Shown here in pieces: positions 1 through 64,000 of a stretch of DNA of 64,000 bases (the stretch's first letter is position 1; every line of letters starts with the position of its first letter). The DNA is taken from NCBI RefSeq assembly GCF_027980145.1, contig NZ_JAMZNK010000018.1, forward strand, positions 1 through 64,000, read 5' to 3'. Position numbers and translations under genes: made by a program. The notes under the pieces are model-generated. The model was given only the letters and a program-made list of their open reading frames with translations, had not been told where the DNA came from and did no database searches. This DNA comes from Flavobacterium azizsancarii. GTDB lineage: Bacteria; Bacteroidota; Bacteroidia; Flavobacteriales; Flavobacteriaceae.

Positions 1-146
1 CGCAGTCGCAGTCGCAGTCGCAGTCGCAGTCGCAGTCGCAGTCGCAGTCGCAGTCGCAGTCGCAGTCGCAGTCGCAGTCGCAGTCGCAGTCGCAGTCGCA
101 GTCGCAGTCGCAGTCGCAGTCGCAGTCGCAGTCGCAGTCGCAGTCG
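1..146. repeat. Hexamer tandem repeat (CGCAGT)n
   Basis: About 24 perfect copies of the 6-bp unit CGCAGT run from the window edge to position 146, so the array probably extends further left. No interruption is visible. It abuts a terminator and no gene can be assigned to it inside the window. A degenerate relative of the unit (accgcgactgaaac) lies near 262-275, on the other side of the terminator. Confidence 0.95.
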
Positions 147-154
147 CCACTAAT

Positions 155-192
155 AAAAAAGGCAGAAAACTATTTAGTTTTCTGCCTTTTTT
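155..192. terminator. Bidirectional rho-independent terminator
   Basis: A near-perfect stem, AAAGGCAGAAAACTA paired with TAGTTTTCTGCCTTT, is flanked by an A-run on the left and a T-run on the right, so it can work on either strand. It lies about 90 bp downstream of the leftward dehydrogenase gene and probably ends that transcript. Confidence 0.85.
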
Positions 193-280
193 ATTAACCT
201 TATTAAAACCTACAGCTTTGACAAAATTTACCCGCCCTCAAAAATGAAAACTAAAAACTGAGACCGCGACTGAAACCTCC

Positions 281-1483
281 TTATTTCCCGTCTACATAAT
301 CCTGTAAATAGCTAAATCTTTCGGTTAATTTTCCTTTCTCCGTTATTTTTGCACGCTGCAGTATTCCGTCTTTATCTCCATTAAAAAAGGCAGGAATTAC
401 GTGTTCCATAAATTGTTCGCCAAAACCTTCGCTGGCGTCTTTTGGAATTTCGCATGGCAAATTATCAACTGCCATAACGACAACAGCTGCAGGATGAAAC
501 ACCTCTACTTCTCTATCTTCTAAAGGAAAGTATCCATAAATAGGTTCTTCGATTGTAGACGAACGCAAAGTACATGCAATTGGTCCTTTTACATCACAAG
601 ATATATCAGCAACAACTTTTAATTTGCAGTCACTCGCATTCAGCATTTCTTTCGTTAAAATCATCGGAGCACCAGCCCCATAAAAATGTCCTGCGAAATA
701 GATATCCGAAACTTTAGTAAACTTTTCAAAATCTGAAACATATTCATCAGGATGCGCAACGAAATCCTGAAAATCCAAAACCTTTCCATCAGTGCGTTTA
801 TTATACTCTAAAACATCTAACTGAATGTAAACTGGTTGTGTATAATTTTTAGTTAAGTAATTCTCAACTGTAATTTCTTTTACTTTAATAGCGTCCAAAA
901 TTTCTTTTGCTCCGTTCCCCACTTTTCCGGTTCCGGTAAGCACAAATTTTAATGCGGGTAAATTAATACGTTTCAAATGCATGATAAGTGCATCTTTTCC
1001 TGAAAGAGTTTCTGCTTTTGGTAATTTAAATAATTCAAATTTTATTCCAAAAGCGCGAATTCCGTTATAAACACCAACCATTCCGGCATACCTTCCAAAA
1101 CCAATTAAACGGCGATTTTGATCATCAACAATAGTTTCATGATCATATAGATCAATGTTTTTCTCTAAAATTGCTTTTAACAATTTCTGATTATAAGGCT
1201 GCTTCTTTATTGTATGAGAAAAAAAGAAATATGCTTTTTCCGGGATTAAATTTTCAACAGGAACTTCTTTTACTCCAAATAAAACATCACAATTAGAAAC
1301 ATCATCCGTAACAGTAATTCCCATACTTTGATATTGAACATCCGTAAAAATCCTAATATCTGAACTTTCTACCTCAACGATAGCTTCATTATAAGTTTGT
1401 TTCAGTTTTACGAGTTCGCTTGGCGAAAATACAACACGTCTGTCAGGCGGATTTTTTCTTTCCTTAATAATTCCAAATTTCAT
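281..1483 (-). CDS. NAD(P)-dependent alanine/saccharopine dehydrogenase-like oxidoreductase
   Basis: A 400-residue protein that starts MKFGIIKERKNPPDRRVVFS, the pattern of the N-terminal domain of alanine dehydrogenase, transhydrogenase and lysine-forming saccharopine dehydrogenase. A glycine-rich nucleotide-binding loop (TGTGKVGNGA) follows around residues 184-193. The overall length fits the family. It should be a soluble cytoplasmic amino-acid dehydrogenase or a related enzyme; the substrate cannot be read from the sequence. It is monocistronic and leftward, with the terminator at 155-192 downstream and about 240 bp of AT-rich DNA shared with the divergent gene at 1721. Family is fairly sure, exact reaction is not. 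Confidence 0.8.
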   Translation of the reverse strand: MKFGIIKERKNPPDRRVVFSPSELVKLKQTYNEAIVEVESSDIRIFTDVQYQSMGITVTDDVSNCDVLFGVKEVPVENLIPEKAYFFFSHTIKKQPYNQKLLKAILEKNIDLYDHETIVDDQNRRLIGFGRYAGMVGVYNGIRAFGIKFELFKLPKAETLSGKDALIMHLKRINLPALKFVLTGTGKVGNGAKEILDAIKVKEITVENYLTKNYTQPVYIQLDVLEYNKRTDGKVLDFQDFVAHPDEYVSDFEKFTKVSDIYFAGHFYGAGAPMILTKEMLNASDCKLKVVADISCDVKGPIACTLRSSTIEEPIYGYFPLEDREVEVFHPAAVVVMAVDNLPCEIPKDASEGFGEQFMEHVIPAFFNGDKDGILQRAKITEKGKLTERFSYLQDYVDGK

Positions 1484-1702
1484 TTATAGCAGATTAAAAT
1501 AATTATTAATATAACTTTTTGAACTCATTTTGTTTCAAATATAACAAATTTAGTTAAAGTTTTGTTGTTAAAAATCAATTTAGAATGTTCGCAAACTGTT
1601 AAAAGCTGACTAACAAACAACTAATTAAACAAAATCTTAATTTTTTGTTAAAACTACCTTTTTGGTTACACAAAATTGGCAAAACATAAATATTGAATTC
1701 TA

Positions 1703-1710
1703 TATATTTG
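1703..1710 (+). promoter_or_regulatory. Putative -7 element TATATTTG
   Basis: A perfect match to the Bacteroidota -7 consensus TAnnTTTG. It sits only about 10 bp before the first ATG of the serine hydrolase (1721). Transcription would start very close to the ATG, which makes the second or third ATG (1724, 1730) possible real starts. No well-placed -33 TTG was found. Confidence 0.5.
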
Positions 1711-1720
1711 TTTTTAAAGA

Positions 1721-2926
1721 ATGATGAAAATGAGCTTCCTTAAAAAGACAAATATACCACAAATACTTTTCCTAATTTTAGTTTTAGGGTCATGTGGGAA
1801 AGATAAAAACACAACAAATAAAGAAGAGGTTACAATAGAAGACACCTTACCTAAGATGAAGTCTTTAGGTCCTGAAAAACGACTTACGCAAGCTTATATA
1901 AATTCAGTAACCGGAAGGATAAATCACTTTTATAATAAAAACTGGCCAAACAATTCTATGAATGGCGGATTTTTGGTAGCCAGAAATGGTCAAATTATTT
2001 TTGAAAGATATAATGGTTATGCCAACAAAAATGAAGGCACAACAATTACAGCCGATACTCCGTTGCATATTGCATCAGTAAGTAAAGTTTTAACAGCAAC
2101 TGCTGTTTTGAAATTGGTAAATGCAGGTAAACTTGATTTGGATCAAAAAGTAAATACGATACTAAAGACTTTCCCGTACCCGGATTGTACAATACGAATG
2201 CTGCTTAGCCATCGTAGTGGAATGCGTAATTATGCTTATTTTACAGATCGCGATAAATCAGTTTGGGACAGACATAATCAATTAACGAATAAAGATATTC
2301 TTAATATTCTGGCAACTAAAGATATTGGCCTGGAATCAAAAACAGGAACACGTTTTAGTTACTGTAATACGAATTATGCAATGCTTGCTCTTATCATAGA
2401 GAAAATAACCGGACTGACTTACAAAGAAGCCATGACTCAAATGGTTTTTAAACCTTTAGGAATGTCCAATACTTTTGTTTTAGATAATGAAAAAGACAGA
2501 AAAACAATTGTTCCTTCTTATAAAGGTAATGGTGTAGAAATTGGTTTTGATTATCTGGATTGTGTTTATGGTGATAAAAACATCTACTCTACTCCACGTG
2601 ATTTACTAAAGTTTGACAGAGCGAGAAATGCTCCGGATTTTCTGAAACCAGAACTTTTAAAACAAGTTTATACGGGTTATAGTAATGAGAGAAAAGGCAC
2701 AAAAAATTACGGTTTAGGAATTAGAATGATCAATTGGGATTCAGGACAGAATTATTACTTTCATAACGGTTGGTGGCACGGAAATACCTCATCATATATT
2801 CCGTTACAAAAAGAAAATGTTACCATAATTGCTTTATCAAATAAAATGACGAGAAACACTTATGCAGTTCGTAAACTGGCTCCAATTTTTGGTGATTATC
2901 CGTTTAATTTTAAAGATGAAGAATAA
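1721..2926 (+). CDS. Serine beta-lactamase-family (class C/AmpC-like) lipoprotein hydrolase
   Basis: 401 residues. An N-terminal hydrophobic segment ends in a lipobox (LVLGSC, Cys25), so the mature protein is probably a lipoprotein. The penicillin-binding fold signatures are present: SxxK as S119-V-S-K122, a YxN-type motif as Y214-C-N, and HNGWWHG near residue 350 in place of the usual KTG/HTG. The length fits the beta-lactamase-related serine hydrolases (Pfam Beta-lactamase), which include esterases, DD-peptidases and D-aminopeptidases. Substrate is unknown, and resistance should not be assumed from the family name. Three ATGs stand close together at the start. The gene runs toward ssrA with no obvious partner. 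Confidence 0.85.
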   Translation: MMKMSFLKKTNIPQILFLILVLGSCGKDKNTTNKEEVTIEDTLPKMKSLGPEKRLTQAYINSVTGRINHFYNKNWPNNSMNGGFLVARNGQIIFERYNGYANKNEGTTITADTPLHIASVSKVLTATAVLKLVNAGKLDLDQKVNTILKTFPYPDCTIRMLLSHRSGMRNYAYFTDRDKSVWDRHNQLTNKDILNILATKDIGLESKTGTRFSYCNTNYAMLALIIEKITGLTYKEAMTQMVFKPLGMSNTFVLDNEKDRKTIVPSYKGNGVEIGFDYLDCVYGDKNIYSTPRDLLKFDRARNAPDFLKPELLKQVYTGYSNERKGTKNYGLGIRMINWDSGQNYYFHNGWWHGNTSSYIPLQKENVTIIALSNKMTRNTYAVRKLAPIFGDYPFNFKDEE

Positions 2927-2972
2927 TATTATTTTTCTGCAAAATTTATTACAAAACTAACTTCAAATAGTA

Positions 2973-2980
2973 TAAATTTG
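2973..2980 (+). promoter_or_regulatory. Promoter -7 element of ssrA
   Basis: TAAATTTG matches TAnnTTTG perfectly and lies 13 bp before the 5' end of the tmRNA, a normal distance for a stable RNA start. Confidence 0.7.
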
Positions 2981-2993
2981 CAAACTAATTTTT

Positions 2994-3387
2994 GGGGTCG
3001 ACTGGTTTTGACAGCAAGTCGAATTGGAAAGTAAGCACGTCGAGCATTGAGACCTTGCTCGTAAATATAAGATCTTACAATTTTACACGGCGAAAATAAC
3101 TACGCTTTAGCTGCATAATCCGAATTATAGTAAGATTAAGCCACGTCCCTATCAGATAGGGAAGCTGGATTCTCCTTGAAAGCCTTGGTTTGTGGCGGTC
3201 AGTCCAGGAGAACCGTAAAAATAAACCTAGATTTCCATGAGCTTCGGGTGGAGATCGAAATTAAGAAGATAAGTGTTGAGTGGTTGTTCCTGACCTAGCT
3301 CAACAACGAAAATCCAATCAGGAAATAAACGTGTAGAAAGCTCTTTAGTTGCTTGTTTGGACCCGGGTTCGATTCCCGGCGACTCCA
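2994..3387 (+). ncRNA. ssrA: Transfer-messenger RNA (tmRNA)
   Basis: The 5' end GGGGTCGACTGG and the 3' end GGTTCGATTCCCGGCGACTCC form the tRNA-like domain, with the acceptor stem GGGGUC/GACUCC and a canonical T arm. The 3' CCA is not encoded; the sequence continues ACAAAA. The resume codon and tag reading frame are at 3089-3118 and encode GENNYALAA followed by TAA, a typical flavobacterial degradation tag. The RNA rescues stalled ribosomes together with SmpB and tags the nascent chain for proteolysis. A strong terminator follows directly. Confidence 0.97.
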
Positions 3388-3390
3388 CAA

Positions 3391-3427
3391 AAAAGCCTGT
3401 AAACTTATTGTTTACAGGCTTTTTTTT
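3391..3427 (+). terminator. Rho-independent terminator of ssrA
   Basis: Stem AAGCCTGTAAAC / GTTTACAGGCTT with loop TTATT, followed by a run of eight or more T. Confidence 0.95.
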
Positions 3428-3478
3428 ATTTATAATAACATTATTATAAATAAACTCTTAGCAGAAACTGAAATCAAA

Positions 3479-3508
3479 AAAAACCACTCTTTTTAAGAGT
3501 GGCTTTTT
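3479..3508 (-). terminator. Rho-independent terminator of the leftward beta-barrel gene
   Basis: Read on the minus strand: AGCCACTCTT, short loop, AAGAGTGGTT, then a run of T. It lies 25 bp past the stop codon of the gene at 3533-4174 and separates it from ssrA. Confidence 0.85.
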
Positions 3509-3532
3509 AGAAAGGCTTAAATAACACTAACT

Positions 3533-4174
3533 CTATTTAAAAAAATAGCCAATCGTAATTTGAAAAGTTCTATTCTTCATGTCATTATCAATGAAATAAT
3601 TGGCATCGCCATCTTTAAAAACATTAGAATATGAGATATTATACCTTACATCTGTATAAAATTTATCTTTAAACTGATATCCCAATCCAAAATTTACAGA
3701 AGTATCTATATCGGATGAATACTTTTTTAAATTAAAACTTTCATGATTTTCATATCCCAAAAAATTATCCTGATATTTATTGTCAGCCTTAAGAAGTATT
3801 CCTATTTGAGGTCCAGCCTGCACACTTAATCCTTTCATAACATAATATTTCAACATTACCGGAATATTTAAGTAGTTCAGCTTAATAGTGCTTTTGTAAC
3901 TCGAATTTGTTACATCCTGATCAGAAAAGGACACTTTTCCCCCTTGTTGGCTGTACAATAACTCCGGTTGAAGCGAAAAATTTTTCGCCATCGGAATTTC
4001 AACCATAATTCCGGCGGTAAATCCCGTTTTGCCTGATGAATCCAATTCACTTTCGTCAAAAGCAAGGCTGGAAATATTTAAACCTGCTTTTACACCTAAT
4101 CTAACTTTTTGAGATTGTGCCATCACAGGCAATCCTAAAAAGAGTGTGCATAACATTAGCATATATTTTTTCAT
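3533..4174 (-). CDS. Outer-membrane beta-barrel protein (porin / PorT-like family)
   Basis: 213 residues. A clear signal peptide (MKKYMLMLCTLFLGLPVMAQ) is followed by alternating beta-strand sequence (RLGVKAGLNISSL, FTAGIMVEIPM, FSLQPELLYSQQGG, YYVMKGLSVQAGPQIGILL) and ends in an aromatic strand (FQITIGYFFK). This is the usual look of the small Bacteroidota 'outer membrane beta-barrel' or PorT-type family, an eight-strand barrel of about 200 residues. The function is unknown. It lies 64 bp downstream of the giant metalloprotease gene on the same strand, with a large hairpin between them, so the two may be co-transcribed. Confidence 0.8.
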   Translation of the reverse strand: MKKYMLMLCTLFLGLPVMAQSQKVRLGVKAGLNISSLAFDESELDSSGKTGFTAGIMVEIPMAKNFSLQPELLYSQQGGKVSFSDQDVTNSSYKSTIKLNYLNIPVMLKYYVMKGLSVQAGPQIGILLKADNKYQDNFLGYENHESFNLKKYSSDIDTSVNFGLGYQFKDKFYTDVRYNISYSNVFKDGDANYFIDNDMKNRTFQITIGYFFK

Positions 4175-4188
4175 ATCATTTTTGTTTT

Positions 4189-4227
4189 AAGAATGGCAGC
4201 TCTCAATTTTTGAAAGCGACCATTCTT
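4189..4227 (-). other. Long intercistronic hairpin between protease and beta-barrel genes
   Basis: Two stacked inverted repeats, AAGAATGG/CCATTCTT outside and GCTTTCAA/TTGAGAGC inside, fill the 64-bp gap. There is no T-run on the minus strand, so it is not a classical terminator. An mRNA processing or stabilising element, or partial attenuation between the two genes, is more likely. Confidence 0.6.
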
Positions 4228-4238
4228 CTTTTATATTA

Positions 4239-7200
4239 TTATTTTTTAATAATCTTGGCAGTATATTTCTTGCCTTGAACATTACACTCCAAAACATAAA
4301 CTCCGGGACTTAATCCGCTGACATTTAAGCCGGATGGCATAGTTGCATAAGTTTTACTCGATATTGCTTTACCATCTATTGCGTATATATTGATTTTTGC
4401 CTGTCCTTCTCCTTTATCTGCCAGGAAAATATTTACATTATCAACCGCCGGATTTGGGAATACCCTAAAAGGATTTGTTATTTTTCCAACAAGCATACCT
4501 TTTGAATCAAATGGTGCAGAAATACTATTACATCCATTATTATTAATTACCTGAAGACTATAATTTCCTTCCCAAATTGTCATTATAGATTTTTCAGTTG
4601 CATTTTGTATAGGTCTTTCATTTAGGAACCATTGGTACGAAATAGCATCTGCCGATGCTGTTAATTTTTTATCGCCAATAACCTGAATTTCCGGTATGAT
4701 ATTATTTTCAAGAATTGAAATTGTAGTGTTTAAAATCTTACCAATACCATTTTCATTATAAACAGTTACATAATAATCTCCACTTTCTGTTGTAGTGTAA
4801 ATTGGTTCTGTTGAATTATCAAACCATTCGTAATATTTATAGTTTCCGGGAGACAAAACAACCTCGGGACCGCAAATTACGCCACTTGCCAATTCAGATT
4901 CAAAAGTATCAAATGTTACAGTTATCGTTTCCGTAAGTATGCATCCATTTCTCATCACGATTGTTACTGTATAATCGCCAGCTTTATTAATCGAAATACC
5001 ATTGGCAGTATCTCCTGTACTCCATTTATATGACAGAACTTCTAATTTATTCACATTAAAATTAGTTTCAGCATTTATATACAAATCTTTACCTGCATAT
5101 CCATGAATTACTGGACTGTCAAATATTTTAAAATCTGATGATACTTCGTGATATATATAGTTTTTTATCTCATTGTTTTGCGGAATAACATCATTTTCCA
5201 ATTTTGCAATTACACTAAAAACATGAGAGTCACCGCTTGTATCAAGTTTTGGCTGTTTTTTGAAAGTATACTCTATGCTTTCGCCAACGGGAATTTCTGC
5301 TTCAACTAGTTCTGAAATAGCCTCATGAGTGTTGATATATTCTAAATCTAATTGAATTGCATTTGCCTTAATCGCAACTTGTCCTTCATTAGTCAATTTA
5401 ACTTTTACTCCAGATCCGCCACAAACATCTTTTGGTGACAATATTTGTAGTGATACATCTACAATAGGATCGGTAATTGCTTTTAAATCGTCTACTACCA
5501 TATAAGAATAGCCTGTTGTCAATGAATGTCTAAATCGCAACATTATCGATTGTCCTTTGTATTTACTTACGTTAATTACTCCTCTTTGCCATTCTTTGTT
5601 TATATAACTTCCCTGTTTACTAATTTTCCATATTTCAGTCCATTCCCCTCCTATGGTTTTAATATCTACAGTAAAATCGCTATTGACATTACTTTCAATT
5701 GCATAATAAAACTCCATAGCGGTTGCATTTTCAGATAATTTATATACAGGAAAGATTAATTGTCCATATGTAGAACCATTTTCCAGTGAATGGTAAAGCA
5801 TCGTTGCAGCACTATCTCCCGTATGATCCGTAACTGGAATAAATAAGTATTTATTATCAGGTTTAACAACAGCTTTCCATGGAAAATCTCTGTCACTTTG
5901 AGTTGAAACAAATCCTTTTGCTCCAAATAATGAACCCTGAGCTACATTTGAAAAGGTTTCAATACCTAAGTTTGGTGCTTTTGCAATAACCTGAAAAGTT
6001 CCTGTCAGGCTTTCTGCCAGTTCTTTTGGTTGTCCGTCTGCAATTAGTTTTACATTAATTTCGTACTTTCCTGCTGCTAATTGTGGAATACCATCAATTT
6101 TATAAACAATGGTTTGATATTGCAATAACTGACCTATTCTTTCTAGTGCAATTGGTTCACCCACGGCTGTGCCATTTTGGGTAATTTGATACTCGATCGT
6201 AACTTTATTAATGTTATTATAAGATGAATTCTTTGCACTTACAAAAAATTCGTGCGAAGGTGCATCTTCATAAACATTTTCGGCAACACTTATATTAGAT
6301 AGTTTTAAATAATCTGCTGTCTCCTTAATCCTAATATTATCTACTGCAAAACCATTGGCAAACAAACCATTATCATCATGTTGAAAAGCCACAAGAACAC
6401 AAGATTTCCCTGCATAAGAACTTAAATTTACATGATATTCTATCCAATTTGTGATATAAGGCATTTTAAACACTGTTTCCCAGGTTTTCCCTTCATCTGT
6501 GCTTACTTTTACGTATCCATCTGAAAGTCTTTTTCCATCTCCAAAACCATCAAATGATAAATGTGCTTCTTTATAATTAGTCAAATCAAATACAGGAGAG
6601 ATCAACATATCATTTGATGAGTCACAATTGCATTTATCATCATTACTTGCCATAAAATGTGTATGTTCTGTAACATACCAGCCTGGAGAACGTAAATCTG
6701 TATTTAATCCGTGTTTCCAACCTGCAGCATCTTTATTTTCTGAAGTTCTCCATCCTTTAAATTTACTTACATCTTCAAAATCCATTAAGTATGGAAGTAC
6801 AGAAACTTTCATGTCTTCATTGTTCCAGTTATCGTAACTAAATGTGAATGAATTATTTTCTGGTTTAATATCCTGAGTCATATCATCAGGAAAAACAGAA
6901 ACCGTAATTGTATTCTCTCCTATACTTTTTAAATTAATATTTGGAATAGAATATGTTATGGTATCTCTATATTTAGTAAATACTAATGCTACTTTTTCAG
7001 TTTTTGAAAAGACTTCATTTTTTGCATTATCAAGAATCTTTACTGTAACATTAACCTGCTCTCCTGTGGTTGAGAAATTATTGATGATCTTAGTCTTTAT
7101 TGTTACATTATCATTATTAATAGTACACCCCCCAGCATCTAATTCGGCAGTTACAATTCCTAAATCATAAGGCGCATTACTAACGCGAATATTGTCTACA

Positions 7201-10200
7201 AAGGCTCCTAAAAAATTACTGGTATTGTTATTCTTAACTACTCTGAAACGAATAGCCGCTTTTTTACCCGCAAGTTCATTTAAAAGCATTCCCATTGGTT
7301 TTTTCTTTAGATCATTACTGATACCTGTAAACCATGGTCCTGAAACTAAATTATTATAATGTATTGTTTCAGGATAATCAATACCTGTAACTTTTTTCCA
7401 GTTTTGTCCTTTATCTTCAGAATATTCGACAATAACCCCATCATAACCTCTAGTAAACATGTAAATCATATCGAACTCTACATATGGAAATGCAATGTTT
7501 GTAAAATCGAATATTGGTGATTCTAATGTAAAATCAGCATTTGGAACTATTCTTTCAGTAGTACCCAGATTTATACTCGCCCATAAGTATTTTGATTTAG
7601 TATCTCTAAATGAATAAGTAGAAAGCTGCCATATAAATTTTTGATTGGTAATTAATGACTCTGAAAACCAGCCACCAGGTGTACCTTCAAAATCCATTGT
7701 GTACGGAAATTGATCTACAACCCCATTGTATACAGCATTTACGGTAGTGTTATTACTTATTACCGGATCCTGACTGTAGGTTACAAAAGATTGATAGGTA
7801 TGCAGGCCAGCTCCGGATAAATCTATAGTACTATCAAAAGGAATGGTCATTTCTGAACTCATTTTAAAAGTAGTATTCAGCGTAATGTCTTTCCAGACAG
7901 TTTGATTTCCGGGAAGCATATTTAGATATCCTATTTTTAACTGAGCCCCAACCGGAATATCCTGACAGCCTAAATTATAGAGCGTAACTGCTAATGGATG
8001 ATTTGCTGATAATGCTTCGCCCGTATACGCCGGAAGATTCAATTCTACAAGTTTAATATCAAAATCTTGTTGCCCTGGGGAAACAATTAAATCTGAAACA
8101 AAAGAAACTCCATCTTTTGCGCCAAACTCTTTAACAGGCTCGAAATCGAGTTTTACTTCTACATAATTTACTGTAGTTAAACTTATTAAATAAGGAAGTG
8201 TTTCCTGAATTTTTATAGTCGTTTCTTCCCCTACTCTCAAATCATTAGCAAAACTAATAGTACCATCATTAGTATAAAGAGAAGTAAACTTACCACCCGG
8301 AGCTGGCACCATTAATCTCAATTTATAATTTAAAGCTCCTTTTGCTGTAATTACAGTTGATCCTGTATTTTTAATTTTAACCAAAAAAGGTTCATCCCCT
8401 TTTAATGGTCCACAAATAACAGAAGGTTTTTCAATCGAAACAATTGATATTTGTTTATCTGCATACGCAAGTCCTACACCAATAGCATACCAGGCATTTG
8501 TAACTTGTTTATATTCCTCAGATCCTAATCCGTATAAATCTTCTGTCACCATTAAAGTTGCCTGACGCATATCACTAAAATTTGAAGAAGGAGATAAATA
8601 TTCCGTAAGGGTTATATAGGCAATTTTTTCAGCTTTGGCCATACCAATAGCCTTAATATCATAACTGTTATTAAGGTCATTTACGCCCTGACCACCTTCA
8701 CTCAAAAGGTAAAACCAGTAATTTGTAATTCCGCTGTTATAATGTACACCTCCGTTATCATAACTAATATCTGCGGGATTTACCCAATTTTTTCCTCCGT
8801 AGGTATCTGGCTGACTTTGAGCTTTTGGGTTAGCCATATTTCGCATACTCCCATGCGGATACAATTCACTGCCCAGCATCCAGATGTCTTCTTTTTTATT
8901 TTTTCCAACATAAAATTCTACTGACACCCCAAAGATATCACTGAAAGATTCATTCATAGCACCAGATTCTCCACGATAAATTAGCCCTGCTGAAAATTGC
9001 GTTACGGCATGAGTTAGTTCATGTGCTGTAATTCCTAAACCAACATAAGGAGTACCATTACCATCTCCAAATTGTGCCCATCCTCCTGTCCACGAAGCGT
9101 TTTCGACATTTGTTCCTAAATGTGCCAGACCAATAATTTCCATTCCTTTATTATCGACACTATTTCGGTTAAATTTTTCCGCAAAATAGTCTATTGTTTT
9201 TTGCATGCCCCAATGAATATCAATGGCCACTTCATCATGATCTTTATTATACAATTCATTCCAAATATTATCTTCATCAATAAAATCCGTCACCACCTCA
9301 TCTGAAGCATTATTTGCGTGATTCATATTCCAGGTATAAATTGGCACATTGTATTTTCCTTGCAGTGCTTCTAATCTGTATCCGTCAGCATATTGTTTGG
9401 TATTAAAAACTACTTCTCCGGAATATCTTGATTTACCTCTACCCTGACTTTGTCCCGCATAGCTGGCATCACGGTTTAGATCGATGGTAAGTACAATTTT
9501 ACCTGTATTTGCATCGACGTAGATTGTCTGACTGGATTGCGGATTCGTGGCAAAAATATCGTATTTCCAGGCGAGGTAATATTCCTTAAGCTCAGAAGAG
9601 AAATTAGGTCCAACATATACCAATTCGCCTTTTGGTTTTGTACTGAGACTTTTATTAACCACAGCGCCTAATTTTTTACTTTCCCAAATATATTGGGTAG
9701 CAATTACTGTTTTAAGCGCATACTCTAAAGCTGTGGCTGCATTTATTTTATAATTGCTGCTTACTGCTAATTTCTTAGCCGTAGACCCAAATGCATCAAT
9801 CTTAGTTTTATTTTCTCTAACCTTATAAATGGCGCCTTCAACAGGAACAGAGTTATGCATTTGCTGATAAGTGGCCAACGTTCTGCCATGATTATCAGAA
9901 ATTGATTTTAACTGCATTTTATCTGATGCAGATAAATCGAAATCACCTTTTTTAACTTCAAATATATTTTTTGCAGTCAAACTCGAAGATTTAGAAAACG
10001 ATCTTACCTTTGTACTTACGGAATCCTGCGAGCTTGTTTTCTCAATAGTATTCGTTCCTTTTTGTACAAACAATTTTTGACTTTCTTCTATTTGTTTCTT
10101 AATAGCTTCACTTTCTTCGGCAGAAAGTTCTTTACCTTTTATAATCTCTTCTTTTTGAATAAAGGGATCATTGGTATCATTAGCTTTTGCAGCATCTGAT

Positions 10201-10370
10201 TCATTATTTTTTTTATAGACTTGTTCTTTTGCTGCGTCAGGAGATTCTACTGCCGTTTTTACACCATCTTTTTTTATGTTTTGATAAGGAGACTGAGCCA
10301 TTCCTACGGAACAGGCAAAGAGACTTAACAAAACAAACAAATACTTGGTTTTTAAGTAAATTTGATTCAT
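4239..10370 (-). CDS. Giant secreted M4 (thermolysin-type) metalloprotease with T9SS sorting domain
   Basis: 2043 residues. An export signal (about 1-25, ending GMAQ) is followed by a charged linker and an FTP/PepSY-type propeptide (about 150-300). The catalytic M4 domain carries the zinc motif H450-E-L-T-H454 with the third ligand E474 (NESFSD), exactly 20 residues after His454 as in thermolysin. After about residue 650 come CARDB/Ig-like stretches and at least three jelly-roll-like modules that start near DFEGTPGGW (about 890), DFEDVSKFKGW (about 1195) and TFSNVAQGS (about 1470). The last 75 residues are a type A T9SS domain: NPFRVFPNPA, then a C-terminal GVYVLE...KIIKK. The product should be exported by Sec, moved over the outer membrane by the type IX system and released or surface-attached. 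It probably degrades extracellular protein. The M4 and T9SS calls are firm; the accessory modules are judged by look only. Confidence 0.93.
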   Translation of the reverse strand: MNQIYLKTKYLFVLLSLFACSVGMAQSPYQNIKKDGVKTAVESPDAAKEQVYKKNNESDAAKANDTNDPFIQKEEIIKGKELSAEESEAIKKQIEESQKLFVQKGTNTIEKTSSQDSVSTKVRSFSKSSSLTAKNIFEVKKGDFDLSASDKMQLKSISDNHGRTLATYQQMHNSVPVEGAIYKVRENKTKIDAFGSTAKKLAVSSNYKINAATALEYALKTVIATQYIWESKKLGAVVNKSLSTKPKGELVYVGPNFSSELKEYYLAWKYDIFATNPQSSQTIYVDANTGKIVLTIDLNRDASYAGQSQGRGKSRYSGEVVFNTKQYADGYRLEALQGKYNVPIYTWNMNHANNASDEVVTDFIDEDNIWNELYNKDHDEVAIDIHWGMQKTIDYFAEKFNRNSVDNKGMEIIGLAHLGTNVENASWTGGWAQFGDGNGTPYVGLGITAHELTHAVTQFSAGLIYRGESGAMNESFSDIFGVSVEFYVGKNKKEDIWMLGSELYPHGSMRNMANPKAQSQPDTYGGKNWVNPADISYDNGGVHYNSGITNYWFYLLSEGGQGVNDLNNSYDIKAIGMAKAEKIAYITLTEYLSPSSNFSDMRQATLMVTEDLYGLGSEEYKQVTNAWYAIGVGLAYADKQISIVSIEKPSVICGPLKGDEPFLVKIKNTGSTVITAKGALNYKLRLMVPAPGGKFTSLYTNDGTISFANDLRVGEETTIKIQETLPYLISLTTVNYVEVKLDFEPVKEFGAKDGVSFVSDLIVSPGQQDFDIKLVELNLPAYTGEALSANHPLAVTLYNLGCQDIPVGAQLKIGYLNMLPGNQTVWKDITLNTTFKMSSEMTIPFDSTIDLSGAGLHTYQSFVTYSQDPVISNNTTVNAVYNGVVDQFPYTMDFEGTPGGWFSESLITNQKFIWQLSTYSFRDTKSKYLWASINLGTTERIVPNADFTLESPIFDFTNIAFPYVEFDMIYMFTRGYDGVIVEYSEDKGQNWKKVTGIDYPETIHYNNLVSGPWFTGISNDLKKKPMGMLLNELAGKKAAIRFRVVKNNNTSNFLGAFVDNIRVSNAPYDLGIVTAELDAGGCTINNDNVTIKTKIINNFSTTGEQVNVTVKILDNAKNEVFSKTEKVALVFTKYRDTITYSIPNINLKSIGENTITVSVFPDDMTQDIKPENNSFTFSYDNWNNEDMKVSVLPYLMDFEDVSKFKGWRTSENKDAAGWKHGLNTDLRSPGWYVTEHTHFMASNDDKCNCDSSNDMLISPVFDLTNYKEAHLSFDGFGDGKRLSDGYVKVSTDEGKTWETVFKMPYITNWIEYHVNLSSYAGKSCVLVAFQHDDNGLFANGFAVDNIRIKETADYLKLSNISVAENVYEDAPSHEFFVSAKNSSYNNINKVTIEYQITQNGTAVGEPIALERIGQLLQYQTIVYKIDGIPQLAAGKYEINVKLIADGQPKELAESLTGTFQVIAKAPNLGIETFSNVAQGSLFGAKGFVSTQSDRDFPWKAVVKPDNKYLFIPVTDHTGDSAATMLYHSLENGSTYGQLIFPVYKLSENATAMEFYYAIESNVNSDFTVDIKTIGGEWTEIWKISKQGSYINKEWQRGVINVSKYKGQSIMLRFRHSLTTGYSYMVVDDLKAITDPIVDVSLQILSPKDVCGGSGVKVKLTNEGQVAIKANAIQLDLEYINTHEAISELVEAEIPVGESIEYTFKKQPKLDTSGDSHVFSVIAKLENDVIPQNNEIKNYIYHEVSSDFKIFDSPVIHGYAGKDLYINAETNFNVNKLEVLSYKWSTGDTANGISINKAGDYTVTIVMRNGCILTETITVTFDTFESELASGVICGPEVVLSPGNYKYYEWFDNSTEPIYTTTESGDYYVTVYNENGIGKILNTTISILENNIIPEIQVIGDKKLTASADAISYQWFLNERPIQNATEKSIMTIWEGNYSLQVINNNGCNSISAPFDSKGMLVGKITNPFRVFPNPAVDNVNIFLADKGEGQAKINIYAIDGKAISSKTYATMPSGLNVSGLSPGVYVLECNVQGKKYTAKIIKK

Positions 10371-10756
10371 TTCTTTAAATTTAAATTAATACTATAGTTA
10401 ATCTGGTCAATAATCATTGCGCTTAAAAGGATGCATAACAGACCCATAAAAGCATTTTCGGAAAATCAATTTGGGTTTGATTTTCTGAATTTCTTTTTTG
10501 TTGTTTTTTCAGGATTTTAAAAAAGGGGTTTCTCTTTATTTGTTTTTTCGGAAAGTTGCTTTAAACTTTGATGAGATTTTTTTTCATCATCGTAATTTAT
10601 TTGAACCAGTTAAGTAAATGTAGAAAGGAAGGATCTGTTTTTGAAAAAAAGGACTATTACAAAAACACTCTCCCGCAGAAAAATATCACCCCAAAAACAC
10701 TCAAAAAAACATAAGCAAAACGAAACCAAACCATTACACTAAAAGATGTATTATTT
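10371..10756. other. Intergenic region, no gene seen
   Basis: AT-rich, between two leftward genes. It must hold the metalloprotease promoter. Two imperfect hairpins are visible (about 10458-10490, GGAAAATCAA/TTTGATTTTC; and about 10570-10592, TGATGA/TTCATCA), neither with a convincing T-run. No small ORF with a plausible start was recognised. Confidence 0.5.
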
Positions 10757-12379
10757 TTAATCAGGTCGAAACGTATTTAGATAAGTAGAGAGATTTACTT
10801 TTTCATTTGTCAGATCAAACTTTTTACGAAGTCTTGTTCGGGCATTTTCGATTGCTTTAAAGGATTGTCCTGTAATTTGACAAATTTCTTTTGTCGTTAA
10901 ATCCAAATATAAAAGAGCACATAATCTGCGGTCTTTTGGAGTCAGAGAAGGATGATCTGCCTTTAATTTGTCGAAAAAAGATTTATGAACCTGTTCAAAA
11001 CTTATTTCAAATTCTTTCCAGATATCAGTATTCAAATTCTTTTCGAGACGTTTTAAAACAATATCAATAGCTTGTTGTAATTCTTTGTTAACGGTTTTGA
11101 GTTTTATCTTTTTAAGATCTGTCAAAATTTCATTAATACCATCTGTACGATGTATTTCCGACATTGCTTTTCCTACCAGAACCATATTCTTAGCTTTCAG
11201 GTCTTGCTTTAATACCTGCATCTTAGTTTTTGATTTCTCTTTTTTTAGTTGATTTCTACTATTCTCGTTTCGGTATCTGATTAGTAAAATAATTAGAATC
11301 AGCATGACAACAACTAATATCAATCCAATCAAAAAATACTTAAATAGTTTCTTTTGTTCAAGAAGGCTTTTTATTTGTGTGTGAACTTTGTAATCCTGCT
11401 CTAACTTTATTCTTTCAAGATTTACAGCCTTTTCCTCGACATTTATACTATCACCAATTGCATTGTATTTCTGAAAGTAATGAACTGCATTTTTGTAATC
11501 TGCTTTACTTATGTATACCTGATAAAGCATTTTATTAAGATTTAAACCTGAAAAAGTATATTCATTGTCGTCACATAATTCTAATGCCTTTTTTGCATTT
11601 ACAATAACGGCATCATAGTCTTTTTCTTTTAACTTATATTCAGAAAAAGACTCATAGACAAAGGCTTGTATCGAATTGCTAACTGGTTTACTCAATAAAA
11701 TAAAAGCTTTATCATAATAATAATCAGCTTGTGTATTATCTTTTTTCAAGGCATAAGTACGTGCCAAATTTGTAAAAACGTATACTTTTAAAGCATCATC
11801 TTTTAGGGTCTTATTTATTAAATGTGCTTTCTGATAATAATACAGCGATGAGTCCAGATTTTTATCCAGATAAATGGTTCCAATATTGTTTAAAATCTTT
11901 ACAAGCTTAACAGGATCTTTTTTAGACTTTTGATAGCGATATACATTAAAAAAATATTGCAGTACCTTTTCTTTGTTTTTTCCCTGCGCATAAATAATAG
12001 CGAGGTTGTTTTCTAATTTTGCAACTTCCTCAATATTATCGCTGTTTTTATAGATTTCATAGGCTTGCAAATAATATTGCAATGCAATATCCAAAACATC
12101 TTTCGAAGCATACATTTTTCCTGCCGTAATATATACATAAGCCAGATTTTGTTCTGGTTCTTTTGTTTTTTTTGCCTCAGCTTCAGCTAATTCTATGTAT
12201 TTTATAGCGCGATCCCAATCTGAATTTTGTAATTCCAACGCAATTTTTCGGCACATTGCTACTTTTTTCTGATGATCATTAATACCATTTAAACGATCGA
12301 TCAATTCCTCTGTCGAAGATTGAGAATAAATATTAAAAGAAAGAATAAGAAAGAATGAGAAAAATAATCGTGTCATCAT
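10757..12379 (-). CDS. TPR-containing membrane regulator with C-terminal LuxR-type HTH
   Basis: 540 residues. A signal or anchor segment (about 1-20) leads into a periplasmic solenoid of tetratricopeptide-like repeats (about 30-330, e.g. ALQYYLQAYEIYKN and DSSLYYYQKAHLINK). One strong transmembrane helix (FKYFLIGLILVVVMLILIIL) lies near residues 346-366, followed by a coiled coil and a C-terminal helix-turn-helix (about 480-530: LTPKDRRLCALL, TTKEICQITGQS, IENARTRLRKKF). This layout is common in Bacteroidota as a one-component sensor-regulator. It lies beside the rhamnogalacturonan locus, and an ACAGGAT-type site of that locus points toward it (12748-12790). A role in controlling the locus is an inference from position only. 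The ligand is unknown. Confidence 0.82.
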   Translation of the reverse strand: MMTRLFFSFFLILSFNIYSQSSTEELIDRLNGINDHQKKVAMCRKIALELQNSDWDRAIKYIELAEAEAKKTKEPEQNLAYVYITAGKMYASKDVLDIALQYYLQAYEIYKNSDNIEEVAKLENNLAIIYAQGKNKEKVLQYFFNVYRYQKSKKDPVKLVKILNNIGTIYLDKNLDSSLYYYQKAHLINKTLKDDALKVYVFTNLARTYALKKDNTQADYYYDKAFILLSKPVSNSIQAFVYESFSEYKLKEKDYDAVIVNAKKALELCDDNEYTFSGLNLNKMLYQVYISKADYKNAVHYFQKYNAIGDSINVEEKAVNLERIKLEQDYKVHTQIKSLLEQKKLFKYFLIGLILVVVMLILIILLIRYRNENSRNQLKKEKSKTKMQVLKQDLKAKNMVLVGKAMSEIHRTDGINEILTDLKKIKLKTVNKELQQAIDIVLKRLEKNLNTDIWKEFEISFEQVHKSFFDKLKADHPSLTPKDRRLCALLYLDLTTKEICQITGQSFKAIENARTRLRKKFDLTNEKVNLSTYLNTFRPD

Positions 12380-12519
12380 ATTGAAATTCTAAATGAGAAT
12401 TTCAAATTTAAACAAATAAATAAGAATAATAATACAAAATATTAATTATAAAGTCAATATTTTATGATATTTTTTAAATTATTAATTATGATAAAAAAAA
12501 GTACTCGTTGAAGAATTCT

Positions 12520-12560
12520 AAAAAAAAATCTAACGCTTGAAAACTATCAAACGTTAGATT
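12520..12560 (-). terminator. Hairpin plus T-run upstream of the TPR regulator
   Basis: AATCTAACG...CGTTAGATT forms a 13-bp stem with one mismatch and loop AAACTA. On the minus strand a run of nine T follows directly. It lies about 150 bp upstream of the regulator start codon and downstream of the leftward ACAGGAT site, so it could act as an attenuator in the 5' leader of the regulator. Confidence 0.55.
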
Positions 12561-12747
12561 ACAAAAAACCACTTTTGTTTTAAACAAACTTATAAAAACT
12601 TAAACAACTTATTTTTAAAAGCCTTTTGATATTCAGAAATTTATAATATCATCAGGCAATATAATTTCATTTTAATAATTCGGACAATTTTAATACCGAA
12701 TCACTCTTTAAATAATTTCAGACTATTTCGAATCATTTATTTTTGTA

Positions 12748-12790
12748 AAATAATCGAATGTAAGAAAGAAAACTGTCCTGTACTATCCTT
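12748..12790 (-). promoter_or_regulatory. Leftward ACAGGAT-type operator
   Basis: On the minus strand AAAGGAT-AGT-ACAGGAC forms two repeats 10 bp apart (12791-12775). They match the operators before SusC and the two rightward locus genes. A weak -7 (TATTTTAC) lies about 22 bp downstream, pointing to the TPR regulator at 12379. Confidence 0.5.
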
Positions 12791-12947
12791 TATAATTCTC
12801 ATTATTTCATCAAAAGACAAAGATTATTGCAACAAAGCAAGTTCAAAAACAAAAATAAACCCCTAAAACACATCATATAAAAACACATTTAACAATTATT
12901 AAATCCATAATAAATATTAACCTTAAAAAATAAAAATTACTTTTTTA

Positions 12948-12993
12948 ACATCATAGTACAGGATACTATATCAAGATTGATGCTTTAGATTTG
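12948..12993 (+). promoter_or_regulatory. Operator and promoter of the acetylesterase-GH2 unit
   Basis: Direct repeats ACATCAT (12948-12954) and ACAGGAT (12958-12964) are followed after exactly 21 bp by the perfect -7 box TAGATTTG (12986-12993). Transcription would begin near 13000, shortly before the TTG start at 13022. The same spacing recurs at the other promoters of the locus. Confidence 0.7.
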
Positions 12994-13021
12994 AAAATAA
13001 AATCAATTAAATCTCACTAAA

Positions 13022-14386
13022 TTGGTAAAAATCAGAACATTATTATTTTTTGTGTTTATGCCGGCTTTTCTATTTGCTGTACATTCAAGTGAGCATTTAA
13101 AGCAGCTAAAAAAAGTATTAAAAGTAAATGCAGCTGATAGCATTAAAAACACAAAATCAGTACAGTTCCAGTTTGGTTCTTTGCAAAAATCTTCCAAAGG
13201 AACGATAATCAAAAATGCTTTGATTTATGATTCAAAACTAGGATATGGTTTTGATTTTAATACTTCTTCGAATGTAAAAATTAATTCAACCTCTTTTTCC
13301 ATAGCTAGACCAACATATTTTTCAGTTCAACTTCCTGAAGGAAATTATCAAATTGAGGTCGTTATAGGAAATGCTGACAAACCCTCGAATGTTACTATAA
13401 AAGCAGAATCCCGACGATTAATGATTGATCAGCTTTCTATACAAAAAGGGAAACAGGTGACAAAAACGTTTAATGTTAATATCAGAAATCCTAAAATAAG
13501 TGATAATCTCAATGTTATACTCAAAGACAGGGAAAAAGATATTTTTGATTGGGATGACAAACTCACTCTTGAATTTTTAGGAGAAGTTGCTGTTCAAAGT
13601 ATCAAAATCACTCTAAAAAATAACTTAACAGTTGTTTATCTGGCCGGAGATTCAACGGTTACGGATCAGGATGTAGAACCTTGGGCTTCGTGGGGACAAT
13701 TTATTACGAACTATTTTGATGATAGTGTTGTTGTTGCCAATTATGCTTATTCAGGTGCAGCGTTGAGTTCGTTTAAAGCGGGTAATCGTTTAAAAAAGAT
13801 ACTTTCGAAAATCAAAAAAGGGGATTATTTGTTTGTGGAATTTGGACATAATGACGAAAAAATAAAAGGTCCAGGAAATGGTCCTTGGGAATCCTATTCG
13901 GTTCTATTGACAGAATTTGCGCAATCTGCAAGGGACAAAGGGGCAATTGCTATTTTGGTAACGCCCACACAACGCCGGTTCTTTAATGAAAATGGTACTT
14001 TGAAAGAAACACACGGCGAGTTTCCTGACGCGATGAGGACTGTAGCACAAAAAAATAATATTGCTCTTATCGATATTACAAAAATGACAACGGAATTATA
14101 TGAAGCCTGGGGCGATGAAACTTCGCGAAAAGCTTTTGTGCAATATCCTGCCCACGCTTTTCCGGGACAGGAAAAGGCGCTGGATGACAATACGCATTTT
14201 AATAGTTTTGGTGCCAACGAAATTGCACTTTGCGTTCTTAAAGGCATTCGTGAACTTGACATTCCGGTAAAAAAACAAATCAAAGAAGAAATACCAAAAT
14301 ACAATCCAAAGCAACCCAATTTTATTTCGAGCTGGACACTTCCTATGAGTGACCGTTTTGAAATTAGTAAACCAGATGGCAACTAA
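13022..14386 (+). CDS. SGNH hydrolase, rhamnogalacturonan acetylesterase-like (CE12 type)
   Basis: 454 residues from a TTG start. TTG is chosen because it gives a full signal peptide (MVKIRTLLFFVFMPAFLFAV) and fits the promoter at 12986; an internal ATG would cut the signal short. An N-terminal beta-rich module (about 45-190) precedes the SGNH domain. The catalytic landmarks are visible: GDS with Ser211, the GHND block with Asn277, and DxxH as D389-N-T-H392. Known relatives remove acetyl groups from rhamnogalacturonan I in the periplasm. It is followed 21 bp later by a GH2 gene, and the two probably form one operon. Function is a strong family inference supported by the neighbouring GH105 and rhamnose mutarotase. 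Confidence 0.85.
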   Translation: MVKIRTLLFFVFMPAFLFAVHSSEHLKQLKKVLKVNAADSIKNTKSVQFQFGSLQKSSKGTIIKNALIYDSKLGYGFDFNTSSNVKINSTSFSIARPTYFSVQLPEGNYQIEVVIGNADKPSNVTIKAESRRLMIDQLSIQKGKQVTKTFNVNIRNPKISDNLNVILKDREKDIFDWDDKLTLEFLGEVAVQSIKITLKNNLTVVYLAGDSTVTDQDVEPWASWGQFITNYFDDSVVVANYAYSGAALSSFKAGNRLKKILSKIKKGDYLFVEFGHNDEKIKGPGNGPWESYSVLLTEFAQSARDKGAIAILVTPTQRRFFNENGTLKETHGEFPDAMRTVAQKNNIALIDITKMTTELYEAWGDETSRKAFVQYPAHAFPGQEKALDDNTHFNSFGANEIALCVLKGIRELDIPVKKQIKEEIPKYNPKQPNFISSWTLPMSDRFEISKPDGN

Positions 14387-14407
14387 CCATCAAAGAATTC
14401 TATCTCT

Positions 14408-17266
14408 ATGATGCTCAAAAACACAATTCAAAATCTAACTATTGCCGCGTTTACCATTTTTATAATACAAAACGGCACGGCGCAGCAAACGGACAAAATC
14501 TATCTTTCAGGAAAAGATTTTGAACATCCTGTACAATGGGATTTTTATTGCACAGGCGGAAATAACAGTAAAATCTGGTCTAAAATAAATGTTCCGTCGC
14601 AATGGGAACTCGAAGGTTTTGGCGAATATACGTATGGACGCTGGTACAAAGAACTCAATCAGAAAGAACCAAGCAAGGAAGAGGGTTTGTATAAATATGA
14701 ATTTGAAGTTCCGGCATCTTATAAAGACAAAGACGTTCTGATTGCTTTTGGCGGTGCGATGACGGATACTGAGGTAAAAATAAACGGAAAACTAGCCGGA
14801 ACAATTCATCAGGGGGGTTTTTATGAGTTTAAATATGATATTTCGTCTTTATTAAAATTTGGTGCTAAAAATATTCTGGAGGTTCATGTCTGGAAACATT
14901 CTGCCAATAAATCTGTAAATGCTGCTGAAAGAAGGGCTGACTGGTGGCTTTTTGGTGGTATTTACCGTCCGGTCTGGCTGGAGGTGGCTCCTAAAACCCA
15001 TATCCGGAATATTGCTGTAAATCCTAAAATGGACGGATCTATTACGGTTGATATGAATTTAAAAAACATTCAAAAGAATACTACTTTAGAAGCTTCTCTA
15101 AAAGGTTTGAATGGAGAAAATTTTCAAACTTTTACTTTTCCAATTAAAGCAAAAAGTACCTCAGCAGCTATTGCAGCACAATGGAAAAATATTAAACCGT
15201 GGAATCCGGAGACGCCTAATTTATATGAACTGGAATTGGTTTTGAAACAAAACGGAACTGTAATTCATGAATATAATAAAAGAATTGGTTTTAGAACTTT
15301 AGAGTTCAAAAAGCAAGATGGAATCTACGTAAATGGTACGAAAATCATAATGAAGGGTATTAATCGCCATTCGTTCTGGCCTGAAGGCGGCAGAAGTACA
15401 AGTAAACGTATCAGCGAATTAGATGGTAAATTATTAAAGGATATGAATATGAATGCGGTTCGAGGGCATTATCCTCCGGACGATCACTTTCTGGCAGTTT
15501 GTGATTCATTGGGTCTTTTTGTTTTAAATGAATTGGCGGGCTGGCAAAATTCTTATGATACTGAAACGGGAACAAAATTAGTAACAGAAATGGTGACGCG
15601 TGATGTTAACCATCCCTCGGTCATTATTTGGGATAATGGTAATGAAGGCGGGTGGAATTATGATGTTGATAAAGTTTTTGAAGCCAATGATCCTCAAAAA
15701 AGGATTGTGATTCATCCCTGGGCAGATTTTAATGGCTGGGACACGCATCATTATCCTACTTACTTAACGGGAATGCACCGTTTTAATGCGGGAGAAAATG
15801 TGTTTTTCCCAACTGAATTTATGCACGGAACTTATGATAACGGACACGGTGCGGCGCTGGAAGATTTCTGGAATCGCTATAAAGAAAGTCCCTTGTTTGC
15901 CGGAGGATTTATGTGGGCAATGCTGGACGAGGCCGTAAAACGCTCTGATTGGACGGGGGATGTGAAATTTGACTCGAAAGGTTCGCTTGCTGCTGATGGA
16001 ATTCTGGGACCTCATCGGGAGAGGGAAGGAAGTTATTATACGGTAAAAGAGGTTTGGGCGCCCATTCAGTTTCAGCCTAAACAGGTCACTCCTGCTTTTG
16101 ACGGATCTTTTTTAATTAAAAACGATTATCTCTTTAGCAATTTGAATTCCTGCAAAATGGAATTTAAAGTATTAAAATCTCATAATGATGTGCTTTATAC
16201 GAATGGAATTCCTAAAGAAATAAGTTCCGGAAAAATTGAAATTCCGAGTATTGATCCGGGAGAAACACGCAAAATTCAGTTTGCAGTTCCTACTAATTTT
16301 GCAGAAGGTGATATTTTATCGATCTCTGCTTTTGACCCGTTTAATAAAGAAATTTATACCTGGACATGGCCTATTCATAAAGCTAAATTTTATGCTGAAA
16401 AGTTTTTAGCGGTTCAAAACACAAAAGCAAAAGCATCGGGAACAAAAATGGAAAATGAAATTACCCTAAAAGGAAATGATGTTACAGTTACTTTTGATGC
16501 TGCAACGGGGGAAATTTCGTCTGTTAAAAATGCGAAAAATGTAATTCCGATTACTAATGGTCCCCGCCCTATTGGAATGAAAGCCAAACTAAAGGATATC
16601 CAGCTTTCGCAAGAAGGTGATAAAGCGGTTTGTAACGTCAATTATTCTGGCGGATTATCTTCTATAAAATGGGTTATGGAACCGGATGGAAGATTTAAAA
16701 TGGAATTAATTGCTTTGAAAAATGCTTCGGGCGGTGAAGGTTTTGACGGTGCTTTTTTTGAAGATAAAATCAACTCGTTTGGTATCACCTTTAGTTTTCC
16801 TGAAAAAGAAGTTACAGGTATCAAATGGTTTGGAAGAGGTCCGTACCATGTTTGGAAAAACAGAATCAAAGGGACTACTTATGGTGTTTGGGAAAAAGAG
16901 TATAACAATACGATTACAGGCGAAAGTTTCGAAAATTTGATTTATCCTGAATTCAAAGGATATCACGCCAATTTATTGGGAGCAAATCTAAAAGCCGGCG
17001 CTTCATCGTTTAAAGTATTCAGCGAATCTGATAATTTATTCCTGAGATTATTTACACCGGATTTACCTAAAAACAGTTTCCCCGGAAGTTATCCGCAGCC
17101 TGCATTTCCGGAAGGTGATATCTCTTTTATGTATGAAATTCCGGCTATGAGGGATTTTAAACCTCTGGAACAGCAAGGACCGCAAAGTCAGCCAACGAAT
17201 ATTCGAATCAAAAGCGGAGATGACGGCATTAAAATGAATTTGTGGTTTGATTTTAGAAACAACTAA
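14408..17266 (+). CDS. Glycoside hydrolase family 2 (beta-galactosidase-like)
   Basis: 952 residues with a signal peptide ending near GTAQ (about residue 25). The layout is that of GH2: a sugar-binding jelly-roll (about 40-190), an immunoglobulin-like sandwich (about 195-300), a TIM barrel (about 305-570) and long C-terminal beta domains. The acid/base lies in DNGNEGG (Glu413) and the nucleophile in PTEFMHG (Glu470). In this locus it probably trims beta-galactosyl or related side chains from rhamnogalacturonan in the periplasm; the exact sugar cannot be read. It is the second gene of the acetylesterase operon. Confidence 0.88.
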   Translation: MMLKNTIQNLTIAAFTIFIIQNGTAQQTDKIYLSGKDFEHPVQWDFYCTGGNNSKIWSKINVPSQWELEGFGEYTYGRWYKELNQKEPSKEEGLYKYEFEVPASYKDKDVLIAFGGAMTDTEVKINGKLAGTIHQGGFYEFKYDISSLLKFGAKNILEVHVWKHSANKSVNAAERRADWWLFGGIYRPVWLEVAPKTHIRNIAVNPKMDGSITVDMNLKNIQKNTTLEASLKGLNGENFQTFTFPIKAKSTSAAIAAQWKNIKPWNPETPNLYELELVLKQNGTVIHEYNKRIGFRTLEFKKQDGIYVNGTKIIMKGINRHSFWPEGGRSTSKRISELDGKLLKDMNMNAVRGHYPPDDHFLAVCDSLGLFVLNELAGWQNSYDTETGTKLVTEMVTRDVNHPSVIIWDNGNEGGWNYDVDKVFEANDPQKRIVIHPWADFNGWDTHHYPTYLTGMHRFNAGENVFFPTEFMHGTYDNGHGAALEDFWNRYKESPLFAGGFMWAMLDEAVKRSDWTGDVKFDSKGSLAADGILGPHREREGSYYTVKEVWAPIQFQPKQVTPAFDGSFLIKNDYLFSNLNSCKMEFKVLKSHNDVLYTNGIPKEISSGKIEIPSIDPGETRKIQFAVPTNFAEGDILSISAFDPFNKEIYTWTWPIHKAKFYAEKFLAVQNTKAKASGTKMENEITLKGNDVTVTFDAATGEISSVKNAKNVIPITNGPRPIGMKAKLKDIQLSQEGDKAVCNVNYSGGLSSIKWVMEPDGRFKMELIALKNASGGEGFDGAFFEDKINSFGITFSFPEKEVTGIKWFGRGPYHVWKNRIKGTTYGVWEKEYNNTITGESFENLIYPEFKGYHANLLGANLKAGASSFKVFSESDNLFLRLFTPDLPKNSFPGSYPQPAFPEGDISFMYEIPAMRDFKPLEQQGPQSQPTNIRIKSGDDGIKMNLWFDFRNN

Positions 17267-17455
17267 AAAAGTTTCAAGTTTTTCTTGTTTCAGGTTGAAA
17301 TGAGAGTTTAACCGCAGAGAACACAAAGATTTTTCGCAGAAAGCACTAAGTTAAAAAAAATATCTCTTTGATGTGAAAGATCACAAAGCTGGATTTTATT
17401 TTGGTTGTTGATTTCGAAAAGACGCAAAGTTTTTTTTATATACTTTATCAATTAA

Positions 17456-17594
17456 TCACGCAAAGGCGCAAAGACGCAAAGTTTTTAATGAATAGCCTGC
17501 TTTAGCTGGAGAAAAAACAATCTAATGATTTGCTTTAACCAAATTTTAAGTTCAACGTTAAAAAAAAACTTTGCGCCTTCGTGTCTTTGCGTGA
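17456..17594. repeat. Palindromic intergenic element, copy 1
   Basis: Terminal inverted repeats of about 30 bp start TCACGCAAAGGCGCAAAGAC on the left and mirror as GTGTCTTTGCGTGA on the right, around an internal segment that includes TAGCCTGCTTTAGCTGG. It has no ORF. It resembles a MITE or REP-type repeat and has a diverged sister directly downstream. Confidence 0.8.
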
Positions 17595-17604
17595 AATAAA
17601 AATC

Positions 17605-17800
17605 ACTAAAATTGCCGCTAAGATACTAAGGCACAAAGTTTTTAAATAAATAGCCTGCCTTAGCTGGAGAAAATAGTTTAATGATTGGCTGTAGCCAAAT
17701 TTTAAATTCAACTTAAAAAAAACTTTGTGCCTTTGTGTCTCTGCGTGAAATAAAAATTACTAAAATTGCCACTAAGGTGCTAAGGCACAAAGTTTTTTAT
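17605..17800. repeat. Palindromic intergenic element, copy 2 plus partial copy 3
   Basis: AAGGCACAAAGTTTTTAA near 17628 mirrors TTAAAAAAAACTTTGTGCCTT near 17712-17732. The internal segment (TAGCCTGCCTTAGCTGGAG) matches copy 1. From about 17760 the left arm appears again (GCTAAGGCACAAAG) without a right arm, which suggests a truncated third unit. This array fills most of the 597-bp gap between GH2 and GH105; no gene is seen. Confidence 0.75.
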
Positions 17801-17863
17801 ATTACCTGTTTTTTCAATTAATCAGGTGAAGTCACAGATTATCTTTGTTTTTATTTAAGCAGA

Positions 17864-19204
17864 TTATTTTTTCCTTTTACTTTTTAATTGTATCGAGCTG
17901 TCGTTTATTTCGAATTGACTTTCATTGAGAAGCAAGATTACTTCTGATCCGGCCAATAAAACGGGACCGTAACCGTGAGCTGCGAAAACATTTACGGGAC
18001 GATGGTAATAAAATGCGGGATCAAATGCCATTCCGGTTCCAACGCAGGTTCCTTCTACCTGGCCTTTTTCATTTACTTTTGAAGCCACAGCATTCCAAGC
18101 CAACAGTACAGCGGGAGCATAAGTCATTTTATCGACATAACCGCGATTAATGGCTCTGGCAATTGAATAGGTATAAATAGCTGTTGCCGAGGTTTCTAAA
18201 TAAGAATCATTTCGATCTAATAACTGGTGCCAAAAACCTGTTCCGTCCTGATACTGCATTAATCCGGCAATATGCTTTTGCAGTTGTGATAAAACCTGAG
18301 GATACCCGGGATGATTTTTAGGCAAAACTTCTAATAATTCGACCATTGTCATGACCGCCCAGCCATTTGCCCTTGCCCAATGAAATTGAGGATGAATTTG
18401 CATAGACTCGACCCAGCCGTGCATATAAATCCCTTTCTGGTTATTAAACATTCGCTCAGAAAACTGATTGGCTTGTTTTACAGCATCGTCAAAGTATTTT
18501 ACATTTCCGGTGTAACTTCCCATTTGTGCCAGTGCAGGAACACTCATAAACATATCGTCTAACCAAAGCGTATTATCCTGCGGTCTGTTTCTTGCTAATG
18601 TTCCGTCTTTTAGTCGGAACTGTTTATTACTGATAAAGTCGATATAATTGTAGACCAAGGGATCTATATTTGCTTTTAGTCCTTCTTTTTTGGCTTTGAT
18701 AAATGCAGCACAAAGGGCACCTGCATCATCTAAAGCTTCAGGATGCAGGGTTTTAACCATACCGGCATCTTTGATATTTTTTGCACTATAATTAGCGACG
18801 ACATCTGCTATTAGCTGTATTCTTTTGTTGGAGTAATCTGCAAAATATTTTTCGCCTGTAGCTTTTGCTGCCAAAAGCATTCCTGCATAGGTTACTCCCC
18901 ATTCGTAACTGGTCAATCTAAAAGCGCCGGGTTCGAAAATGATATCCTGATTGCTTTTTTTATAATCCGTAATTACGGCTTTAGTGTTTGCATCTACGAT
19001 CACAGAAGCTGAATTTTTATCTAAAAAATGATAAACCTTGTCTAAAACTACTTTTATATTTTCTTTTTGAGGAATGACATACGGCGTTGGATAATCCGGC
19101 TGCAATAAATGAAGTGGTGCAGTGGCATCGGTTTTCTGGGCATTTACCATAGTGCATAATCCTAAGGTAACTAATGTTATGATTTTGGTTGGTTTATAAT
19201 TCAT
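17864..19204 (-). CDS. Glycoside hydrolase family 105/88, unsaturated rhamnogalacturonyl hydrolase
   Basis: 446 residues with a signal peptide (ending about VNAQ). The (alpha/alpha)6 barrel pattern is clear: NTLWLDDMFMSVPALAQMG around residues 215-235, HWARANGWAVMTMVELLE around 275-295, and GFWHQLLDRNDSYLETSATA around 320-340. These are typical GH105 (YteR/YesR-like) segments; the Asp in LWLDDM is the probable catalytic residue. Relatives remove unsaturated galacturonic acid from rhamnogalacturonan disaccharides left by lyases. The gene lies 50 bp after the rhamnose mutarotase gene on the same strand, probably in one transcript. Confidence 0.88.
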   Translation of the reverse strand: MNYKPTKIITLVTLGLCTMVNAQKTDATAPLHLLQPDYPTPYVIPQKENIKVVLDKVYHFLDKNSASVIVDANTKAVITDYKKSNQDIIFEPGAFRLTSYEWGVTYAGMLLAAKATGEKYFADYSNKRIQLIADVVANYSAKNIKDAGMVKTLHPEALDDAGALCAAFIKAKKEGLKANIDPLVYNYIDFISNKQFRLKDGTLARNRPQDNTLWLDDMFMSVPALAQMGSYTGNVKYFDDAVKQANQFSERMFNNQKGIYMHGWVESMQIHPQFHWARANGWAVMTMVELLEVLPKNHPGYPQVLSQLQKHIAGLMQYQDGTGFWHQLLDRNDSYLETSATAIYTYSIARAINRGYVDKMTYAPAVLLAWNAVASKVNEKGQVEGTCVGTGMAFDPAFYYHRPVNVFAAHGYGPVLLAGSEVILLLNESQFEINDSSIQLKSKRKK

Positions 19205-19254
19205 TGTTAGTTGGTTTTAGTAAAGTGAAATTGAATCTTCAATCATTTTTATTA

Positions 19255-19584
19255 TTACTCTAAATGAAAAACTTCTTTCAATACAATGGCAACTGGCGAA
19301 TTATCAGGATTTGTTTCCATTATATCTCTCATATAAGCCCACCATTTTTTTACAACAGGATGATTTGGCAGCAATTTTTCATCAAAATCAGCACTTGTTT
19401 TTTGTACAGCAAAAAGCGTCAGTGTTTCTTCGTCCAGAAAAATACTGTAATCCTGTACTCCTGTGTCTGAAAGCAAGGTTGCTAATTCTGGCCAGATTTC
19501 ATCGTGCCTTTTTTTATATTCTGCTTCAAAACCTGGTTTTAGTTTCATTTTGAAAGCATTCCGAAGGATTGTATTATTTTGCAT
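19255..19584 (-). CDS. rhaM: L-rhamnose mutarotase
   Basis: 109 residues, close to the usual 104 of the family. The diagnostic pattern is there: [24 protein letters not shown] with the active-site His, then [15 protein letters not shown] and a paired-Trp segment [12 protein letters not shown]. The enzyme interconverts the anomers of L-rhamnose in the cytoplasm and so points to rhamnose as a product of the locus. It is first in a unit with GH105, preceded by a long leader from the promoter at 19846-19881. Confidence 0.93.
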
Positions 19585-19845
19585 CTTTTACTGTTTTAGA
19601 TTGGTGTGCTATTTCTTTTTCTACATTACTTTGTACTAAAACAGGCAGCCAGAAAAGCAAACTGTACGATTAACACGAAGTATTGTAGGTTGCTTTTGGT
19701 ATTCAATTTTGTTTGTTTTTTCAAATTGATTAGGTCGCTTTATTTATTTTATTCAATATTAATGAATCGATTATTTATTTAGTTCCTTTTTTGTAACTAT
19801 TACAAATCAATATGTTACACTTAAAAAAATCAGTTAATCAAATTT

Positions 19846-19881
19846 TAAATTTAAAACACTAATTCCTTATTCGCATCCTGT
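19846..19881 (-). promoter_or_regulatory. Operator and promoter of the rhaM-GH105 unit
   Basis: On the minus strand ACAGGAT (19881-19875) is followed after exactly 21 bp by TAAATTTA (19853-19846), a TAnnTTT-type -7 box. The second, upstream repeat is degenerate (ATAAGAA, 4 of 7). The transcript would carry a leader of about 255 nt before rhaM. The remaining 19585-19845 shows no gene. Confidence 0.55.
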
Positions 19882-19914
19882 GCTTTCTTATTTATTAAAG
19901 AATTCTGGCAATTA

Positions 19915-19948
19915 AAAAAGAATCCGTCTCAAAACGATTGAGACGGTT
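19915..19948 (-). terminator. Terminator after SusD
   Basis: CCGTCTCAA / TTGAGACGG, a 9-bp stem with loop AACGA, followed on the minus strand by ATTCTTTTTT. It lies 20 bp past the SusD stop and separates the SusC-SusD transcript from rhaM. Confidence 0.85.
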
Positions 19949-19968
19949 TCTAATAAAAAAACATACTG

Positions 19969-21915
19969 TTAATAGCCTGGATTTTGCATTGCGCCTTTTT
20001 CCTCTGGTGTTAATGGTTTCCCACTAGAATAAACACCATCCAGAAACGTTTGCGGAATTGGTCTCAGGAGATGAAAATCCTGAATATTAGCCGCCGCTTC
20101 AATATTATAAGCTCTTGCTCTCGCTATTAAAGTTTTGGTTCTGCTCAAATCTTCCCAACGATGAAACTCTCCAACAAGTTCTCTTGTGCGTTCATTTAGA
20201 ATTAAACACAACATTCGGTCATAATCACTTCCATACCCTAATTTTGCAATTACAGCCATATCTTCTAAAGGCAAAGCTCCAATACTATTAATTGCTAAGC
20301 TTGTTGCTGTGGTTGAAACGGCAATATTATTAGATTCATAATAAGAATTTTCAGGAATATATGAAATTGGGATTCCAGCCTGACCTGAAACCGTCCATGC
20401 GGCACAACCATCAACATACGCTGCACGATTTTCTCCTGTTTTATATGAAGCACGAGTACGAACTGTGTTAATGTATGGCAGCGCATCAGCAAATGATGCA
20501 GATCCTATTTTTGCCAATTTTACTTTTGCTTCAGCAGCCATCAAATAGGTTTCGGCAGAACGTGCCAATATCATGTCACGTGATCCTTTTGTGTTACTCA
20601 AATCTATTCTGTTACCATCAAGATGTTTACTTAAAGACGGAAATCTTACATCTGCCATTAAGCCAACTTTGTCTGCTGCGTAAGCTACATATACGCTTGG
20701 AATTGTTTTTCCAGTTTTTGAATATACTATTGCATCATTATTTTTAGTTTTGGCAAATCGTGTATCACTTGCCTTGTTGACAATGTACATTATCCCAAGA
20801 TCTCCATTGACATAATAATTTCCTGACTTATTATTGATAATACTTTTTGTTTGAAAACTTTTCCAAAAACGGGAATCGTTTACCTGATCAAAAACATCAT
20901 AAACAAAATAAGTGGGTGCCAAACGACTGAAAGGTCTTCCTCCTGCAAGGTTACGTTTCATTTGAGGTAGTTGATCGTAAGTAGATAAAAAATGTATATG
21001 CTGTTGATTTCCTCCTGTAGTTAAAGTACTTGCATTAAACTGAGCTGATAAAATTAATTCAGGAAGTTTTTCATTTACACCATCAGCAACTGTATAATTC
21101 CATAAATTATCAAAATTTGCAGCCAATGGGTGACGTGAAATTACCTCATCAGACAAGGCAACTACCTGCTGTAAATCAGTCAATTTTGTAGCTGAATTCC
21201 AATTGTCATTAATTTCGCTGGCACGAGCTAAATAGGCTTTGGCTAAATAATGTGCTGCAGCATCTTTTGTAATTTTAGCCGGAGCACCTGCATTGCTTAA
21301 TAAATTATAGGCTTGGGTAAAATCAGCAATTACCTGTGTTAAAATTTCTTGCGGTGTGGCTCTTTTAAATTCTAATTGAACGGTAGAACTGGTTTTTAAA
21401 TTTAACGGAACACCACCATACTGACTTACCAGTTTTAAATAATTAAAAGCTCTCAAAAAATATCCTTCTCCTAGTGCTGTTTTTTTTATGGCATCGTTGG
21501 TAGAAACAATCTCTGTAGCTGCTTCAACTAATTGATTTGCATTTCCGATTCCAATGTACAAATTGTCCCAATTGGTATTTGCTGCCACCGTATTTGCATT
21601 CGAAACGGTTACAAAAGCCTTAAAACCCGATGAATAAGAATTCCAAATCCAGTTGGATGGATCTCCTCCCGCATGAAATTCATCTGTCCCTGATTCCGTT
21701 GCTGTTAATGGCACTTCACTTGAAAATTCTGCGGCAAAAACCTGATAGTAAGTACCATTGGCCAGGGCCTGAATTCCGGCTTCGGTTTTGTAATATTCTT
21801 TACTGTAAGCTGTTGTCAATTCTTCGTCCAGAAAATCTTTACTACATGAGGTACTGTCTAAAGCCAATGCAACAATCAACATCAAACTGATATATCGTTT
21901 TTTATAATTTTTCAT
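19969..21915 (-). CDS. SusD/RagB-family glycan-binding lipoprotein
   Basis: 648 residues. The signal peptide ends in a lipobox (STSC), followed by KDFLDEELT, the usual SusD start. Helical TPR-like segments (GEGYFLRAFNYLKLVSQYGG) and the C-terminal RTRELVGEFHRWEDLSR block are hallmarks of the family. It sits on the cell surface as the lid of the SusC transporter and captures oligosaccharide, here probably rhamnogalacturonan fragments. It follows SusC by 21 bp in one operon. Confidence 0.93.
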   Translation of the reverse strand: MKNYKKRYISLMLIVALALDSTSCSKDFLDEELTTAYSKEYYKTEAGIQALANGTYYQVFAAEFSSEVPLTATESGTDEFHAGGDPSNWIWNSYSSGFKAFVTVSNANTVAANTNWDNLYIGIGNANQLVEAATEIVSTNDAIKKTALGEGYFLRAFNYLKLVSQYGGVPLNLKTSSTVQLEFKRATPQEILTQVIADFTQAYNLLSNAGAPAKITKDAAAHYLAKAYLARASEINDNWNSATKLTDLQQVVALSDEVISRHPLAANFDNLWNYTVADGVNEKLPELILSAQFNASTLTTGGNQQHIHFLSTYDQLPQMKRNLAGGRPFSRLAPTYFVYDVFDQVNDSRFWKSFQTKSIINNKSGNYYVNGDLGIMYIVNKASDTRFAKTKNNDAIVYSKTGKTIPSVYVAYAADKVGLMADVRFPSLSKHLDGNRIDLSNTKGSRDMILARSAETYLMAAEAKVKLAKIGSASFADALPYINTVRTRASYKTGENRAAYVDGCAAWTVSGQAGIPISYIPENSYYESNNIAVSTTATSLAINSIGALPLEDMAVIAKLGYGSDYDRMLCLILNERTRELVGEFHRWEDLSRTKTLIARARAYNIEAAANIQDFHLLRPIPQTFLDGVYSSGKPLTPEEKGAMQNPGY

Positions 21916-21936
21916 AATGATTTTTTTTAATTTAAT

Positions 21937-24900
21937 TTAGAATTCTACATTTAAACCTAAGGTCAAACCTCTGTTTGAGGCTGTGGTCTGTGTATCCAAA
22001 TCAGTCCATTTCACTTTAGTGAAAATCATACCCGGATTCGTTGCCTGACAATAGAGTCTCAGCTTAGTAAGCCCCAGTTTTTGTGCAAATTCTTTATCAA
22101 AACGATATCCTAAAGAAATGTTTCTCATTTTCAAAAATGAACCATTACGATATCCTAATACAGGAAAATAAGGATCTCCGGTACCGGCAGAATAGATTGG
22201 TTTTTGATATTCGGCATTTATATTATTATCGGTGTAATAATCAATTGCTCTCTGGCTTGCTTTTGCCCCTTCATTTTCTCCTAAAGTATCATATAAATAT
22301 CCCATACGACCATAAATAAAGAAAGACAATTCTACATTTTTGTAAGTAAAAGTATTGGTTAATCCTACGATATATTTTGGGTCTTTAGAACCTATAATCA
22401 CACGATCATTGTTGGCATCAATTTTATAATCCCCATTTTGATCTACTGGTCTTGCATTACCAAATGAAAAGATATTAGAACCGGCAGCAGCATTGAATTT
22501 AGCCATTTCTGCCGCATCTTCAGGTTTCCAAATTCCGTTTGATGCAAAACCATAAATTACATTTTGAGATTCACCAATAAATAAATTGTTGTTGATGTCA
22601 TCAAATTTTCCGTTTTGCAACGATACAATTTTGCTTTGTTGATAGGAACCACTAAAACTGGAAGTCCATTCAAAATTTTTAGTCGTTATGTTTACTGTAT
22701 TTAAGGTAAGCTCTACTCCGCTTCCCTCTGTTTCACCAATATTTTGATAGGTATCTTTAACACCAAGAACGGTAGGAACGCTGCTTTTTAATAATAAATC
22801 AGTTGTTTTACTGGTATAATAATCTAAAGCTCCTGAAATTCTATTGTTAAACATTGAGAAATCAATACCATAGTTAAGTTGTGTCGTTTGCTCCCATCCT
22901 AAATCTAAATTCCCTAAAGAGGTATTATTTACCACACCTGATCCGTTTGGATAAACGATTCCAATTAGCGGTGGCTGAGTAGCGTAAGCTGGTACCGCAG
23001 CGTTTCCTGTGACACCGTAACCTACCCTGACTTTTAACTGGTTGAGCCAGGATACATTTTCAAGAAACTTTTCTTTGTTCACTACCCATGCTAAAGAAGT
23101 ACTTGGAAAAAATGCCCATCTTTTCTCTGATGCTAATTGAGAAGCGCCATCAAAACGACCTGATGCTGTCAATAAATATTTGTCAACAAAACTGTAATTT
23201 ACTCTTCCCATGTAGGACAATAAACCTGTATTTGTTAAACCTGACGAATATCCTGCAAGAGTAACATTAGCAGGATTTAGAGCATTCCATTTGTTTGCCG
23301 GATTTTTTATATCATTGGCAGACATTGAACTATTTTCGTTGTGATATTCTGTCTGGCTCATCAATAAGGTTGCCCCAAAATTATGTCTTCCGTAAGTTTT
23401 ATTATAAAAAATCAAGTTATCTAGTGTATATGAGATTGATTTTTCATTGGCTAAAGATGCAAAACTGGTTCCGGAGCGAATTGCTGATTTACCATCTAAA
23501 TAAACACCATCACGATACGAAGTGATATCGGGACCAAAATTAATACGGTATTTTAAACCTGTCAGTTTAGAAGATATTCCTCCCAAATCAAACTGCGCAT
23601 ATAAACTACCAAAAGCACGCAATGTTACCCGTTGATCCTGAGACAATTTGTACTCATCAACCGGAGTCCTGATTGTAGAATCCCCACCCGGATTATCAAT
23701 TCTGTTTCCGTTAGCATCATAAGGAACGGCATACGGAAGATTGGTTCTGGATGTTTCATATATTCCACCAGAACTTGTTACTGCAGTTCTTCCTATGTTT
23801 GATTGTCCGTATTCATTTACACCATAACTTGTATTAAGACTAACCCCCATCTGAAACCATTTTGTTGGTGTGATATCAACATTGGCAGTTCCGCTGTAGC
23901 GCACATAGCTCTGTCCAAATAAAGTTCCGGTATTGTTTAAATATCCAAATGAACCGTAGGCTTTCATTTTTTCAGTACCACCACTCACAGCTATAGTATG
24001 CTGTTGGGTAATTCCGGTACGGGTAACAAATTTGCTCCAATCTGTGGTAGCTACTTTAGAACCATCAAAAGTGGCTGATATATTTCCGTTTGCATCTGTC
24101 CAGCCTTTTTCAATATTTGCCCAGGCAGAAGGATCTGCTGAAGCCAGGAAAATTAATTTATCATTTTCAATCGTTGGAGCATCTCCTTTTGGAAACGCGC
24201 CAGGATTAGAATAATATCTTCCCCAACGGCGGAAATCGATATATTCTGCCGAGTTCATCATTCGGGCATTTTCATGAATGGTTTCTGTTACTATTGAAGT
24301 ATCATAATTCAAAGTAAACCTTCCGTTTTTACCTTTTTTTGTTGTTATAATAATAACCCCATTGGCACCACGAGAACCGTATATTGCGGTAGCCGAAGCA
24401 TCTTTTAGTACATCGATTGTTTCGATATCAGTAGGATTTAAAAAATCTATTCCGCCTGAATTGGCATCAACGCTAATTTTTCCTGTCGATGCATCTGTTA
24501 CTAATCTTGAGTTTAATGGAATACCATCAACTACATAAAGAGGCGCATTTGATGCCGAAATAGAACGCGCTCCACGAATGGTTATACTCCCAACAGTTCC
24601 TGGTCGTTCTGTTGACGACACATCTACACCTGCAGCTTTACCCTGCATGGCCTGAACTGCGTTTACTACAGGTCTGGAAGCAATTTCTTCTGCAGTTACA
24701 CTTACAATGGATCCGGTAAGGTCTTTTTTCTTTTTTGTACCATATCCAACAACGACCACTTCCTCAAGAGAATTATCATCTTCTTTTAAAACAATATTAT
24801 AAACGCTTGAATTTCCAACGGTAATTTCTTGTTTTTTAAAGCCAATAAAACTATAAACAAGAACATTTCCCGGAGAAGCATTGAGAGAATAACTTCCGTC

Positions 24901-25074
24901 CAGATCAGTACTAACACCATTCTGACTTCCTTTAATAAGTACATTGACACCCGGAATTGGTAGTCCGGAAGCATCTTTAATAGTACCTTTAACTACTTTG
25001 CTCTGCGCATAACCTGATGCATGAAAAAATGCTATCATAGCCAACAAAAACAGAACGCGAAATTTGTTTTTCAT
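21937..25074 (-). CDS. SusC/RagA-family TonB-dependent outer-membrane transporter
   Basis: 1045 residues. A signal peptide (to GYAQ) is followed by a carboxypeptidase D-like domain (about 28-105, VVKGTIKDASGLPIPGVNV), the TonB-box region (EEVVVVGYGTKKKKDLTGS, about 105-125), a plug with the SusC signature (LKDASATAIYGSRGANGVIIITTKKG, about 225-250) and the 22-strand barrel ending in LGLNVEF. It imports large oligosaccharides across the outer membrane with SusD. The promoter with ACAGGAT repeats lies directly upstream. Confidence 0.95.
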   Translation of the reverse strand: MKNKFRVLFLLAMIAFFHASGYAQSKVVKGTIKDASGLPIPGVNVLIKGSQNGVSTDLDGSYSLNASPGNVLVYSFIGFKKQEITVGNSSVYNIVLKEDDNSLEEVVVVGYGTKKKKDLTGSIVSVTAEEIASRPVVNAVQAMQGKAAGVDVSSTERPGTVGSITIRGARSISASNAPLYVVDGIPLNSRLVTDASTGKISVDANSGGIDFLNPTDIETIDVLKDASATAIYGSRGANGVIIITTKKGKNGRFTLNYDTSIVTETIHENARMMNSAEYIDFRRWGRYYSNPGAFPKGDAPTIENDKLIFLASADPSAWANIEKGWTDANGNISATFDGSKVATTDWSKFVTRTGITQQHTIAVSGGTEKMKAYGSFGYLNNTGTLFGQSYVRYSGTANVDITPTKWFQMGVSLNTSYGVNEYGQSNIGRTAVTSSGGIYETSRTNLPYAVPYDANGNRIDNPGGDSTIRTPVDEYKLSQDQRVTLRAFGSLYAQFDLGGISSKLTGLKYRINFGPDITSYRDGVYLDGKSAIRSGTSFASLANEKSISYTLDNLIFYNKTYGRHNFGATLLMSQTEYHNENSSMSANDIKNPANKWNALNPANVTLAGYSSGLTNTGLLSYMGRVNYSFVDKYLLTASGRFDGASQLASEKRWAFFPSTSLAWVVNKEKFLENVSWLNQLKVRVGYGVTGNAAVPAYATQPPLIGIVYPNGSGVVNNTSLGNLDLGWEQTTQLNYGIDFSMFNNRISGALDYYTSKTTDLLLKSSVPTVLGVKDTYQNIGETEGSGVELTLNTVNITTKNFEWTSSFSGSYQQSKIVSLQNGKFDDINNNLFIGESQNVIYGFASNGIWKPEDAAEMAKFNAAAGSNIFSFGNARPVDQNGDYKIDANNDRVIIGSKDPKYIVGLTNTFTYKNVELSFFIYGRMGYLYDTLGENEGAKASQRAIDYYTDNNINAEYQKPIYSAGTGDPYFPVLGYRNGSFLKMRNISLGYRFDKEFAQKLGLTKLRLYCQATNPGMIFTKVKWTDLDTQTTASNRGLTLGLNVEF

Positions 25075-25108
25075 AAAAGTTAAAATTTGGTTAATTAATT
25101 AGTTAACT

Positions 25109-25154
25109 CAAATTTATACAGAAGTTAATTCCGTACCGTCCTGTAGTATCCTGT
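25109..25154 (-). promoter_or_regulatory. Operator and promoter of SusC-SusD
   Basis: On the minus strand ACAGGAT-ACT-ACAGGAC (25154-25138), with a third looser repeat ACGGAAT, is followed after 21 bp by the perfect -7 box TAAATTTG (25116-25109). The spacing equals that of the other locus promoters. Confidence 0.75.
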
Positions 25155-25389
25155 GAAATCATCAGTAAAATTCTAACATACAGAGTTTTACAAATTTTTG
25201 TCAGCTGTTTTTTAACCAAAAAATTCTTTAACCAACTGATTTACAACCAATAGATGATTACTCAATCATAAAAATATCATATTAAAAACTTTATTTACTT
25301 ACTACTAAACTATTAATATTAATTTTCACAAAAAATAACGAATTAAAAACAAAACAACTAAATTCCTTACTGATCTATTTTTGAACCAA

Positions 25390-25435
25390 ACAGGATGCTA
25401 CAGGATAGCAATCTGATATAATATTTTTACTTTAT
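25390..25435 (+). promoter_or_regulatory. Operator and promoter of the GH43-like gene
   Basis: The best copy of the operator: ACAGGAT-GCT-ACAGGAT (25390-25406). At 21 bp lies TACTTTAT (25428-25435), a weak -7; an alternative TATTTTTA is 6 bp closer. The gap to the gene start is about 110 nt. The rest of the 470-bp divergent region holds no gene. Confidence 0.6.
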
Positions 25436-25544
25436 TAAAATGGTCGGTTTTTTATAGTTGCATTTCAACAAAAGAACCGGGCTTACACCAGATAAAATAC
25501 GAGTAATACAATTGGGCAATTACGGATTATTGAAATAGAACTTT

Positions 25545-26531
25545 ATGAATAAATTAAATTATTTGAGACTGCTAAAAACCGTATTTCTTATACTATTTTT
25601 TTTAATGAGCATTCTTGCTTTTCCACAAAAAAGGGAAATACCAAACGAAACATTGGTTAGTATTTATCCGGATGGCTATCTATTTTCTTATTTTAAAGGA
25701 AACGGTGAAGATGGATTGCATTTTGCCTACAGCGAAGATGGCTATAAATGGAATGCTTTAAAAAACGATACTTCTTTTCTAACTCCCGAAGTAGGAAAAG
25801 ACAAACTTATGAGGGATCCCTGTATTATAAAAGGCGGCGACGGTTTATATCATATGGTCTGGACGGTGAGCTGGACGGATAAAGGAATTGGTTATGCCTC
25901 GTCTCAAGATTTGATTCATTGGTCGAAACAGGAATTTATTCCGGTGATGGCTCACGAAGAAAAAGCACGAAATACCTGGGCTCCGGAAATTACCTATGAT
26001 GATAAATCGAAAACCTATATGATTTATTGGGCGTCGACAATTGACGGAAAATTTCCTGAAACCAAATCAGATGATGAAAAAGGGTATAACCATAGGATTT
26101 ATTACACCACTACAAAAGATTTTAAAAAATTTGCCAAAACAAAATTACTTTATGAACCTGGTTTTAATGTCATAGACGCTTCGATTGTAAAGCAAGATGA
26201 GGGGTATGTTATGTATCTAAAAGATGAAACGCGTAATCCTGTTCAGAAAAATTTAAAGACTGCATTCAGCAAAAAACTAACAGGTCCGTATAGCAAAGCC
26301 AGCAAACCCATCACGGGAAATTATTGGGCAGAAGGCCCAACAGCACTCGAAATTGACAACAATTGGATTGTCTATTTTGATAAATACACCATGAAGAAAT
26401 ATGGTGCAGTAAAAGAAACGGCTAATGGCTGGGAAGACATTTCGGAACAAGTTAGTTTTCCTGCCGGAACTCGCCATGGCACGGTGATAAAAGTTAGTGC
26501 CGGGGAAATTGCTGATTTGAAGAAGGAGTGA
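25545..26531 (+). CDS. Glycoside hydrolase family 43-like protein (arabinan/galactan side chain)
   Basis: 328 residues with a signal peptide (to about AFPQ). It looks like a five-blade propeller: FAYSEDGYKWNAL, then LMRDPCII (Asp91), YASSQDLIHWSKQ, NTWAPEITYDD, VIDASIV (Asp211, possible pKa modulator) and YWAEGPTALE (Glu263, possible general acid). This fits GH43 members that act on arabinose-containing side chains; the substrate is inferred from the locus. It is transcribed away from SusC. The bidirectional terminator at 26691 ends the unit; a short reading frame after the stop codon overlaps that terminator and is not a gene. Confidence 0.8.
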   Translation: MNKLNYLRLLKTVFLILFFLMSILAFPQKREIPNETLVSIYPDGYLFSYFKGNGEDGLHFAYSEDGYKWNALKNDTSFLTPEVGKDKLMRDPCIIKGGDGLYHMVWTVSWTDKGIGYASSQDLIHWSKQEFIPVMAHEEKARNTWAPEITYDDKSKTYMIYWASTIDGKFPETKSDDEKGYNHRIYYTTTKDFKKFAKTKLLYEPGFNVIDASIVKQDEGYVMYLKDETRNPVQKNLKTAFSKKLTGPYSKASKPITGNYWAEGPTALEIDNNWIVYFDKYTMKKYGAVKETANGWEDISEQVSFPAGTRHGTVIKVSAGEIADLKKE

Positions 26532-26690
26532 AATTTGTATTTTAAATTACTCTTTAAGATCTCTATTTTTAATAATATCTTTTACGTTCTTGTTTTTTGC
26601 TGCGCTATCATTTTTCAAATTACAAGAAGTAATTACCAGACATATAATAGTACTATTTTTGATTTCATTTGGTATAAATTACATGAAATC

Positions 26691-26724
26691 AAAAGATCCA
26701 TTTGGAGTACAAATGGATCTTTTT
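26691..26724. terminator. Bidirectional terminator
   Basis: AAAAGATCCATTT / AAATGGATCTTTT, a 13-bp perfect stem with loop GGAGTAC, A-run on the left and T-run on the right. It ends the GH43-like gene from one side and the MORN lipoprotein gene from the other. Confidence 0.92.
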
Positions 26725-26727
26725 ACA

Positions 26728-27735
26728 TTATTTTTTATTAGTTAGCGAAGCTTTGTAGTCACTATAATCTTTTTCATCTTCTTTAATACGTTCTTCTCGT
26801 TGAGAAACAACACTCGCTTTATCCTTATGATCACTCCAGGAAAGATATAAACTGTCATAAGCCTTTCCTCTTGAGAGAAATTCCTTAGTTCGTATAAGTT
26901 TGCCATCAGTATCGTAATACTTCCATGGCCCTCGCTTTTTTGTTAAATAATATTTTGAACTTGAGTTTTCAGAAATTTTATCAATACTACCTTTTTTTAC
27001 GTAGATATAAACCCCACTTTCTTTTAATTTTCCGTTATCATAAAAATAATCCCAAGTGCCAACTTTCAAACTATCCTGAAATGCTCCTAATTCTTTCAGT
27101 TGACCATTCTTATAATAATATTTCCAAAGCCCTTTTTTCCTGTCTGATGAATACCCTCCTTCTGACTCTAATTCTCCAGTGATATAAAAATGTTTCCAAT
27201 CATAATTTTTAGCCTTACCTTCAGAATCACTTTCTTCTATCCCAATAGCTCTAATATTTTTTGTGTGAGGATAATAAAAAGTATCTTTATTTTTTAAATA
27301 AGCTTCCCTATCCTCTTCTCTTTTCTTCCTTCTTATTCTTACCTCCGATACATCTTCTTCTTTTATGTAACTTCCTGGGCTACTTCCATCAGGAGTATTA
27401 TTTAGAAAATAACCTCTTATCCAAAAAATTTGATTGCCAAGAGTAATCCCAAATTCTGCTTTACCCATTCCTGATATAATTTCTAAATACTCAGAACTAT
27501 ATTCTTCCCAATTGAGAATATTTATTTTGTTATTTTCCTGAGTCCATTTACCAGAATGACTACGTTTAATCGAACCTTTTTTGTAATAATGAAAAAAAGT
27601 ACCGTCTTCTTTAAAATCGATATAATGCAGAGCCTTTTCGTCTTCGATGTTATAGTATTTTCCTAAAACTTCTTTCTGGCAGGAGGTTAATCCGCTGATA
27701 ATTACGAAAAATAATGCAGTGATTTTTAATCTCAT
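26728..27735 (-). CDS. MORN-repeat lipoprotein
   Basis: 335 residues. The lipobox LTSC gives Cys19. A lipocalin-like or DUF-type beta region follows (DGTFFHYYKKGS, GKWTQENNKINIL). Residues about 180-290 hold MORN-type repeats: KGLWKYYYKNGQLKELG, VGTWDYFYDNGKLKESG, RGPWKYYDTDGKL. Proteins with such repeats are often labelled 'YwqK family antitoxin' by automatic annotation, but a toxin-neutralising role is not shown by the sequence. It lies 30 bp downstream of the large protein 27766-30840 on the same strand, so the two are probably co-transcribed. Because that gene is under a tailocin-type promoter, a protective or partner role is a reasonable guess. Confidence 0.75.
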   Translation of the reverse strand: MRLKITALFFVIISGLTSCQKEVLGKYYNIEDEKALHYIDFKEDGTFFHYYKKGSIKRSHSGKWTQENNKINILNWEEYSSEYLEIISGMGKAEFGITLGNQIFWIRGYFLNNTPDGSSPGSYIKEEDVSEVRIRRKKREEDREAYLKNKDTFYYPHTKNIRAIGIEESDSEGKAKNYDWKHFYITGELESEGGYSSDRKKGLWKYYYKNGQLKELGAFQDSLKVGTWDYFYDNGKLKESGVYIYVKKGSIDKISENSSSKYYLTKKRGPWKYYDTDGKLIRTKEFLSRGKAYDSLYLSWSDHKDKASVVSQREERIKEDEKDYSDYKASLTNKK

Positions 27736-27765
27736 TTGGTTTAAATTTCCTGCAATTTACTATTT

Positions 27766-30700
27766 TTATGGTAATTTAAAAGTGAAATAAATTCTTTGTA
27801 CTATAGTTGATAATTGTTTCTCTTTCTCTCCATCATTTTTTCTATTTCTATTTCCAACATTCAAATGAATCATTAATGATTCTCTTGATGTTTTATTATA
27901 AATATATCCTTCTAATTTTTTATTTTTCACACGTACTAATGCAAAAGCACCACCTATAAATATTTGGGCCAGATTAGAATCTAAATGTTTGTCAAAACTT
28001 TCAATATCATAAATTGAAGTTGGACTAAGTTCTAAATCAAGTTTTAAATCTTTACTATCAGGCTTACTTACAAAATCATAATTAGTTTGTCTTAATAATT
28101 TTAAAGTTTCCTCCATGATTTCATCAATCATTCGGCCTTTTAAGAGAGCTTGTGCAAATTTATGTTCATAATAATCAAAACTGCGAGTTTCAAGTCCTTT
28201 ACCTGTTGCAAATTCATAAATTAAAATAGCAACTGTTGCTTCATAACTTTTTTTAAATAATATTTTCTTTTCCTGTTCTCCCAGTTTCTCCACTCCTGGA
28301 TAGATACGTTTTGCCGTTTTAACTAATGCATTTACCGCTATTTCGTCAGGCAGTTTTTTTACTTCTTCTGTGAGGGTATTTACTATTTTCTCTAATTCTT
28401 TTGGTATCTTTACTCTTAATTTTTCACTTATCTCATTAATTTCACTCATATCAGCATATAATTGTTCAATTAAATTAGCATATTCTTTATTGTCAAACCC
28501 CGTTATTCTTGTTGCTTTAAATTCTTTTTTAATCTCAGCGTAGAGTTCTTTCAAATCATCATAAATTATTTTCTCGATAGCTAATGCTGAATTTGAAACT
28601 TCATTACCAATATTTGTTAACGAATTCTTGATTTCTTTTTTAATATTAGCTAATGAATTTTTAATTTCTTCAACAGTAGCATTTTGTACATCATCTCTAA
28701 CTTTAGCAACCTCATCTAAGCCAGAGGAAATATTGTCAAAATTTTTATTTATTCGCTCTAATCGCTCTAATAATTTATATTCTTTTAAATATTTTGGTTT
28801 TTCTTTTACTGCATTTTTTTGATCAATTATAAAATGATCGCTTGTCCTGATGTTGCTTTGTTTAGGATTTTCAAGTATTTTGTCAATAGTATTAACTTTA
28901 AAAGTATCACTCAATCTTAAATAATACAATTCTTTTACCATTACCTGTCCCAGTTTTACCCTATCCTCATATTTTGCAAAATTGAAAATTACTTTACCAT
29001 CTTTTGTAAAATGATTTTCCATAATATCTTGCATAATATCGGGAGCCATCCAATGGGTAAAATTCTCATTGATCTCTTTAATAATACTATCAAATTCTTT
29101 ATTTCCACTAGATGATCCTTCTTCTAATGCTTTTTTTAGTAAACTATTATTTAAATCCTTGAAAGAAGAATTTATATAATCCTGAACGAGAGACTGTTCA
29201 AATTCTACCAATTTTAAATCTAACTCTTGTTTAGATAAATTTTTAAAGCTTTGTTTATTTCCTAAGGCATCCACAAATTCACCACTTAATTTTCCTTTGC
29301 CCTCTAAAAGTAGTTTTACATTATTCATATTATCAGAAAACAAATACTTGTTTCCCTCTTTTAAGAACTCATCTGTGTTATCAGACAAATACCAAAGGTT
29401 AATCATTTCAGCGGATCCTAGTGCAATTTCGCCATCTATCGCTTCTTTTATTGAACCTACCGTTACTCTGGCCGCAGCATCAAACCATTCAGATATTATA
29501 CCTCTCGTCTTTAGATAAGTATCTACGAATTGATAATAAGCGTGACGCTGTCCAATCGTGTTGTAGAAATAATGCTGCTCGTTTATAGTATTATACAATG
29601 AAGCTTTCCAGAAAGTAGACCCTTCTTTGGTTGGATTATTGATTCTGTCAAAATCATACCATTGCCCTTCTTTTAAAGCAGGATATTTACCTTTTTTATC
29701 TATAACTATTTCGCCTTTACCATATTTAACCTCTATATTATCTAATAAACTTCCTGACCAAACAAAATACATCTGCTCTACTCCAATGTCAGGATACATT
29801 TTCTGAGGACTCAAGTTTAGATATATTTTTTTACTGGTTTGAATTGTTATCCTATCTGGTAAATTAGGAAAGACTGACTTTAATAATAAAAATAACTCAT
29901 CGTGTTCTGAAAATAATTTTTGAATATTTACATCAGGATTTCTTATTTCTTTGATCATTCTTTTGTTATATCCTTTCAAATTTTTATTTTTTACATCATC
30001 AGATAATTGCAATAACTTCAAAACCATCAACTCACTTGCATCTCCCCAATTTATGTTATTAATTGTAATCTCATCAATTGTCGCGAGACGCCACTTTTGC
30101 AAATCAAAATACATTTTTCCAAAACGATCGTGATCTTTTTTACCAACAAAATTTTTGGCAGTCGCTCCTTCATCAAAAGCTTTAGAAATGTTTTTCCAAT
30201 ACGCTGTTTCGACAGTATTATTTGCTACGATCGCAGCCTCTAATCTCTTTTTTATTTCCGTTTTAACGACTTCTGTTTTTGGCTCGTTGTTATTTGTCTG
30301 AAGTGTCTGAGGAACTGTTAACATCTCTTGCGCGGCAACACTTGCATAAGTTTGCGTCGTTATTCCGGTGCTAAAATTGAGCGTATTATTTTCTGACCCT
30401 GATGTCGGAGAATTAGTGTTGTCTGAAACGGCAGAACTCTTTGTTGTTCTGTCAGTGGTATCATCAGTAACGCCTCCTCCGATTAGAGCGTTTGAAATGG
30501 ATGTTGTTGCCGAAGGAATAATACCCGATGAAACACTCAGATTTGACATTGTTTCCCCGGTAACCAAAGGAGTATTGCCAATCGACAGTGCTGTTTCTTT
30601 GATTTCAGCAGTGGTATCGGTGGCGCCTCCTTCGGTAGAGGAAATAGAATTGTTGGCAACAGCAGCAGCATTTTGTTTTTTTTGCTCCTGCCATTCCTGT

Positions 30701-30840
30701 ACTATATCTTTTTGCTGGCTCATTTCTTTCGAAACTTTGGCCAGTTCTTTTATGATGGTTTTGGTTAAATCTTCTGAGCTTTTTATATCAGCACTATTTT
30801 GTATGGAAAGATTGAAATTATGGATTGCATTTTTACTCAT
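27766..30840 (-). CDS. Large protein of unknown function in the tailocin regulon
   Basis: 1024 residues from the ATG at 30840 (MSKNAIHNFN). A longer frame from 30876 would overlap the -7 box at 30862-30869, so it is rejected. No signal peptide. Residues about 60-200 are low-complexity Ser/Thr/Ala/Gly. A globular part follows, with WYDFDRINNPTKEGSTFW and YNTIGQRHAYYQFVDTYLKTRG around 400-460. Residues about 640-830 are heptad-like and rich in Glu/Lys (IKNSLANIKKEIKNSLTNIG), and the C-terminus is mixed alpha/beta (TSIYDIESFDKHL, YNKTSRESLMIHLN). I recognise no family. Promoter sharing makes it part of the particle system: a cargo or effector protein is the first guess, a tape-measure or other internal protein the second. 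The MORN lipoprotein follows after 30 bp. Confidence 0.75.
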   Translation of the reverse strand: MSKNAIHNFNLSIQNSADIKSSEDLTKTIIKELAKVSKEMSQQKDIVQEWQEQKKQNAAAVANNSISSTEGGATDTTAEIKETALSIGNTPLVTGETMSNLSVSSGIIPSATTSISNALIGGGVTDDTTDRTTKSSAVSDNTNSPTSGSENNTLNFSTGITTQTYASVAAQEMLTVPQTLQTNNNEPKTEVVKTEIKKRLEAAIVANNTVETAYWKNISKAFDEGATAKNFVGKKDHDRFGKMYFDLQKWRLATIDEITINNINWGDASELMVLKLLQLSDDVKNKNLKGYNKRMIKEIRNPDVNIQKLFSEHDELFLLLKSVFPNLPDRITIQTSKKIYLNLSPQKMYPDIGVEQMYFVWSGSLLDNIEVKYGKGEIVIDKKGKYPALKEGQWYDFDRINNPTKEGSTFWKASLYNTINEQHYFYNTIGQRHAYYQFVDTYLKTRGIISEWFDAAARVTVGSIKEAIDGEIALGSAEMINLWYLSDNTDEFLKEGNKYLFSDNMNNVKLLLEGKGKLSGEFVDALGNKQSFKNLSKQELDLKLVEFEQSLVQDYINSSFKDLNNSLLKKALEEGSSSGNKEFDSIIKEINENFTHWMAPDIMQDIMENHFTKDGKVIFNFAKYEDRVKLGQVMVKELYYLRLSDTFKVNTIDKILENPKQSNIRTSDHFIIDQKNAVKEKPKYLKEYKLLERLERINKNFDNISSGLDEVAKVRDDVQNATVEEIKNSLANIKKEIKNSLTNIGNEVSNSALAIEKIIYDDLKELYAEIKKEFKATRITGFDNKEYANLIEQLYADMSEINEISEKLRVKIPKELEKIVNTLTEEVKKLPDEIAVNALVKTAKRIYPGVEKLGEQEKKILFKKSYEATVAILIYEFATGKGLETRSFDYYEHKFAQALLKGRMIDEIMEETLKLLRQTNYDFVSKPDSKDLKLDLELSPTSIYDIESFDKHLDSNLAQIFIGGAFALVRVKNKKLEGYIYNKTSRESLMIHLNVGNRNRKNDGEKEKQLSTIVQRIYFTFKLP

Positions 30841-30861
30841 CGCTTGGTGTTTTTCTGGGTG

Positions 30862-30924
30862 TAAAAATAGTATCAATGTTTGCGATTTTTAAATTTCAAG
30901 ACACGTGTATTCAGTAGTTTCAGC
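30862..30924 (-). promoter_or_regulatory. Tailocin promoter A-minus (leftward)
   Basis: On the minus strand the box CTGAAACTACTGA begins at 30923 and the -7 element TATTTTTA at 30869. Measured from the base in the A position of the box (30924) the spacing is 55 bp, as in the rightward copies. It drives 27766-30840 with a leader of about 15-20 nt. Confidence 0.78.
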
Positions 30925-30937
30925 AAGTTATCGTTTT

Positions 30938-31001
30938 ACTGAAACTACCGAATTCACCAGACTTTTTTTAGTTTATTTTGTATTCTTCTGTCCTACTTTT
31001 A
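30938..31001 (+). promoter_or_regulatory. Tailocin promoter A-plus
   Basis: Box ACTGAAACTACCG at 30938, -7 element TACTTTTA at 30994-31001, spacing 56 bp. The box forms an inverted pair with the leftward box at 30911-30923, so one bound factor or two could switch both directions. The leader to the fibre gene is about 350 nt and holds a small reading frame. Confidence 0.78.
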
Positions 31002-31123
31002 CACCCTCAAAAAACAAATACTGATGTTGTTTTTATCGAAAAATAACTCGAAAAGACTTTGCTTCTTTTCCAAAAAAAATAATCAGCACACTATATATTA
31101 ATCACCCTAAAACAGCAGCCATT

Positions 31124-31249
31124 ATGGATTATGTATTATCAACAGGCATGGCAAAAATGCCCAAAATCCCAGACAAGAATAATTCACGACTTTTCTTAAT
31201 CACACATTTAGAAAAAAGATTTGAGACAGGGAATTTAATCCTACCCTAG
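31124..31249 (+). CDS. Possible small protein ahead of tail fibre 1
   Basis: A 41-codon frame starting MDYVLSTGMAKMPKIPDKNN. Its start (MDY, then MPKIPD) resembles the start of the 64-residue protein at 39744 (MDYTPRDLGETPKTPD), and both are the first reading frame behind a tailocin promoter. That parallel is the only reason to list it; it may be a decayed copy or a leader peptide. No function known. Confidence 0.35.
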   Translation: MDYVLSTGMAKMPKIPDKNNSRLFLITHLEKRFETGNLILP

Positions 31250-31352
31250 ATTGACGGGTTAACAAAACCAAAATATCTATTATTCGTCTCCATACTTAAG
31301 AAGGTTCAATTTATCAAAATCAAATAATTACATCATTTTAAAAGAAAAAAAT

Positions 31353-34300
31353 ATGGCTTTACAAACATTAAATACCATAAAACAATGGTTCAAAACGGGT
31401 TTAAAACCAACACAAGCTCAATTCTGGGATACCTGGGATTCGTTCCGACATAAATTTGACAAAATCCCTGTAAAAGAGGTTGAGGGACTAGACGAATTAC
31501 TCTTATCCAAAGCTGACAAAACTGTTCTAGATCATCACCTTGCTGATAAAAATGCTCACGCACCACAAGTAAATACGGATTGGAATAGTGAGTTCGGTTT
31601 TAGTCAATTACTTAACAAACCTGAATTTAAAACGATCAATGGAGAGCCATTGACAGGTGATGGAGATATAATTATTGAAGCAGGCGGATCCCAGGATTTA
31701 CAAACCACTTTAGCCAATGGTAATGAAACCACAAACGGCATAATGTTTAACGATGACTATTATAATTGGTTAAAAACAAGCATAGATTCGAGATCTATAC
31801 GTTTAACAGATAGTAATTCAGATATGTTAGTAGCTATTGATTCTGCCGGTGTTGTTACACGAGATGATAGTCAGCATGTTTCACTAAATCCTCAAGGTAT
31901 ATTTTTTAACAGAGACACTGCTGAATCCTATTTACGAATTAATACATCTTCTACAGGCGTTAGCACAGTAAATTTACCTGCAACTGAAGGTGCAGAAATT
32001 ACATTAACTGCTACAGACGATTTTAAAACAATCAACGGAGAATCTATTATTGGAAAAGGCAATTTAAACATTGAACCTCAAGGTCTAAAATCCGTTTTAG
32101 ATGCAGATCCTACTGCTTCTTATGGCCAAAGTAAAGCAACCCTAATGGGTGATTACGGTACTTCGAAATATAACGAGATTATCGTTTCTGATGAAACCGA
32201 AAAAACAGGTATCTATCAGTTAAAAAATCAATTATCATTTGACCATACTGTATTAGATTCTAATGACATAGGAAATATAACGCTTTCAGAAGGCAATGTT
32301 ATATTGACCAGATATAAATCTGATAATCAGACTATTGTCGATATATCTGATCCCGTTGCTAATACTCAATTAAGATTTCCGGCAAAATCAGAGGAAGGTA
32401 AAACATACACGATAGCTACTACAGAAGATTTTAAAACTATTAATGGAGAATCTATTGTAGGTTCAGGTGATATCCTTATCAGTGGAGGTGACGGAAATAT
32501 TCCTACCCTGCAAGAAGTATTAGACAAAGACAGAAATGCTACAAATGCAAGTATAAATTTACTATCAGAGGAGGGAGAATCACAAACCACTGTACATGAA
32601 GGAGGTCTTAACATATCTGAAAAAACAGAAACAGGTTTCCTGATTACAGATATCAATAAACTGGGAGTTTCAGTAAGTAAAGATGAAGAAACTACTTTCG
32701 CAAATATATCAGCTGATGAACTATCTTTAAATAAAAATCTATCCGGAAATCCGGTTAAGCAAGGCATTGTATTAAATGAGGATAGTGCCGGAACGTCTAC
32801 TATTAAACTGCCTCTGACTTCAGATGGGGATGTAAAAACCTTGGCTACAACAGAAGATTTTAAAACAATTAATGGAGAATCTATTGTAGGAGAAGGAGAT
32901 ATTATTTTGAGTGAGGGGAGTCAAGATTTACAACAAACCATAGACAATGGATCACTCGCCGTATTTAATGATAGTAAGCAATACGTAGCAATGTTTAATG
33001 AAGGAGCTCCTACTTCTTTTGGTATAGGATCATCAGATGGTACTTATCATTCAACTTTAATCATAAATCCAGATCTTCCATCTATACAACAATCCTCTAA
33101 TAATGGAGATATAGCTTATGTGGGGATATCCAAAAACAAAATTATATTATCAGAGAGTCTATCAGCTGGTATTACTAAAATAAAATTTAATCCCCCTACA
33201 AGTATTTCAACTTTAAATTTTCCTGCTCCATCTGAAGATGGAGAATACACACTTCCTCTAAGGATTAATGGACAAGTTGCAGATAAGTATGGTGATGTAA
33301 CGATTCCTACAGGTGGTGGATCACAAACATTAGATCAAGTTTTGGCTGCTGGAGACGAAGCAATTGGAAAAAGTTTTGTTATTAAAGATCAAAACATATC
33401 TGTAAATAATAATGTTTTTGTAAGTCCACAGTCTATTCATCTGTTTAGTGAGGATAAAGATTTTTTTATGACTTTAAATAATTTTGGTATAAGTTCATTA
33501 TATGGAGATCAATCAAAAGGGCTAAGGTTAAAGAAAACAGGTCTTAACTTTTTTGAGTATGCTGATGGAGGAGTAGATTGTACTTTGATTCAAAATACAG
33601 AATCAAGCGGTTTGTCGTCAGTAGTAATGCCTTTAATGCTTGATGGAGAAACAAAAACCTTAGCTACTACAGATGATTTCAAAACTATCAATGGACAATC
33701 TATTATAGGAGTTGGTAATATCGCTGTAGGAGGAGCCACTCTAGATGCAACTACTGCGGTGAAAGGTATTGTGAAACTTACCGGAGATTTAGGAGGTACA
33801 GCAGATAATCCTACAACGCCTACAGCGGTTCACAAAACTGGAGGTTTAGCTGAATCAATAAACGGATCAAAAACATTTACTAACATACTTGGCATATCCA
33901 GTAATACTTCGGGAATAGACTTCGCAAGTCCTTCATCCTATACAGGTAGTTCTACGCCATTTTTAAATAATAGGGGTGGATATTTACAGCTTGTGGGGTC
34001 TACAGGAGGAACGGGTGGAGGAGGTTTAGGTTTAATGTTAGATACATCATTAATAGGAACTACAGCAAAAAAAGTACAATTCCCTAATAAAAATGGAGTT
34101 TTGGCGATGGTTTCCGATTTGCCAGTTGACCCAATTACAGGAATGGGAAACCCGAACTCTATTCCGAAATTTACAGTGGCCGGAGTTTTAGGTAATAGCA
34201 CTTTTTCTGAGGTAGCCGGGTCAGGTTTTATAAATGGTGACTTTTACATAAATCCTTCTTCTGGTGGTAAATTAACATTTCAAAAATCATCGACACCTTT

Positions 34301-34934
34301 TGGAGCAATAGGCAATTCCTTAAAAGTTGTATCAGGTGGTGTTTCTGATACTGATTTAAACGCATACGTCTACGGAAATAATCCTTTTGGAATATGGACG
34401 AACGGAGTAAAAAGAATGACAGTTGACGGAAATGGAAATGTAAGTATCGGAAATTTTAATCCTACAAATTACTCAGGATATAAGACTTTAACAATAGGAG
34501 ACAATGATAACGCAAGAAGTGGGTTGTTGAAATTTAAAGGTGGCTATAACTTAGGGGATGGAGCAGAGATTACACAAACGAATGGCGGAGATTTTTTATT
34601 TAGCCTTAATAGCAATAATACACCTTTTTCAATTAGGTCAAACGGCAATGCTCAGTTTACAGGAACTATTTCCACAACAGGTATCGTATCTGCTACTATA
34701 TCTGGAGATGATTTAGATACTATATTCTCTGGGATGCCTGACAATTCTACAAAAACACTTTCCGTAAGTTTTGGCTCATCGACTTTAAATACTCCGTCAG
34801 GAACTAACGCTTCGTCTGTAATTATTACAAAATCAGATTCAGGTAGCGGATCAATGCTTCTTACTGACTATCAAACAAATAAAATGTATTCAAGGGCTAG
34901 ATGGGGTACTTGGTCTACGTGGGTTGAAAAATAA
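31353..34934 (+). CDS. Tail fibre protein 1 (receptor-binding fibre)
   Basis: 1193 residues. The first 92 residues (MALQTLNTIKQWFKTGLKPT...) are almost identical to fibre 2 and should attach the fibre to the baseplate. The shaft has at least five modules that each begin near DFKTINGESIIGxGNI (about residues 91, 227, 360, 503 and 776), separated by beta-rich segments. A conserved block TAVKGIVKLTGDLGGTAD lies near 800. The tip ends in SGSMLLTDYQTNKMYSRARWG, the style of pyocin-knob receptor-binding domains. Product: trimeric fibre that binds the target cell surface. It is followed by six TAA codons in a row. It belongs to the promoter A unit. Confidence 0.88.
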   Translation: MALQTLNTIKQWFKTGLKPTQAQFWDTWDSFRHKFDKIPVKEVEGLDELLLSKADKTVLDHHLADKNAHAPQVNTDWNSEFGFSQLLNKPEFKTINGEPLTGDGDIIIEAGGSQDLQTTLANGNETTNGIMFNDDYYNWLKTSIDSRSIRLTDSNSDMLVAIDSAGVVTRDDSQHVSLNPQGIFFNRDTAESYLRINTSSTGVSTVNLPATEGAEITLTATDDFKTINGESIIGKGNLNIEPQGLKSVLDADPTASYGQSKATLMGDYGTSKYNEIIVSDETEKTGIYQLKNQLSFDHTVLDSNDIGNITLSEGNVILTRYKSDNQTIVDISDPVANTQLRFPAKSEEGKTYTIATTEDFKTINGESIVGSGDILISGGDGNIPTLQEVLDKDRNATNASINLLSEEGESQTTVHEGGLNISEKTETGFLITDINKLGVSVSKDEETTFANISADELSLNKNLSGNPVKQGIVLNEDSAGTSTIKLPLTSDGDVKTLATTEDFKTINGESIVGEGDIILSEGSQDLQQTIDNGSLAVFNDSKQYVAMFNEGAPTSFGIGSSDGTYHSTLIINPDLPSIQQSSNNGDIAYVGISKNKIILSESLSAGITKIKFNPPTSISTLNFPAPSEDGEYTLPLRINGQVADKYGDVTIPTGGGSQTLDQVLAAGDEAIGKSFVIKDQNISVNNNVFVSPQSIHLFSEDKDFFMTLNNFGISSLYGDQSKGLRLKKTGLNFFEYADGGVDCTLIQNTESSGLSSVVMPLMLDGETKTLATTDDFKTINGQSIIGVGNIAVGGATLDATTAVKGIVKLTGDLGGTADNPTTPTAVHKTGGLAESINGSKTFTNILGISSNTSGIDFASPSSYTGSSTPFLNNRGGYLQLVGSTGGTGGGGLGLMLDTSLIGTTAKKVQFPNKNGVLAMVSDLPVDPITGMGNPNSIPKFTVAGVLGNSTFSEVAGSGFINGDFYINPSSGGKLTFQKSSTPFGAIGNSLKVVSGGVSDTDLNAYVYGNNPFGIWTNGVKRMTVDGNGNVSIGNFNPTNYSGYKTLTIGDNDNARSGLLKFKGGYNLGDGAEITQTNGGDFLFSLNSNNTPFSIRSNGNAQFTGTISTTGIVSATISGDDLDTIFSGMPDNSTKTLSVSFGSSTLNTPSGTNASSVIITKSDSGSGSMLLTDYQTNKMYSRARWGTWSTWVEK

Positions 34935-34969
34935 TAATAATAATAATAATGATTAAATAAATATAAACA

Positions 34970-35406
34970 ATGAACACATTAAAGCAAGTAGTAGTAAATC
35001 TACTAGGAGATTTTACAGCAGACTTTTACATAACATCTTCATCTTTGTCATGTTTGGTATTATTCTTAGTTTAAGAATACAAGCTCCAAAAAGAGATAAA
35101 TTATCAGATAGTACTCCTATCAAATTCAGCTGGAGATTCTTACTGCAAGATAATTTAAAGAAATGGATAGAATCTTTAGTATTTGTGTTCTTATCTATCA
35201 GAATAGGAGCAGATGCTTGGGGTGTAGTACCTACTTATGTAAGTGCAGTAATTATGGGATTAAGTTTTGATTATTCATTAAACCTAATTGCGAAGCGAAT
35301 AGAGAAAACTCACCGTAAAACTAGAGAAAATATTGAACTTTTAAATTCAGCTCCGACTGAATACTTACAACAAAAAAACAACCTCAAATTAATATCATAT
35401 GAATAA
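34970..35406 (+). pseudogene. Frameshifted small membrane protein (holin-like)
   Basis: The first frame, 34970-35074, reads MNTLKQVVVNLLGDFTADFY and stops after 34 residues. A second frame, 35050-35406 (118 residues), continues as membrane protein. Adding one T in the run near 35036 joins them as ...YITSFIFVMFGIILSLR..., a perfect transmembrane helix. So one base is missing, by mutation, sequencing error or less likely programmed shifting. The joined protein has about 147 residues with further membrane segments (IESLVFVFLSIRIGA, YVSAVIMGLSFDY) and a basic C-terminus. It overlaps the next small membrane gene by 8 bp. It may be a holin or a fibre-linked membrane protein. Confidence 0.65.
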
Positions 35407-35590
35407 ACCAAAAATTACAGTAATCGTAAGCCTTTTAATTGTTTTGACAGGCTTAGTTGACACTAAATTCGATCTTTTGCAAGATGCAGGATTATCATTG
35501 GTAACTATCAACAGAATCAAATTAATCGGTTTAATTTTGTCGGCAGCATTACCAAGCATTACTTCTTTATTTTCGACAGAAGAAAGGTAG
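35399..35590 (+). CDS. Small membrane protein, holin-like
   Basis: 63 residues with two likely membrane helices (ITVIVSLLIVLTGLV and IKLIGLILSAALPSITSLF) separated by a short polar turn. The start overlaps the preceding membrane gene by 8 bp, so translation is probably coupled. It ends the fibre 1 transcript before the terminator at 35661. Size and topology resemble class II holins, but no family motif is recognised. Confidence 0.55.
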   Translation: MNKPKITVIVSLLIVLTGLVDTKFDLLQDAGLSLVTINRIKLIGLILSAALPSITSLFSTEER

Positions 35591-35660
35591 AAAACTCCAA
35601 GGGAAGGAATAAAAAATGCCGTACAATCAGCAATAACCCTTTGCCTTTATTTTAAACTGA

Positions 35661-35715
35661 AACATCCAGGATAAGAAGAAAAAATAAACGCTTTGATAAT
35701 CCTGGATGTTTTCTT
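35661..35715 (+). terminator. Rho-independent terminator of the fibre 1 unit
   Basis: AACATCCAGGAT / ATCCTGGATGTT, a perfect 12-bp stem with a loop of about 26 nt, followed by TTCTT. Confidence 0.75.
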
Positions 35716-35742
35716 AACGACTTAAAATCGTTCTTTTTTTCT

Positions 35743-35805
35743 ACTGAAACTAAAGAAAACGCCGATCTCATTTTTCTTTTTATGCGTTTTTCCATATTAC
35801 TTTTA
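35743..35805 (+). promoter_or_regulatory. Tailocin promoter B
   Basis: Box ACTGAAACTAAAG at 35743, -7 element TACTTTTA at 35798-35805, spacing 55 bp. It drives fibre 2 with a leader of about 280 nt in which no convincing gene is seen. Confidence 0.78.
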
Positions 35806-36088
35806 CACGCTCAAAAGTCGAATAATGACATTAATCTATATACATTAATTCGCAAACTTTCAGGATATTTTTATAAAAACATCCTCCTCTCCTACTCAGA
35901 GAAAATAATTCTACCTGAATGAAATATTAATAGCAATAAATAACAAATCAAACACAAAAATCATGAGAGAGATGCCTGAAAATAACCAATAAAACAATCT
36001 AAAAAAACAGATTAATCTGTGATTAAAAAAATTAATCCAAGAACTGAATTCATCACAATCTAAAACTACATAATTTAAAAGAAAAAAC

Positions 36089-39000
36089 ATGGCTTTACAA
36101 ACATTAAACACCATAAAACAATGGTTCAGAACGGGTTTAAAACCAACACAAACTCAATTCTGGGATACCTGGGATTCCTTCCGACATAAATTTGAAAAAA
36201 TTCCTGTAAAAGATATCGACGGAATTGACGAATTGCTTTTATCCAAAGCTGACAAAACCGTTCTAGATAATCACCTCGCCGATAAAAGTGCTCATGCACC
36301 ACAAGTAAATACAGACTGGAATAGTGAATCGGGTTTTAGTCAATTGCTTAATAAACCTGAATTTAGAACTGTTAATGGGGAAACTATTGTTGGAACCGGG
36401 GATATAGCTATCACTACTGAACCTGCAGATTTACAATCCGTTTTAGATAATGGGTCATATGCTAAGTTAGAAAATAAGACTGTACAAATATACAATCATG
36501 GAGCAAATCCACTTGATTATAGTCAATCAACCTCACACCCTAACTTTATTCAAATTACCAATATGAAAGATCATAATTCTGGTAGATTTGAAGTTGGTAG
36601 AGGTTTTGCTAATATTGTACAATCTACTGCAGATGGTAATACAACAACAGTAGAGTTTGAAAATAATTTTAGCGAGACAGGAAATAAAGTTAACATAAAA
36701 TTTCCTTCAAAACCCACCGGAGATTATACCTTATCAACAACTTCTGATTTTAAAACAATCAATGGAGAATCTATTATTGGAGAAGGTAATTTAGACATTG
36801 AACCTCAAGGTCTAAAATCCGTTTTAGATGCAGATCCTACTGCTTCATATGGAGAAAGTAAAGCAACCTTAATGGGCAATTACGGTACTTCGAAATATAA
36901 TGAGATTATCGTTTCTGATGAAACCGAAAAAACAGGTATCTATCAATTAAAAAATCAATTATCATTTGATCATACTGTATTAGATTCTAATGACATAGGA
37001 AACATAACACTTTCAGAAGGCAATGTTATATTAACAAGGGATAAGTCGAATAATCAAACGGTTGTCGATATATCTGATCCTGTCGCTAATACCCAATTAA
37101 GATTTCCTGCAAAATCAGAAGAAGGTAAAACATATACGATAGCTACCACAGATGATTTTAAAACCATTAACGGAGAATCTATTGTAGGTTCAGGTGATAT
37201 CGTTGTAAGCGGAGGTAACGGCGATATACCTACTCTGCAAGAAGTATTAGACAAAGACAGAAATGCTACAAATGCAAGTATAAATCTCCTATCAGAGGGG
37301 GGAGAATCACAAACCACTGTACATGACGGAGGTCTTAATATTTCTGAAAAAACAGAGACCGGCTTTCTTATTACAGATATCAATAAACTGGGAGTTTCAG
37401 TAAGTAAAGATGAAGAAACTACTTTCGTAAATGTATTAGCTGATGAACTATCCTTAAATAAAAAATTATCAGGAAATCCTGTTAAACAAGGCATTGTATT
37501 AAATGAGAACAGTTCCGGAGCATCTACAATCAAGCTGCCTCTGACTTCAGATAGAGATGTAAAAACCTTAGCTACAAAAGAAGATTTTAAAACAATCAAT
37601 GGAGAATCTATTGTTGGAGAAGGAGATATTACAATAGAGGGCGGAGCATCTCAGAATCTACAACAAACATTAGCTAATGGAAATACAACTAATTTAAAAT
37701 CTATTTTTTCTAAAGGCAATTATGTTACGACTGTAGATCCTAGTTTTATTACAATACAACATCCTGAACAAGGATATTTAACCATAAATCCATATAGCAT
37801 TCATTTACAGAGTCCCACTTCTACTGGATCAGCTTATTTATCGGGTATTAATGGCCTATCAATAGGTAATGAATCTTCTGCTTCATATCTTCAATACAAT
37901 CCTTTATCCAATCAGAATGGTATTTATCTGTTTCCTTTAAATAAAGGTTTTGATCCACCTAGAACACTGGCTACAACAGAAGATTTTAAAACAATCAATG
38001 GAGAATCGATAGTTGGGACTGGTGACATTGCGATAGAAGGCGGAGCCACTTCAGATGCAACTAGTGCAGTAAAAGGGATTGTGAAACTTACCGGAGATTT
38101 AGGAGGTACAGCAGATACACCAACAACGCCTACAGCAGTTCACAAAACAGGAGACGAATTAATTTATGGTAGAAAAACATTCATAAGTGATAATCTAAAT
38201 AAAAGCGCATCGGCTTTCGTAACTAGAGATAATGCTACAGAATCAGCATTGACAGCTAACAGTACGTCTACAACACTTCCGGCTTTTACAGCTCTGGCAA
38301 CAGCCGATAACGCAGTGGGAATATCTGTTCGTAATTTCGGAACGAACTCTACAGGTATTAGGATAGAAGGCAATCAAAATAACCCATCTGTTAGCCGTCT
38401 ATTAACGTTGTCAAATAAAAAGGCTTCTAATGGACAGGTTGATATAGCAACGCCTTTAACTATTTTAAGAGATGGCGAAACAGTCGCAACTATAAGTAAT
38501 TTAGGGGGTTTTACCGGAAATTCATTTACAAAAACAGGAGGTTTAGCAAGTCAGTTTTTAAAAGCTGATGGATCTGTAGATTCAAATGTTTATAATAATG
38601 ACGCAAATGTAATTCATAAAACGGGTGATGAATCTAAAAGCGGATTTTTAACACTTAATACAGGTTTAAAATTGGATAGTTCTTTTATATCCTGGCTTGG
38701 AAGCCCCTCGAAACCAACAGGTTCAGGATCTGCAACTATAACTGCCATAGGAAATGATATAGCTATAGCGTCTGGATCATCTTCACGACAATTTGCGACA
38801 TTTAAAACTGATCTACTTAGTACGGCGCAAACTTATAGTTTCCCAAATAATAGTGGAGTAATAGCTTTGTTATCAGATATACCTACAAACGCCCCGGCCG
38901 GAACTTCAGGAAGTTATACCGCAACAGTCTCAGAAATAACTAATGTATCTATAAACGGGATAGGCAGAATGTCCAATTATATAAAAGTAGGAAATGTAGT

Positions 39001-39274
39001 TTCTGTTCAGGCTAACGTTAATTTGAACATCACTGCGAGCTCTACATTATCAAGATTTAGAATTTCTCTACCAATAAATATTGCAGGCTCTGCAACTAAC
39101 TTTTATTGCGGTCAAGGTACCGTATTCACAACTACTGCCGGAACTGCGGCATACCCGTGTCAGGTATATTTAAATGGAGGCACTGAAGCTATTGTACAAT
39201 TTAACTCCGAAATAGGAACGGGGCCGAGAGATGTATCTTTCAATTTTCAGTACGATATAACAAAGTCCAATTAG
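36089..39274 (+). CDS. Tail fibre protein 2 (receptor-binding fibre)
   Basis: 1061 residues, paralogue of fibre 1. The N-terminal attachment part is nearly identical, the middle part encoded by 36799-37630 matches 32079-32906 of fibre 1 at very high identity, and a third block (TSAVKGIVKLTGDLGGTAD) is shared. Between these the modules differ. The tip (SGSYTATVSEITNVSINGIG to FNFQYDITKSN) is unrelated to the fibre 1 tip, so a different receptor is expected. It has its own promoter (B) and terminator (39351), so the two fibres can be made independently or together. This mosaic pattern is typical of host-range modules. Confidence 0.88.
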   Translation: MALQTLNTIKQWFRTGLKPTQTQFWDTWDSFRHKFEKIPVKDIDGIDELLLSKADKTVLDNHLADKSAHAPQVNTDWNSESGFSQLLNKPEFRTVNGETIVGTGDIAITTEPADLQSVLDNGSYAKLENKTVQIYNHGANPLDYSQSTSHPNFIQITNMKDHNSGRFEVGRGFANIVQSTADGNTTTVEFENNFSETGNKVNIKFPSKPTGDYTLSTTSDFKTINGESIIGEGNLDIEPQGLKSVLDADPTASYGESKATLMGNYGTSKYNEIIVSDETEKTGIYQLKNQLSFDHTVLDSNDIGNITLSEGNVILTRDKSNNQTVVDISDPVANTQLRFPAKSEEGKTYTIATTDDFKTINGESIVGSGDIVVSGGNGDIPTLQEVLDKDRNATNASINLLSEGGESQTTVHDGGLNISEKTETGFLITDINKLGVSVSKDEETTFVNVLADELSLNKKLSGNPVKQGIVLNENSSGASTIKLPLTSDRDVKTLATKEDFKTINGESIVGEGDITIEGGASQNLQQTLANGNTTNLKSIFSKGNYVTTVDPSFITIQHPEQGYLTINPYSIHLQSPTSTGSAYLSGINGLSIGNESSASYLQYNPLSNQNGIYLFPLNKGFDPPRTLATTEDFKTINGESIVGTGDIAIEGGATSDATSAVKGIVKLTGDLGGTADTPTTPTAVHKTGDELIYGRKTFISDNLNKSASAFVTRDNATESALTANSTSTTLPAFTALATADNAVGISVRNFGTNSTGIRIEGNQNNPSVSRLLTLSNKKASNGQVDIATPLTILRDGETVATISNLGGFTGNSFTKTGGLASQFLKADGSVDSNVYNNDANVIHKTGDESKSGFLTLNTGLKLDSSFISWLGSPSKPTGSGSATITAIGNDIAIASGSSSRQFATFKTDLLSTAQTYSFPNNSGVIALLSDIPTNAPAGTSGSYTATVSEITNVSINGIGRMSNYIKVGNVVSVQANVNLNITASSTLSRFRISLPINIAGSATNFYCGQGTVFTTTAGTAAYPCQVYLNGGTEAIVQFNSEIGTGPRDVSFNFQYDITKSN

Positions 39275-39350
39275 ACAATACTTTATCTCAAGACACCAAC
39301 TAAAAAATTAGCTAATATTCAAAAATAAACTCTAATTAATTTTTAAACCC

Positions 39351-39402
39351 ACACCCAAAATCGTCTGAGAATATTTATCTCTAATGATTTTGGGTGTTTT
39401 TT
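39351..39402 (+). terminator. Rho-independent terminator of fibre 2
   Basis: ACACCCAAAATC / GATTTTGGGTGT, a perfect 12-bp stem with a loop of about 23 nt, followed by TTTTTTG. Confidence 0.9.
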
Positions 39403-39543
39403 GTCTGCGAATATCGGAGTGTAAAACTTATTCGAAAAATGTAGTCATAGAATTATTTTTTCAGAGAATAACAATTCTCCAAAATAGTCTAATTAAAAAC
39501 CACAATCAATTAAATAACAAAATATTAACACTATTTACATTCT

Positions 39544-39606
39544 ACTGAAACTACTGAAAACAGTCGTTCAATTTTTCGTTTTTCACGCACTTCTGCCCTA
39601 TTTTTA
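39544..39606 (+). promoter_or_regulatory. Tailocin promoter C
   Basis: Box ACTGAAACTACTGAAA at 39544, the most regular copy (two ACTGAAA repeats 9 bp apart), -7 element TATTTTTA at 39599-39606, spacing 55 bp. It drives the baseplate hub and spike unit 39744-43547. Confidence 0.8.
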
Positions 39607-39743
39607 CATACTCTAATAACCTCTATTAGCATCCCCAAACAGACATAATAATACACTTTATTTTCAATTTTTTTTGAGAATGGATACCTCATCTGTAGAC
39701 AATACCTTCAATAATCATATTAACCATTAAACATTCACCCATC

Positions 39744-39938
39744 ATGGATTATACACCAAGAGACTTAGGAGAAACGCCTAAAACACCAGACATGAGCAAT
39801 TTCAAAAATCCCTTGGGACAAACCACAGAGGGCAACATTTTTATAGAAAGTTTTAACATCACGCCCTTAAGCGTATCCGAAAAAAATGAAAGTCTCACCG
39901 AAGTCCTAAAAAAAGAAAGCAGAGACAGCAATATTTAA
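39744..39938 (+). CDS. Small hypothetical protein, first gene of the hub/spike unit
   Basis: 64 residues, hydrophilic, starting MDYTPRDLGETPKTPDMSNF and ending in a Glu/Lys/Ser-rich tail. No signal, membrane segment or known motif. It is preceded by promoter C and followed after 27 bp by the 156-residue gene. Its N-terminus resembles the small frame at 31124. It could be a minor baseplate or chaperone protein; nothing supports a firm call. Confidence 0.55.
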   Translation: MDYTPRDLGETPKTPDMSNFKNPLGQTTEGNIFIESFNITPLSVSEKNESLTEVLKKESRDSNI

Positions 39939-39965
39939 TATCTAGAAATCTCTAAAATCATAAAA

Positions 39966-40436
39966 ATGCCAGTTCAAACAATTCTACAAAAACTAAAAGA
40001 AAAATACGGTACACTATTAAAGCTGACCTCTGATGATCAAGTAAACACTGCTTATTGCAAAAAGCCAACTTTTACTACATTTCTTAATTATCAAAATAAA
40101 TACAAGGATAATCCGCATGAAGCGATTCTGTTTTTATTTCAGGAATGTGTCCTGGCTGAAGAGAATTATGATGATGAATTCATGCTTTCGGCAGGAAATT
40201 CTATTGTCGCCATCATCAAAAACGATAGCGAATTCTCAATCGATGCCACACCACAAAAAGATGAATTCAAAAAGTCAGCTGCACTTATTCGGTATGCGTT
40301 TCATGTCGATCCGTATCAATTATCGATGGATGAGTTTTACAAACTGCTTGAAGAAGCTTTGTGGTTACAAAAACACAACGAGAAAAGAATGGAAAATACC
40401 TTCATGACTGCCTTTGCCCAAACATTTTCAAATTAA
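39966..40436 (+). CDS. Hypothetical tailocin protein
   Basis: 156 residues, mostly helical by composition (HEAILFLFQECVLAEENY, LIRYAFHVDPYQLSMDEFYK), with no signal peptide. Position between the small leader gene and the baseplate adaptor suggests an assembly or baseplate-associated role. No family recognised. Start ATG at 39966; 19 bp to the next gene, so it is part of the operon. Confidence 0.65.
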   Translation: MPVQTILQKLKEKYGTLLKLTSDDQVNTAYCKKPTFTTFLNYQNKYKDNPHEAILFLFQECVLAEENYDDEFMLSAGNSIVAIIKNDSEFSIDATPQKDEFKKSAALIRYAFHVDPYQLSMDEFYKLLEEALWLQKHNEKRMENTFMTAFAQTFSN

Positions 40437-40455
40437 AAATAAAAAATAAATCATT

Positions 40456-41013
40456 ATGAAATTCAATTTTAATGTAAACGAAATTTTAGCCACCAAAGAA
40501 ACTGAATATAGCGGCATTAACTATAACGAATCAGAATCGAAAAATTTTATTATCGATAAAACCGGAGGCGAATTTAACCTAAGAGTCTTTGCACCATTGG
40601 TTTTTGAACCACTGGTAAAAAAAGACCTTAATTTACCCAGTTTGCGAATAGATGCTGTTACGGTTAACCTAAATCGTTCGAAAGTCATCAAAAAAGAAGG
40701 AATCGAAGGACGTGATTCAACCATCAAGGAACATATTACAAATGGGGATTTTAGCATTTCGATAGACGGACTAATCGCGAATGAAACTGGAGATGAATAT
40801 CCAAAAGAAAAGCTTTTCTTATTGAAACAATTCCTCAATGCTCCTTATGCTTTAAGAGTAACGCATGCCATCTTAAACCGATTTGGTATCTATGAATTAG
40901 TGATAGACTCCTACTCTATTCCCTCGATTTCTGGAACAAAAAATATTCAAAAATTTACGGCCAGCGCAACATCAGATGAAACTGTAGAACTAATAATCAG
41001 AGACAATGCTTAA
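40456..41013 (+). CDS. Baseplate/tail adaptor protein (DUF6046-like)
   Basis: 185 residues of alternating beta sequence (FNLRVFAPLVFEPL, LPSLRIDAVTVNLNRSKVIKK, YELVIDSYSIPSI, QKFTASATSDETVELII). The pattern looks like the DUF6046 family of Bacteroidota phage tails, a recollection that a domain search should confirm. Its C-terminus overlaps the hub gene by 8 bp, so the two are translationally coupled, which suits a tube-to-hub adaptor. Confidence 0.6.
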   Translation: MKFNFNVNEILATKETEYSGINYNESESKNFIIDKTGGEFNLRVFAPLVFEPLVKKDLNLPSLRIDAVTVNLNRSKVIKKEGIEGRDSTIKEHITNGDFSISIDGLIANETGDEYPKEKLFLLKQFLNAPYALRVTHAILNRFGIYELVIDSYSIPSISGTKNIQKFTASATSDETVELIIRDNA

Positions 41014-42307
41014 CCTAAATGCCAAAATCAGGGTCTACGAAACGGTAAGACTCATTCCTACTCCTAAATTTTATGAATTTACTTATGTCAAAAATGTAGA
41101 CATCAGCAGTTCGTACAAATCCCTTACGGATACGGCGACTATTGTAATGCCGCAAAAAGTATATACCGATACTAAAGGATTTGACCAGAACTTATTTGCC
41201 AACGCCAGCGGAGAAGAAAAATCAATTTATGATTTTTTTAAACTCGAAAATTTTATCGAAATATTTTTAGGCTATGATGGCGATTACAAACCGGCTTTCA
41301 GAGGTTATATCACAGGAGTACAAACTGATATCCATGCTGTCATAACCTGCGAAGATGCGATGTATGCTTTTAAAAAAGTAAAAGCAGTAAAAGACGATGA
41401 TGTCCAGGATAAGAAGGATATCCTAAACGTAGTCGCAACCAACCCTACAACAAATATTGAAAGCTTTAATCCTAAAACTTTTTTTGAAAAAAGAATCAAA
41501 GAACTAAAATTACCTTTTAAAGTAAATGCACTTGACGAAGAATTAGGGAATGTCATGATTAACAGAAACCAAAGTTTAGCCCAGGTTTTTGAGATGCTAA
41601 AAGACAAAGGAATCTATACTTATTTTAAAACTGAAAATTTAGCACCTGTACTCACGATTACCAATAATCCGCAACAGCATACTACGGCAGAATTAGCCGG
41701 TTTTATTGATCGCAATTTTATCAAAAGTCCTTTAGCCGGAGCACTGGTCAAAAAATTAATCAATCAGGGACTTAGTCTTTTAGGTGCCCAGTTAAACAAA
41801 ATAGCGCAATCTGTTTCCGGAGGTCTTTTAGGAAAAGCGCGTTTTAGATTTCGTTATAATATTATCGAAGATAAATTGGTCGTGGTTAATGAAACGACAA
41901 AAAACACCAGAATGCGGGTTGAGAAATACTTTAAAAATTCGAATACGCCAATTTATATCGAATTAGGTGATCCGAATGGGCAATTAGTCAAAACCCATGT
42001 ATTGCATAATGACAACGATGATTTGCCTAATGATCCTGCGGCTTTCAAAAAAGCAACAACAGAAGTTGCTGCAGCATTGTACCAATATGCCGCTTCAAGG
42101 GCCATGCAATCGAAACCAAGCGGATTTGAAGGCTATTTCCTAACTTTTGGTGAACCATTCGTAAGACCTACAGACAAGGTAATTTTGGAAAACGCCAAGG
42201 ACAAAGAAAAAAACGGCACTTTTCAGGTCGAAAAAGTAGAACGAAGTTATGGCGAAAACGGCTATAGGCAAAAGATTTATATAGGACGAAGAGTAGAAAC
42301 AGTATAA
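41006..42307 (+). CDS. Baseplate hub protein (gpD/gp27-like)
   Basis: 433 residues. The N-terminal barrel (YEFTYVKNVDISSSYKSLTD, IEIFLGYDGDYKPAFRGYIT) and the segment HAVITCEDAMYAFKKVKAV around 110-130 follow the gp27/gpD hub pattern, in which the tube is joined to the central spike. Residues 240-290 include a helical, Gly-rich insertion (GALVKKLINQGLSLLGAQLN). The C-terminal KVILENAKDKEKNGTFQVEKV fits the second hub barrel. The spike gene follows 9 bp later, the classical hub-spike order. The call rests on sequence look plus order. Confidence 0.7.
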   Translation: MLNLNAKIRVYETVRLIPTPKFYEFTYVKNVDISSSYKSLTDTATIVMPQKVYTDTKGFDQNLFANASGEEKSIYDFFKLENFIEIFLGYDGDYKPAFRGYITGVQTDIHAVITCEDAMYAFKKVKAVKDDDVQDKKDILNVVATNPTTNIESFNPKTFFEKRIKELKLPFKVNALDEELGNVMINRNQSLAQVFEMLKDKGIYTYFKTENLAPVLTITNNPQQHTTAELAGFIDRNFIKSPLAGALVKKLINQGLSLLGAQLNKIAQSVSGGLLGKARFRFRYNIIEDKLVVVNETTKNTRMRVEKYFKNSNTPIYIELGDPNGQLVKTHVLHNDNDDLPNDPAAFKKATTEVAAALYQYAASRAMQSKPSGFEGYFLTFGEPFVRPTDKVILENAKDKEKNGTFQVEKVERSYGENGYRQKIYIGRRVETV

Positions 42308-42316
42308 AAACACAAA

Positions 42317-43324
42317 ATGGGAAATATAACAGATTTAATAAAAGATGTCGCTGGTAAAAATCAAATTATTGAGACTTTTGCTGCAAAAGTCATCGAAATA
42401 AACACAGAAACAGCATCGCTCCATAATCCTGAAGATGCTTATACCGTAAACATCATGCGCGCTGATGGTGCCATACTTAAAAACGTACGATTGAAAGCTT
42501 CAATCCTCGATGCAGAACAAGGAATTATTATTATTCCTAAAAAAGACAGTTGGGTTTTGGCTACCATTATAGATGGAGTCGAAACGAGAGCGTTTGTTTC
42601 GCAATTTTCTGAAATTGAACGTTCTTTTATTCGATTCAAGAATGATGAAAATCAATATCTGGAAATCAATACTGAAGTAGATAAATTCCAAATGTTATTC
42701 AAACAATCCAGCGAAAATAATGCATCATCAACTGCAAAGCCTACTTACAAAAATATTGCTCAAATAGAATTTAGCGGCAAAAAAGATTCAAATATTACCA
42801 CGTCTTTCTATGATGAAAATGGTAAAGAAATTGCTAAGAACATCTTTAATGGAAATCAGCAGCAAACTATTTTAAGTACTGTTAATGGTGAAGATATTAA
42901 AGAGCGTTTAAATTTCTCCCTTTCTTCTGGAGAAAATTCAAAGGCAGCAATACAATTTTTAGATAAAGAAGGTACTGAAAAACAAAAAATAACATTTGAC
43001 GAATTACAGACCGAAATTAATCTCAATAAAGGAAATACCATCTTTAATTTAAAAGATAAAGAAGCAAAAGTCATCATTAAAGACGGTTTTGAAGCTTTAA
43101 TTTCAGATACCAAAACTTCATTTATTAAGGGTAAATTAACTTTAGAAATGGATGATAAATTTAAAATTAATGCCGAAGGAAAAAATTTACTCACCGAATT
43201 AAACGGGCTGATTGATGAAATAGTTAAAATTACCGTTCCCACACCAGTTGGTCCTTCAGGTCCTCCAATCAATTCTACTCAGCTTACAGGAATAAAAGAA
43301 AAATTAGCACAACTATTAAAATAA
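42317..43324 (+). CDS. Baseplate spike protein (gpV-like, OB-fold)
   Basis: 335 residues. Residues about 20-110 look like the OB-fold of gpV/gp5 spikes (AYTVNIMRADGAILKNVRLKA, QGIIIIPKKDSWVLATIIDG). The rest is repetitive beta sequence (TVNGEDIKERLNFSLSSG, NKGNTIFNLKDKEAKVIIKD, KGKLTLEMDDKFKIN), the expected beta-helical needle. The C-terminus has a Pro-rich end (VPTPVGPSGPPIN). It should form the trimeric puncturing tip under the hub. It stands directly behind the hub gene and 7 bp before a small protein. Confidence 0.72.
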   Translation: MGNITDLIKDVAGKNQIIETFAAKVIEINTETASLHNPEDAYTVNIMRADGAILKNVRLKASILDAEQGIIIIPKKDSWVLATIIDGVETRAFVSQFSEIERSFIRFKNDENQYLEINTEVDKFQMLFKQSSENNASSTAKPTYKNIAQIEFSGKKDSNITTSFYDENGKEIAKNIFNGNQQQTILSTVNGEDIKERLNFSLSSGENSKAAIQFLDKEGTEKQKITFDELQTEINLNKGNTIFNLKDKEAKVIIKDGFEALISDTKTSFIKGKLTLEMDDKFKINAEGKNLLTELNGLIDEIVKITVPTPVGPSGPPINSTQLTGIKEKLAQLLK

Positions 43325-43331
43325 AATAACA

Positions 43332-43547
43332 ATGGCTTTAAATAAATCAGGTTTAGAAGGATCAATAAAAGCTCTTTTAAAAGAGGAAAAAGAAAAAACA
43401 GATAACGCGTCGTCTATCGATAACCTTGCAGCAAAATTAGCAACTGCAATCGAGGCGTTTGTCAAATCAGGAACCGTAACCACCACAGTAACTACAACAG
43501 GTTCTGCATCAGCCCAAACCGGAACGGGAACCGGAAGCATTTCTTAA
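43332..43547 (+). CDS. Small baseplate-associated protein
   Basis: 71 residues: a helical first half (NKSGLEGSIKALLKEEKEKT, LAAKLATAIEAFVKSG) and a Thr/Ser/Gly-rich beta tail (TVTTTVTTTGSASAQTGTG). Similar small proteins with the pattern 'MAL..-helix-ATAI.AFVKSGTVT' occur beside spike genes of many myophage-type tails; the role is unclear and may concern the spike or its tip. Last gene of the promoter C unit. Confidence 0.6.
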   Translation: MALNKSGLEGSIKALLKEEKEKTDNASSIDNLAAKLATAIEAFVKSGTVTTTVTTTGSASAQTGTGTGSIS

Positions 43548-43565
43548 AAGTTCTCGTTTTAAAAT

Positions 43566-43613
43566 GAAAAAGCACCTATTACGTTTCAACGTAAGAGATG
43601 CTTTTTTTTATTT
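43566..43613. terminator. Terminator between the hub/spike unit and the repressor
   Basis: AAAAAGCA...TACGTT tc AACGTA...TGCTTTTT forms a stem with an internal bulge and ends in a T-run; A-run on the left. It can serve the rightward unit and the leftward repressor gene. Confidence 0.75.
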
Positions 43614-43665
43614 TAAAAAATCTCAAAGTCTAATATTTCAAAGTCTCATTTTATTTAGAAAAATA

Positions 43666-44466
43666 TTAGTTTAATTTTTTTCTCAAAGTCTCTTCCATTT
43701 CATAAAATTTACTTTCGAGATCGTGAATCTTTTCATAGATATTAATAGGATCGGGCATTTGCTTAGAAGCATACATGCTTGCGTACCAAACTTCCAGAAT
43801 ATCCTCGGCATAAATAGAATACATTGGGTAATTTCCGTCTCTGTTGTCGGATTTCAGGATTAATTTTCCACTTTCCCTGATTCGGTTTAAAACCCTTTTT
43901 ACTACTACTCCATCATTCTTACTGATAATAACATAAATTCTTCCGTCAAGGATATCATCAAAATTATCGACGTATTTCCCAAAAAGGTAATCGCCGTCAT
44001 GAATGGTTGTCGACATCGAGTTTCCTTTTATTTCAAAACATCTGTAGGTACCGTTTTTTAACATTGGCATACTGAATGACGGAAGACTTTCCATATATTC
44101 CGGATCAGAATAACCGTCTAAATAACCTGCTCTTGCTTTTACTCCGACAAAATTAATATTCTCCTCCCCGTCTTCATTTACCGTTATAATCTTAGGTAGA
44201 TTCAGCCCCACTTCGCCAGTTGTTTTATTGGCGAAAATTTCATCACTATTTCCAAAAAAATAGTCCGGGTTTACATTACAATGCGTAATGATACTTTGCA
44301 GCAAATCAAAACCTGGCTTTGTCCTTTTTCTTTCTCCGTCAGACTGCAATCTTCCAATAGTGATACTATCTATTGTAGTACTGGTTACTCCTATTAACTT
44401 CGCAAATGAGTTATTATTTAACTTCAGCTCGTCTATAATACGTTTTATCTTAGTATGTATTTCCAT
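43666..44466 (-). CDS. S24-family (LexA/CI-like) repressor with XRE HTH
   Basis: 266 residues. The N-terminal Cro/C1-type helix-turn-helix (about 5-65, NNNSFAKLIGVTSTTIDSI) is joined to a peptidase S24 domain. The catalytic Ser150 (KGNSMS) and Lys190 (GVVVKRVLN) are intact, and an Ala113-Gly114 bond (KARAGYLDGY) stands at the expected autocleavage site, 37 residues before the Ser. RecA-stimulated self-cleavage after DNA damage is therefore expected. A short C-terminal coiled coil (about 243-266) is unusual. The gene is leftward, opposite to the regulatory unit at 44748, and two similar 26-bp sites lie in the region between. By analogy with PrtR of pyocins it should keep the tailocin silent. 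Confidence 0.88.
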   Translation of the reverse strand: MEIHTKIKRIIDELKLNNNSFAKLIGVTSTTIDSITIGRLQSDGERKRTKPGFDLLQSIITHCNVNPDYFFGNSDEIFANKTTGEVGLNLPKIITVNEDGEENINFVGVKARAGYLDGYSDPEYMESLPSFSMPMLKNGTYRCFEIKGNSMSTTIHDGDYLFGKYVDNFDDILDGRIYVIISKNDGVVVKRVLNRIRESGKLILKSDNRDGNYPMYSIYAEDILEVWYASMYASKQMPDPINIYEKIHDLESKFYEMEETLRKKLN

Positions 44467-44523
44467 GTTGTTGCATTTGTTTTAATTATGTAATATGTTT
44501 TAAATAATAATACACATTCCACT

Positions 44524-44549
44524 ATATGTTGCAAAACTAAAAAATATAT
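44524..44549. promoter_or_regulatory. Putative repressor operator O1
   Basis: ATATGTTGCA...ATATAT over 26 bp, close to O2 in sequence and length. It lies 58 bp upstream of the repressor start, where autoregulation is expected. A further partial copy (AATATGTTTT) lies at 44492-44501. Confidence 0.5.
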
Positions 44550-44665
44550 CATAAATAATAGCATTCTTTTCTATTTATTTTACGTAACAGCTGAACATAA
44601 AGACATTTAAAGCCTTTTTCTTACTGTATTACTCTAATAGTCAATATAAAAAACTAAATCATATT

Positions 44666-44729
44666 ACTGAAATTACTGCATTTTTCATCGTAATATGTTG
44701 CACAAACTAAAACATATGTTGTATATTTG
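44666..44729 (+). promoter_or_regulatory. Tailocin promoter F (regulatory unit)
   Basis: Box ACTGAAATTACTGC at 44666 (one change from the others), -7 element TATATTTG at 44722-44729, a perfect TAnnTTTG, spacing 56 bp. It is the only copy whose -33 region carries the putative repressor site O2. It drives 44748 and the HTH gene at 45423. Confidence 0.75.
44693..44718. promoter_or_regulatory. Putative repressor operator O2
   Basis: ATATGTTGCACAAACTAAAACATATG contains the inverted pair ATATGTT/AACATAT and ends 3 bp before the -7 box of promoter F. A bound repressor would cover the -33 region. Confidence 0.55.
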
Positions 44730-44747
44730 TCAAAAATAATCCACCAT

Positions 44748-45323
44748 ATGATTCTAAAAGATTTTTATACCGAAAAAAAGAACGCAATCGAAATAGAGTT
44801 CACTTCTAATGCACCAATAGTTCAACTTTATAGTGATGCCATTTTTAAAGATGCTATTGAAACACCGGTAGTAATGTTTAAATATGATACCGTAGACTGG
44901 GAAACATCTTCTGAAAAAAACTACAAAGCAGATGTATCATTTTGTCTGTATATAATATTACCTGTAGCAACTATTTCTTCTACAAGTTATGCAAATGCGT
45001 TTGATATTGCCCAGCGAATAGACAAAGCAGTATTGTCTAAAAGCAACAGTAATGCTGCTATAGATACTAACTCAACGTTTAAGATAAGAGAAAAACAATG
45101 TACAAACGAACACACGTACTGGAACAAAAATGATTTTTTTATTTGGGAGATTACCTATAAAACCACCTTGATAGAAAATATCTTAAAAAAGAAATACATC
45201 CTTTTTAATAATGGTTTAAGCAATGAAGAACTGGAAGAGTTAGGATATGACTTAGAATCCGGAATCATCGCAATAAATCCTAATCAGGTCGAAGAAAATA
45301 TCGATTTAAAAACCAATACTTAA
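44748..45323 (+). CDS. Tailocin protein of unknown function (tail-terminator-like position)
   Basis: 191 residues from the ATG at 44748 (MILKDFYTEKKNAIEIEF). A longer frame from a TTG at 44727 is rejected because that TTG lies inside the -7 box. The core is alpha/beta (TPVVMFKYDTVDWETSSEKN, ADVSFCLYIILPVATISST, FDIAQRIDKAVLSK), with a shape like small phage tail-terminator or tail-completion proteins; no family is certain. First gene behind promoter F and thus directly under the repressor. Confidence 0.6.
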   Translation: MILKDFYTEKKNAIEIEFTSNAPIVQLYSDAIFKDAIETPVVMFKYDTVDWETSSEKNYKADVSFCLYIILPVATISSTSYANAFDIAQRIDKAVLSKSNSNAAIDTNSTFKIREKQCTNEHTYWNKNDFFIWEITYKTTLIENILKKKYILFNNGLSNEELEELGYDLESGIIAINPNQVEENIDLKTNT

Positions 45324-45422
45324 TCTCAATAAGCAATCAAATAAATTACATGGCATAAAAATACCGCAGCACACGAAGCCAAATCATAAATAAAATCAAC
45401 CCATCTTTTTAAAACCCAAGAC

Positions 45423-45602
45423 ATGAGAAGAAGCAGAACACTATTAGACAAAAGGAGAGAGTATGTGATCAACTATCTAAATAGAAATCAAGCTAAACAA
45501 ATGAAAGTTGTAGTATCTGAACTTTCGGATACTTTGTTCCTGACGGAGCGTACTATTTACACCATTATCAACGAAGGACTCGCTACAGAGGCGAGAGCTT
45601 AA
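45423..45602 (+). CDS. Small HTH protein, candidate activator of the tailocin regulon
   Basis: 59 residues, very basic at the start (MRRSRTLLDKRREYVINYLN), followed by a helix-turn-helix-like segment VVVSELSDTLFLTERTIYTI (about residues 30-49) with the usual Ser-Glu-Leu, turn and recognition-helix spacing. It ends 3 bp before the box of promoter G. It lies 100 bp after 44748 in the unit under promoter F. Small size and place recall PrtN of pyocins: made when the repressor is lost, then binding the ACTGAAACTACTGA boxes. The DNA-binding fold is a fair call; the target is inference. Confidence 0.65.
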   Translation: MRRSRTLLDKRREYVINYLNRNQAKQMKVVVSELSDTLFLTERTIYTIINEGLATEARA

Positions 45603-45605
45603 AAC

Positions 45606-45668
45606 ACTGAAACTACTGGTTTTGACGATCAAAAAAATTGGAAAAAGCAACCTTGAGCCTTAAATTTG
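45606..45668 (+). promoter_or_regulatory. Tailocin promoter G (sheath/tube unit)
   Basis: Box ACTGAAACTACTGG at 45606, -7 element TAAATTTG at 45661-45668, a perfect consensus, spacing 55 bp. It drives the sheath gene, which should be the most abundantly expressed; it has one of the two best -7 boxes of the set. Confidence 0.8.
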
Positions 45669-45908
45669 TACTCGATATCAAAAGCAAGTTTATCTCCTGG
45701 CCAAGAACAGGATCCAATTGAAAAACCGGTTTTTATACCACGTCCAAAAATACCCTTTCTACTTTTTGGATTCCCGATTACGAATATCATTTTTAACATA
45801 ATAAATAGCTGATTCATAACAAATTAAACAACTTGTTACGGCCCTTCTTTTGCCTTTTTTCGGGCAAAAAACAAGAACAAATTTTCAACACTTAAAACAA
45901 TTTATATT
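45669..45908 (+). other. Long structured 5' leader of the sheath mRNA
   Basis: About 230 nt between promoter G and the sheath ATG. A small hairpin TCCTG...CAGGA lies at 45694-45712, and TTTTGCC...GGGCAAAA (about 45846-45870) forms a second one some 40 nt before the start codon. No credible ORF on the plus strand. It may stabilise or tune translation of the sheath message. Confidence 0.4.
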
Positions 45909-47084
45909 ATGAGTACATTAAACGATGTAGTGATTACCAAACTATCAGGCGGATTAGGAAGAAGAAGTCCGGAGCAGGACATGGTTTCAGGATTACTTTT
46001 TGATGAACCTACCGGGATTTTGCCTGAATTAAAATTAGAATTAGAATCTGACACAGTAAAACGTTTAGCATCATTAGAAGATGCCGAAGCCTTAGGTATT
46101 ACAGAACAATATGATGTAAGTGGTCAGTCTGTTTCCTATCAAATTCAGCAATTTTTCAGAATGAATCCTTCCGGTGATTTATATATTATGAAAACTGCTG
46201 CCACTTCTTATGAGGACATTGTTGCTAAAGCAATGGACATGCAGGAAAAAGCAAACGGAAATATTCGTCAAATGGCCATTATCTATTCCGGAGCAACCAC
46301 ATTTGCACAAACTCAAGCTGCAGTTTTAGCAGCGCAAACTCAAGCTGATCTTGCTTATGCAGATTATATGCCTTTTGAAATTATTTTAGAAGGAAAAGGT
46401 TTTACTGTTGATGCAGCTTCTTTAGCCGGATCAGATTCTGAAAACGTATCTGTAGTTGTGGCTATGGATTTGGAAAAAGCAAGTAAATACAAAAATTCAG
46501 CAGCAGTTGGATTAGCATTAGGTGCCATTTCTAAAGCAAAAGTATCTGAAAACATTGCCTGGATCGAAAAATTCAATCTAACTGGTGAAGGTTTTGCCAA
46601 AGCTGGTTTTGTAGGCGGAAAAGAAATTAAGGATCTTGGCACTTTAAGAGAATTAAACGAAAAAAGATTCATTTTTACAAAAACGCACACTGGTTTACCT
46701 GGTCTTTATTTTAACGACAGCCACACCTGTACTCTTGGAACTTTAGACTTTGCTTATGTCGAAAACAACCGTACAATCAATAAAGCTACTCGTTTATTAC
46801 GTACCGCTTTATTGCCAAAATTGGCTTCTCCGGTTTTAGTAGATATTGATGGTAAACTGCCTCAATCTGTTTCAAAAAGCTTTGAAGGTTTATGCAGATC
46901 TGCTTTAGAAGGAATGGTAGGCAATCAGGAAGTTTCTGATTTTGATGTTTATGTTGATCCAAAACAAAACATTTTAGCCACTTCAGAATTAAAAGTAAAA
47001 GCTGAAATTACTCCAATTGGAACTGCCCGTAAAATTATGGTTGATTTAGGATTCAAAAATCCATTCGGAATCGATAAAGCATAA
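45909..47084 (+). CDS. Contractile tail sheath protein (DUF2586-like)
   Basis: 391 residues. The start MSTLNDVVITKLSGGLGRRS is the pattern of the DUF2586 sheath-like family of Bacteroidota. The middle shows alternating alpha/beta folds (VSVVVAMDLEKASKY, AAVGLALGAISKAKVSENIA), and the C-terminal half has the sheath-type segment RTINKATRLLRTALLPKLASP (about 295-315) followed by the region that would form the inter-subunit handshake (LATSELKVKAEITPIGTARK). The product polymerises around the tube and contracts to drive it. It is followed by the tube gene, the canonical order. Confidence 0.85.
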   Translation: MSTLNDVVITKLSGGLGRRSPEQDMVSGLLFDEPTGILPELKLELESDTVKRLASLEDAEALGITEQYDVSGQSVSYQIQQFFRMNPSGDLYIMKTAATSYEDIVAKAMDMQEKANGNIRQMAIIYSGATTFAQTQAAVLAAQTQADLAYADYMPFEIILEGKGFTVDAASLAGSDSENVSVVVAMDLEKASKYKNSAAVGLALGAISKAKVSENIAWIEKFNLTGEGFAKAGFVGGKEIKDLGTLRELNEKRFIFTKTHTGLPGLYFNDSHTCTLGTLDFAYVENNRTINKATRLLRTALLPKLASPVLVDIDGKLPQSVSKSFEGLCRSALEGMVGNQEVSDFDVYVDPKQNILATSELKVKAEITPIGTARKIMVDLGFKNPFGIDKA

Positions 47085-47181
47085 TTTATACGATTTCTTA
47101 TCATTTACTAACAATAAAAATTCACCATTACTATCACGATAATTGAGTTACTCTAAAAAACAATTAATCAAAAATGATAGC

Positions 47182-47199
47182 TCCCGAGCGTTATCGGGA
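47182..47199. repeat. Short palindrome inserted before the tube gene
   Basis: TCCCGAGCGTTATCGGGA. The same type of palindrome (TCCCGATAGCTATCGGGA) sits inside the intergenic repeats at 63322, 63486 and 63648. Here it lies in the 140-bp sheath-tube gap, where it adds a 5' hairpin to the tube message and produces a false N-terminal extension of the tube frame. Confidence 0.8.
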
Positions 47200-47224
47200 T
47201 TGTAAAAAACAAATCAAGATACAT

Positions 47225-47650
47225 ATGAATAAATTACCCTTAATTAACGGACAACAACACAGCTGGTCATCTATTGAAGTAAGTATTGCAGGTAATATCG
47301 TTACCGGAATTACAGCTGTAAACTATAGCGACTCAGTTTCTAAAGAAAACCATTACGGAGCCGGAGATATGCCGGTACACAGAGGTAGAGGAAAATACGA
47401 GGCAAAAGCTTCAATTACTTTATACAATTACGAAGTAGAAGCTATTTTAGCCGCTTTACCAAAAGGACAAAGATTGCAGGACATCAATCCGTTCAGCATC
47501 ATTGTAAGTTACCTGGACGACAGTAACGAAGTAATCACACACACTGTTAGAAACTGCGAATTCAACTCAAACAGCAGAGGAATTAGTCAGGGAGATACTA
47601 AAATTGCGGTATCTTTTGACTTGATCTGTTCTCATGTTGAATGGAATTAA
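47225..47650 (+). CDS. Tail tube protein
   Basis: 141 residues from the ATG at 47225 (MNKLPLINGQQHSWSSIEVS). An earlier ATG at 47174 only adds codons made from the palindrome at 47182 and is rejected. The beta-rich sequence (VSIAGNIVTGITAVNYSDSV, GRGKYEAKASITLYNYEVEA, NPFSIIVSYLDDSNEVITHT, TKIAVSFDLICSHVEWN) fits the beta-barrel tube subunits of contractile tails, about 140-160 residues long. It stacks as the inner tube on the hub. Position after the sheath supports the call. Confidence 0.8.
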   Translation: MNKLPLINGQQHSWSSIEVSIAGNIVTGITAVNYSDSVSKENHYGAGDMPVHRGRGKYEAKASITLYNYEVEAILAALPKGQRLQDINPFSIIVSYLDDSNEVITHTVRNCEFNSNSRGISQGDTKIAVSFDLICSHVEWN

Positions 47651-47828
47651 TCATCCCGATAAATTCCTAACATTATAATACCCTTCCCTGTCTTTAAAAC
47701 CGACTAAAAAGAGAAAACCAATATCAATTGCGGTATGCAAAAAAGGAGTTCAAAGAACATGATTTTTGCCAGCAAACTTATTCTATAAGCTCTTTATTAG
47801 TCCGCTTTAAGCAGGGCATCTTCTTCAA

Positions 47829-47888
47829 GAGGCTGCCTCGAGATTATTCAACCCCAAAACAATAACTCAGGCAGTCTCTTTTTTTTTA
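47829..47888 (+). terminator. Rho-independent terminator after the tube gene
   Basis: AAGAG-CTGCCT paired with AGGCAG-CTCTT (12-bp stem with one G.U) and a loop of about 26 nt, followed by eight or more T. It may limit read-through so that sheath and tube are made in excess over the next genes. The rest of 47651-48073 shows no gene and no copy of the tailocin box. Confidence 0.85.
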
Positions 47889-48073
47889 AAATCTGCATCT
47901 CTTAATAATTCAATTTCTATTAAAAATAAAACGTCAATCAGCAATTATAGCTGAATATGACATTTATGCATGTGTCCGCTAATTCTTTGTTATTGCAATA
48001 GAATAAACGCAAAAGACACCACTCAATCCGATACCAATTTACCCTATCATAAAAACAATAAAAGAATTTTAAA

Positions 48074-48418
48074 ATGGAAACAGAAAACTCAAAAAACATC
48101 GACGTTCTTGACGGAAACATCACTCAGGCGCAACTCAACCAATGGAAATACAAACATAAAAAAGTAGTAAAACTGACCATTGCAGATGACGACAAAACGA
48201 CTTTGTTTGCCTATTTTAAAAAACCGGATATGAGCATTCGTTCTGCCGTATTGCAAGCTTCTAAAATGGACGAGTTTAAAGCTCTCGAAGTATTATTCAA
48301 AAACTGTTATTTGGGCGGCGATGCCAAAATAGAACAAGAAGACGATTTACGTCTCAATATTACCACAGCATTCTCAGATCATATCCAGCCGAAACCTGTT
48401 AAAGTAGAAATACTGTAA
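48074..48418 (+). CDS. Small tailocin protein, tape-measure chaperone-like position
   Basis: 114 residues, alpha/beta: ITQAQLNQWKYKHKKVVKLTI, TTLFAYFKKPDMSIRSAVLQ, DEFKALEVLFKNCYLGGDAK. Position between tube and a large protein is that of the tail assembly chaperone (gpG-type) of phages, and size fits. No frameshifted longer product was seen. The family is not certain. Confidence 0.6.
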   Translation: METENSKNIDVLDGNITQAQLNQWKYKHKKVVKLTIADDDKTTLFAYFKKPDMSIRSAVLQASKMDEFKALEVLFKNCYLGGDAKIEQEDDLRLNITTAFSDHIQPKPVKVEIL

Positions 48419-48456
48419 CAAACACCTTTTTTGCCCTTTCCTAAAAAACTATCCCA

Positions 48457-50769
48457 ATGATTATTAAAAACCATACAATAGAACTAAAAGATACCAGTGC
48501 TTCTGAAATGGCCAAGTTTAGGCAAATTATGCTGGGTATTTGGCGTCAGCAGATTGAGGATGATAAAAATACTGACGAGATGATTAAGTATGCTAGCACT
48601 TCTAACATAAATAACAGCACTAATTTGGTTTCGTTATCAAAAATTATAGAAAGCATTAAAAATAAAATTGGAGAAGTTCATGAGCACATGTTTTTTCATG
48701 ATTTAGTTGATATTCCAAACAGTATTCCTGATGGTTTCGAAGAGTTCACTTATGATGATAGTCAGGGAAATGTAAAACAAGCTGGAATTCTTTTAAAATC
48801 GAATCAGTTTAAGGGGATAAATTTGATAGCAAATACTTTTCAGGCATTTATTGAAATCGGAAGTGAACAAACCGATTTTATACTAACTATTTTCAATAAT
48901 GATTTAACTCAAACCGCATTCAAATTTACCGTTCATGATTTTGATCTTTTTATGGCCCTTTTTAAGTCTTTAGGAATTAAATATAGCGATACTGGTAACA
49001 AAGCTGTCATTGATTTATATATTAAAAAAATAAAAGACGCTAAAAATGATCCTAACCAACTAGACGTCATCTATCAATCATATCCTAAAATTTTATTTGG
49101 AAAAATGGACGATTCGGATTTATACAAACATCTGGATCTTATTTTAAATGATATGTATTTACTTGGAGGGTCGGTTGGTACAAATGAAGACAAAGCTGTT
49201 TTACAAATTCTTTACGCAATAAAAGACAGGCAAAGTTTGTATATAATTCTTAGAGACTCAGACTTGTTATGCAATATATACAGAAAGCTACAAGGTGATG
49301 AACTCCAAGATCTACTTCGATTTGTAACTCATTTAGTTGCTGAATTTGACAATTCAAAACCAACAGATACTGTGTATTTTGACAACAGTTATTATTTATT
49401 TAGAGATACGCATATAAAAACTGCTTGGTCAGGAAATAACATTTTGATCGATAATTGTAAAAAAACGGATAAGACTGAAACAATTGGAAAAGCTAGAGCT
49501 TCGATAAGTGCAAAAGATCTTGATAGAATAAACCCTCCAGGAGTCTACGAAGTACCCGTTTTTGAGCATTATATTGAATGGAAACCATTTAATCCATTAG
49601 CAAAATTAAACTTTGGTACAAAACTGGGAGATTTGGGCGATCAAATAGGCGACGAAAATACGTTTGTTATTGCCTTAAAGCTTCATAATATGGCTACTAA
49701 ACAATCAAACTGGGATTTGTTTAATATTGCCACAGATTTATTGAGTTTATTATCTGCGGTTGGTGCATTGCGTATTGTTTTGGCAAAAGGAGCACCTATG
49801 ACAGCGAGAGCACTTGCAGGAATTGTTTTAGCAAAAGACGCTACTCATTATGCTATGTTAAGTAATGGTACTTTAGAAAAATGGCATAAAAATGGTTATG
49901 GTTGGCTAGCCAATCTCTGGATCGCTTTTAGTGTAACAGCAGATCTTGCTTCTTTTGGATTACCTAATTTATCAAAAATGGCAAAGGAAGGAAATGCAGC
50001 GGCTGAATTGGCAGAAACAGCAAAAGATGCGAAAGAAACAAGAAAGGTTATTGAGGAAGCAAACAAAATTGTTGAAGTTCAAACAGGAAAAGATGTTTCA
50101 AAGATGACTGAGAAACAGTTTGAAAAATTTGTAAAACAAACAATGATCGATAATCGTAAAATAATTACTTTAGCGGATATAAATCAGTTAGGAATTGCAA
50201 ATAAAATTCAACTAGTTGACGAATCAGGCGAAAACGTAGCTTATATTACTCGAAATATGCGATATGGCGCTAAAAAAGGAATTACTTACGAGTTTAACGC
50301 TCTAAGAGAAGCTGGAACGATTAAAAAAGGTAGTAAAACTGACCTAAAGTGCGAAATGAAATTACTAGATAGCGAATCTGCAAAAAAATATGATTTGACT
50401 GTAAAACAAAATGAAGAAATTTTATATCTTGATTTTAATATTCCACCAAAAATTAATGAGCAATATAGCGGTTTAGGACAAATAATTTTTGATGACGCAC
50501 ATACTTTTATGAAAAACAGCAAAAAAGTACCTGAAATAAGCGGTATGTTTGGTGTTTGGATTAAATATCCCGCATATTATGCACATTACGGTGGAGAATC
50601 TATTAATCTTAAAAAGTTTTTGAAAGCCATAGATAGTGGAATGGATGAAAAGAAAGCTGCTTTTGAAACTATTACTGGAGGATGGGCGAAAGATAACGGA
50701 TATACCAAGGTTGAATTTCAAAAAGAATGGTCAAGAGAAGAGGTCATTGTTAAATTTTTAAAAGAATAA
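48457..50769 (+). CDS. Large protein in the tape-measure position, possible effector fusion
   Basis: 770 residues. The N-terminal half (about 1-400) is mixed alpha/beta, not the long coiled coil usual for tape measures. Hydrophobic stretches follow around 425-500 (IATDLLSLLSAVGALRIVLA, GWLANLWIAFSVTADLASFG), then a charged helical linker (about 510-580, AAELAETAKDAKETRKVIEE). The last about 190 residues form a compact domain ending in GMFGVWIKYPAYYAHYGGES and a helical tail (ITGGWAKDNGYTKVEFQKEW), in the style of C-terminal toxin domains. A 152-residue gene follows after 2 bp. I do not recognise the family; tape measure, effector or both are possible. Confidence 0.6.
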   Translation: MIIKNHTIELKDTSASEMAKFRQIMLGIWRQQIEDDKNTDEMIKYASTSNINNSTNLVSLSKIIESIKNKIGEVHEHMFFHDLVDIPNSIPDGFEEFTYDDSQGNVKQAGILLKSNQFKGINLIANTFQAFIEIGSEQTDFILTIFNNDLTQTAFKFTVHDFDLFMALFKSLGIKYSDTGNKAVIDLYIKKIKDAKNDPNQLDVIYQSYPKILFGKMDDSDLYKHLDLILNDMYLLGGSVGTNEDKAVLQILYAIKDRQSLYIILRDSDLLCNIYRKLQGDELQDLLRFVTHLVAEFDNSKPTDTVYFDNSYYLFRDTHIKTAWSGNNILIDNCKKTDKTETIGKARASISAKDLDRINPPGVYEVPVFEHYIEWKPFNPLAKLNFGTKLGDLGDQIGDENTFVIALKLHNMATKQSNWDLFNIATDLLSLLSAVGALRIVLAKGAPMTARALAGIVLAKDATHYAMLSNGTLEKWHKNGYGWLANLWIAFSVTADLASFGLPNLSKMAKEGNAAAELAETAKDAKETRKVIEEANKIVEVQTGKDVSKMTEKQFEKFVKQTMIDNRKIITLADINQLGIANKIQLVDESGENVAYITRNMRYGAKKGITYEFNALREAGTIKKGSKTDLKCEMKLLDSESAKKYDLTVKQNEEILYLDFNIPPKINEQYSGLGQIIFDDAHTFMKNSKKVPEISGMFGVWIKYPAYYAHYGGESINLKKFLKAIDSGMDEKKAAFETITGGWAKDNGYTKVEFQKEWSREEVIVKFLKE

Positions 50770-50771
50770 AA

Positions 50772-51230
50772 ATGGGAAATCATTTATACGAAAACGGAGA
50801 TTGGATATTTATTAGTAATTCAACTATTAAAGAAAAAACTAATAGGGATTTCTATCCTGTTGATTTAGAATCTAAAAACAGAAAATGGGGAAGTAATGAA
50901 AACCTAGATTTAAAATACTCTATTATTTTAGATGTATTAAAAGAAGTAATTCCAGAAAAAGCTAGCAAAAAGGGAATAATGGATGTCGAATTATCAATGG
51001 AAGAAGTTTCAGGAATAAAGACAGTCTTTGAACGTGAAATAAATCACTTATTATCTATCAGAAAACTTGCAAAAGATGGATATAATATTTTAGTCTTCGA
51101 TAAAGAAATTAAAGTTGACACAAGGAATCAAGCTCCAACAGATGGTCGCTTAGTAGCTTTTAATGACATCTATTTAATTGCGAAAGAATGTCTGGATGAA
51201 AACAAACCTATGTTTTTAAGTATTGATTAA
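50772..51230 (+). CDS. Small cytoplasmic protein, candidate immunity partner of 48457-50769
   Basis: 152 residues, no signal peptide, rather acidic, alpha/beta (LKYSIILDVLKEVIPEKASK, MDVELSMEEVSGIKTVFERE, YNILVFDKEIKVDTRNQAPT, DGRLVAFNDIYLIAKECLDE). Start ATG lies 2 bp after the upstream stop, so translation is tightly coupled. A terminator follows. Such a pair, large protein with a compact C-terminal domain plus small acidic partner, is typical of effector-immunity modules; this is inference and no homologue was recognised. Confidence 0.6.
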   Translation: MGNHLYENGDWIFISNSTIKEKTNRDFYPVDLESKNRKWGSNENLDLKYSIILDVLKEVIPEKASKKGIMDVELSMEEVSGIKTVFEREINHLLSIRKLAKDGYNILVFDKEIKVDTRNQAPTDGRLVAFNDIYLIAKECLDENKPMFLSID

Positions 51231-51260
51231 ATTCAATTGCAAAAATATAATTTATTACAA

Positions 51261-51298
51261 ACCCGTTTTTCAATTCAAGAAAAACGGTTTTTTTTTGT
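51261..51298 (+). terminator. Rho-independent terminator
   Basis: ACCCGTTTTTC / GAAAAACGGTT stem with loop AATTCAA, then a run of T. It ends the sheath-to-partner unit. Confidence 0.9.
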
Positions 51299-51351
51299 CA
51301 TCTATTTGTTTCAAGTGACAAAACAAAGCTACAAAAAGCAAAACATCTTCT

Positions 51352-51414
51352 ACTGAAACTACTGACTTACAACTCCATATTATTTTTCAAACACGCTATT
51401 TCGGCGTATTTTTA
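51352..51414 (+). promoter_or_regulatory. Tailocin promoter D (lysis unit)
   Basis: Box ACTGAAACTACTGA at 51352, -7 element TATTTTTA at 51407-51414, spacing 55 bp. It drives the M15 endolysin, the lipoprotein and the 110-residue protein. Confidence 0.8.
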
Positions 51415-51544
51415 CAGTGTTATTAAAACGTGTTTCACCTCTTAAATGTGATCACAAAAAAGGAACTTTTCAAGCTTTATTTACAAGTTTTTCTTAACCG
51501 TAAATAAATCCTTAAACACAAATAATCTTATTGCAGCATAAAAA

Positions 51545-51580
51545 TCCTGATTGTCGTTAAACTATCAGGAAAGGCTTTTT
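51545..51580 (+). other. Hairpin with T-run in the leader of the lysis unit
   Basis: TCCTGAT / ATCAGGA with a 12-nt loop, followed by AAGGCTTTTT. It lies 130 nt after promoter D and about 35 nt before the endolysin ATG. It looks like a weak terminator or attenuator and could delay lysis gene expression. Confidence 0.5.
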
Positions 51581-51615
51581 ATTCTCAAAATTTGAAATCT
51601 TTAATACACACAAAT

Positions 51616-52098
51616 ATGGATCAAACAACAAAAAAACACATCGATTTACTGCATCCTTCTGTCAGGGAAGAAGTGACTAAAATCATCGAAGAATGCGATC
51701 TGGCATTAATCGGACGCGCAAAAGTACATATTACGCAAAGTCTCAGAACTTTTCAGGAACAGGAAGACCTTTATGCTTTTGGCAGAACGAAACCCGGAAA
51801 AAAAGTAACTAATGCAAAAGGCGGACAATCTATTCACAATTATGGCTTTGCGATAGACATTTGTCTGATTATAGATGGTAAAACAGCTTCCTGGGATACG
51901 GCAAAAGACTGGGATGGTGACCAAATTTCGGACTGGCAGGAATGTGTCGAAATTTTCAAGAAACACAATTGGAACTGGGGCGGAGACTGGAAAACCTTTA
52001 AAGATCTTCCGCACTTTGATAAAAAAGGATACAGCGACTGGAAAGTGCTCAGTAAACTAAAACGTGACAGAAAAAACTATGTAATCTTATACAAATAA
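51616..52098 (+). CDS. M15-family peptidoglycan peptidase (endolysin)
   Basis: 160 residues from the ATG at 51616 (MDQTTKKHIDLLHPSVREEV); an earlier TTG at 51592 is less likely. VanY/L-alanyl-D-glutamate peptidase signatures are present: the SIHNYGFAIDI zinc motif (His and Asp) and the DLPHFD motif with the last His ligand, plus SLRTFQEQEDLYAFGRTKPG before them. The length fits phage endolysins of this family. It cleaves the peptide part of peptidoglycan. No signal peptide, so it needs a holin (57472, perhaps also 35399) to reach the wall. It releases the particles by lysing the producer. It is followed after 4 bp by a lipoprotein. Confidence 0.88.
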   Translation: MDQTTKKHIDLLHPSVREEVTKIIEECDLALIGRAKVHITQSLRTFQEQEDLYAFGRTKPGKKVTNAKGGQSIHNYGFAIDICLIIDGKTASWDTAKDWDGDQISDWQECVEIFKKHNWNWGGDWKTFKDLPHFDKKGYSDWKVLSKLKRDRKNYVILYK

Positions 52099-52102
52099 TC
52101 AG

Positions 52103-52573
52103 ATGAAACATTTAAAATTAAGACACCTCACTTTTCTAATTGCCGTTTCTTTTGTAATTACTTCCTGTACCTCAACCAAAACAGCCCTTTTCGATCATTA
52201 TTCTTATCAAAAAACAACAGAGATAAAGGTAGAAACTTCGAAATTAATGAGTCAGGCAAGTACGCCTTACACTTCAAATAAAGAAGCAATTGAAGTTTTA
52301 TTTCTGAACATTGAAAAATTGACCGAATATGAAAAAAGTAAACCCAATAACGAAATCACTTTTGCGATGTGGAAAATCCTAAACGACAAAGAAAAAAATC
52401 TTTTGGCAGGTTTCTTCCAACGGTGGAAAACGAAAGAAGTTTTATCTCCAACCTTTATAGAGGAATCCAAAAAACAGGTTTTAGAGGCTGTGGATTTGCT
52501 GATTCAATACGAAATTAAAAAAGACAAAGAATCAAAAGATGCCCTTTGGGATTTAATCAACAGCAATACTTAA
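52103..52573 (+). CDS. Lipoprotein of the lysis unit
   Basis: 156 residues. A signal peptide ends in lipobox VITSC (Cys22); the mature part is helical and charged (SKLMSQASTPYTSNKEAIEV, EEVSPTFIEE-like region, VLEAVDLLIQYEIKKDKESK). It follows the endolysin by 4 bp and precedes the next gene by 4 bp. An outer-membrane spanin-like role in lysis, or protection of the producer, would fit; there is no clear motif. Confidence 0.65.
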   Translation: MKHLKLRHLTFLIAVSFVITSCTSTKTALFDHYSYQKTTEIKVETSKLMSQASTPYTSNKEAIEVLFLNIEKLTEYEKSKPNNEITFAMWKILNDKEKNLLAGFFQRWKTKEVLSPTFIEESKKQVLEAVDLLIQYEIKKDKESKDALWDLINSNT

Positions 52574-52577
52574 AACT

Positions 52578-52910
52578 ATGAACAATGATCTATTAATAGA
52601 AGAACTAAAAGACAAACTGAAAGTTATTATAACCAAAAGTTATAAAGAGAATAAAACCGAATTAGAAAAGGATTTAAACGCATTTTTAGAAACCTCCAAA
52701 GAAAAACTGGAACGCTGGATGTTTCTTTTTTCTATAGGGGATTTAACCGAAGAAGAATTAGAATGGCTTCTAAAAAGCCAATTGGATTTGGTGACATTGC
52801 AAGCACTTCAAACTACCGGAATTTCAAAAATAAAACTCAATACGCTTAAAAATAATATTATAAAAATGATTTTTAAAGTGATTACAGAAATGATTATCCC
52901 AATCGCATGA
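52578..52910 (+). CDS. Hypothetical protein of the lysis unit
   Basis: 110 residues, helical, Lys/Glu-rich, no signal peptide. The C-terminal 25 residues are hydrophobic (NIIKMIFKVITEMIIPIA), which may attach it to the membrane. Third gene of the promoter D unit, 4 bp after the lipoprotein. It could take part in lysis, for example as an inner-membrane spanin or antiholin partner; unproven. Confidence 0.55.
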   Translation: MNNDLLIEELKDKLKVIITKSYKENKTELEKDLNAFLETSKEKLERWMFLFSIGDLTEEELEWLLKSQLDLVTLQALQTTGISKIKLNTLKNNIIKMIFKVITEMIIPIA

Positions 52911-52984
52911 AAACATTATTTTTAATTCAAAAAAAAGAATAATAAATTTCTAAAAATCAGACAATTAAACACAAACAACAACTT

Positions 52985-53047
52985 ACTGAAACTACTGATT
53001 AGGAACCTCAAAAATCTTGGTTAAAGGCAAATCGCGGTGTATTTTTA
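52985..53047 (+). promoter_or_regulatory. Tailocin promoter E (baseplate wedge unit)
   Basis: Box ACTGAAACTACTGA at 52985, -7 element TATTTTTA at 53040-53047, spacing 55 bp. It drives 53136 onward and probably the wedge genes, the collar fibre and the holin. Confidence 0.8.
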
Positions 53048-53135
53048 CAGTATCAAATAAAATAGCATCTTTTTGATATGGCGCGCAGATTCAAAAAGAA
53101 GTATTCATTAATAAAACAACAAATAATAACGGTAT

Positions 53136-53423
53136 ATGAAAGATTTTATCATAGATGAAGACTTGTTAATTACAGATGGAGATTTCGCCCTGAAACAGGC
53201 AGATCAGCAAAACATAGAACATCTATTGTTAAGCCAGAAAGGAAGTTATAAAGAGTTTCCGATTCTGGGAGTAGGAATCAAAAAATACATCAACAGTCCG
53301 GATGCAACCTCCAGGCTAAGACTAGAAAACGAAATAGACAAACAATTATCGTATGACAACTTTTTTGTAAAAACATTAGATGTCAACGATTTACAAAACA
53401 TTAAAATCGATGGAAACTATTAA
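53136..53423 (+). CDS. gp25-like baseplate wedge protein
   Basis: 95 residues, shorter than the usual 110-140 of gp25 but with its typical order: LITDGDFALKQADQQNIEHL, then KGSYKEFPILGVGIKKYINS and RLRLENEIDKQLSYDNFFVK. The EFPILGVGI segment and the ENEI helix are the hallmark of Bacteroidota gp25-like proteins. It nucleates the sheath at the baseplate. Its 3' end overlaps the next start by 14 bp. Confidence 0.75.
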   Translation: MKDFIIDEDLLITDGDFALKQADQQNIEHLLLSQKGSYKEFPILGVGIKKYINSPDATSRLRLENEIDKQLSYDNFFVKTLDVNDLQNIKIDGNY

Positions 53424-53712
53424 ACCACAGGAAAACCAAAACATTTTTGACATCTCTTTGCAGGAATACGGAAGTATAGAGAAAGTATTCGACCTTTTAG
53501 AAGACAATAATCAATTTAACCTTACTGATGATATTTCTGTTTATGAAGATTTAAAAATTGGCAGGGAAGCTTTTAAAAAGGATATTGTCGAATATTACAA
53601 TGCCCGAAATTTAAAACCTGCCACTTCTATTACAGACGAGGAACAGTATTTACTGGATAATTTCTCCGGAATTGACTATATGATTATCGAAGATGATTTT
53701 ATCATTTATTAA
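53410..53712 (+). CDS. LysM-like tail/baseplate protein
   Basis: 100 residues from the ATG at 53410 (METIKPQENQNIFDISLQEY), chosen over an upstream in-frame ATG at 53380 inside gp25 because it begins at the domain. The segment QNIFDISLQEYGSIEKVFDLLEDN follows the LysM/tail protein X pattern (DIA..YG....I...N). Such proteins clamp spike or hub to the baseplate. It overlaps gp25 by 14 bp, which implies coupled translation. Confidence 0.65.
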   Translation: METIKPQENQNIFDISLQEYGSIEKVFDLLEDNNQFNLTDDISVYEDLKIGREAFKKDIVEYYNARNLKPATSITDEEQYLLDNFSGIDYMIIEDDFIIY

Positions 53713-53843
53713 TTCATAACTTCAATGTTGATTGCTGGAAACGTTGGCTATCAATAGGCAGATTTTCGGATACATTTAAACCTCTGCTTTTAGAAATCTC
53801 TAAAGAAAACTACACTTCTGTAGTATTTACAAAAAAAACATAA
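53697..53843 (+). other. Open reading segment without a start codon, possible gene remnant
   Basis: Between the LysM-like gene and the wedge gene one frame stays open and reads like protein: NFNVDCWKRWLSIGRFSDTF, then KPLLLEISKENYTSVVFTKK, ending TAA at 53841-53843. No ATG, GTG or TTG lies in frame; the ATG at 53725 is in another frame and stops after 10 codons. It could be a remnant or a frameshifted small gene. The rest of this 193-bp gap shows nothing. Confidence 0.3.
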
Positions 53844-53905
53844 AAAATTATCTATAAGCATATTACACATGTCTTACAGGCTAAACTATATCTAAAAATT
53901 AAAAT

Positions 53906-54991
53906 ATGGCACGTACAATTGCTGAAATACAGAACGAAATTCTGGATGAGAAAAAGAAACAATCCTCTTTAAACGGCTTAACAGACTCAAAAGCTGCGAT
54001 TTGGAAACTCTGGATCAACATCGTCGCTACCGCGATCTGGATACACGAAAAAATAGTCGAAAAAAACGCCCTGATTTCAAGGCCTCACACCTTAAACTGG
54101 TATCGCGAACAGGCTTTGAATTTTCATTACGGGATGCCTTTAGATCCGGATTCGAACAACAGAATATCGCTGATTTGGAAAGAAGGTGCTTATCAATTTG
54201 ACACCGCAGAACTCACCGACACCGAAATTGAGGCTGCTAAAATAATCAAACATTGTGCGGTAAGCGAAATTGACTTGGAAACGGTATTAAAACCCAAGGA
54301 AGAAATAGGAGATATAAAAGAAATTTTTTCGGATTATTTCCATAATAAAGTTGGTGTTGTTTTTATAAAAGTCGCCACTGTAAAAGACGATAAAATTTCT
54401 AGAATTGATGTTCCTAACGAACTTTATGCTTTTAAGGAATATATCGCTAAAATAAAAGATGCAGGAAATCAGGTATATATTACTTCTGACCAGGGAGATA
54501 ATCTAAAAATGACTTTGAATGTTTACATAGATCCTCTAACTATTTATATTCATCCCAAAGACATTGGATACTATCAGTTAAAAAGTATCAGCAGGGATTT
54601 AACTGAAGAAGAAAAAAACAAATTAAAGCAATACGAAGAAGCGTTCCTAGAAAACCCACTAGATCCGGCAAACGGTTCCTTAATCTTAAACAATACAATA
54701 TTTCCGATAACTGATGCTGTCAATGATCATTTGAAAAATATTGAGTTTAATGGCGCTTTTGTCAAAACCTATCTGGTTGACGCTATTCAGAAAGCATCAG
54801 GAGTTAAGATTCCGATATTGAAAAAGGTTGAAACCACCTGGGCAAAAAATCCTAATGACCAACAAAATCCGGAATATAAAGATGCTACCAATATCGAATA
54901 TTTTATTCCGAATTCAGGTTATTTTGATATGGATACGCTTCAGGTTGAGCTCAACTACATTCCCTACACATTCTTCAGAGATAAACAATAG
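53906..54991 (+). CDS. Baseplate wedge protein J-like
   Basis: 361 residues. Helical N-terminus (TIAEIQNEILDEKKKQ, WKLWINIVATAIWIHEKIVE), a central alpha/beta part (VVFIKVATVKDDKI, ELYAFKEYIAKIKDAGNQVY) with DNLKMTLNVYIDPLTIYIHP, and a long C-terminal region ending in a beta segment (YFDMDTLQVELNYIPYTFFR). Length and the order gp25, LysM, J, I match contractile-tail baseplates, in which J and I make the wedge. A specific motif is not certain, so position carries much weight. Confidence 0.65.
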   Translation: MARTIAEIQNEILDEKKKQSSLNGLTDSKAAIWKLWINIVATAIWIHEKIVEKNALISRPHTLNWYREQALNFHYGMPLDPDSNNRISLIWKEGAYQFDTAELTDTEIEAAKIIKHCAVSEIDLETVLKPKEEIGDIKEIFSDYFHNKVGVVFIKVATVKDDKISRIDVPNELYAFKEYIAKIKDAGNQVYITSDQGDNLKMTLNVYIDPLTIYIHPKDIGYYQLKSISRDLTEEEKNKLKQYEEAFLENPLDPANGSLILNNTIFPITDAVNDHLKNIEFNGAFVKTYLVDAIQKASGVKIPILKKVETTWAKNPNDQQNPEYKDATNIEYFIPNSGYFDMDTLQVELNYIPYTFFRDKQ

Positions 54992-55006
54992 TCTAATATA
55001 TATACA

Positions 55007-55663
55007 ATGAATAAATACACCGTTTTAAAATGGGAAAAGCTGTTATTGTGGCTCATCCCTCCTATTCTTAGAAAAAAAACTCATATTGACTGGCTCGATG
55101 TTTTGCTGACACCCCTTCATACCATTTATGAAGAAACACTCTATAAAATGCAGCATACCGGACAGATTATTTATCTGGAAAAAGTACTGAACGAGACTTA
55201 TAACCCAACTAAAAACTACAATCCTAATTTAAGTACAGAACAAAAACGATTAGAAGAGTTGATTTATATCGACGAATCCGTAAAACCTACTATACAATAC
55301 GTACATCTGCACAAAGAGTATCACGAACCCGCTACTCGTTTACCAAATGGTACTTTAACAGAAGGCGCTTTGATGATTCCGCAATTGAAAGTTTTTACGC
55401 ATAATGAATATAAAAACAGGAACAATAAACCTCCTTATCTCGCACATCGTGAAGACTATACAACAATATCATATGCCAATTTCAGAGTATTTATTCCGGA
55501 AAGTTTAATAACCAACAAAACGATAGTGATTGAGCCAAATGAAAATCAATCAGCACCAACTGAAGCTATTAAAGTAGCCAATGTAGAATACAGCAATCTG
55601 CTTAACTTCTATAAACTGGCCGGTAAAAGTTATGAAAGCTACTCCTATTCACTGAAAAATTAA
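55007..55663 (+). CDS. Baseplate wedge protein I-like (gpI/gp7 type)
   Basis: 218 residues, starting 15 bp after the J-like gene. It begins with a helical WEKLLLWLIPPILRKKTHID segment, then PLHTIYEETLYKMQHTGQII and LEKVLNETYNPTKNYNPNLS, common in Bacteroidota gpI-type proteins, and ends in beta sequence. It should contact fibres and the wedge. Call by order and partial pattern. Confidence 0.6.
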   Translation: MNKYTVLKWEKLLLWLIPPILRKKTHIDWLDVLLTPLHTIYEETLYKMQHTGQIIYLEKVLNETYNPTKNYNPNLSTEQKRLEELIYIDESVKPTIQYVHLHKEYHEPATRLPNGTLTEGALMIPQLKVFTHNEYKNRNNKPPYLAHREDYTTISYANFRVFIPESLITNKTIVIEPNENQSAPTEAIKVANVEYSNLLNFYKLAGKSYESYSYSLKN

Positions 55664-55740
55664 AAATAAAAGCTGAGATATAAAAAACTCAGCATTGAAA
55701 CAGCAGTATAAAAACAACAGCCTTTTAAATTAATAAAAAA

Positions 55741-57366
55741 ATGAAACAAATAAATTTTAGTCATCCAGGAGGATTTCCTCTGGAGCAAGAAACTTTAGAA
55801 AGACTTCAAACCGCTTACAGAGCTGAATTATTCGGAGCTTTGAAAGCACATTTAAGTATTGAAATTGATAAAAACTATATCATAGCTCCGGCAACTAATG
55901 CTACAAAAGGCTGGGCCATTATCCAGCAAGACGAAAATAATTTAAAAAATCCTCCGGCAGTTTTACCAGAAACAACAGCGGTTTTATACCCTATTCAAAA
56001 AGGAGCTCCAACCGGATTTTTAAAAACCACCAGAAAAGGTACCAATTTAGTGTACGGAACCGGAGTATCTCAAACTGCTTATTTTGATTATGAAGCGGAG
56101 TACATTAGCCCCGAAGAGTATGCAAATCGCCCGGACACTTCTCATAATGACAATCTGTTAACCGTTTATTATTATGATTTAAGACCTTTTAAAATTGTTA
56201 AGGATCTCAAAACGATTGAACTGATTATTCAGACAATTGAGGAAAACATCAATTCAATTAAGACTAATATTTCTGCAATAGAAACTAACATTGACGCAGT
56301 TGAGGCCGACATTAAAAATTATTTACCCCTTAATGGCTCAAAGGCTATGAAAGGCGATCTGGATTTAGACATTTATAAATTATCAAAATTAGACACTAAC
56401 GAAGCCGCTGTAGCCAATGTAAGAGCGATTGACTTTAGATTAGGTTCAGCAAGTAAAAGAGGATTAAGACATCCTGCAGATCCGTTAGGAAGAGCTTTGG
56501 TAGATAATAGTACCGCATCTAGTACAGGTCTTACTCTAAATTATGGTTCAGATTGGGAAAATACCAATATTGGAGGAAAAGTATATTTAGAGAATGTAAA
56601 ATCATCAGATTCTATAGGTTCCTTACTAGTATTAGACAAAGCCAATCAGATTATTAAAAGCGATACACTAATTGAGTCGCTAATTGATCGCATCATAAAA
56701 TTAGAAAAAAAACCTGCAACGGCTGTACCTTTGGGTGTGATTGCTCTTTGGGGAAAAGCTGCACCATTTCCGGAGGGTTGGGAAGAATATGTGCCCTTAA
56801 GAGGAAGAATGCCTGTTGGTCTGGATATCTCACAATTCGAGTTTAGTATTATGGAAGCCATGGGAGGAGCTAAAAGCAAACAACTTGCTATTGAGGAAAT
56901 TCCTGCCCATACCCATACCTATGAAAAAGCAATTACAGGGCGTGGTTATCAAACTAGATCTGATGATAATCCGTTAGGAACAACCACTTCAGAAACTTCT
57001 GGCAGTGCTGGTGGAGGACAAGCTTTTTCTATATTAAACCCTTACAGAATAGTTCAGTTTATCGAATATACAGGACGCCCGGTTGATACAACAGCTCCAG
57101 TAAACGCTCCAAATTTAAGAGTTGCAGACGTTGGAAGAACATTTGTAGCCTTACAATGGTCTCCATCATTTGATGAAAGAGGCATTGCTAATTACTTGAT
57201 ATACAAAGATAATATTTTGGCTGCCACAGTAGCTGATGTAACTTCTTATGCTATTGGTGGTTTATCAAGGTCCAGAACGTATAATTTTTATGTTGTTGCT
57301 ATGGATGCAGCAGGAAACAAAGGTCCAGTCAGTAATACTGTATCAGCAAAAACTAATTTGCTGTAA
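55741..57366 (+). CDS. Tail collar-domain fibre with fibronectin type III
   Basis: 541 residues. Residues about 160-200 form a coiled coil (IELIIQTIEENINSIKTNIS). The tail collar domain (about 335-450) has the standard start VPLGVIALWGKAAPFPEGWE, then EIPAHTHTY and a NPYRIVQFIEY end. A fibronectin type III module (about 455-540) carries FVALQWSPSFDERGIANYLI and RTYNFYVVAMDAAGNKGPVS. It is a short fibre, the third adhesin-type gene of the system. It lies 77 bp after the wedge gene in the promoter E unit. Confidence 0.85.
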   Translation: MKQINFSHPGGFPLEQETLERLQTAYRAELFGALKAHLSIEIDKNYIIAPATNATKGWAIIQQDENNLKNPPAVLPETTAVLYPIQKGAPTGFLKTTRKGTNLVYGTGVSQTAYFDYEAEYISPEEYANRPDTSHNDNLLTVYYYDLRPFKIVKDLKTIELIIQTIEENINSIKTNISAIETNIDAVEADIKNYLPLNGSKAMKGDLDLDIYKLSKLDTNEAAVANVRAIDFRLGSASKRGLRHPADPLGRALVDNSTASSTGLTLNYGSDWENTNIGGKVYLENVKSSDSIGSLLVLDKANQIIKSDTLIESLIDRIIKLEKKPATAVPLGVIALWGKAAPFPEGWEEYVPLRGRMPVGLDISQFEFSIMEAMGGAKSKQLAIEEIPAHTHTYEKAITGRGYQTRSDDNPLGTTTSETSGSAGGGQAFSILNPYRIVQFIEYTGRPVDTTAPVNAPNLRVADVGRTFVALQWSPSFDERGIANYLIYKDNILAATVADVTSYAIGGLSRSRTYNFYVVAMDAAGNKGPVSNTVSAKTNLL

Positions 57367-57401
57367 TAGCCAAAAGGACCAATATAAAATAACTATAATA
57401 C

Positions 57402-57429
57402 TCTTTTGGGGCTTAAAAACCCCAAAAGA
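57402..57429 (+). other. Hairpin between collar fibre and holin
   Basis: TCTTTTGGGG / CCCCAAAAGA, a perfect 10-bp stem with loop CTTAAAAA, without a T-run on the plus strand. It may be a processing or attenuation site that sets holin level relative to the structural genes. Confidence 0.5.
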
Positions 57430-57471
57430 TTACTTATAAAGACCTCGAATTTATAAAAACACAATCCTACC

Positions 57472-57939
57472 ATGCAAAAAATTTCAGAATATTCAAACGA
57501 AATTAAATTATTGCTTTATGGAATTTTTATTTACTTAGAAATGGATGTCGGAATTGTCAAAGTATTATTTTACCTCATGGTTATGGATACTTTTTTAGGT
57601 ATTATCAAAACCATTGTATTGAACAACGCCTTTAGCTTCAAAAAACTAGCCCTGGGATTTGTTTCCAAGTTAGCTGTATTGCTGATACCAACTGCTCTGG
57701 CATTGATGAGCATAGGACTTAATTACAACTTTAAATGGTTTGTAACCATCGTAATGGACTTGCTTATTGTAAGTGATGGAATTTCTATCATCAGCAATAT
57801 TATTGCCATAAAGACAAAAAAAGAAGTAGAAAATTTCGACGCAATGACATTAATTCTCAAGTCGGTAAGAAATCGCCTGATCCAACTTTTCAAAAGACTT
57901 CTGATCACAATCGATCCAAAATATCACATCGAAAAATAG
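57472..57939 (+). CDS. Phage holin family protein
   Basis: 155 residues. Three to four membrane segments are seen: IKLLLYGIFIYLEMDVGIVK, VLFYLMVMDTFLGIIKTIVL, LGFVSKLAVLLIPTALALMS and TIVMDLLIVSDGISIISNII. The DTFLGIIKTI motif and the following order fit the phage_holin_4 (toxin secretion/lysis) family. It permeabilises the inner membrane and so lets the M15 endolysin act. Last gene of the system; a strong terminator follows. Confidence 0.82.
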   Translation: MQKISEYSNEIKLLLYGIFIYLEMDVGIVKVLFYLMVMDTFLGIIKTIVLNNAFSFKKLALGFVSKLAVLLIPTALALMSIGLNYNFKWFVTIVMDLLIVSDGISIISNIIAIKTKKEVENFDAMTLILKSVRNRLIQLFKRLLITIDPKYHIEK

Positions 57940-58030
57940 AACAATCCCAAGACAATATTTTTTTACAATTACCATCCACTATTAAAATATAACAATCCTC
58001 TAATTTACTTTTCAAACCCATTAAATAATG

Positions 58031-58075
58031 GAGATAGTATAAAAATGATACGATTGACTTTTATACTATCTCTAT
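58031..58075. terminator. Bidirectional terminator at the right edge of the tailocin region
   Basis: GAGATAGTATAAAA / TTTTATACTATCTC, a perfect 14-bp stem with a 14-nt loop, then TATTTATT. It ends the holin unit and the leftward SRPBCC gene. Confidence 0.85.
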
Positions 58076-58091
58076 TTATTACCGGGTAATA

Positions 58092-58520
58092 CTAAAACTT
58101 CCTTTTTTGATAAGGTGTTCCTTCTCCATCTTCACAATAACTTTTCAGACTTAATAAAAACATTGCCCAATTGTAATTGCACCATTGGTAAAACTCAGTA
58201 AGTTCGCGCCAATCAAAATGTTTAAGGACAACCGCGGTTACTCCGTCCTTTTCTGTAAGGTCGAATGAAATTCCTGTCCCGATCCATTCCGGGTCAGAAT
58301 CTACACATTCCCATACTATTCTTTTATTTGGAGACAATTCGACCACTTTCATTTTTGTATCATAATTATCGTCGAAATCAAACTCATTGATAAACCCCAC
58401 TTCCGGCTTAACAATCAATTCTGTTGTCCAGACGGCAGCAAGACCTTCCTGTGTTGTCAGTACTTTATACACTTCTGCAATAGGTGATTTGATGTAATTA
58501 ATGTGTTCGATTTTTTCCAT
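58092..58520 (-). CDS. SRPBCC (AHSA1/START-like) domain protein
   Basis: 142 residues, the length of a single-domain AHSA1-type protein. The pattern starts with IKSPIAEVYKVLTTQEGLAA and VWTTELIVKPEVG, continues with MKVVELSPNKRIVWEC and ends with the long C-terminal helix (EFYQWCNYNWAMFLLSLKSY). These proteins bind hydrophobic ligands in a helix-grip fold; no specific ligand can be read. Not related to the tailocin: own terminator and direction. Confidence 0.82.
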   Translation of the reverse strand: MEKIEHINYIKSPIAEVYKVLTTQEGLAAVWTTELIVKPEVGFINEFDFDDNYDTKMKVVELSPNKRIVWECVDSDPEWIGTGISFDLTEKDGVTAVVLKHFDWRELTEFYQWCNYNWAMFLLSLKSYCEDGEGTPYQKRKF

Positions 58521-58778
58521 TTTTATGATTGGTTATGGTTAGAAATTCAAAGTTAATAATTTTTATAGTACACAAATACAGTGTGTTTTTCTAAATATAT
58601 CCGAGCGATTATGGTATTTATATTCAAAAATAGAAGAGCAATCTCAAACAGAATCAGGTGATCTATTTGAAGTTTTTCTCTGTTATGAGGATTAATTTAA
58701 TTAACTTTAAATTAAATACTATAGTAAAAACAGATTAGGAATTACTTTGTTTTGTCCTGATCTAAAATAAAAGACACT

Positions 58779-60173
58779 ATGAAAACGACTGCAGAAATAA
58801 CATCCCCATACGATCTGAGTTTTATTAAGGAATTGCCCTTAATCAGTAAAAATGATATCGACAAAGTCCTCAATACCGCTCACAACTTGTTTACCGATCA
58901 GTCGAATTGGATTCCGGCGTATAAAAAAATTGAAATACTGGAAAAAACAGCTTCAATAATGACGGATCGAATCGAAGATTTATTAGTTACCGCAATAAGC
59001 GAAGGCGGAAAACCATGGCAGGATTCTAAAGCTGAGGTACTGCGCGCTATCAAAGGTGTAAAATTAGCCGCAGAACACATATCTCAAATAAAAGGGGAAC
59101 AAATACCAATGGGGCTTACTGACGCCTCTTTAAACAGGATTGCTTTTACATCAAAAGAACCTATAGGAGTTGTAGCAGCTGTAAGTGCCTTTAATCATCC
59201 TTTAAATTTAGCTGTTCATCAAATCGTTACCGCAATTGCTGCGGGTTGTCCTGTAATTTTCAAACCTGCAACGGCAACTCCGTTATCCGGTTTCGCCCTT
59301 GCCGATATTCTAAAAGAAGCAGGATTGCCTACCGGATGGCTTCAGGTGATATTGTGTGACAATGAAACCGCAGAATTACTGGTAACAGATCCGCGTATTA
59401 ATTTTTTATCCTTTATTGGGTCGGCAAAAGTAGGCTGGTATCTTAAAAGCAAGCTATCTCCCGGAACAAGATGTGCCTTAGAACATGGCGGGGCTGCTCC
59501 CGTTATTGTTGAAAGTGATGCTGATTTTGATGAAATGATTCCTTCTCTGGTAAAAGGAGGTTTTTATCATGCCGGACAAGTTTGTGTTTCGGTTCAGAGA
59601 GTGTATGTCAATCAGGAAATCTGTGATGCTTTTATTGAAAAATTTGCAGCGGCAACCAAACTATTAATTACGGGAGATCCGCTGGATAAAAAAACAGATG
59701 TAGGTCCGCTTATTACACCTAAAGAAGTTGATCGTGTCGAAGAATGGGTGAACGAAGCCATAAAAAAAGGAGCAACCTTAATAACAGGCGGAAAAAGAAT
59801 TTCGGCTACTTTTTTTCAGCCTACTGTTTTGTTTAATCCTTCAGAGGATTCTCTTGTTTCTACTAAAGAAATCTTTGGTCCGGTGGTATGTATCTATCCG
59901 TTTATAGATCGGGACGAAGCAATAAAAAGAGCCAATGCTTTAGACGTTCATTTTCAGGCTGCTGTTTTTACAAAAAATATAGATATTGCTCTGGATACCG
60001 TTAAAAAACTAAATGCTACCGCAGTTATGGTTAATGATCATACGGCATTTCGCGTAGATTGGATGCCATTTGGAGGCAGGGATTCTTCAGGTATCGGAAT
60101 GGGTGGAATTTCATATGCTATAAATGAAATGACCAGAGAAAAACTAATGGTTATTAAAAGCAAATTTTTATAA
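58779..60173 (+). CDS. NAD(P)+-dependent aldehyde dehydrogenase family protein
   Basis: 464 residues, near the usual length. Rossmann and catalytic motifs are present: VVAAVSAFNHPLNLAVHQI, FKPATATPLSG (cofactor pocket), a general-base Glu235 in LEHGGAAP (LELGG in the family) and the nucleophile Cys269 in GQVCVSVQR, followed by EIFGPVVCIYPF. Oxidises an aldehyde to an acid in the cytoplasm; substrate not deducible. It seems to be monocistronic with about 250 bp of AT-rich DNA on either side. Confidence 0.9.
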   Translation: MKTTAEITSPYDLSFIKELPLISKNDIDKVLNTAHNLFTDQSNWIPAYKKIEILEKTASIMTDRIEDLLVTAISEGGKPWQDSKAEVLRAIKGVKLAAEHISQIKGEQIPMGLTDASLNRIAFTSKEPIGVVAAVSAFNHPLNLAVHQIVTAIAAGCPVIFKPATATPLSGFALADILKEAGLPTGWLQVILCDNETAELLVTDPRINFLSFIGSAKVGWYLKSKLSPGTRCALEHGGAAPVIVESDADFDEMIPSLVKGGFYHAGQVCVSVQRVYVNQEICDAFIEKFAAATKLLITGDPLDKKTDVGPLITPKEVDRVEEWVNEAIKKGATLITGGKRISATFFQPTVLFNPSEDSLVSTKEIFGPVVCIYPFIDRDEAIKRANALDVHFQAAVFTKNIDIALDTVKKLNATAVMVNDHTAFRVDWMPFGGRDSSGIGMGGISYAINEMTREKLMVIKSKFL

Positions 60174-60406
60174 TTTTTTCGTTGAGTATAATTTATAAAC
60201 ACATAAAAACATAGCTTTCATTTAGAAAAAAAAGTAACAAAAAGAAACTCATTTCTTTCAGATAGCTATGTGTATTTCAAATAAGTGAAACGCTTTTTAT
60301 AAATAAACAAAAACTATGTTTCTATATGGTTAAGATCACACGCAACAGGTTCAACGTACTATAAGTAACCGAATTTAAATTCTAAAAAAAGAAAAAGTTT
60401 TAAAAT

Positions 60407-61816
60407 ATGGATACAAACATTGCAGGACAAAACAATGAAACAATAAAAAAAGTATTACCGCTCATTTTAGGGACTTCCATTTTTATGCAAATGCTCGATT
60501 CTACTATTCTTAATACATCGATCACTTCTATTGCCAAAGATCTCCACGAGTCGCCGCTTGATATGCAGAATGCCATTATCAGTTATGTTTTGACTCTTGC
60601 ACTATTTATGCCTGTTAGTGGCTTTTTATCGGATAAATTTGGAACTAAAAAAGTCTTCATTTTTGCTTTGTTACTCTTTAGCATTGGCTCTTTATTTTGT
60701 TCTCTTTCTCAAAACCTAACTCATCTGATTTTTTCGCGTGTTATTCAGGGTATCGGAGGAAGTTTAATGACTCCGGTAGGCAAACTGGCGCTTATTAGAA
60801 CATTTCCTAAAAAAGAATTATTAAAGGCAATGAATTTTGCTATTATTCCTGCCTTAATTGGTCCTGTATTAGGGCCGTTGGTGGGCGGATATATGGTCGA
60901 TTATTTATCCTGGCACTGGATTTTCCTGATCAATATTCCTTTTGGGATTATTGGTATATTATTAAGTCTGAAATACATGCCGGATTACAAATCTCCAATA
61001 ATCGATTTTGATTTAAAAGGCTTTTTAATCTTTGCAGCGGCTTCACTGCTCTTATCTATTTCTTTAGAATTATTTGGCAATACAGTTCGTCTAACCCCGG
61101 TTTTACTGATCTTAATGTCAGGATTCCTGATGTTGTACTGGTATTACCGCCACGCTGTTACGGACAACAACCCTCTTTTTCCTCTCAATTTATTTCAGGT
61201 GAGAACCTTTCGTGTCGGGATTGTAGGTAATCTGGCTACGCGTCTGGGTTTTAGTTCGATTCCGTTATTATTACCTATGATGATTCAAATCGCTTACGGA
61301 CAATCGGCTGTTACTTCTGGATGGATTGTTGCTCCTATGGCTCTTACTGCAATGTTTGGAAAATCAGCTGTTATTGGGATTTTAAATACGTATGGTTACA
61401 GAAAAACTCTAATGGTCAACACTTTTATTATTGGTGTATTAATTTGCGCATTAGCCATTCCTTCTATTCATACCTCGATTTATTGGTACATTCCCATTAT
61501 CTCGGTATTGGGTTTCTTTAACTCGATACAATTTACGTCTATGAATTCGATCTCTATTGCAGATTTAAGGGTTTACCATACGAGTAGTGGCAACTCTTTG
61601 GTTTCTGTAAATCAACAGCTGGCTATTGGTTTTGGAATCGCTTTTGGGCTTTTAGTACTTAAAATTTTTCAGGGTGATACAAAACTCATTCATAACGAAA
61701 TACACAATGCTTTTCGATATACATTTTTAGTTGTAGGTTTTCTGACCATTCTTTCCGGATTCGTTTTTAGAAGACTTCATGATAAAGATGGTGACAACTT
61801 AAAATCAGCTAATTAA
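60407..61816 (+). CDS. MFS transporter, DHA2 (EmrB/QacA-like) drug exporter
   Basis: 469 residues with about 14 hydrophobic segments. Family motifs: FMQMLDSTILNTSITSIAKD (motif D1), PVSGFLSDKFGTKKVF (motif A), ALIGPVLGPLVGGYMVDYLS with WHWIFLINIPFG (motif C region). It should export drugs or similar compounds over the inner membrane using the proton gradient. The terminator at 61820 separates it from the opposite-facing TolC-type gene. Confidence 0.9.
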   Translation: MDTNIAGQNNETIKKVLPLILGTSIFMQMLDSTILNTSITSIAKDLHESPLDMQNAIISYVLTLALFMPVSGFLSDKFGTKKVFIFALLLFSIGSLFCSLSQNLTHLIFSRVIQGIGGSLMTPVGKLALIRTFPKKELLKAMNFAIIPALIGPVLGPLVGGYMVDYLSWHWIFLINIPFGIIGILLSLKYMPDYKSPIIDFDLKGFLIFAAASLLLSISLELFGNTVRLTPVLLILMSGFLMLYWYYRHAVTDNNPLFPLNLFQVRTFRVGIVGNLATRLGFSSIPLLLPMMIQIAYGQSAVTSGWIVAPMALTAMFGKSAVIGILNTYGYRKTLMVNTFIIGVLICALAIPSIHTSIYWYIPIISVLGFFNSIQFTSMNSISIADLRVYHTSSGNSLVSVNQQLAIGFGIAFGLLVLKIFQGDTKLIHNEIHNAFRYTFLVVGFLTILSGFVFRRLHDKDGDNLKSAN

Positions 61817-61819
61817 TAA

Positions 61820-61861
61820 AAAACTAAAGCCCAATCTTTTACAATTGGGCTTTAGTTTTTC
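61820..61861. terminator. Bidirectional terminator
   Basis: AAAACTAAAGCCCAAT / ATTGGGCTTTAGTTTT, a 16-bp stem with a short loop and a T-run, between the convergent MFS and TolC-family genes. Confidence 0.93.
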
Positions 61862-61879
61862 GTAAAATTCTTTATTTTT

Positions 61880-63265
61880 TTAGTTCCAGCCGCCACCAAG
61901 CGCACGATATAGATTTACAACAGCATGCAATTTCTGACTTTGATCGTCGATACCTCTTAATTGTGCGGTTAATAAATTCTGTTCGGCCGTTAGTACATCT
62001 GTATAATTAGTCGTTGAATTATTTAATAATTCTTTATTAAATTCTACCGCTTTGAATAAAGCTTCTAACTGTTTCTTTCTTTTTTCTTCTTTTAAAGCGG
62101 CATTATCATATTTTGACAAGGCATTAGAAACTTCCTCACTTGCTTTTAGCATTGAAAATTCAAAATTGTAAAGCGCTTCTTTTTGAATGGATAAAGCAGT
62201 AGCCAATCTTGCCTTATTAATTCCTTTATTAAAAATAGGCTGCGTAAGTCCTCCCGCGATATTACCAAAAAGTCCGCCGTTTGTAAACCAGTCTTTCAAT
62301 CCAAAGCTTGAAAAGCCTGCCGCTCCGCTAATGTTTAAAGCAGGATAAAAATAGGCTCTTGCGACATTACTTTCTTCAAATGCCATTCTAAAATTATATT
62401 CGGCCTGTTGCACATCTGGTCTGTTTGCCAAAAGTTGCATAGGAACCCCAATTTTAAGATCGTACATCAGCTTTTGCTTTTCGAGAACACTACGCTCAAT
62501 TTTAGAAGGTGATTTTGCCAGAAGTACACATAAAGCATGTTCCGTTTCGGTTATCTTTTGTTCGATATCCGGAATAGCCAATTCGGCTTCATAAAAATTA
62601 GCTTCACTTTGTACCACCGCTACTCCATTTATAATCGAATTTTCGAACAGTACTTTAATCGTCTCTGCATCGGTTTCTCTATTTTTCGCTGTCTTTTTAA
62701 GCACTTTTAGTTGTTCGTCTAGAATTAGCAACTCATAATACGAATTGGCAATATCAGCAATCAGCTGTGTCTGAACAGCACGTTTGGCAGCATCTGTAGC
62801 CAATAAATTGGCCAGGGCGCCTTTTTTAGTACTTTTTAATTTACCCCAAACATCTATTTCCCATCCGGCAGCAATACCCAAATCATATTGTGTCGACTGA
62901 TCGAAAAGTCCAAATCCTTGCGGGAAAGCCAGTCTCGATTCTTTTACGGATAAATTCCCATTTACCGACGGTAGAAAAGCGGCTTTACTCAGTTTAAGAG
63001 TGATTCCTGCCTGATTGATTCTTTCTACCGCAATCTTCAAATCCAGATTTGCAGCCAATCCCTCAGCAATAAGTTGTTGCAAAGCAGGATCAGTAAATAA
63101 TTCCGACCATTTCATGGTTGCCATGTTAATCGTGTCTTTGTTGTCAGGTTGACGATAATTTACAGATGTTGTGGGTTTTGTATAGGATTTCGTGATTTTG
63201 CACGAACTCCATATACCGGCAACCAACAGTACAATGGCTATTAGTTTATAATTGTATTTGTTCAT
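61880..63265 (-). CDS. TolC-family outer-membrane efflux lipoprotein (NodT-like)
   Basis: 461 residues. The signal ends in a lipobox (IWSSC, Cys22). Two homologous halves of the OEP type are visible: QLIAEGLAANLDLKIAVERI, ISGAAGFSSFGLKDWF, NIAGGLTQPIFNKGINKARL, and the last helix QLRGIDDQSQKLHAVVNLYR ending in ALGGGWN, the typical NodT ending. It forms the outer-membrane channel of an RND tripartite pump. The RND permease gene lies upstream on the same strand (63862 onward), so the two belong to one pump, though a 596-bp repeat-rich gap lies between. Confidence 0.93.
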   Translation of the reverse strand: MNKYNYKLIAIVLLVAGIWSSCKITKSYTKPTTSVNYRQPDNKDTINMATMKWSELFTDPALQQLIAEGLAANLDLKIAVERINQAGITLKLSKAAFLPSVNGNLSVKESRLAFPQGFGLFDQSTQYDLGIAAGWEIDVWGKLKSTKKGALANLLATDAAKRAVQTQLIADIANSYYELLILDEQLKVLKKTAKNRETDAETIKVLFENSIINGVAVVQSEANFYEAELAIPDIEQKITETEHALCVLLAKSPSKIERSVLEKQKLMYDLKIGVPMQLLANRPDVQQAEYNFRMAFEESNVARAYFYPALNISGAAGFSSFGLKDWFTNGGLFGNIAGGLTQPIFNKGINKARLATALSIQKEALYNFEFSMLKASEEVSNALSKYDNAALKEEKRKKQLEALFKAVEFNKELLNNSTTNYTDVLTAEQNLLTAQLRGIDDQSQKLHAVVNLYRALGGGWN

Positions 63266-63300
63266 TATAATATATTTTTATTTATTATTTATTTGACTGA

Positions 63301-63790
63301 AATTTAACCGCTAAGTCCGCAATCCCGATAACTATCGGGATACAAAAAGTTCACAAAGCTAACTCAGCACAAAGCTTTACGAACTTTATGTTTTTATAAA
63401 AACTATCCTTGTAAAAAACTTTGTGTGCTTTGCGGTAAAATAATCTGCTTGGTTATGAAATAAGATTTAACCACAGAGTTCACAATCCCGATAGCCATCG
63501 GGATACACAAAGTTCACAAAGCAGCTTCAACACAAAACTTTGCGAACTTTGTGTTGTTATAAACCATACATGTAAAATACTTGGTGTTCTCTGTGGTAAA
63601 ATAATTTGCTTAATTATGAAATAAGATTTAACCACAGAGTCCACAATCCCGATAGCTATCGGGATACACAAAGTTCACAAAGCTGACTCAATACAAAGCT
63701 TTGCGAACTTTATGTTTTTATAAAAACCATCCTTGTAAAAAACTTTGCGCTCTTTGCGGTAAAATAATCTGCTTGATGTTGAACTGAGAT
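63301..63790. repeat. Three tandem palindromic intergenic repeats
   Basis: Three units of about 161 bp start near 63301, 63464 and 63625. Each has ends that pair (TTTAACCACAGAG...CTCTGTGGTAAA in unit 2), an internal palindrome TCCCGATAGCTATCGGGA (63322, 63486, 63648) and the arms ACAAAGTTCACAAAGC and GCTTTGCGAACTTTGTG. They diverge by a few percent from one another. Each could fold into a long hairpin in the pump transcript. A further short repeat with CGCTCCGCTG(A/G)AGCTTTA occurs at about 63793 and 63847. No gene is seen in 63266-63861. Confidence 0.85.
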
Positions 63791-63861
63791 ATATCGCTCC
63801 GCTGAAGCTTTAATTACAGAAACGTGTATATTAGCTATAAATATTACGCTCCGCTGGAGCT

Positions 63862-64000
63862 TTACTCAATGACTCTAGGCTCATGAACCGGTATTTTCAC
63901 CCCTCCAATCTTTTCTTGCAATGACTGAAAAATGATAAATAGAACCGGAATTACAAAAACTCCGAATAACGTCCCAATCAACATTCCGCCTACAGCAGCT
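63862..64000 (-). CDS. RND efflux pump permease, C-terminal end (partial)
   Basis: The last 45 residues of a gene that continues beyond the window: AAVGGMLIGTLFGVFVIPVL, then FIIFQSLQEKIGGVK, ending at TAA (63862-63864). The GG-x3-G-T-x5-FVIPVLF pattern is the last transmembrane helix of AcrB-type HAE1 permeases. Together with the TolC-family gene downstream it makes up a tripartite exporter. Confidence 0.9.
   Translation of the reverse strand, partial: AAVGGMLIGTLFGVFVIPVLFIIFQSLQEKIGGVKIPVHEPRVIE

Follow-up and report, generated by a model that had tools for sequence, protein, structure and literature searches.

A candidate mini-activator and its promoter box in phage-tail-like gene clusters of Flavobacteriales

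In Flavobacterium azizsancarii, a repressor of the self-cleaving S24 type appears to hold back a 59-residue putative DNA-binding protein. Once made, this protein would switch on a whole set of phage-tail-like (tailocin) genes through one short DNA box located at a fixed distance from each promoter. We analyzed a 64,000-nt stretch of this genome (GCF_027980145.1, contig NZ_JAMZNK010000018.1, positions 1 to 64,000; hereafter the window) and found that relatives of the protein and the same box also occur in other genera and in a second type of locus, read as contractile injection loci (eCIS). The initial annotation proposed that DNA damage leads to repressor cleavage, firing of promoter F, synthesis of the small helix-turn-helix (HTH) protein and binding of all eight boxes, that of F included. 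Our analyses confirmed the sequence features on which this order was based and support it as the best reading, although binding, cleavage, activation and the direction of effects are inferred.

The repressor, the 59-residue protein and the boxes in the window

The window contains, between 30.9 and 58 kb, a contractile tail cluster with fibre-like genes, baseplate hub genes (PHROG 5233 and 4930), a DUF2586 tail sheath (45909–47084, plus strand), a tube protein, an M15 peptidase and a holin. The term fibre-like is our reading, because only the N-terminal stretch of genes 31353 and 36089 is kept in most related loci while the rest varies, and the libraries gave weak hits only. In the middle of this cluster, the repressor gene (43666–44466, minus strand, 266 aa) matches Pfam Peptidase_S24 (E = 1.6e-10) and the PHROG 4 repressor family (E = 3.7e-23). 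The Ala113-Gly114 site and the Ser150 and Lys190 residues were found where the initial annotation had placed them. They are kept in 92 of 94 S24 matches in related loci, and the other two (in loci L171 and L175 of the named genome collection) are partial alignments that do not reach these residues; the 94 contain repeats, because our genome and locus samples share genomes.

Promoter F lies in the region divergent from the repressor. Its activator box (44666–44679, plus strand) is the variant ACTGAAATTACTGC and its -7 element (44722–44729, plus strand) is TATATTTG. Between them, at 44693–44718, is the likely main operator, an inverted repeat ATATGTT..AACATAT that covers the TTG at 44698–44700 near -33. 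A second repressor-type site, TATATGTTGCAAAACTAAAAAATATA, is present at 44524–44549; a similar site was seen in some related stretches. The half-site TAATATGTTK occurs without mismatch only twice in 64 kb, at 44491 (TAATATGTTT, 44491–44500, plus strand, near the repressor start) and at 44691, both in the divergent region. With one mismatch allowed it is at chance level (28 against 31 expected), and thus only exact sites were used. Promoter F keeps box, operator and -7 element in 32 of 33 tailocin loci (22 by regular expression and 10 by eye), and the remaining locus (L097) lies at a contig edge.

The first gene of the F unit (44748–45323, plus strand, 191 aa) is not named by any library scanned. 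A structure search with its predicted model (pLDDT 71) suggested a tail-terminator fold, with matches to the monocin cap (E = 1e-6), the Mu terminator (3.4e-5), lambda gpU (1.2e-4) and the R2 pyocin collar (8.3e-4). This gene is followed by the 59-residue frame (45423–45602, plus strand), whose stop codon is separated by 3 bp from the box at 45606.

Comparison of the 59-residue frame with those of 18 genomes of the genus (three further ones were left out for length or distance) indicated that it is a real gene under purifying selection: dN is 0.007–0.08 and dS 0.31–1.23 (dN/dS about 0.01–0.09), and changes at the three codon positions are 32, 30 and 302 (302 of 364 at third positions). AlphaFold2 predicted a three-helix HTH fold with helices at residues 7–21, 27–38 and 42–58 (pLDDT 86.1, pTM 0.67). 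The protein belongs to a family of 51–63 aa, hereafter mini-HTH, which no library scanned names. Sixteen representatives share 18 invariant positions. The best Pfam match is HTH_22 (11 of 16 members, best E = 0.0015; the first member lies below the cut-off), the best PHROG match is phrog_17790, which has no function (best E = 0.00026; 9 of 16 members at E up to 0.5), and the two members scanned gave no NCBIfam match. A structure search returned only generic HTH folds, homeodomains first, and no PDB fold match at E 0.001.

Searching the window for the 14-bp box ACTGAAACTACTGA with up to three mismatches gave 17 matches against 7.2 expected, and 0 of 100 shuffles reached 17. Eight of them have at most two mismatches, and in all eight TAnnTTT starts 55 nt (six sites) or 56 nt (30938 and 44666) after the box start, whereas none of the nine three-mismatch matches has this. 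TAnnTTTG and a TTG near -33 are probably the promoter elements of Bacteroidota, in which case the box centre lies about 60 bp upstream of the expected start site. Besides the box of F, these sites are GCTGAAACTACTGA (30911–30924, minus strand; -7 at 30869), before the gene listed as 27766–30876 on the minus strand; ACTGAAACTACCGA (30938–30951, plus strand; -7 at 30994), before fibre-like gene 31353; ACTGAAACTAAAGA (35743–35756, plus strand; -7 at 35798), before fibre-like gene 36089; ACTGAAACTACTGA (39544–39557, plus strand; -7 at 39599), before the baseplate genes from 39966 on; ACTGAAACTACTGG (45606–45619, plus strand; -7 TAAATTTG at 45661), before the sheath gene at 45909; ACTGAAACTACTGA (51352–51365, plus strand; -7 at 51407), before the M15 peptidase gene at 51592; and ACTGAAACTACTGA (52985–52998, plus strand; -7 at 53040), before gene 53380, which has no family. 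Six of the promoters have about 170–355 nt between the -7 and the listed gene start, and F has about 13 nt. For the minus-strand box at 30911, the true start of the gene must lie downstream of the listed TTG, e.g., at the ATG at 30840 in our reading, in which case this distance is short too. No conserved RNA structure stood out in the sheath leader (RNAalifold, -11.3 kcal/mol over 20 sequences), and Rfam at gathering scores found only a tmRNA in the window.

Taken together, we consider a two-step switch very likely. At rest, the S24 repressor would sit on its operator over promoter F. After DNA damage, RecA filaments would promote its self-cleavage, and F, which has its own TTG near -33 and a full -7 element, would fire and produce the predicted tail terminator and the 59-residue protein. 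The latter would then bind the box and recruit RNA polymerase to the other seven promoters and back to F. The initial annotation had suggested positive feedback at F; however, the F box differs from the others (it ends in GC and, in the window, lies at 56 rather than 55), so any such feedback may be tuned.

Distribution of the mini-HTH protein and the box

We first examined 299 genomes of the genus. At E 0.01, 23 of them match the 59-residue protein: 21 at 76% identity or more (the genome of the window included), a Flavobacterium MAG (G678) at 58%, and one genome (G652) at 29% in a 305-aa frame. The pattern box-N39..43-TANNTTTACA was found in 21 of 299 genomes and its reverse in 0. A close sheath (E = 6e-115 or better) is present in 21 genomes, and 12 more have only distant sheaths (E = 2e-47 to 3e-21) and no pattern. 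The three sets of 21 are the same genomes. This is one linked unit rather than 21 independent events; it ties the box to the cluster but does not by itself show that the 59-residue protein binds it.

A scan of a named genome collection gave 112 stretches encoding a relative. The best 80 comprised 38 loci of tailocin type (Flavobacterium, Dokdonia, Tenacibaculum, Aquimarina and others), 34 of a second type (32 titled Chryseobacterium), 4 of Kordia and 4 others. In G678 (locus L136), the second type is an eCIS, as neighbouring genes match Phage_sheath_1C, T4_gp19, CIS_tube, Phage_base_V and gp25, whereas the Chryseobacterium loci were assigned by shared flanking genes only. Interestingly, the second-type (eCIS-type) loci carry ACTGCAACTACAGA with the -7 element at the same distance. 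In 34 of them (724 kb), 106 matches to the box were found against 3 in the reversed sequence, 87 of 106 with A..TTT at the expected offset, and 6 of 6 boxes in G678 have the A and TTTG in place. In 33 tailocin loci (835 kb), there were 187 matches against 8 in the reversed sequence, 168 of 187 with A..TTT at one of the two expected offsets (129 and 39, no overlap). At strict spacing, 35 of 38 tailocin loci (not L123, L126 and L171) and 33 of 34 second-type loci (not L166) have a box, and reversed sequences gave 1 and 1.

A divergent S24 gene was detected within 2.5 kb upstream of the mini-HTH gene in 67 of 80 loci. The other 13, Dokdonia and most Tenacibaculum among them, lack an adjacent S24, although L097, L164 and L172 hold less than 2.5 kb upstream and the test is incomplete for these. 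The S24 of the second-type loci is only 25–33% identical to that of the window, and its gap to the HTH gene holds another palindrome, GAACNNNGTTC, in 33 of 34 loci, 32 times directly before TATATTTG and in L136 before CATATTTG; L168 has none. Between tailocin and eCIS-type loci, our comparisons found in common the mini-HTH, a fibre-like N-terminal domain and a distant S24, so the mini-HTH is the best candidate reader of the shared box. That the box is the same while the sensor differs is the strongest argument for this assignment.

As a further sample, we analyzed 148 genomes of the Chryseobacterium group, in which the relative has about 51 aa. Of these, 47 have the protein, 48 the pattern and 45 both. 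Two genomes (G808 and G836) have the protein only, and three have the pattern only: G834 is 87% complete, and the matches in G902 and G928 look like coding sequence by eye. Some boxes lie far from the mini-HTH gene, 0.14, 1.2 and 1.5 Mb away on the same contig in G876, G696 and G874, or on other contigs of draft genomes, which may still be neighbours. All of the nine remote boxes examined stand 150–580 nt before a gene whose start matches the N-terminal domain of gene 31353 of the window (E = 1e-7 to 1e-15), suggesting that the activator would act in trans on dispersed fibre genes.

Kordia-type loci are an exception. Although their S24 is 60–63% identical to that of the window, seven loci gave 7 chance matches to the box, 0 at the expected offsets, with 1 in the reversed control. 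Searches with the tailocin box and a relaxed box-plus-promoter pattern, as well as a de novo word count, found no activator box. The single strict hit, in Kordia locus L165, lies in the repressor-side coding stretch and does not resemble the box, and the repeats of the G288 locus (GGCGCGCTTTTA) stand around toxin/immunity-like genes and are not promoter boxes. Three of these genomes (G353, G179 and G288) have lysin, holin and a protein of about 1150 aa there, whereas G096 and G077 do not have all of these. By eye, half-sites like the operator of the window seem to cover the promoters of the HTH, lysin and 1154-aa genes directly in G353 and G179, so the mini-HTH must do something else there. 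All five genomes have K43 where the others have R43, and among the 80 named loci 76 have R43 and 4, all Kordia, have K43. Residue 43 opens helix 3 and is a candidate specificity residue, no more. Another genome, G235, has an S24-HTH pair with R43 and no box on one contig, and on another a tailocin with three intergenic diverged boxes at spacing 54–55 (a fourth match lies inside a gene).

Weak mini-HTH hits in G259, G125 and G311 (frames of 98–124 aa, no S24 match nearby) and in G652 were left out of the counts. As G125 rises to E = 2.4e-6 with the Chryseobacterium query, longer distant members may exist. Relatives were also detected in seven phage records, Chryseobacterium phage MA9V-3 (57.7%) and six F. 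psychrophilum phages of the FPSV group (37.5%); in FPSV-S1 the relative lies beside Mu-like head and sheath genes. Descent from a phage late activator is plausible but not shown.

It is probable, though less certain than the switch itself, that this unnamed family is a portable master activator of contractile weapons in Flavobacteriales, which runs tailocins, eCIS-type particles and chromosomally dispersed fibre genes through one box at one promoter spacing. The damage sensor in front of it (two distantly related S24 repressors with different operators) would have been swapped, and a third lineage (Kordia type) would have lost or changed the box.

Alternative interpretations

Given that direct binding has not been shown and that the mini-HTH also exists in Kordia-type loci without boxes, it is possible, but unlikely, that another factor (a host regulator or a sigma partner) binds the box and that the 59-residue protein is a modulator, for example an anti-repressor. 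However, the pattern is absent from all 278 genus genomes without the cluster and nearly absent from Chryseobacterium-group genomes without the mini-HTH (3 of 101, two of which look like coding sequence by eye), and a general host factor should not be so confined. In addition, boxes far from the cluster occur in genomes that encode the mini-HTH elsewhere.

It is still less likely that the locus is a temperate prophage and the switch its lytic switch. The sheath is of a phage family (DUF2586), IMG/VR holds 40 contigs with a mini-HTH relative, and distant relatives occur in true phages. On the other hand, of the 18 distinct cluster proteins scanned with PHROGs, which do not cover every ORF, none gave a clear terminase, portal or capsid hit. 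The one strong head-named hit, PHROG 9206 (E = 1.9e-23), falls on the tube gene 47174, which also hits a tail family (E = 2.4e-21), and a terminase family touches the sheath at E = 0.044 only.

That the S24 repressor, the expected DNA-binding protein of such loci, itself binds the boxes is very doubtful, because operator half-site and box are different sequences in one and the same promoter, box-bearing eCIS-type loci use a distant S24 with its own palindrome, and Kordia-type loci with a much closer S24 have no box.

Comparison with known systems

No paper on this circuit was found in the open literature searched, which mostly excludes subscription journals and preprints. A review noted that some eCIS loci lack conserved regulatory genes and that it is unclear how they are regulated (PMC10598620). 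The circuit offers a possible answer for one group of Flavobacteriales, namely one tiny gene, easily missed by ORF cut-offs, and one 14-bp box, which also works as a search tag for particle genes anywhere in a chromosome. If confirmed, the protein would be, in our judgement, a very small single-domain transcription activator and would define an activator-dependent promoter class in Bacteroidota.

The circuit should work like PrtR/PrtN of Pseudomonas aeruginosa pyocins, in which an S24-type repressor blocks an activator gene and the activator works on boxes upstream of tail, lysis and bacteriocin genes (PMC10598620, PMC4905994); induction by DNA damage is likewise expected here. However, the activator and box are different. 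No PrtN family was among the 20 Pfam families matched by 16 mini-HTH members at E up to 0.5, although Pfam probably holds such a model. The P-box is described as usually four repeats of ATTGnn(n)GTnn(n) (PMC4905994), and no such unit lies within 250 nt around any of the eight boxes, with at most 2 units within 45 nt anywhere in the window.

Late transcription activators of phages (Mu C, PHROG 836) are probably also small HTH proteins that switch on tail and lysis operons. One of 16 family members matched PHROG 836 (E = 0.0021), and Mu C is one of many tied fold matches (Z 6.1, 52 aligned, rmsd 3.1). There is no clear sequence relation, and the protein described here is placed under an S24 repressor. 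GerE-domain regulators beside eCIS loci have been proposed as eCIS regulators (PMC8213781), and GerE (1fse) is the only PDB match of the family profile up to E 5 (E = 0.022). This match is not significant, and the mini-HTH is much smaller and is coupled to an S24 repressor and a box.

Finally, the genome of the window has no match to the LexA DNA-binding domain (PF01726), whereas the control gave a signal in 10 of 14. SOS in Bacteroidetes is run by non-canonical S24 phage-like LexA repressors with an Ala-Gly bond and a Ser-Lys dyad (PMC8565304), so an S24 repressor as damage sensor fits. Those repressors bind GGA-N5-TCC or CTAA-N5-TTAG and govern SOS genes, whereas here the operator-like repeat is ATATGTT..AACATAT and the target is a weapon locus.

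Leaders and conserved stretches of the box promoters

Six of the box promoters in the window (30938-31353, 35743-36089, 39544-39966, 45606-45909, 51352-51592 and 52985-53380) have about 170-355 nt between the -7 element and the listed gene start, and promoter F has only about 13 nt. Of the leaders, that of the sheath gene was analyzed for RNA structure, and no conserved structure stood out in it. A different feature was observed in the box promoters of the eCIS-type loci, in which a second conserved stretch, AAAAACTTT, is located 27 nt upstream of the -7, with A..TTT at offset 29 in 60 of 106 matches. In addition, a tmRNA (Rfam RF00023) was found at 2994-3390(+), near the left end of the window.

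Other genomic settings of the S24 and mini-HTH genes

In several related stretches (the loci L131, L144, L165 and L174, and the stretch from genome G288), the S24 and mini-HTH genes were found beside genes for lysin, holin, a protein of about 1150 aa and toxin/immunity-like proteins, next to rnpA and a ctpA-like peptidase gene, an arrangement that looks like a lysis-released bacteriocin locus. In the G288 stretch, repeated GGCGCGCTTTTA...AAAGCG elements are present around the toxin/immunity-like genes (positions 32221, 33778, 34588 and 35030 of the oriented stretch), which are possibly sites of cassette exchange.

One genome (G235, contigs C47 and C10) has two mini-HTH paralogues, one of which is paired with S24, whereas the other is in a tailocin without an adjacent S24. 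The Dokdonia tailocins (loci L124-L127) keep operator-like repeats without an adjacent S24, suggesting control in trans. A Flavobacterium-type tailocin with both S24 and mini-HTH was detected on a contig titled Limnohabitans MAG (locus L123), which is perhaps misbinned.

Dispersed fibre-like genes and distant mini-HTH matches

Orphan fibre-like genes were found to be scattered over Chryseobacterium-group chromosomes (stretches L221-L229), each of them behind an activator box.

Weak mini-HTH-like matches were also observed inside longer frames of 98-124 aa, without an S24 match nearby, in the genomes G125, G259 and G311 (stretches L009, L008 and L010, respectively), and the match in G125 reaches an E value of 2.4e-6 with the Chryseobacterium query. 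Chryseobacterium phage MA9V-3 (record L219) encodes a mini-HTH relative as well as a tmRNA.
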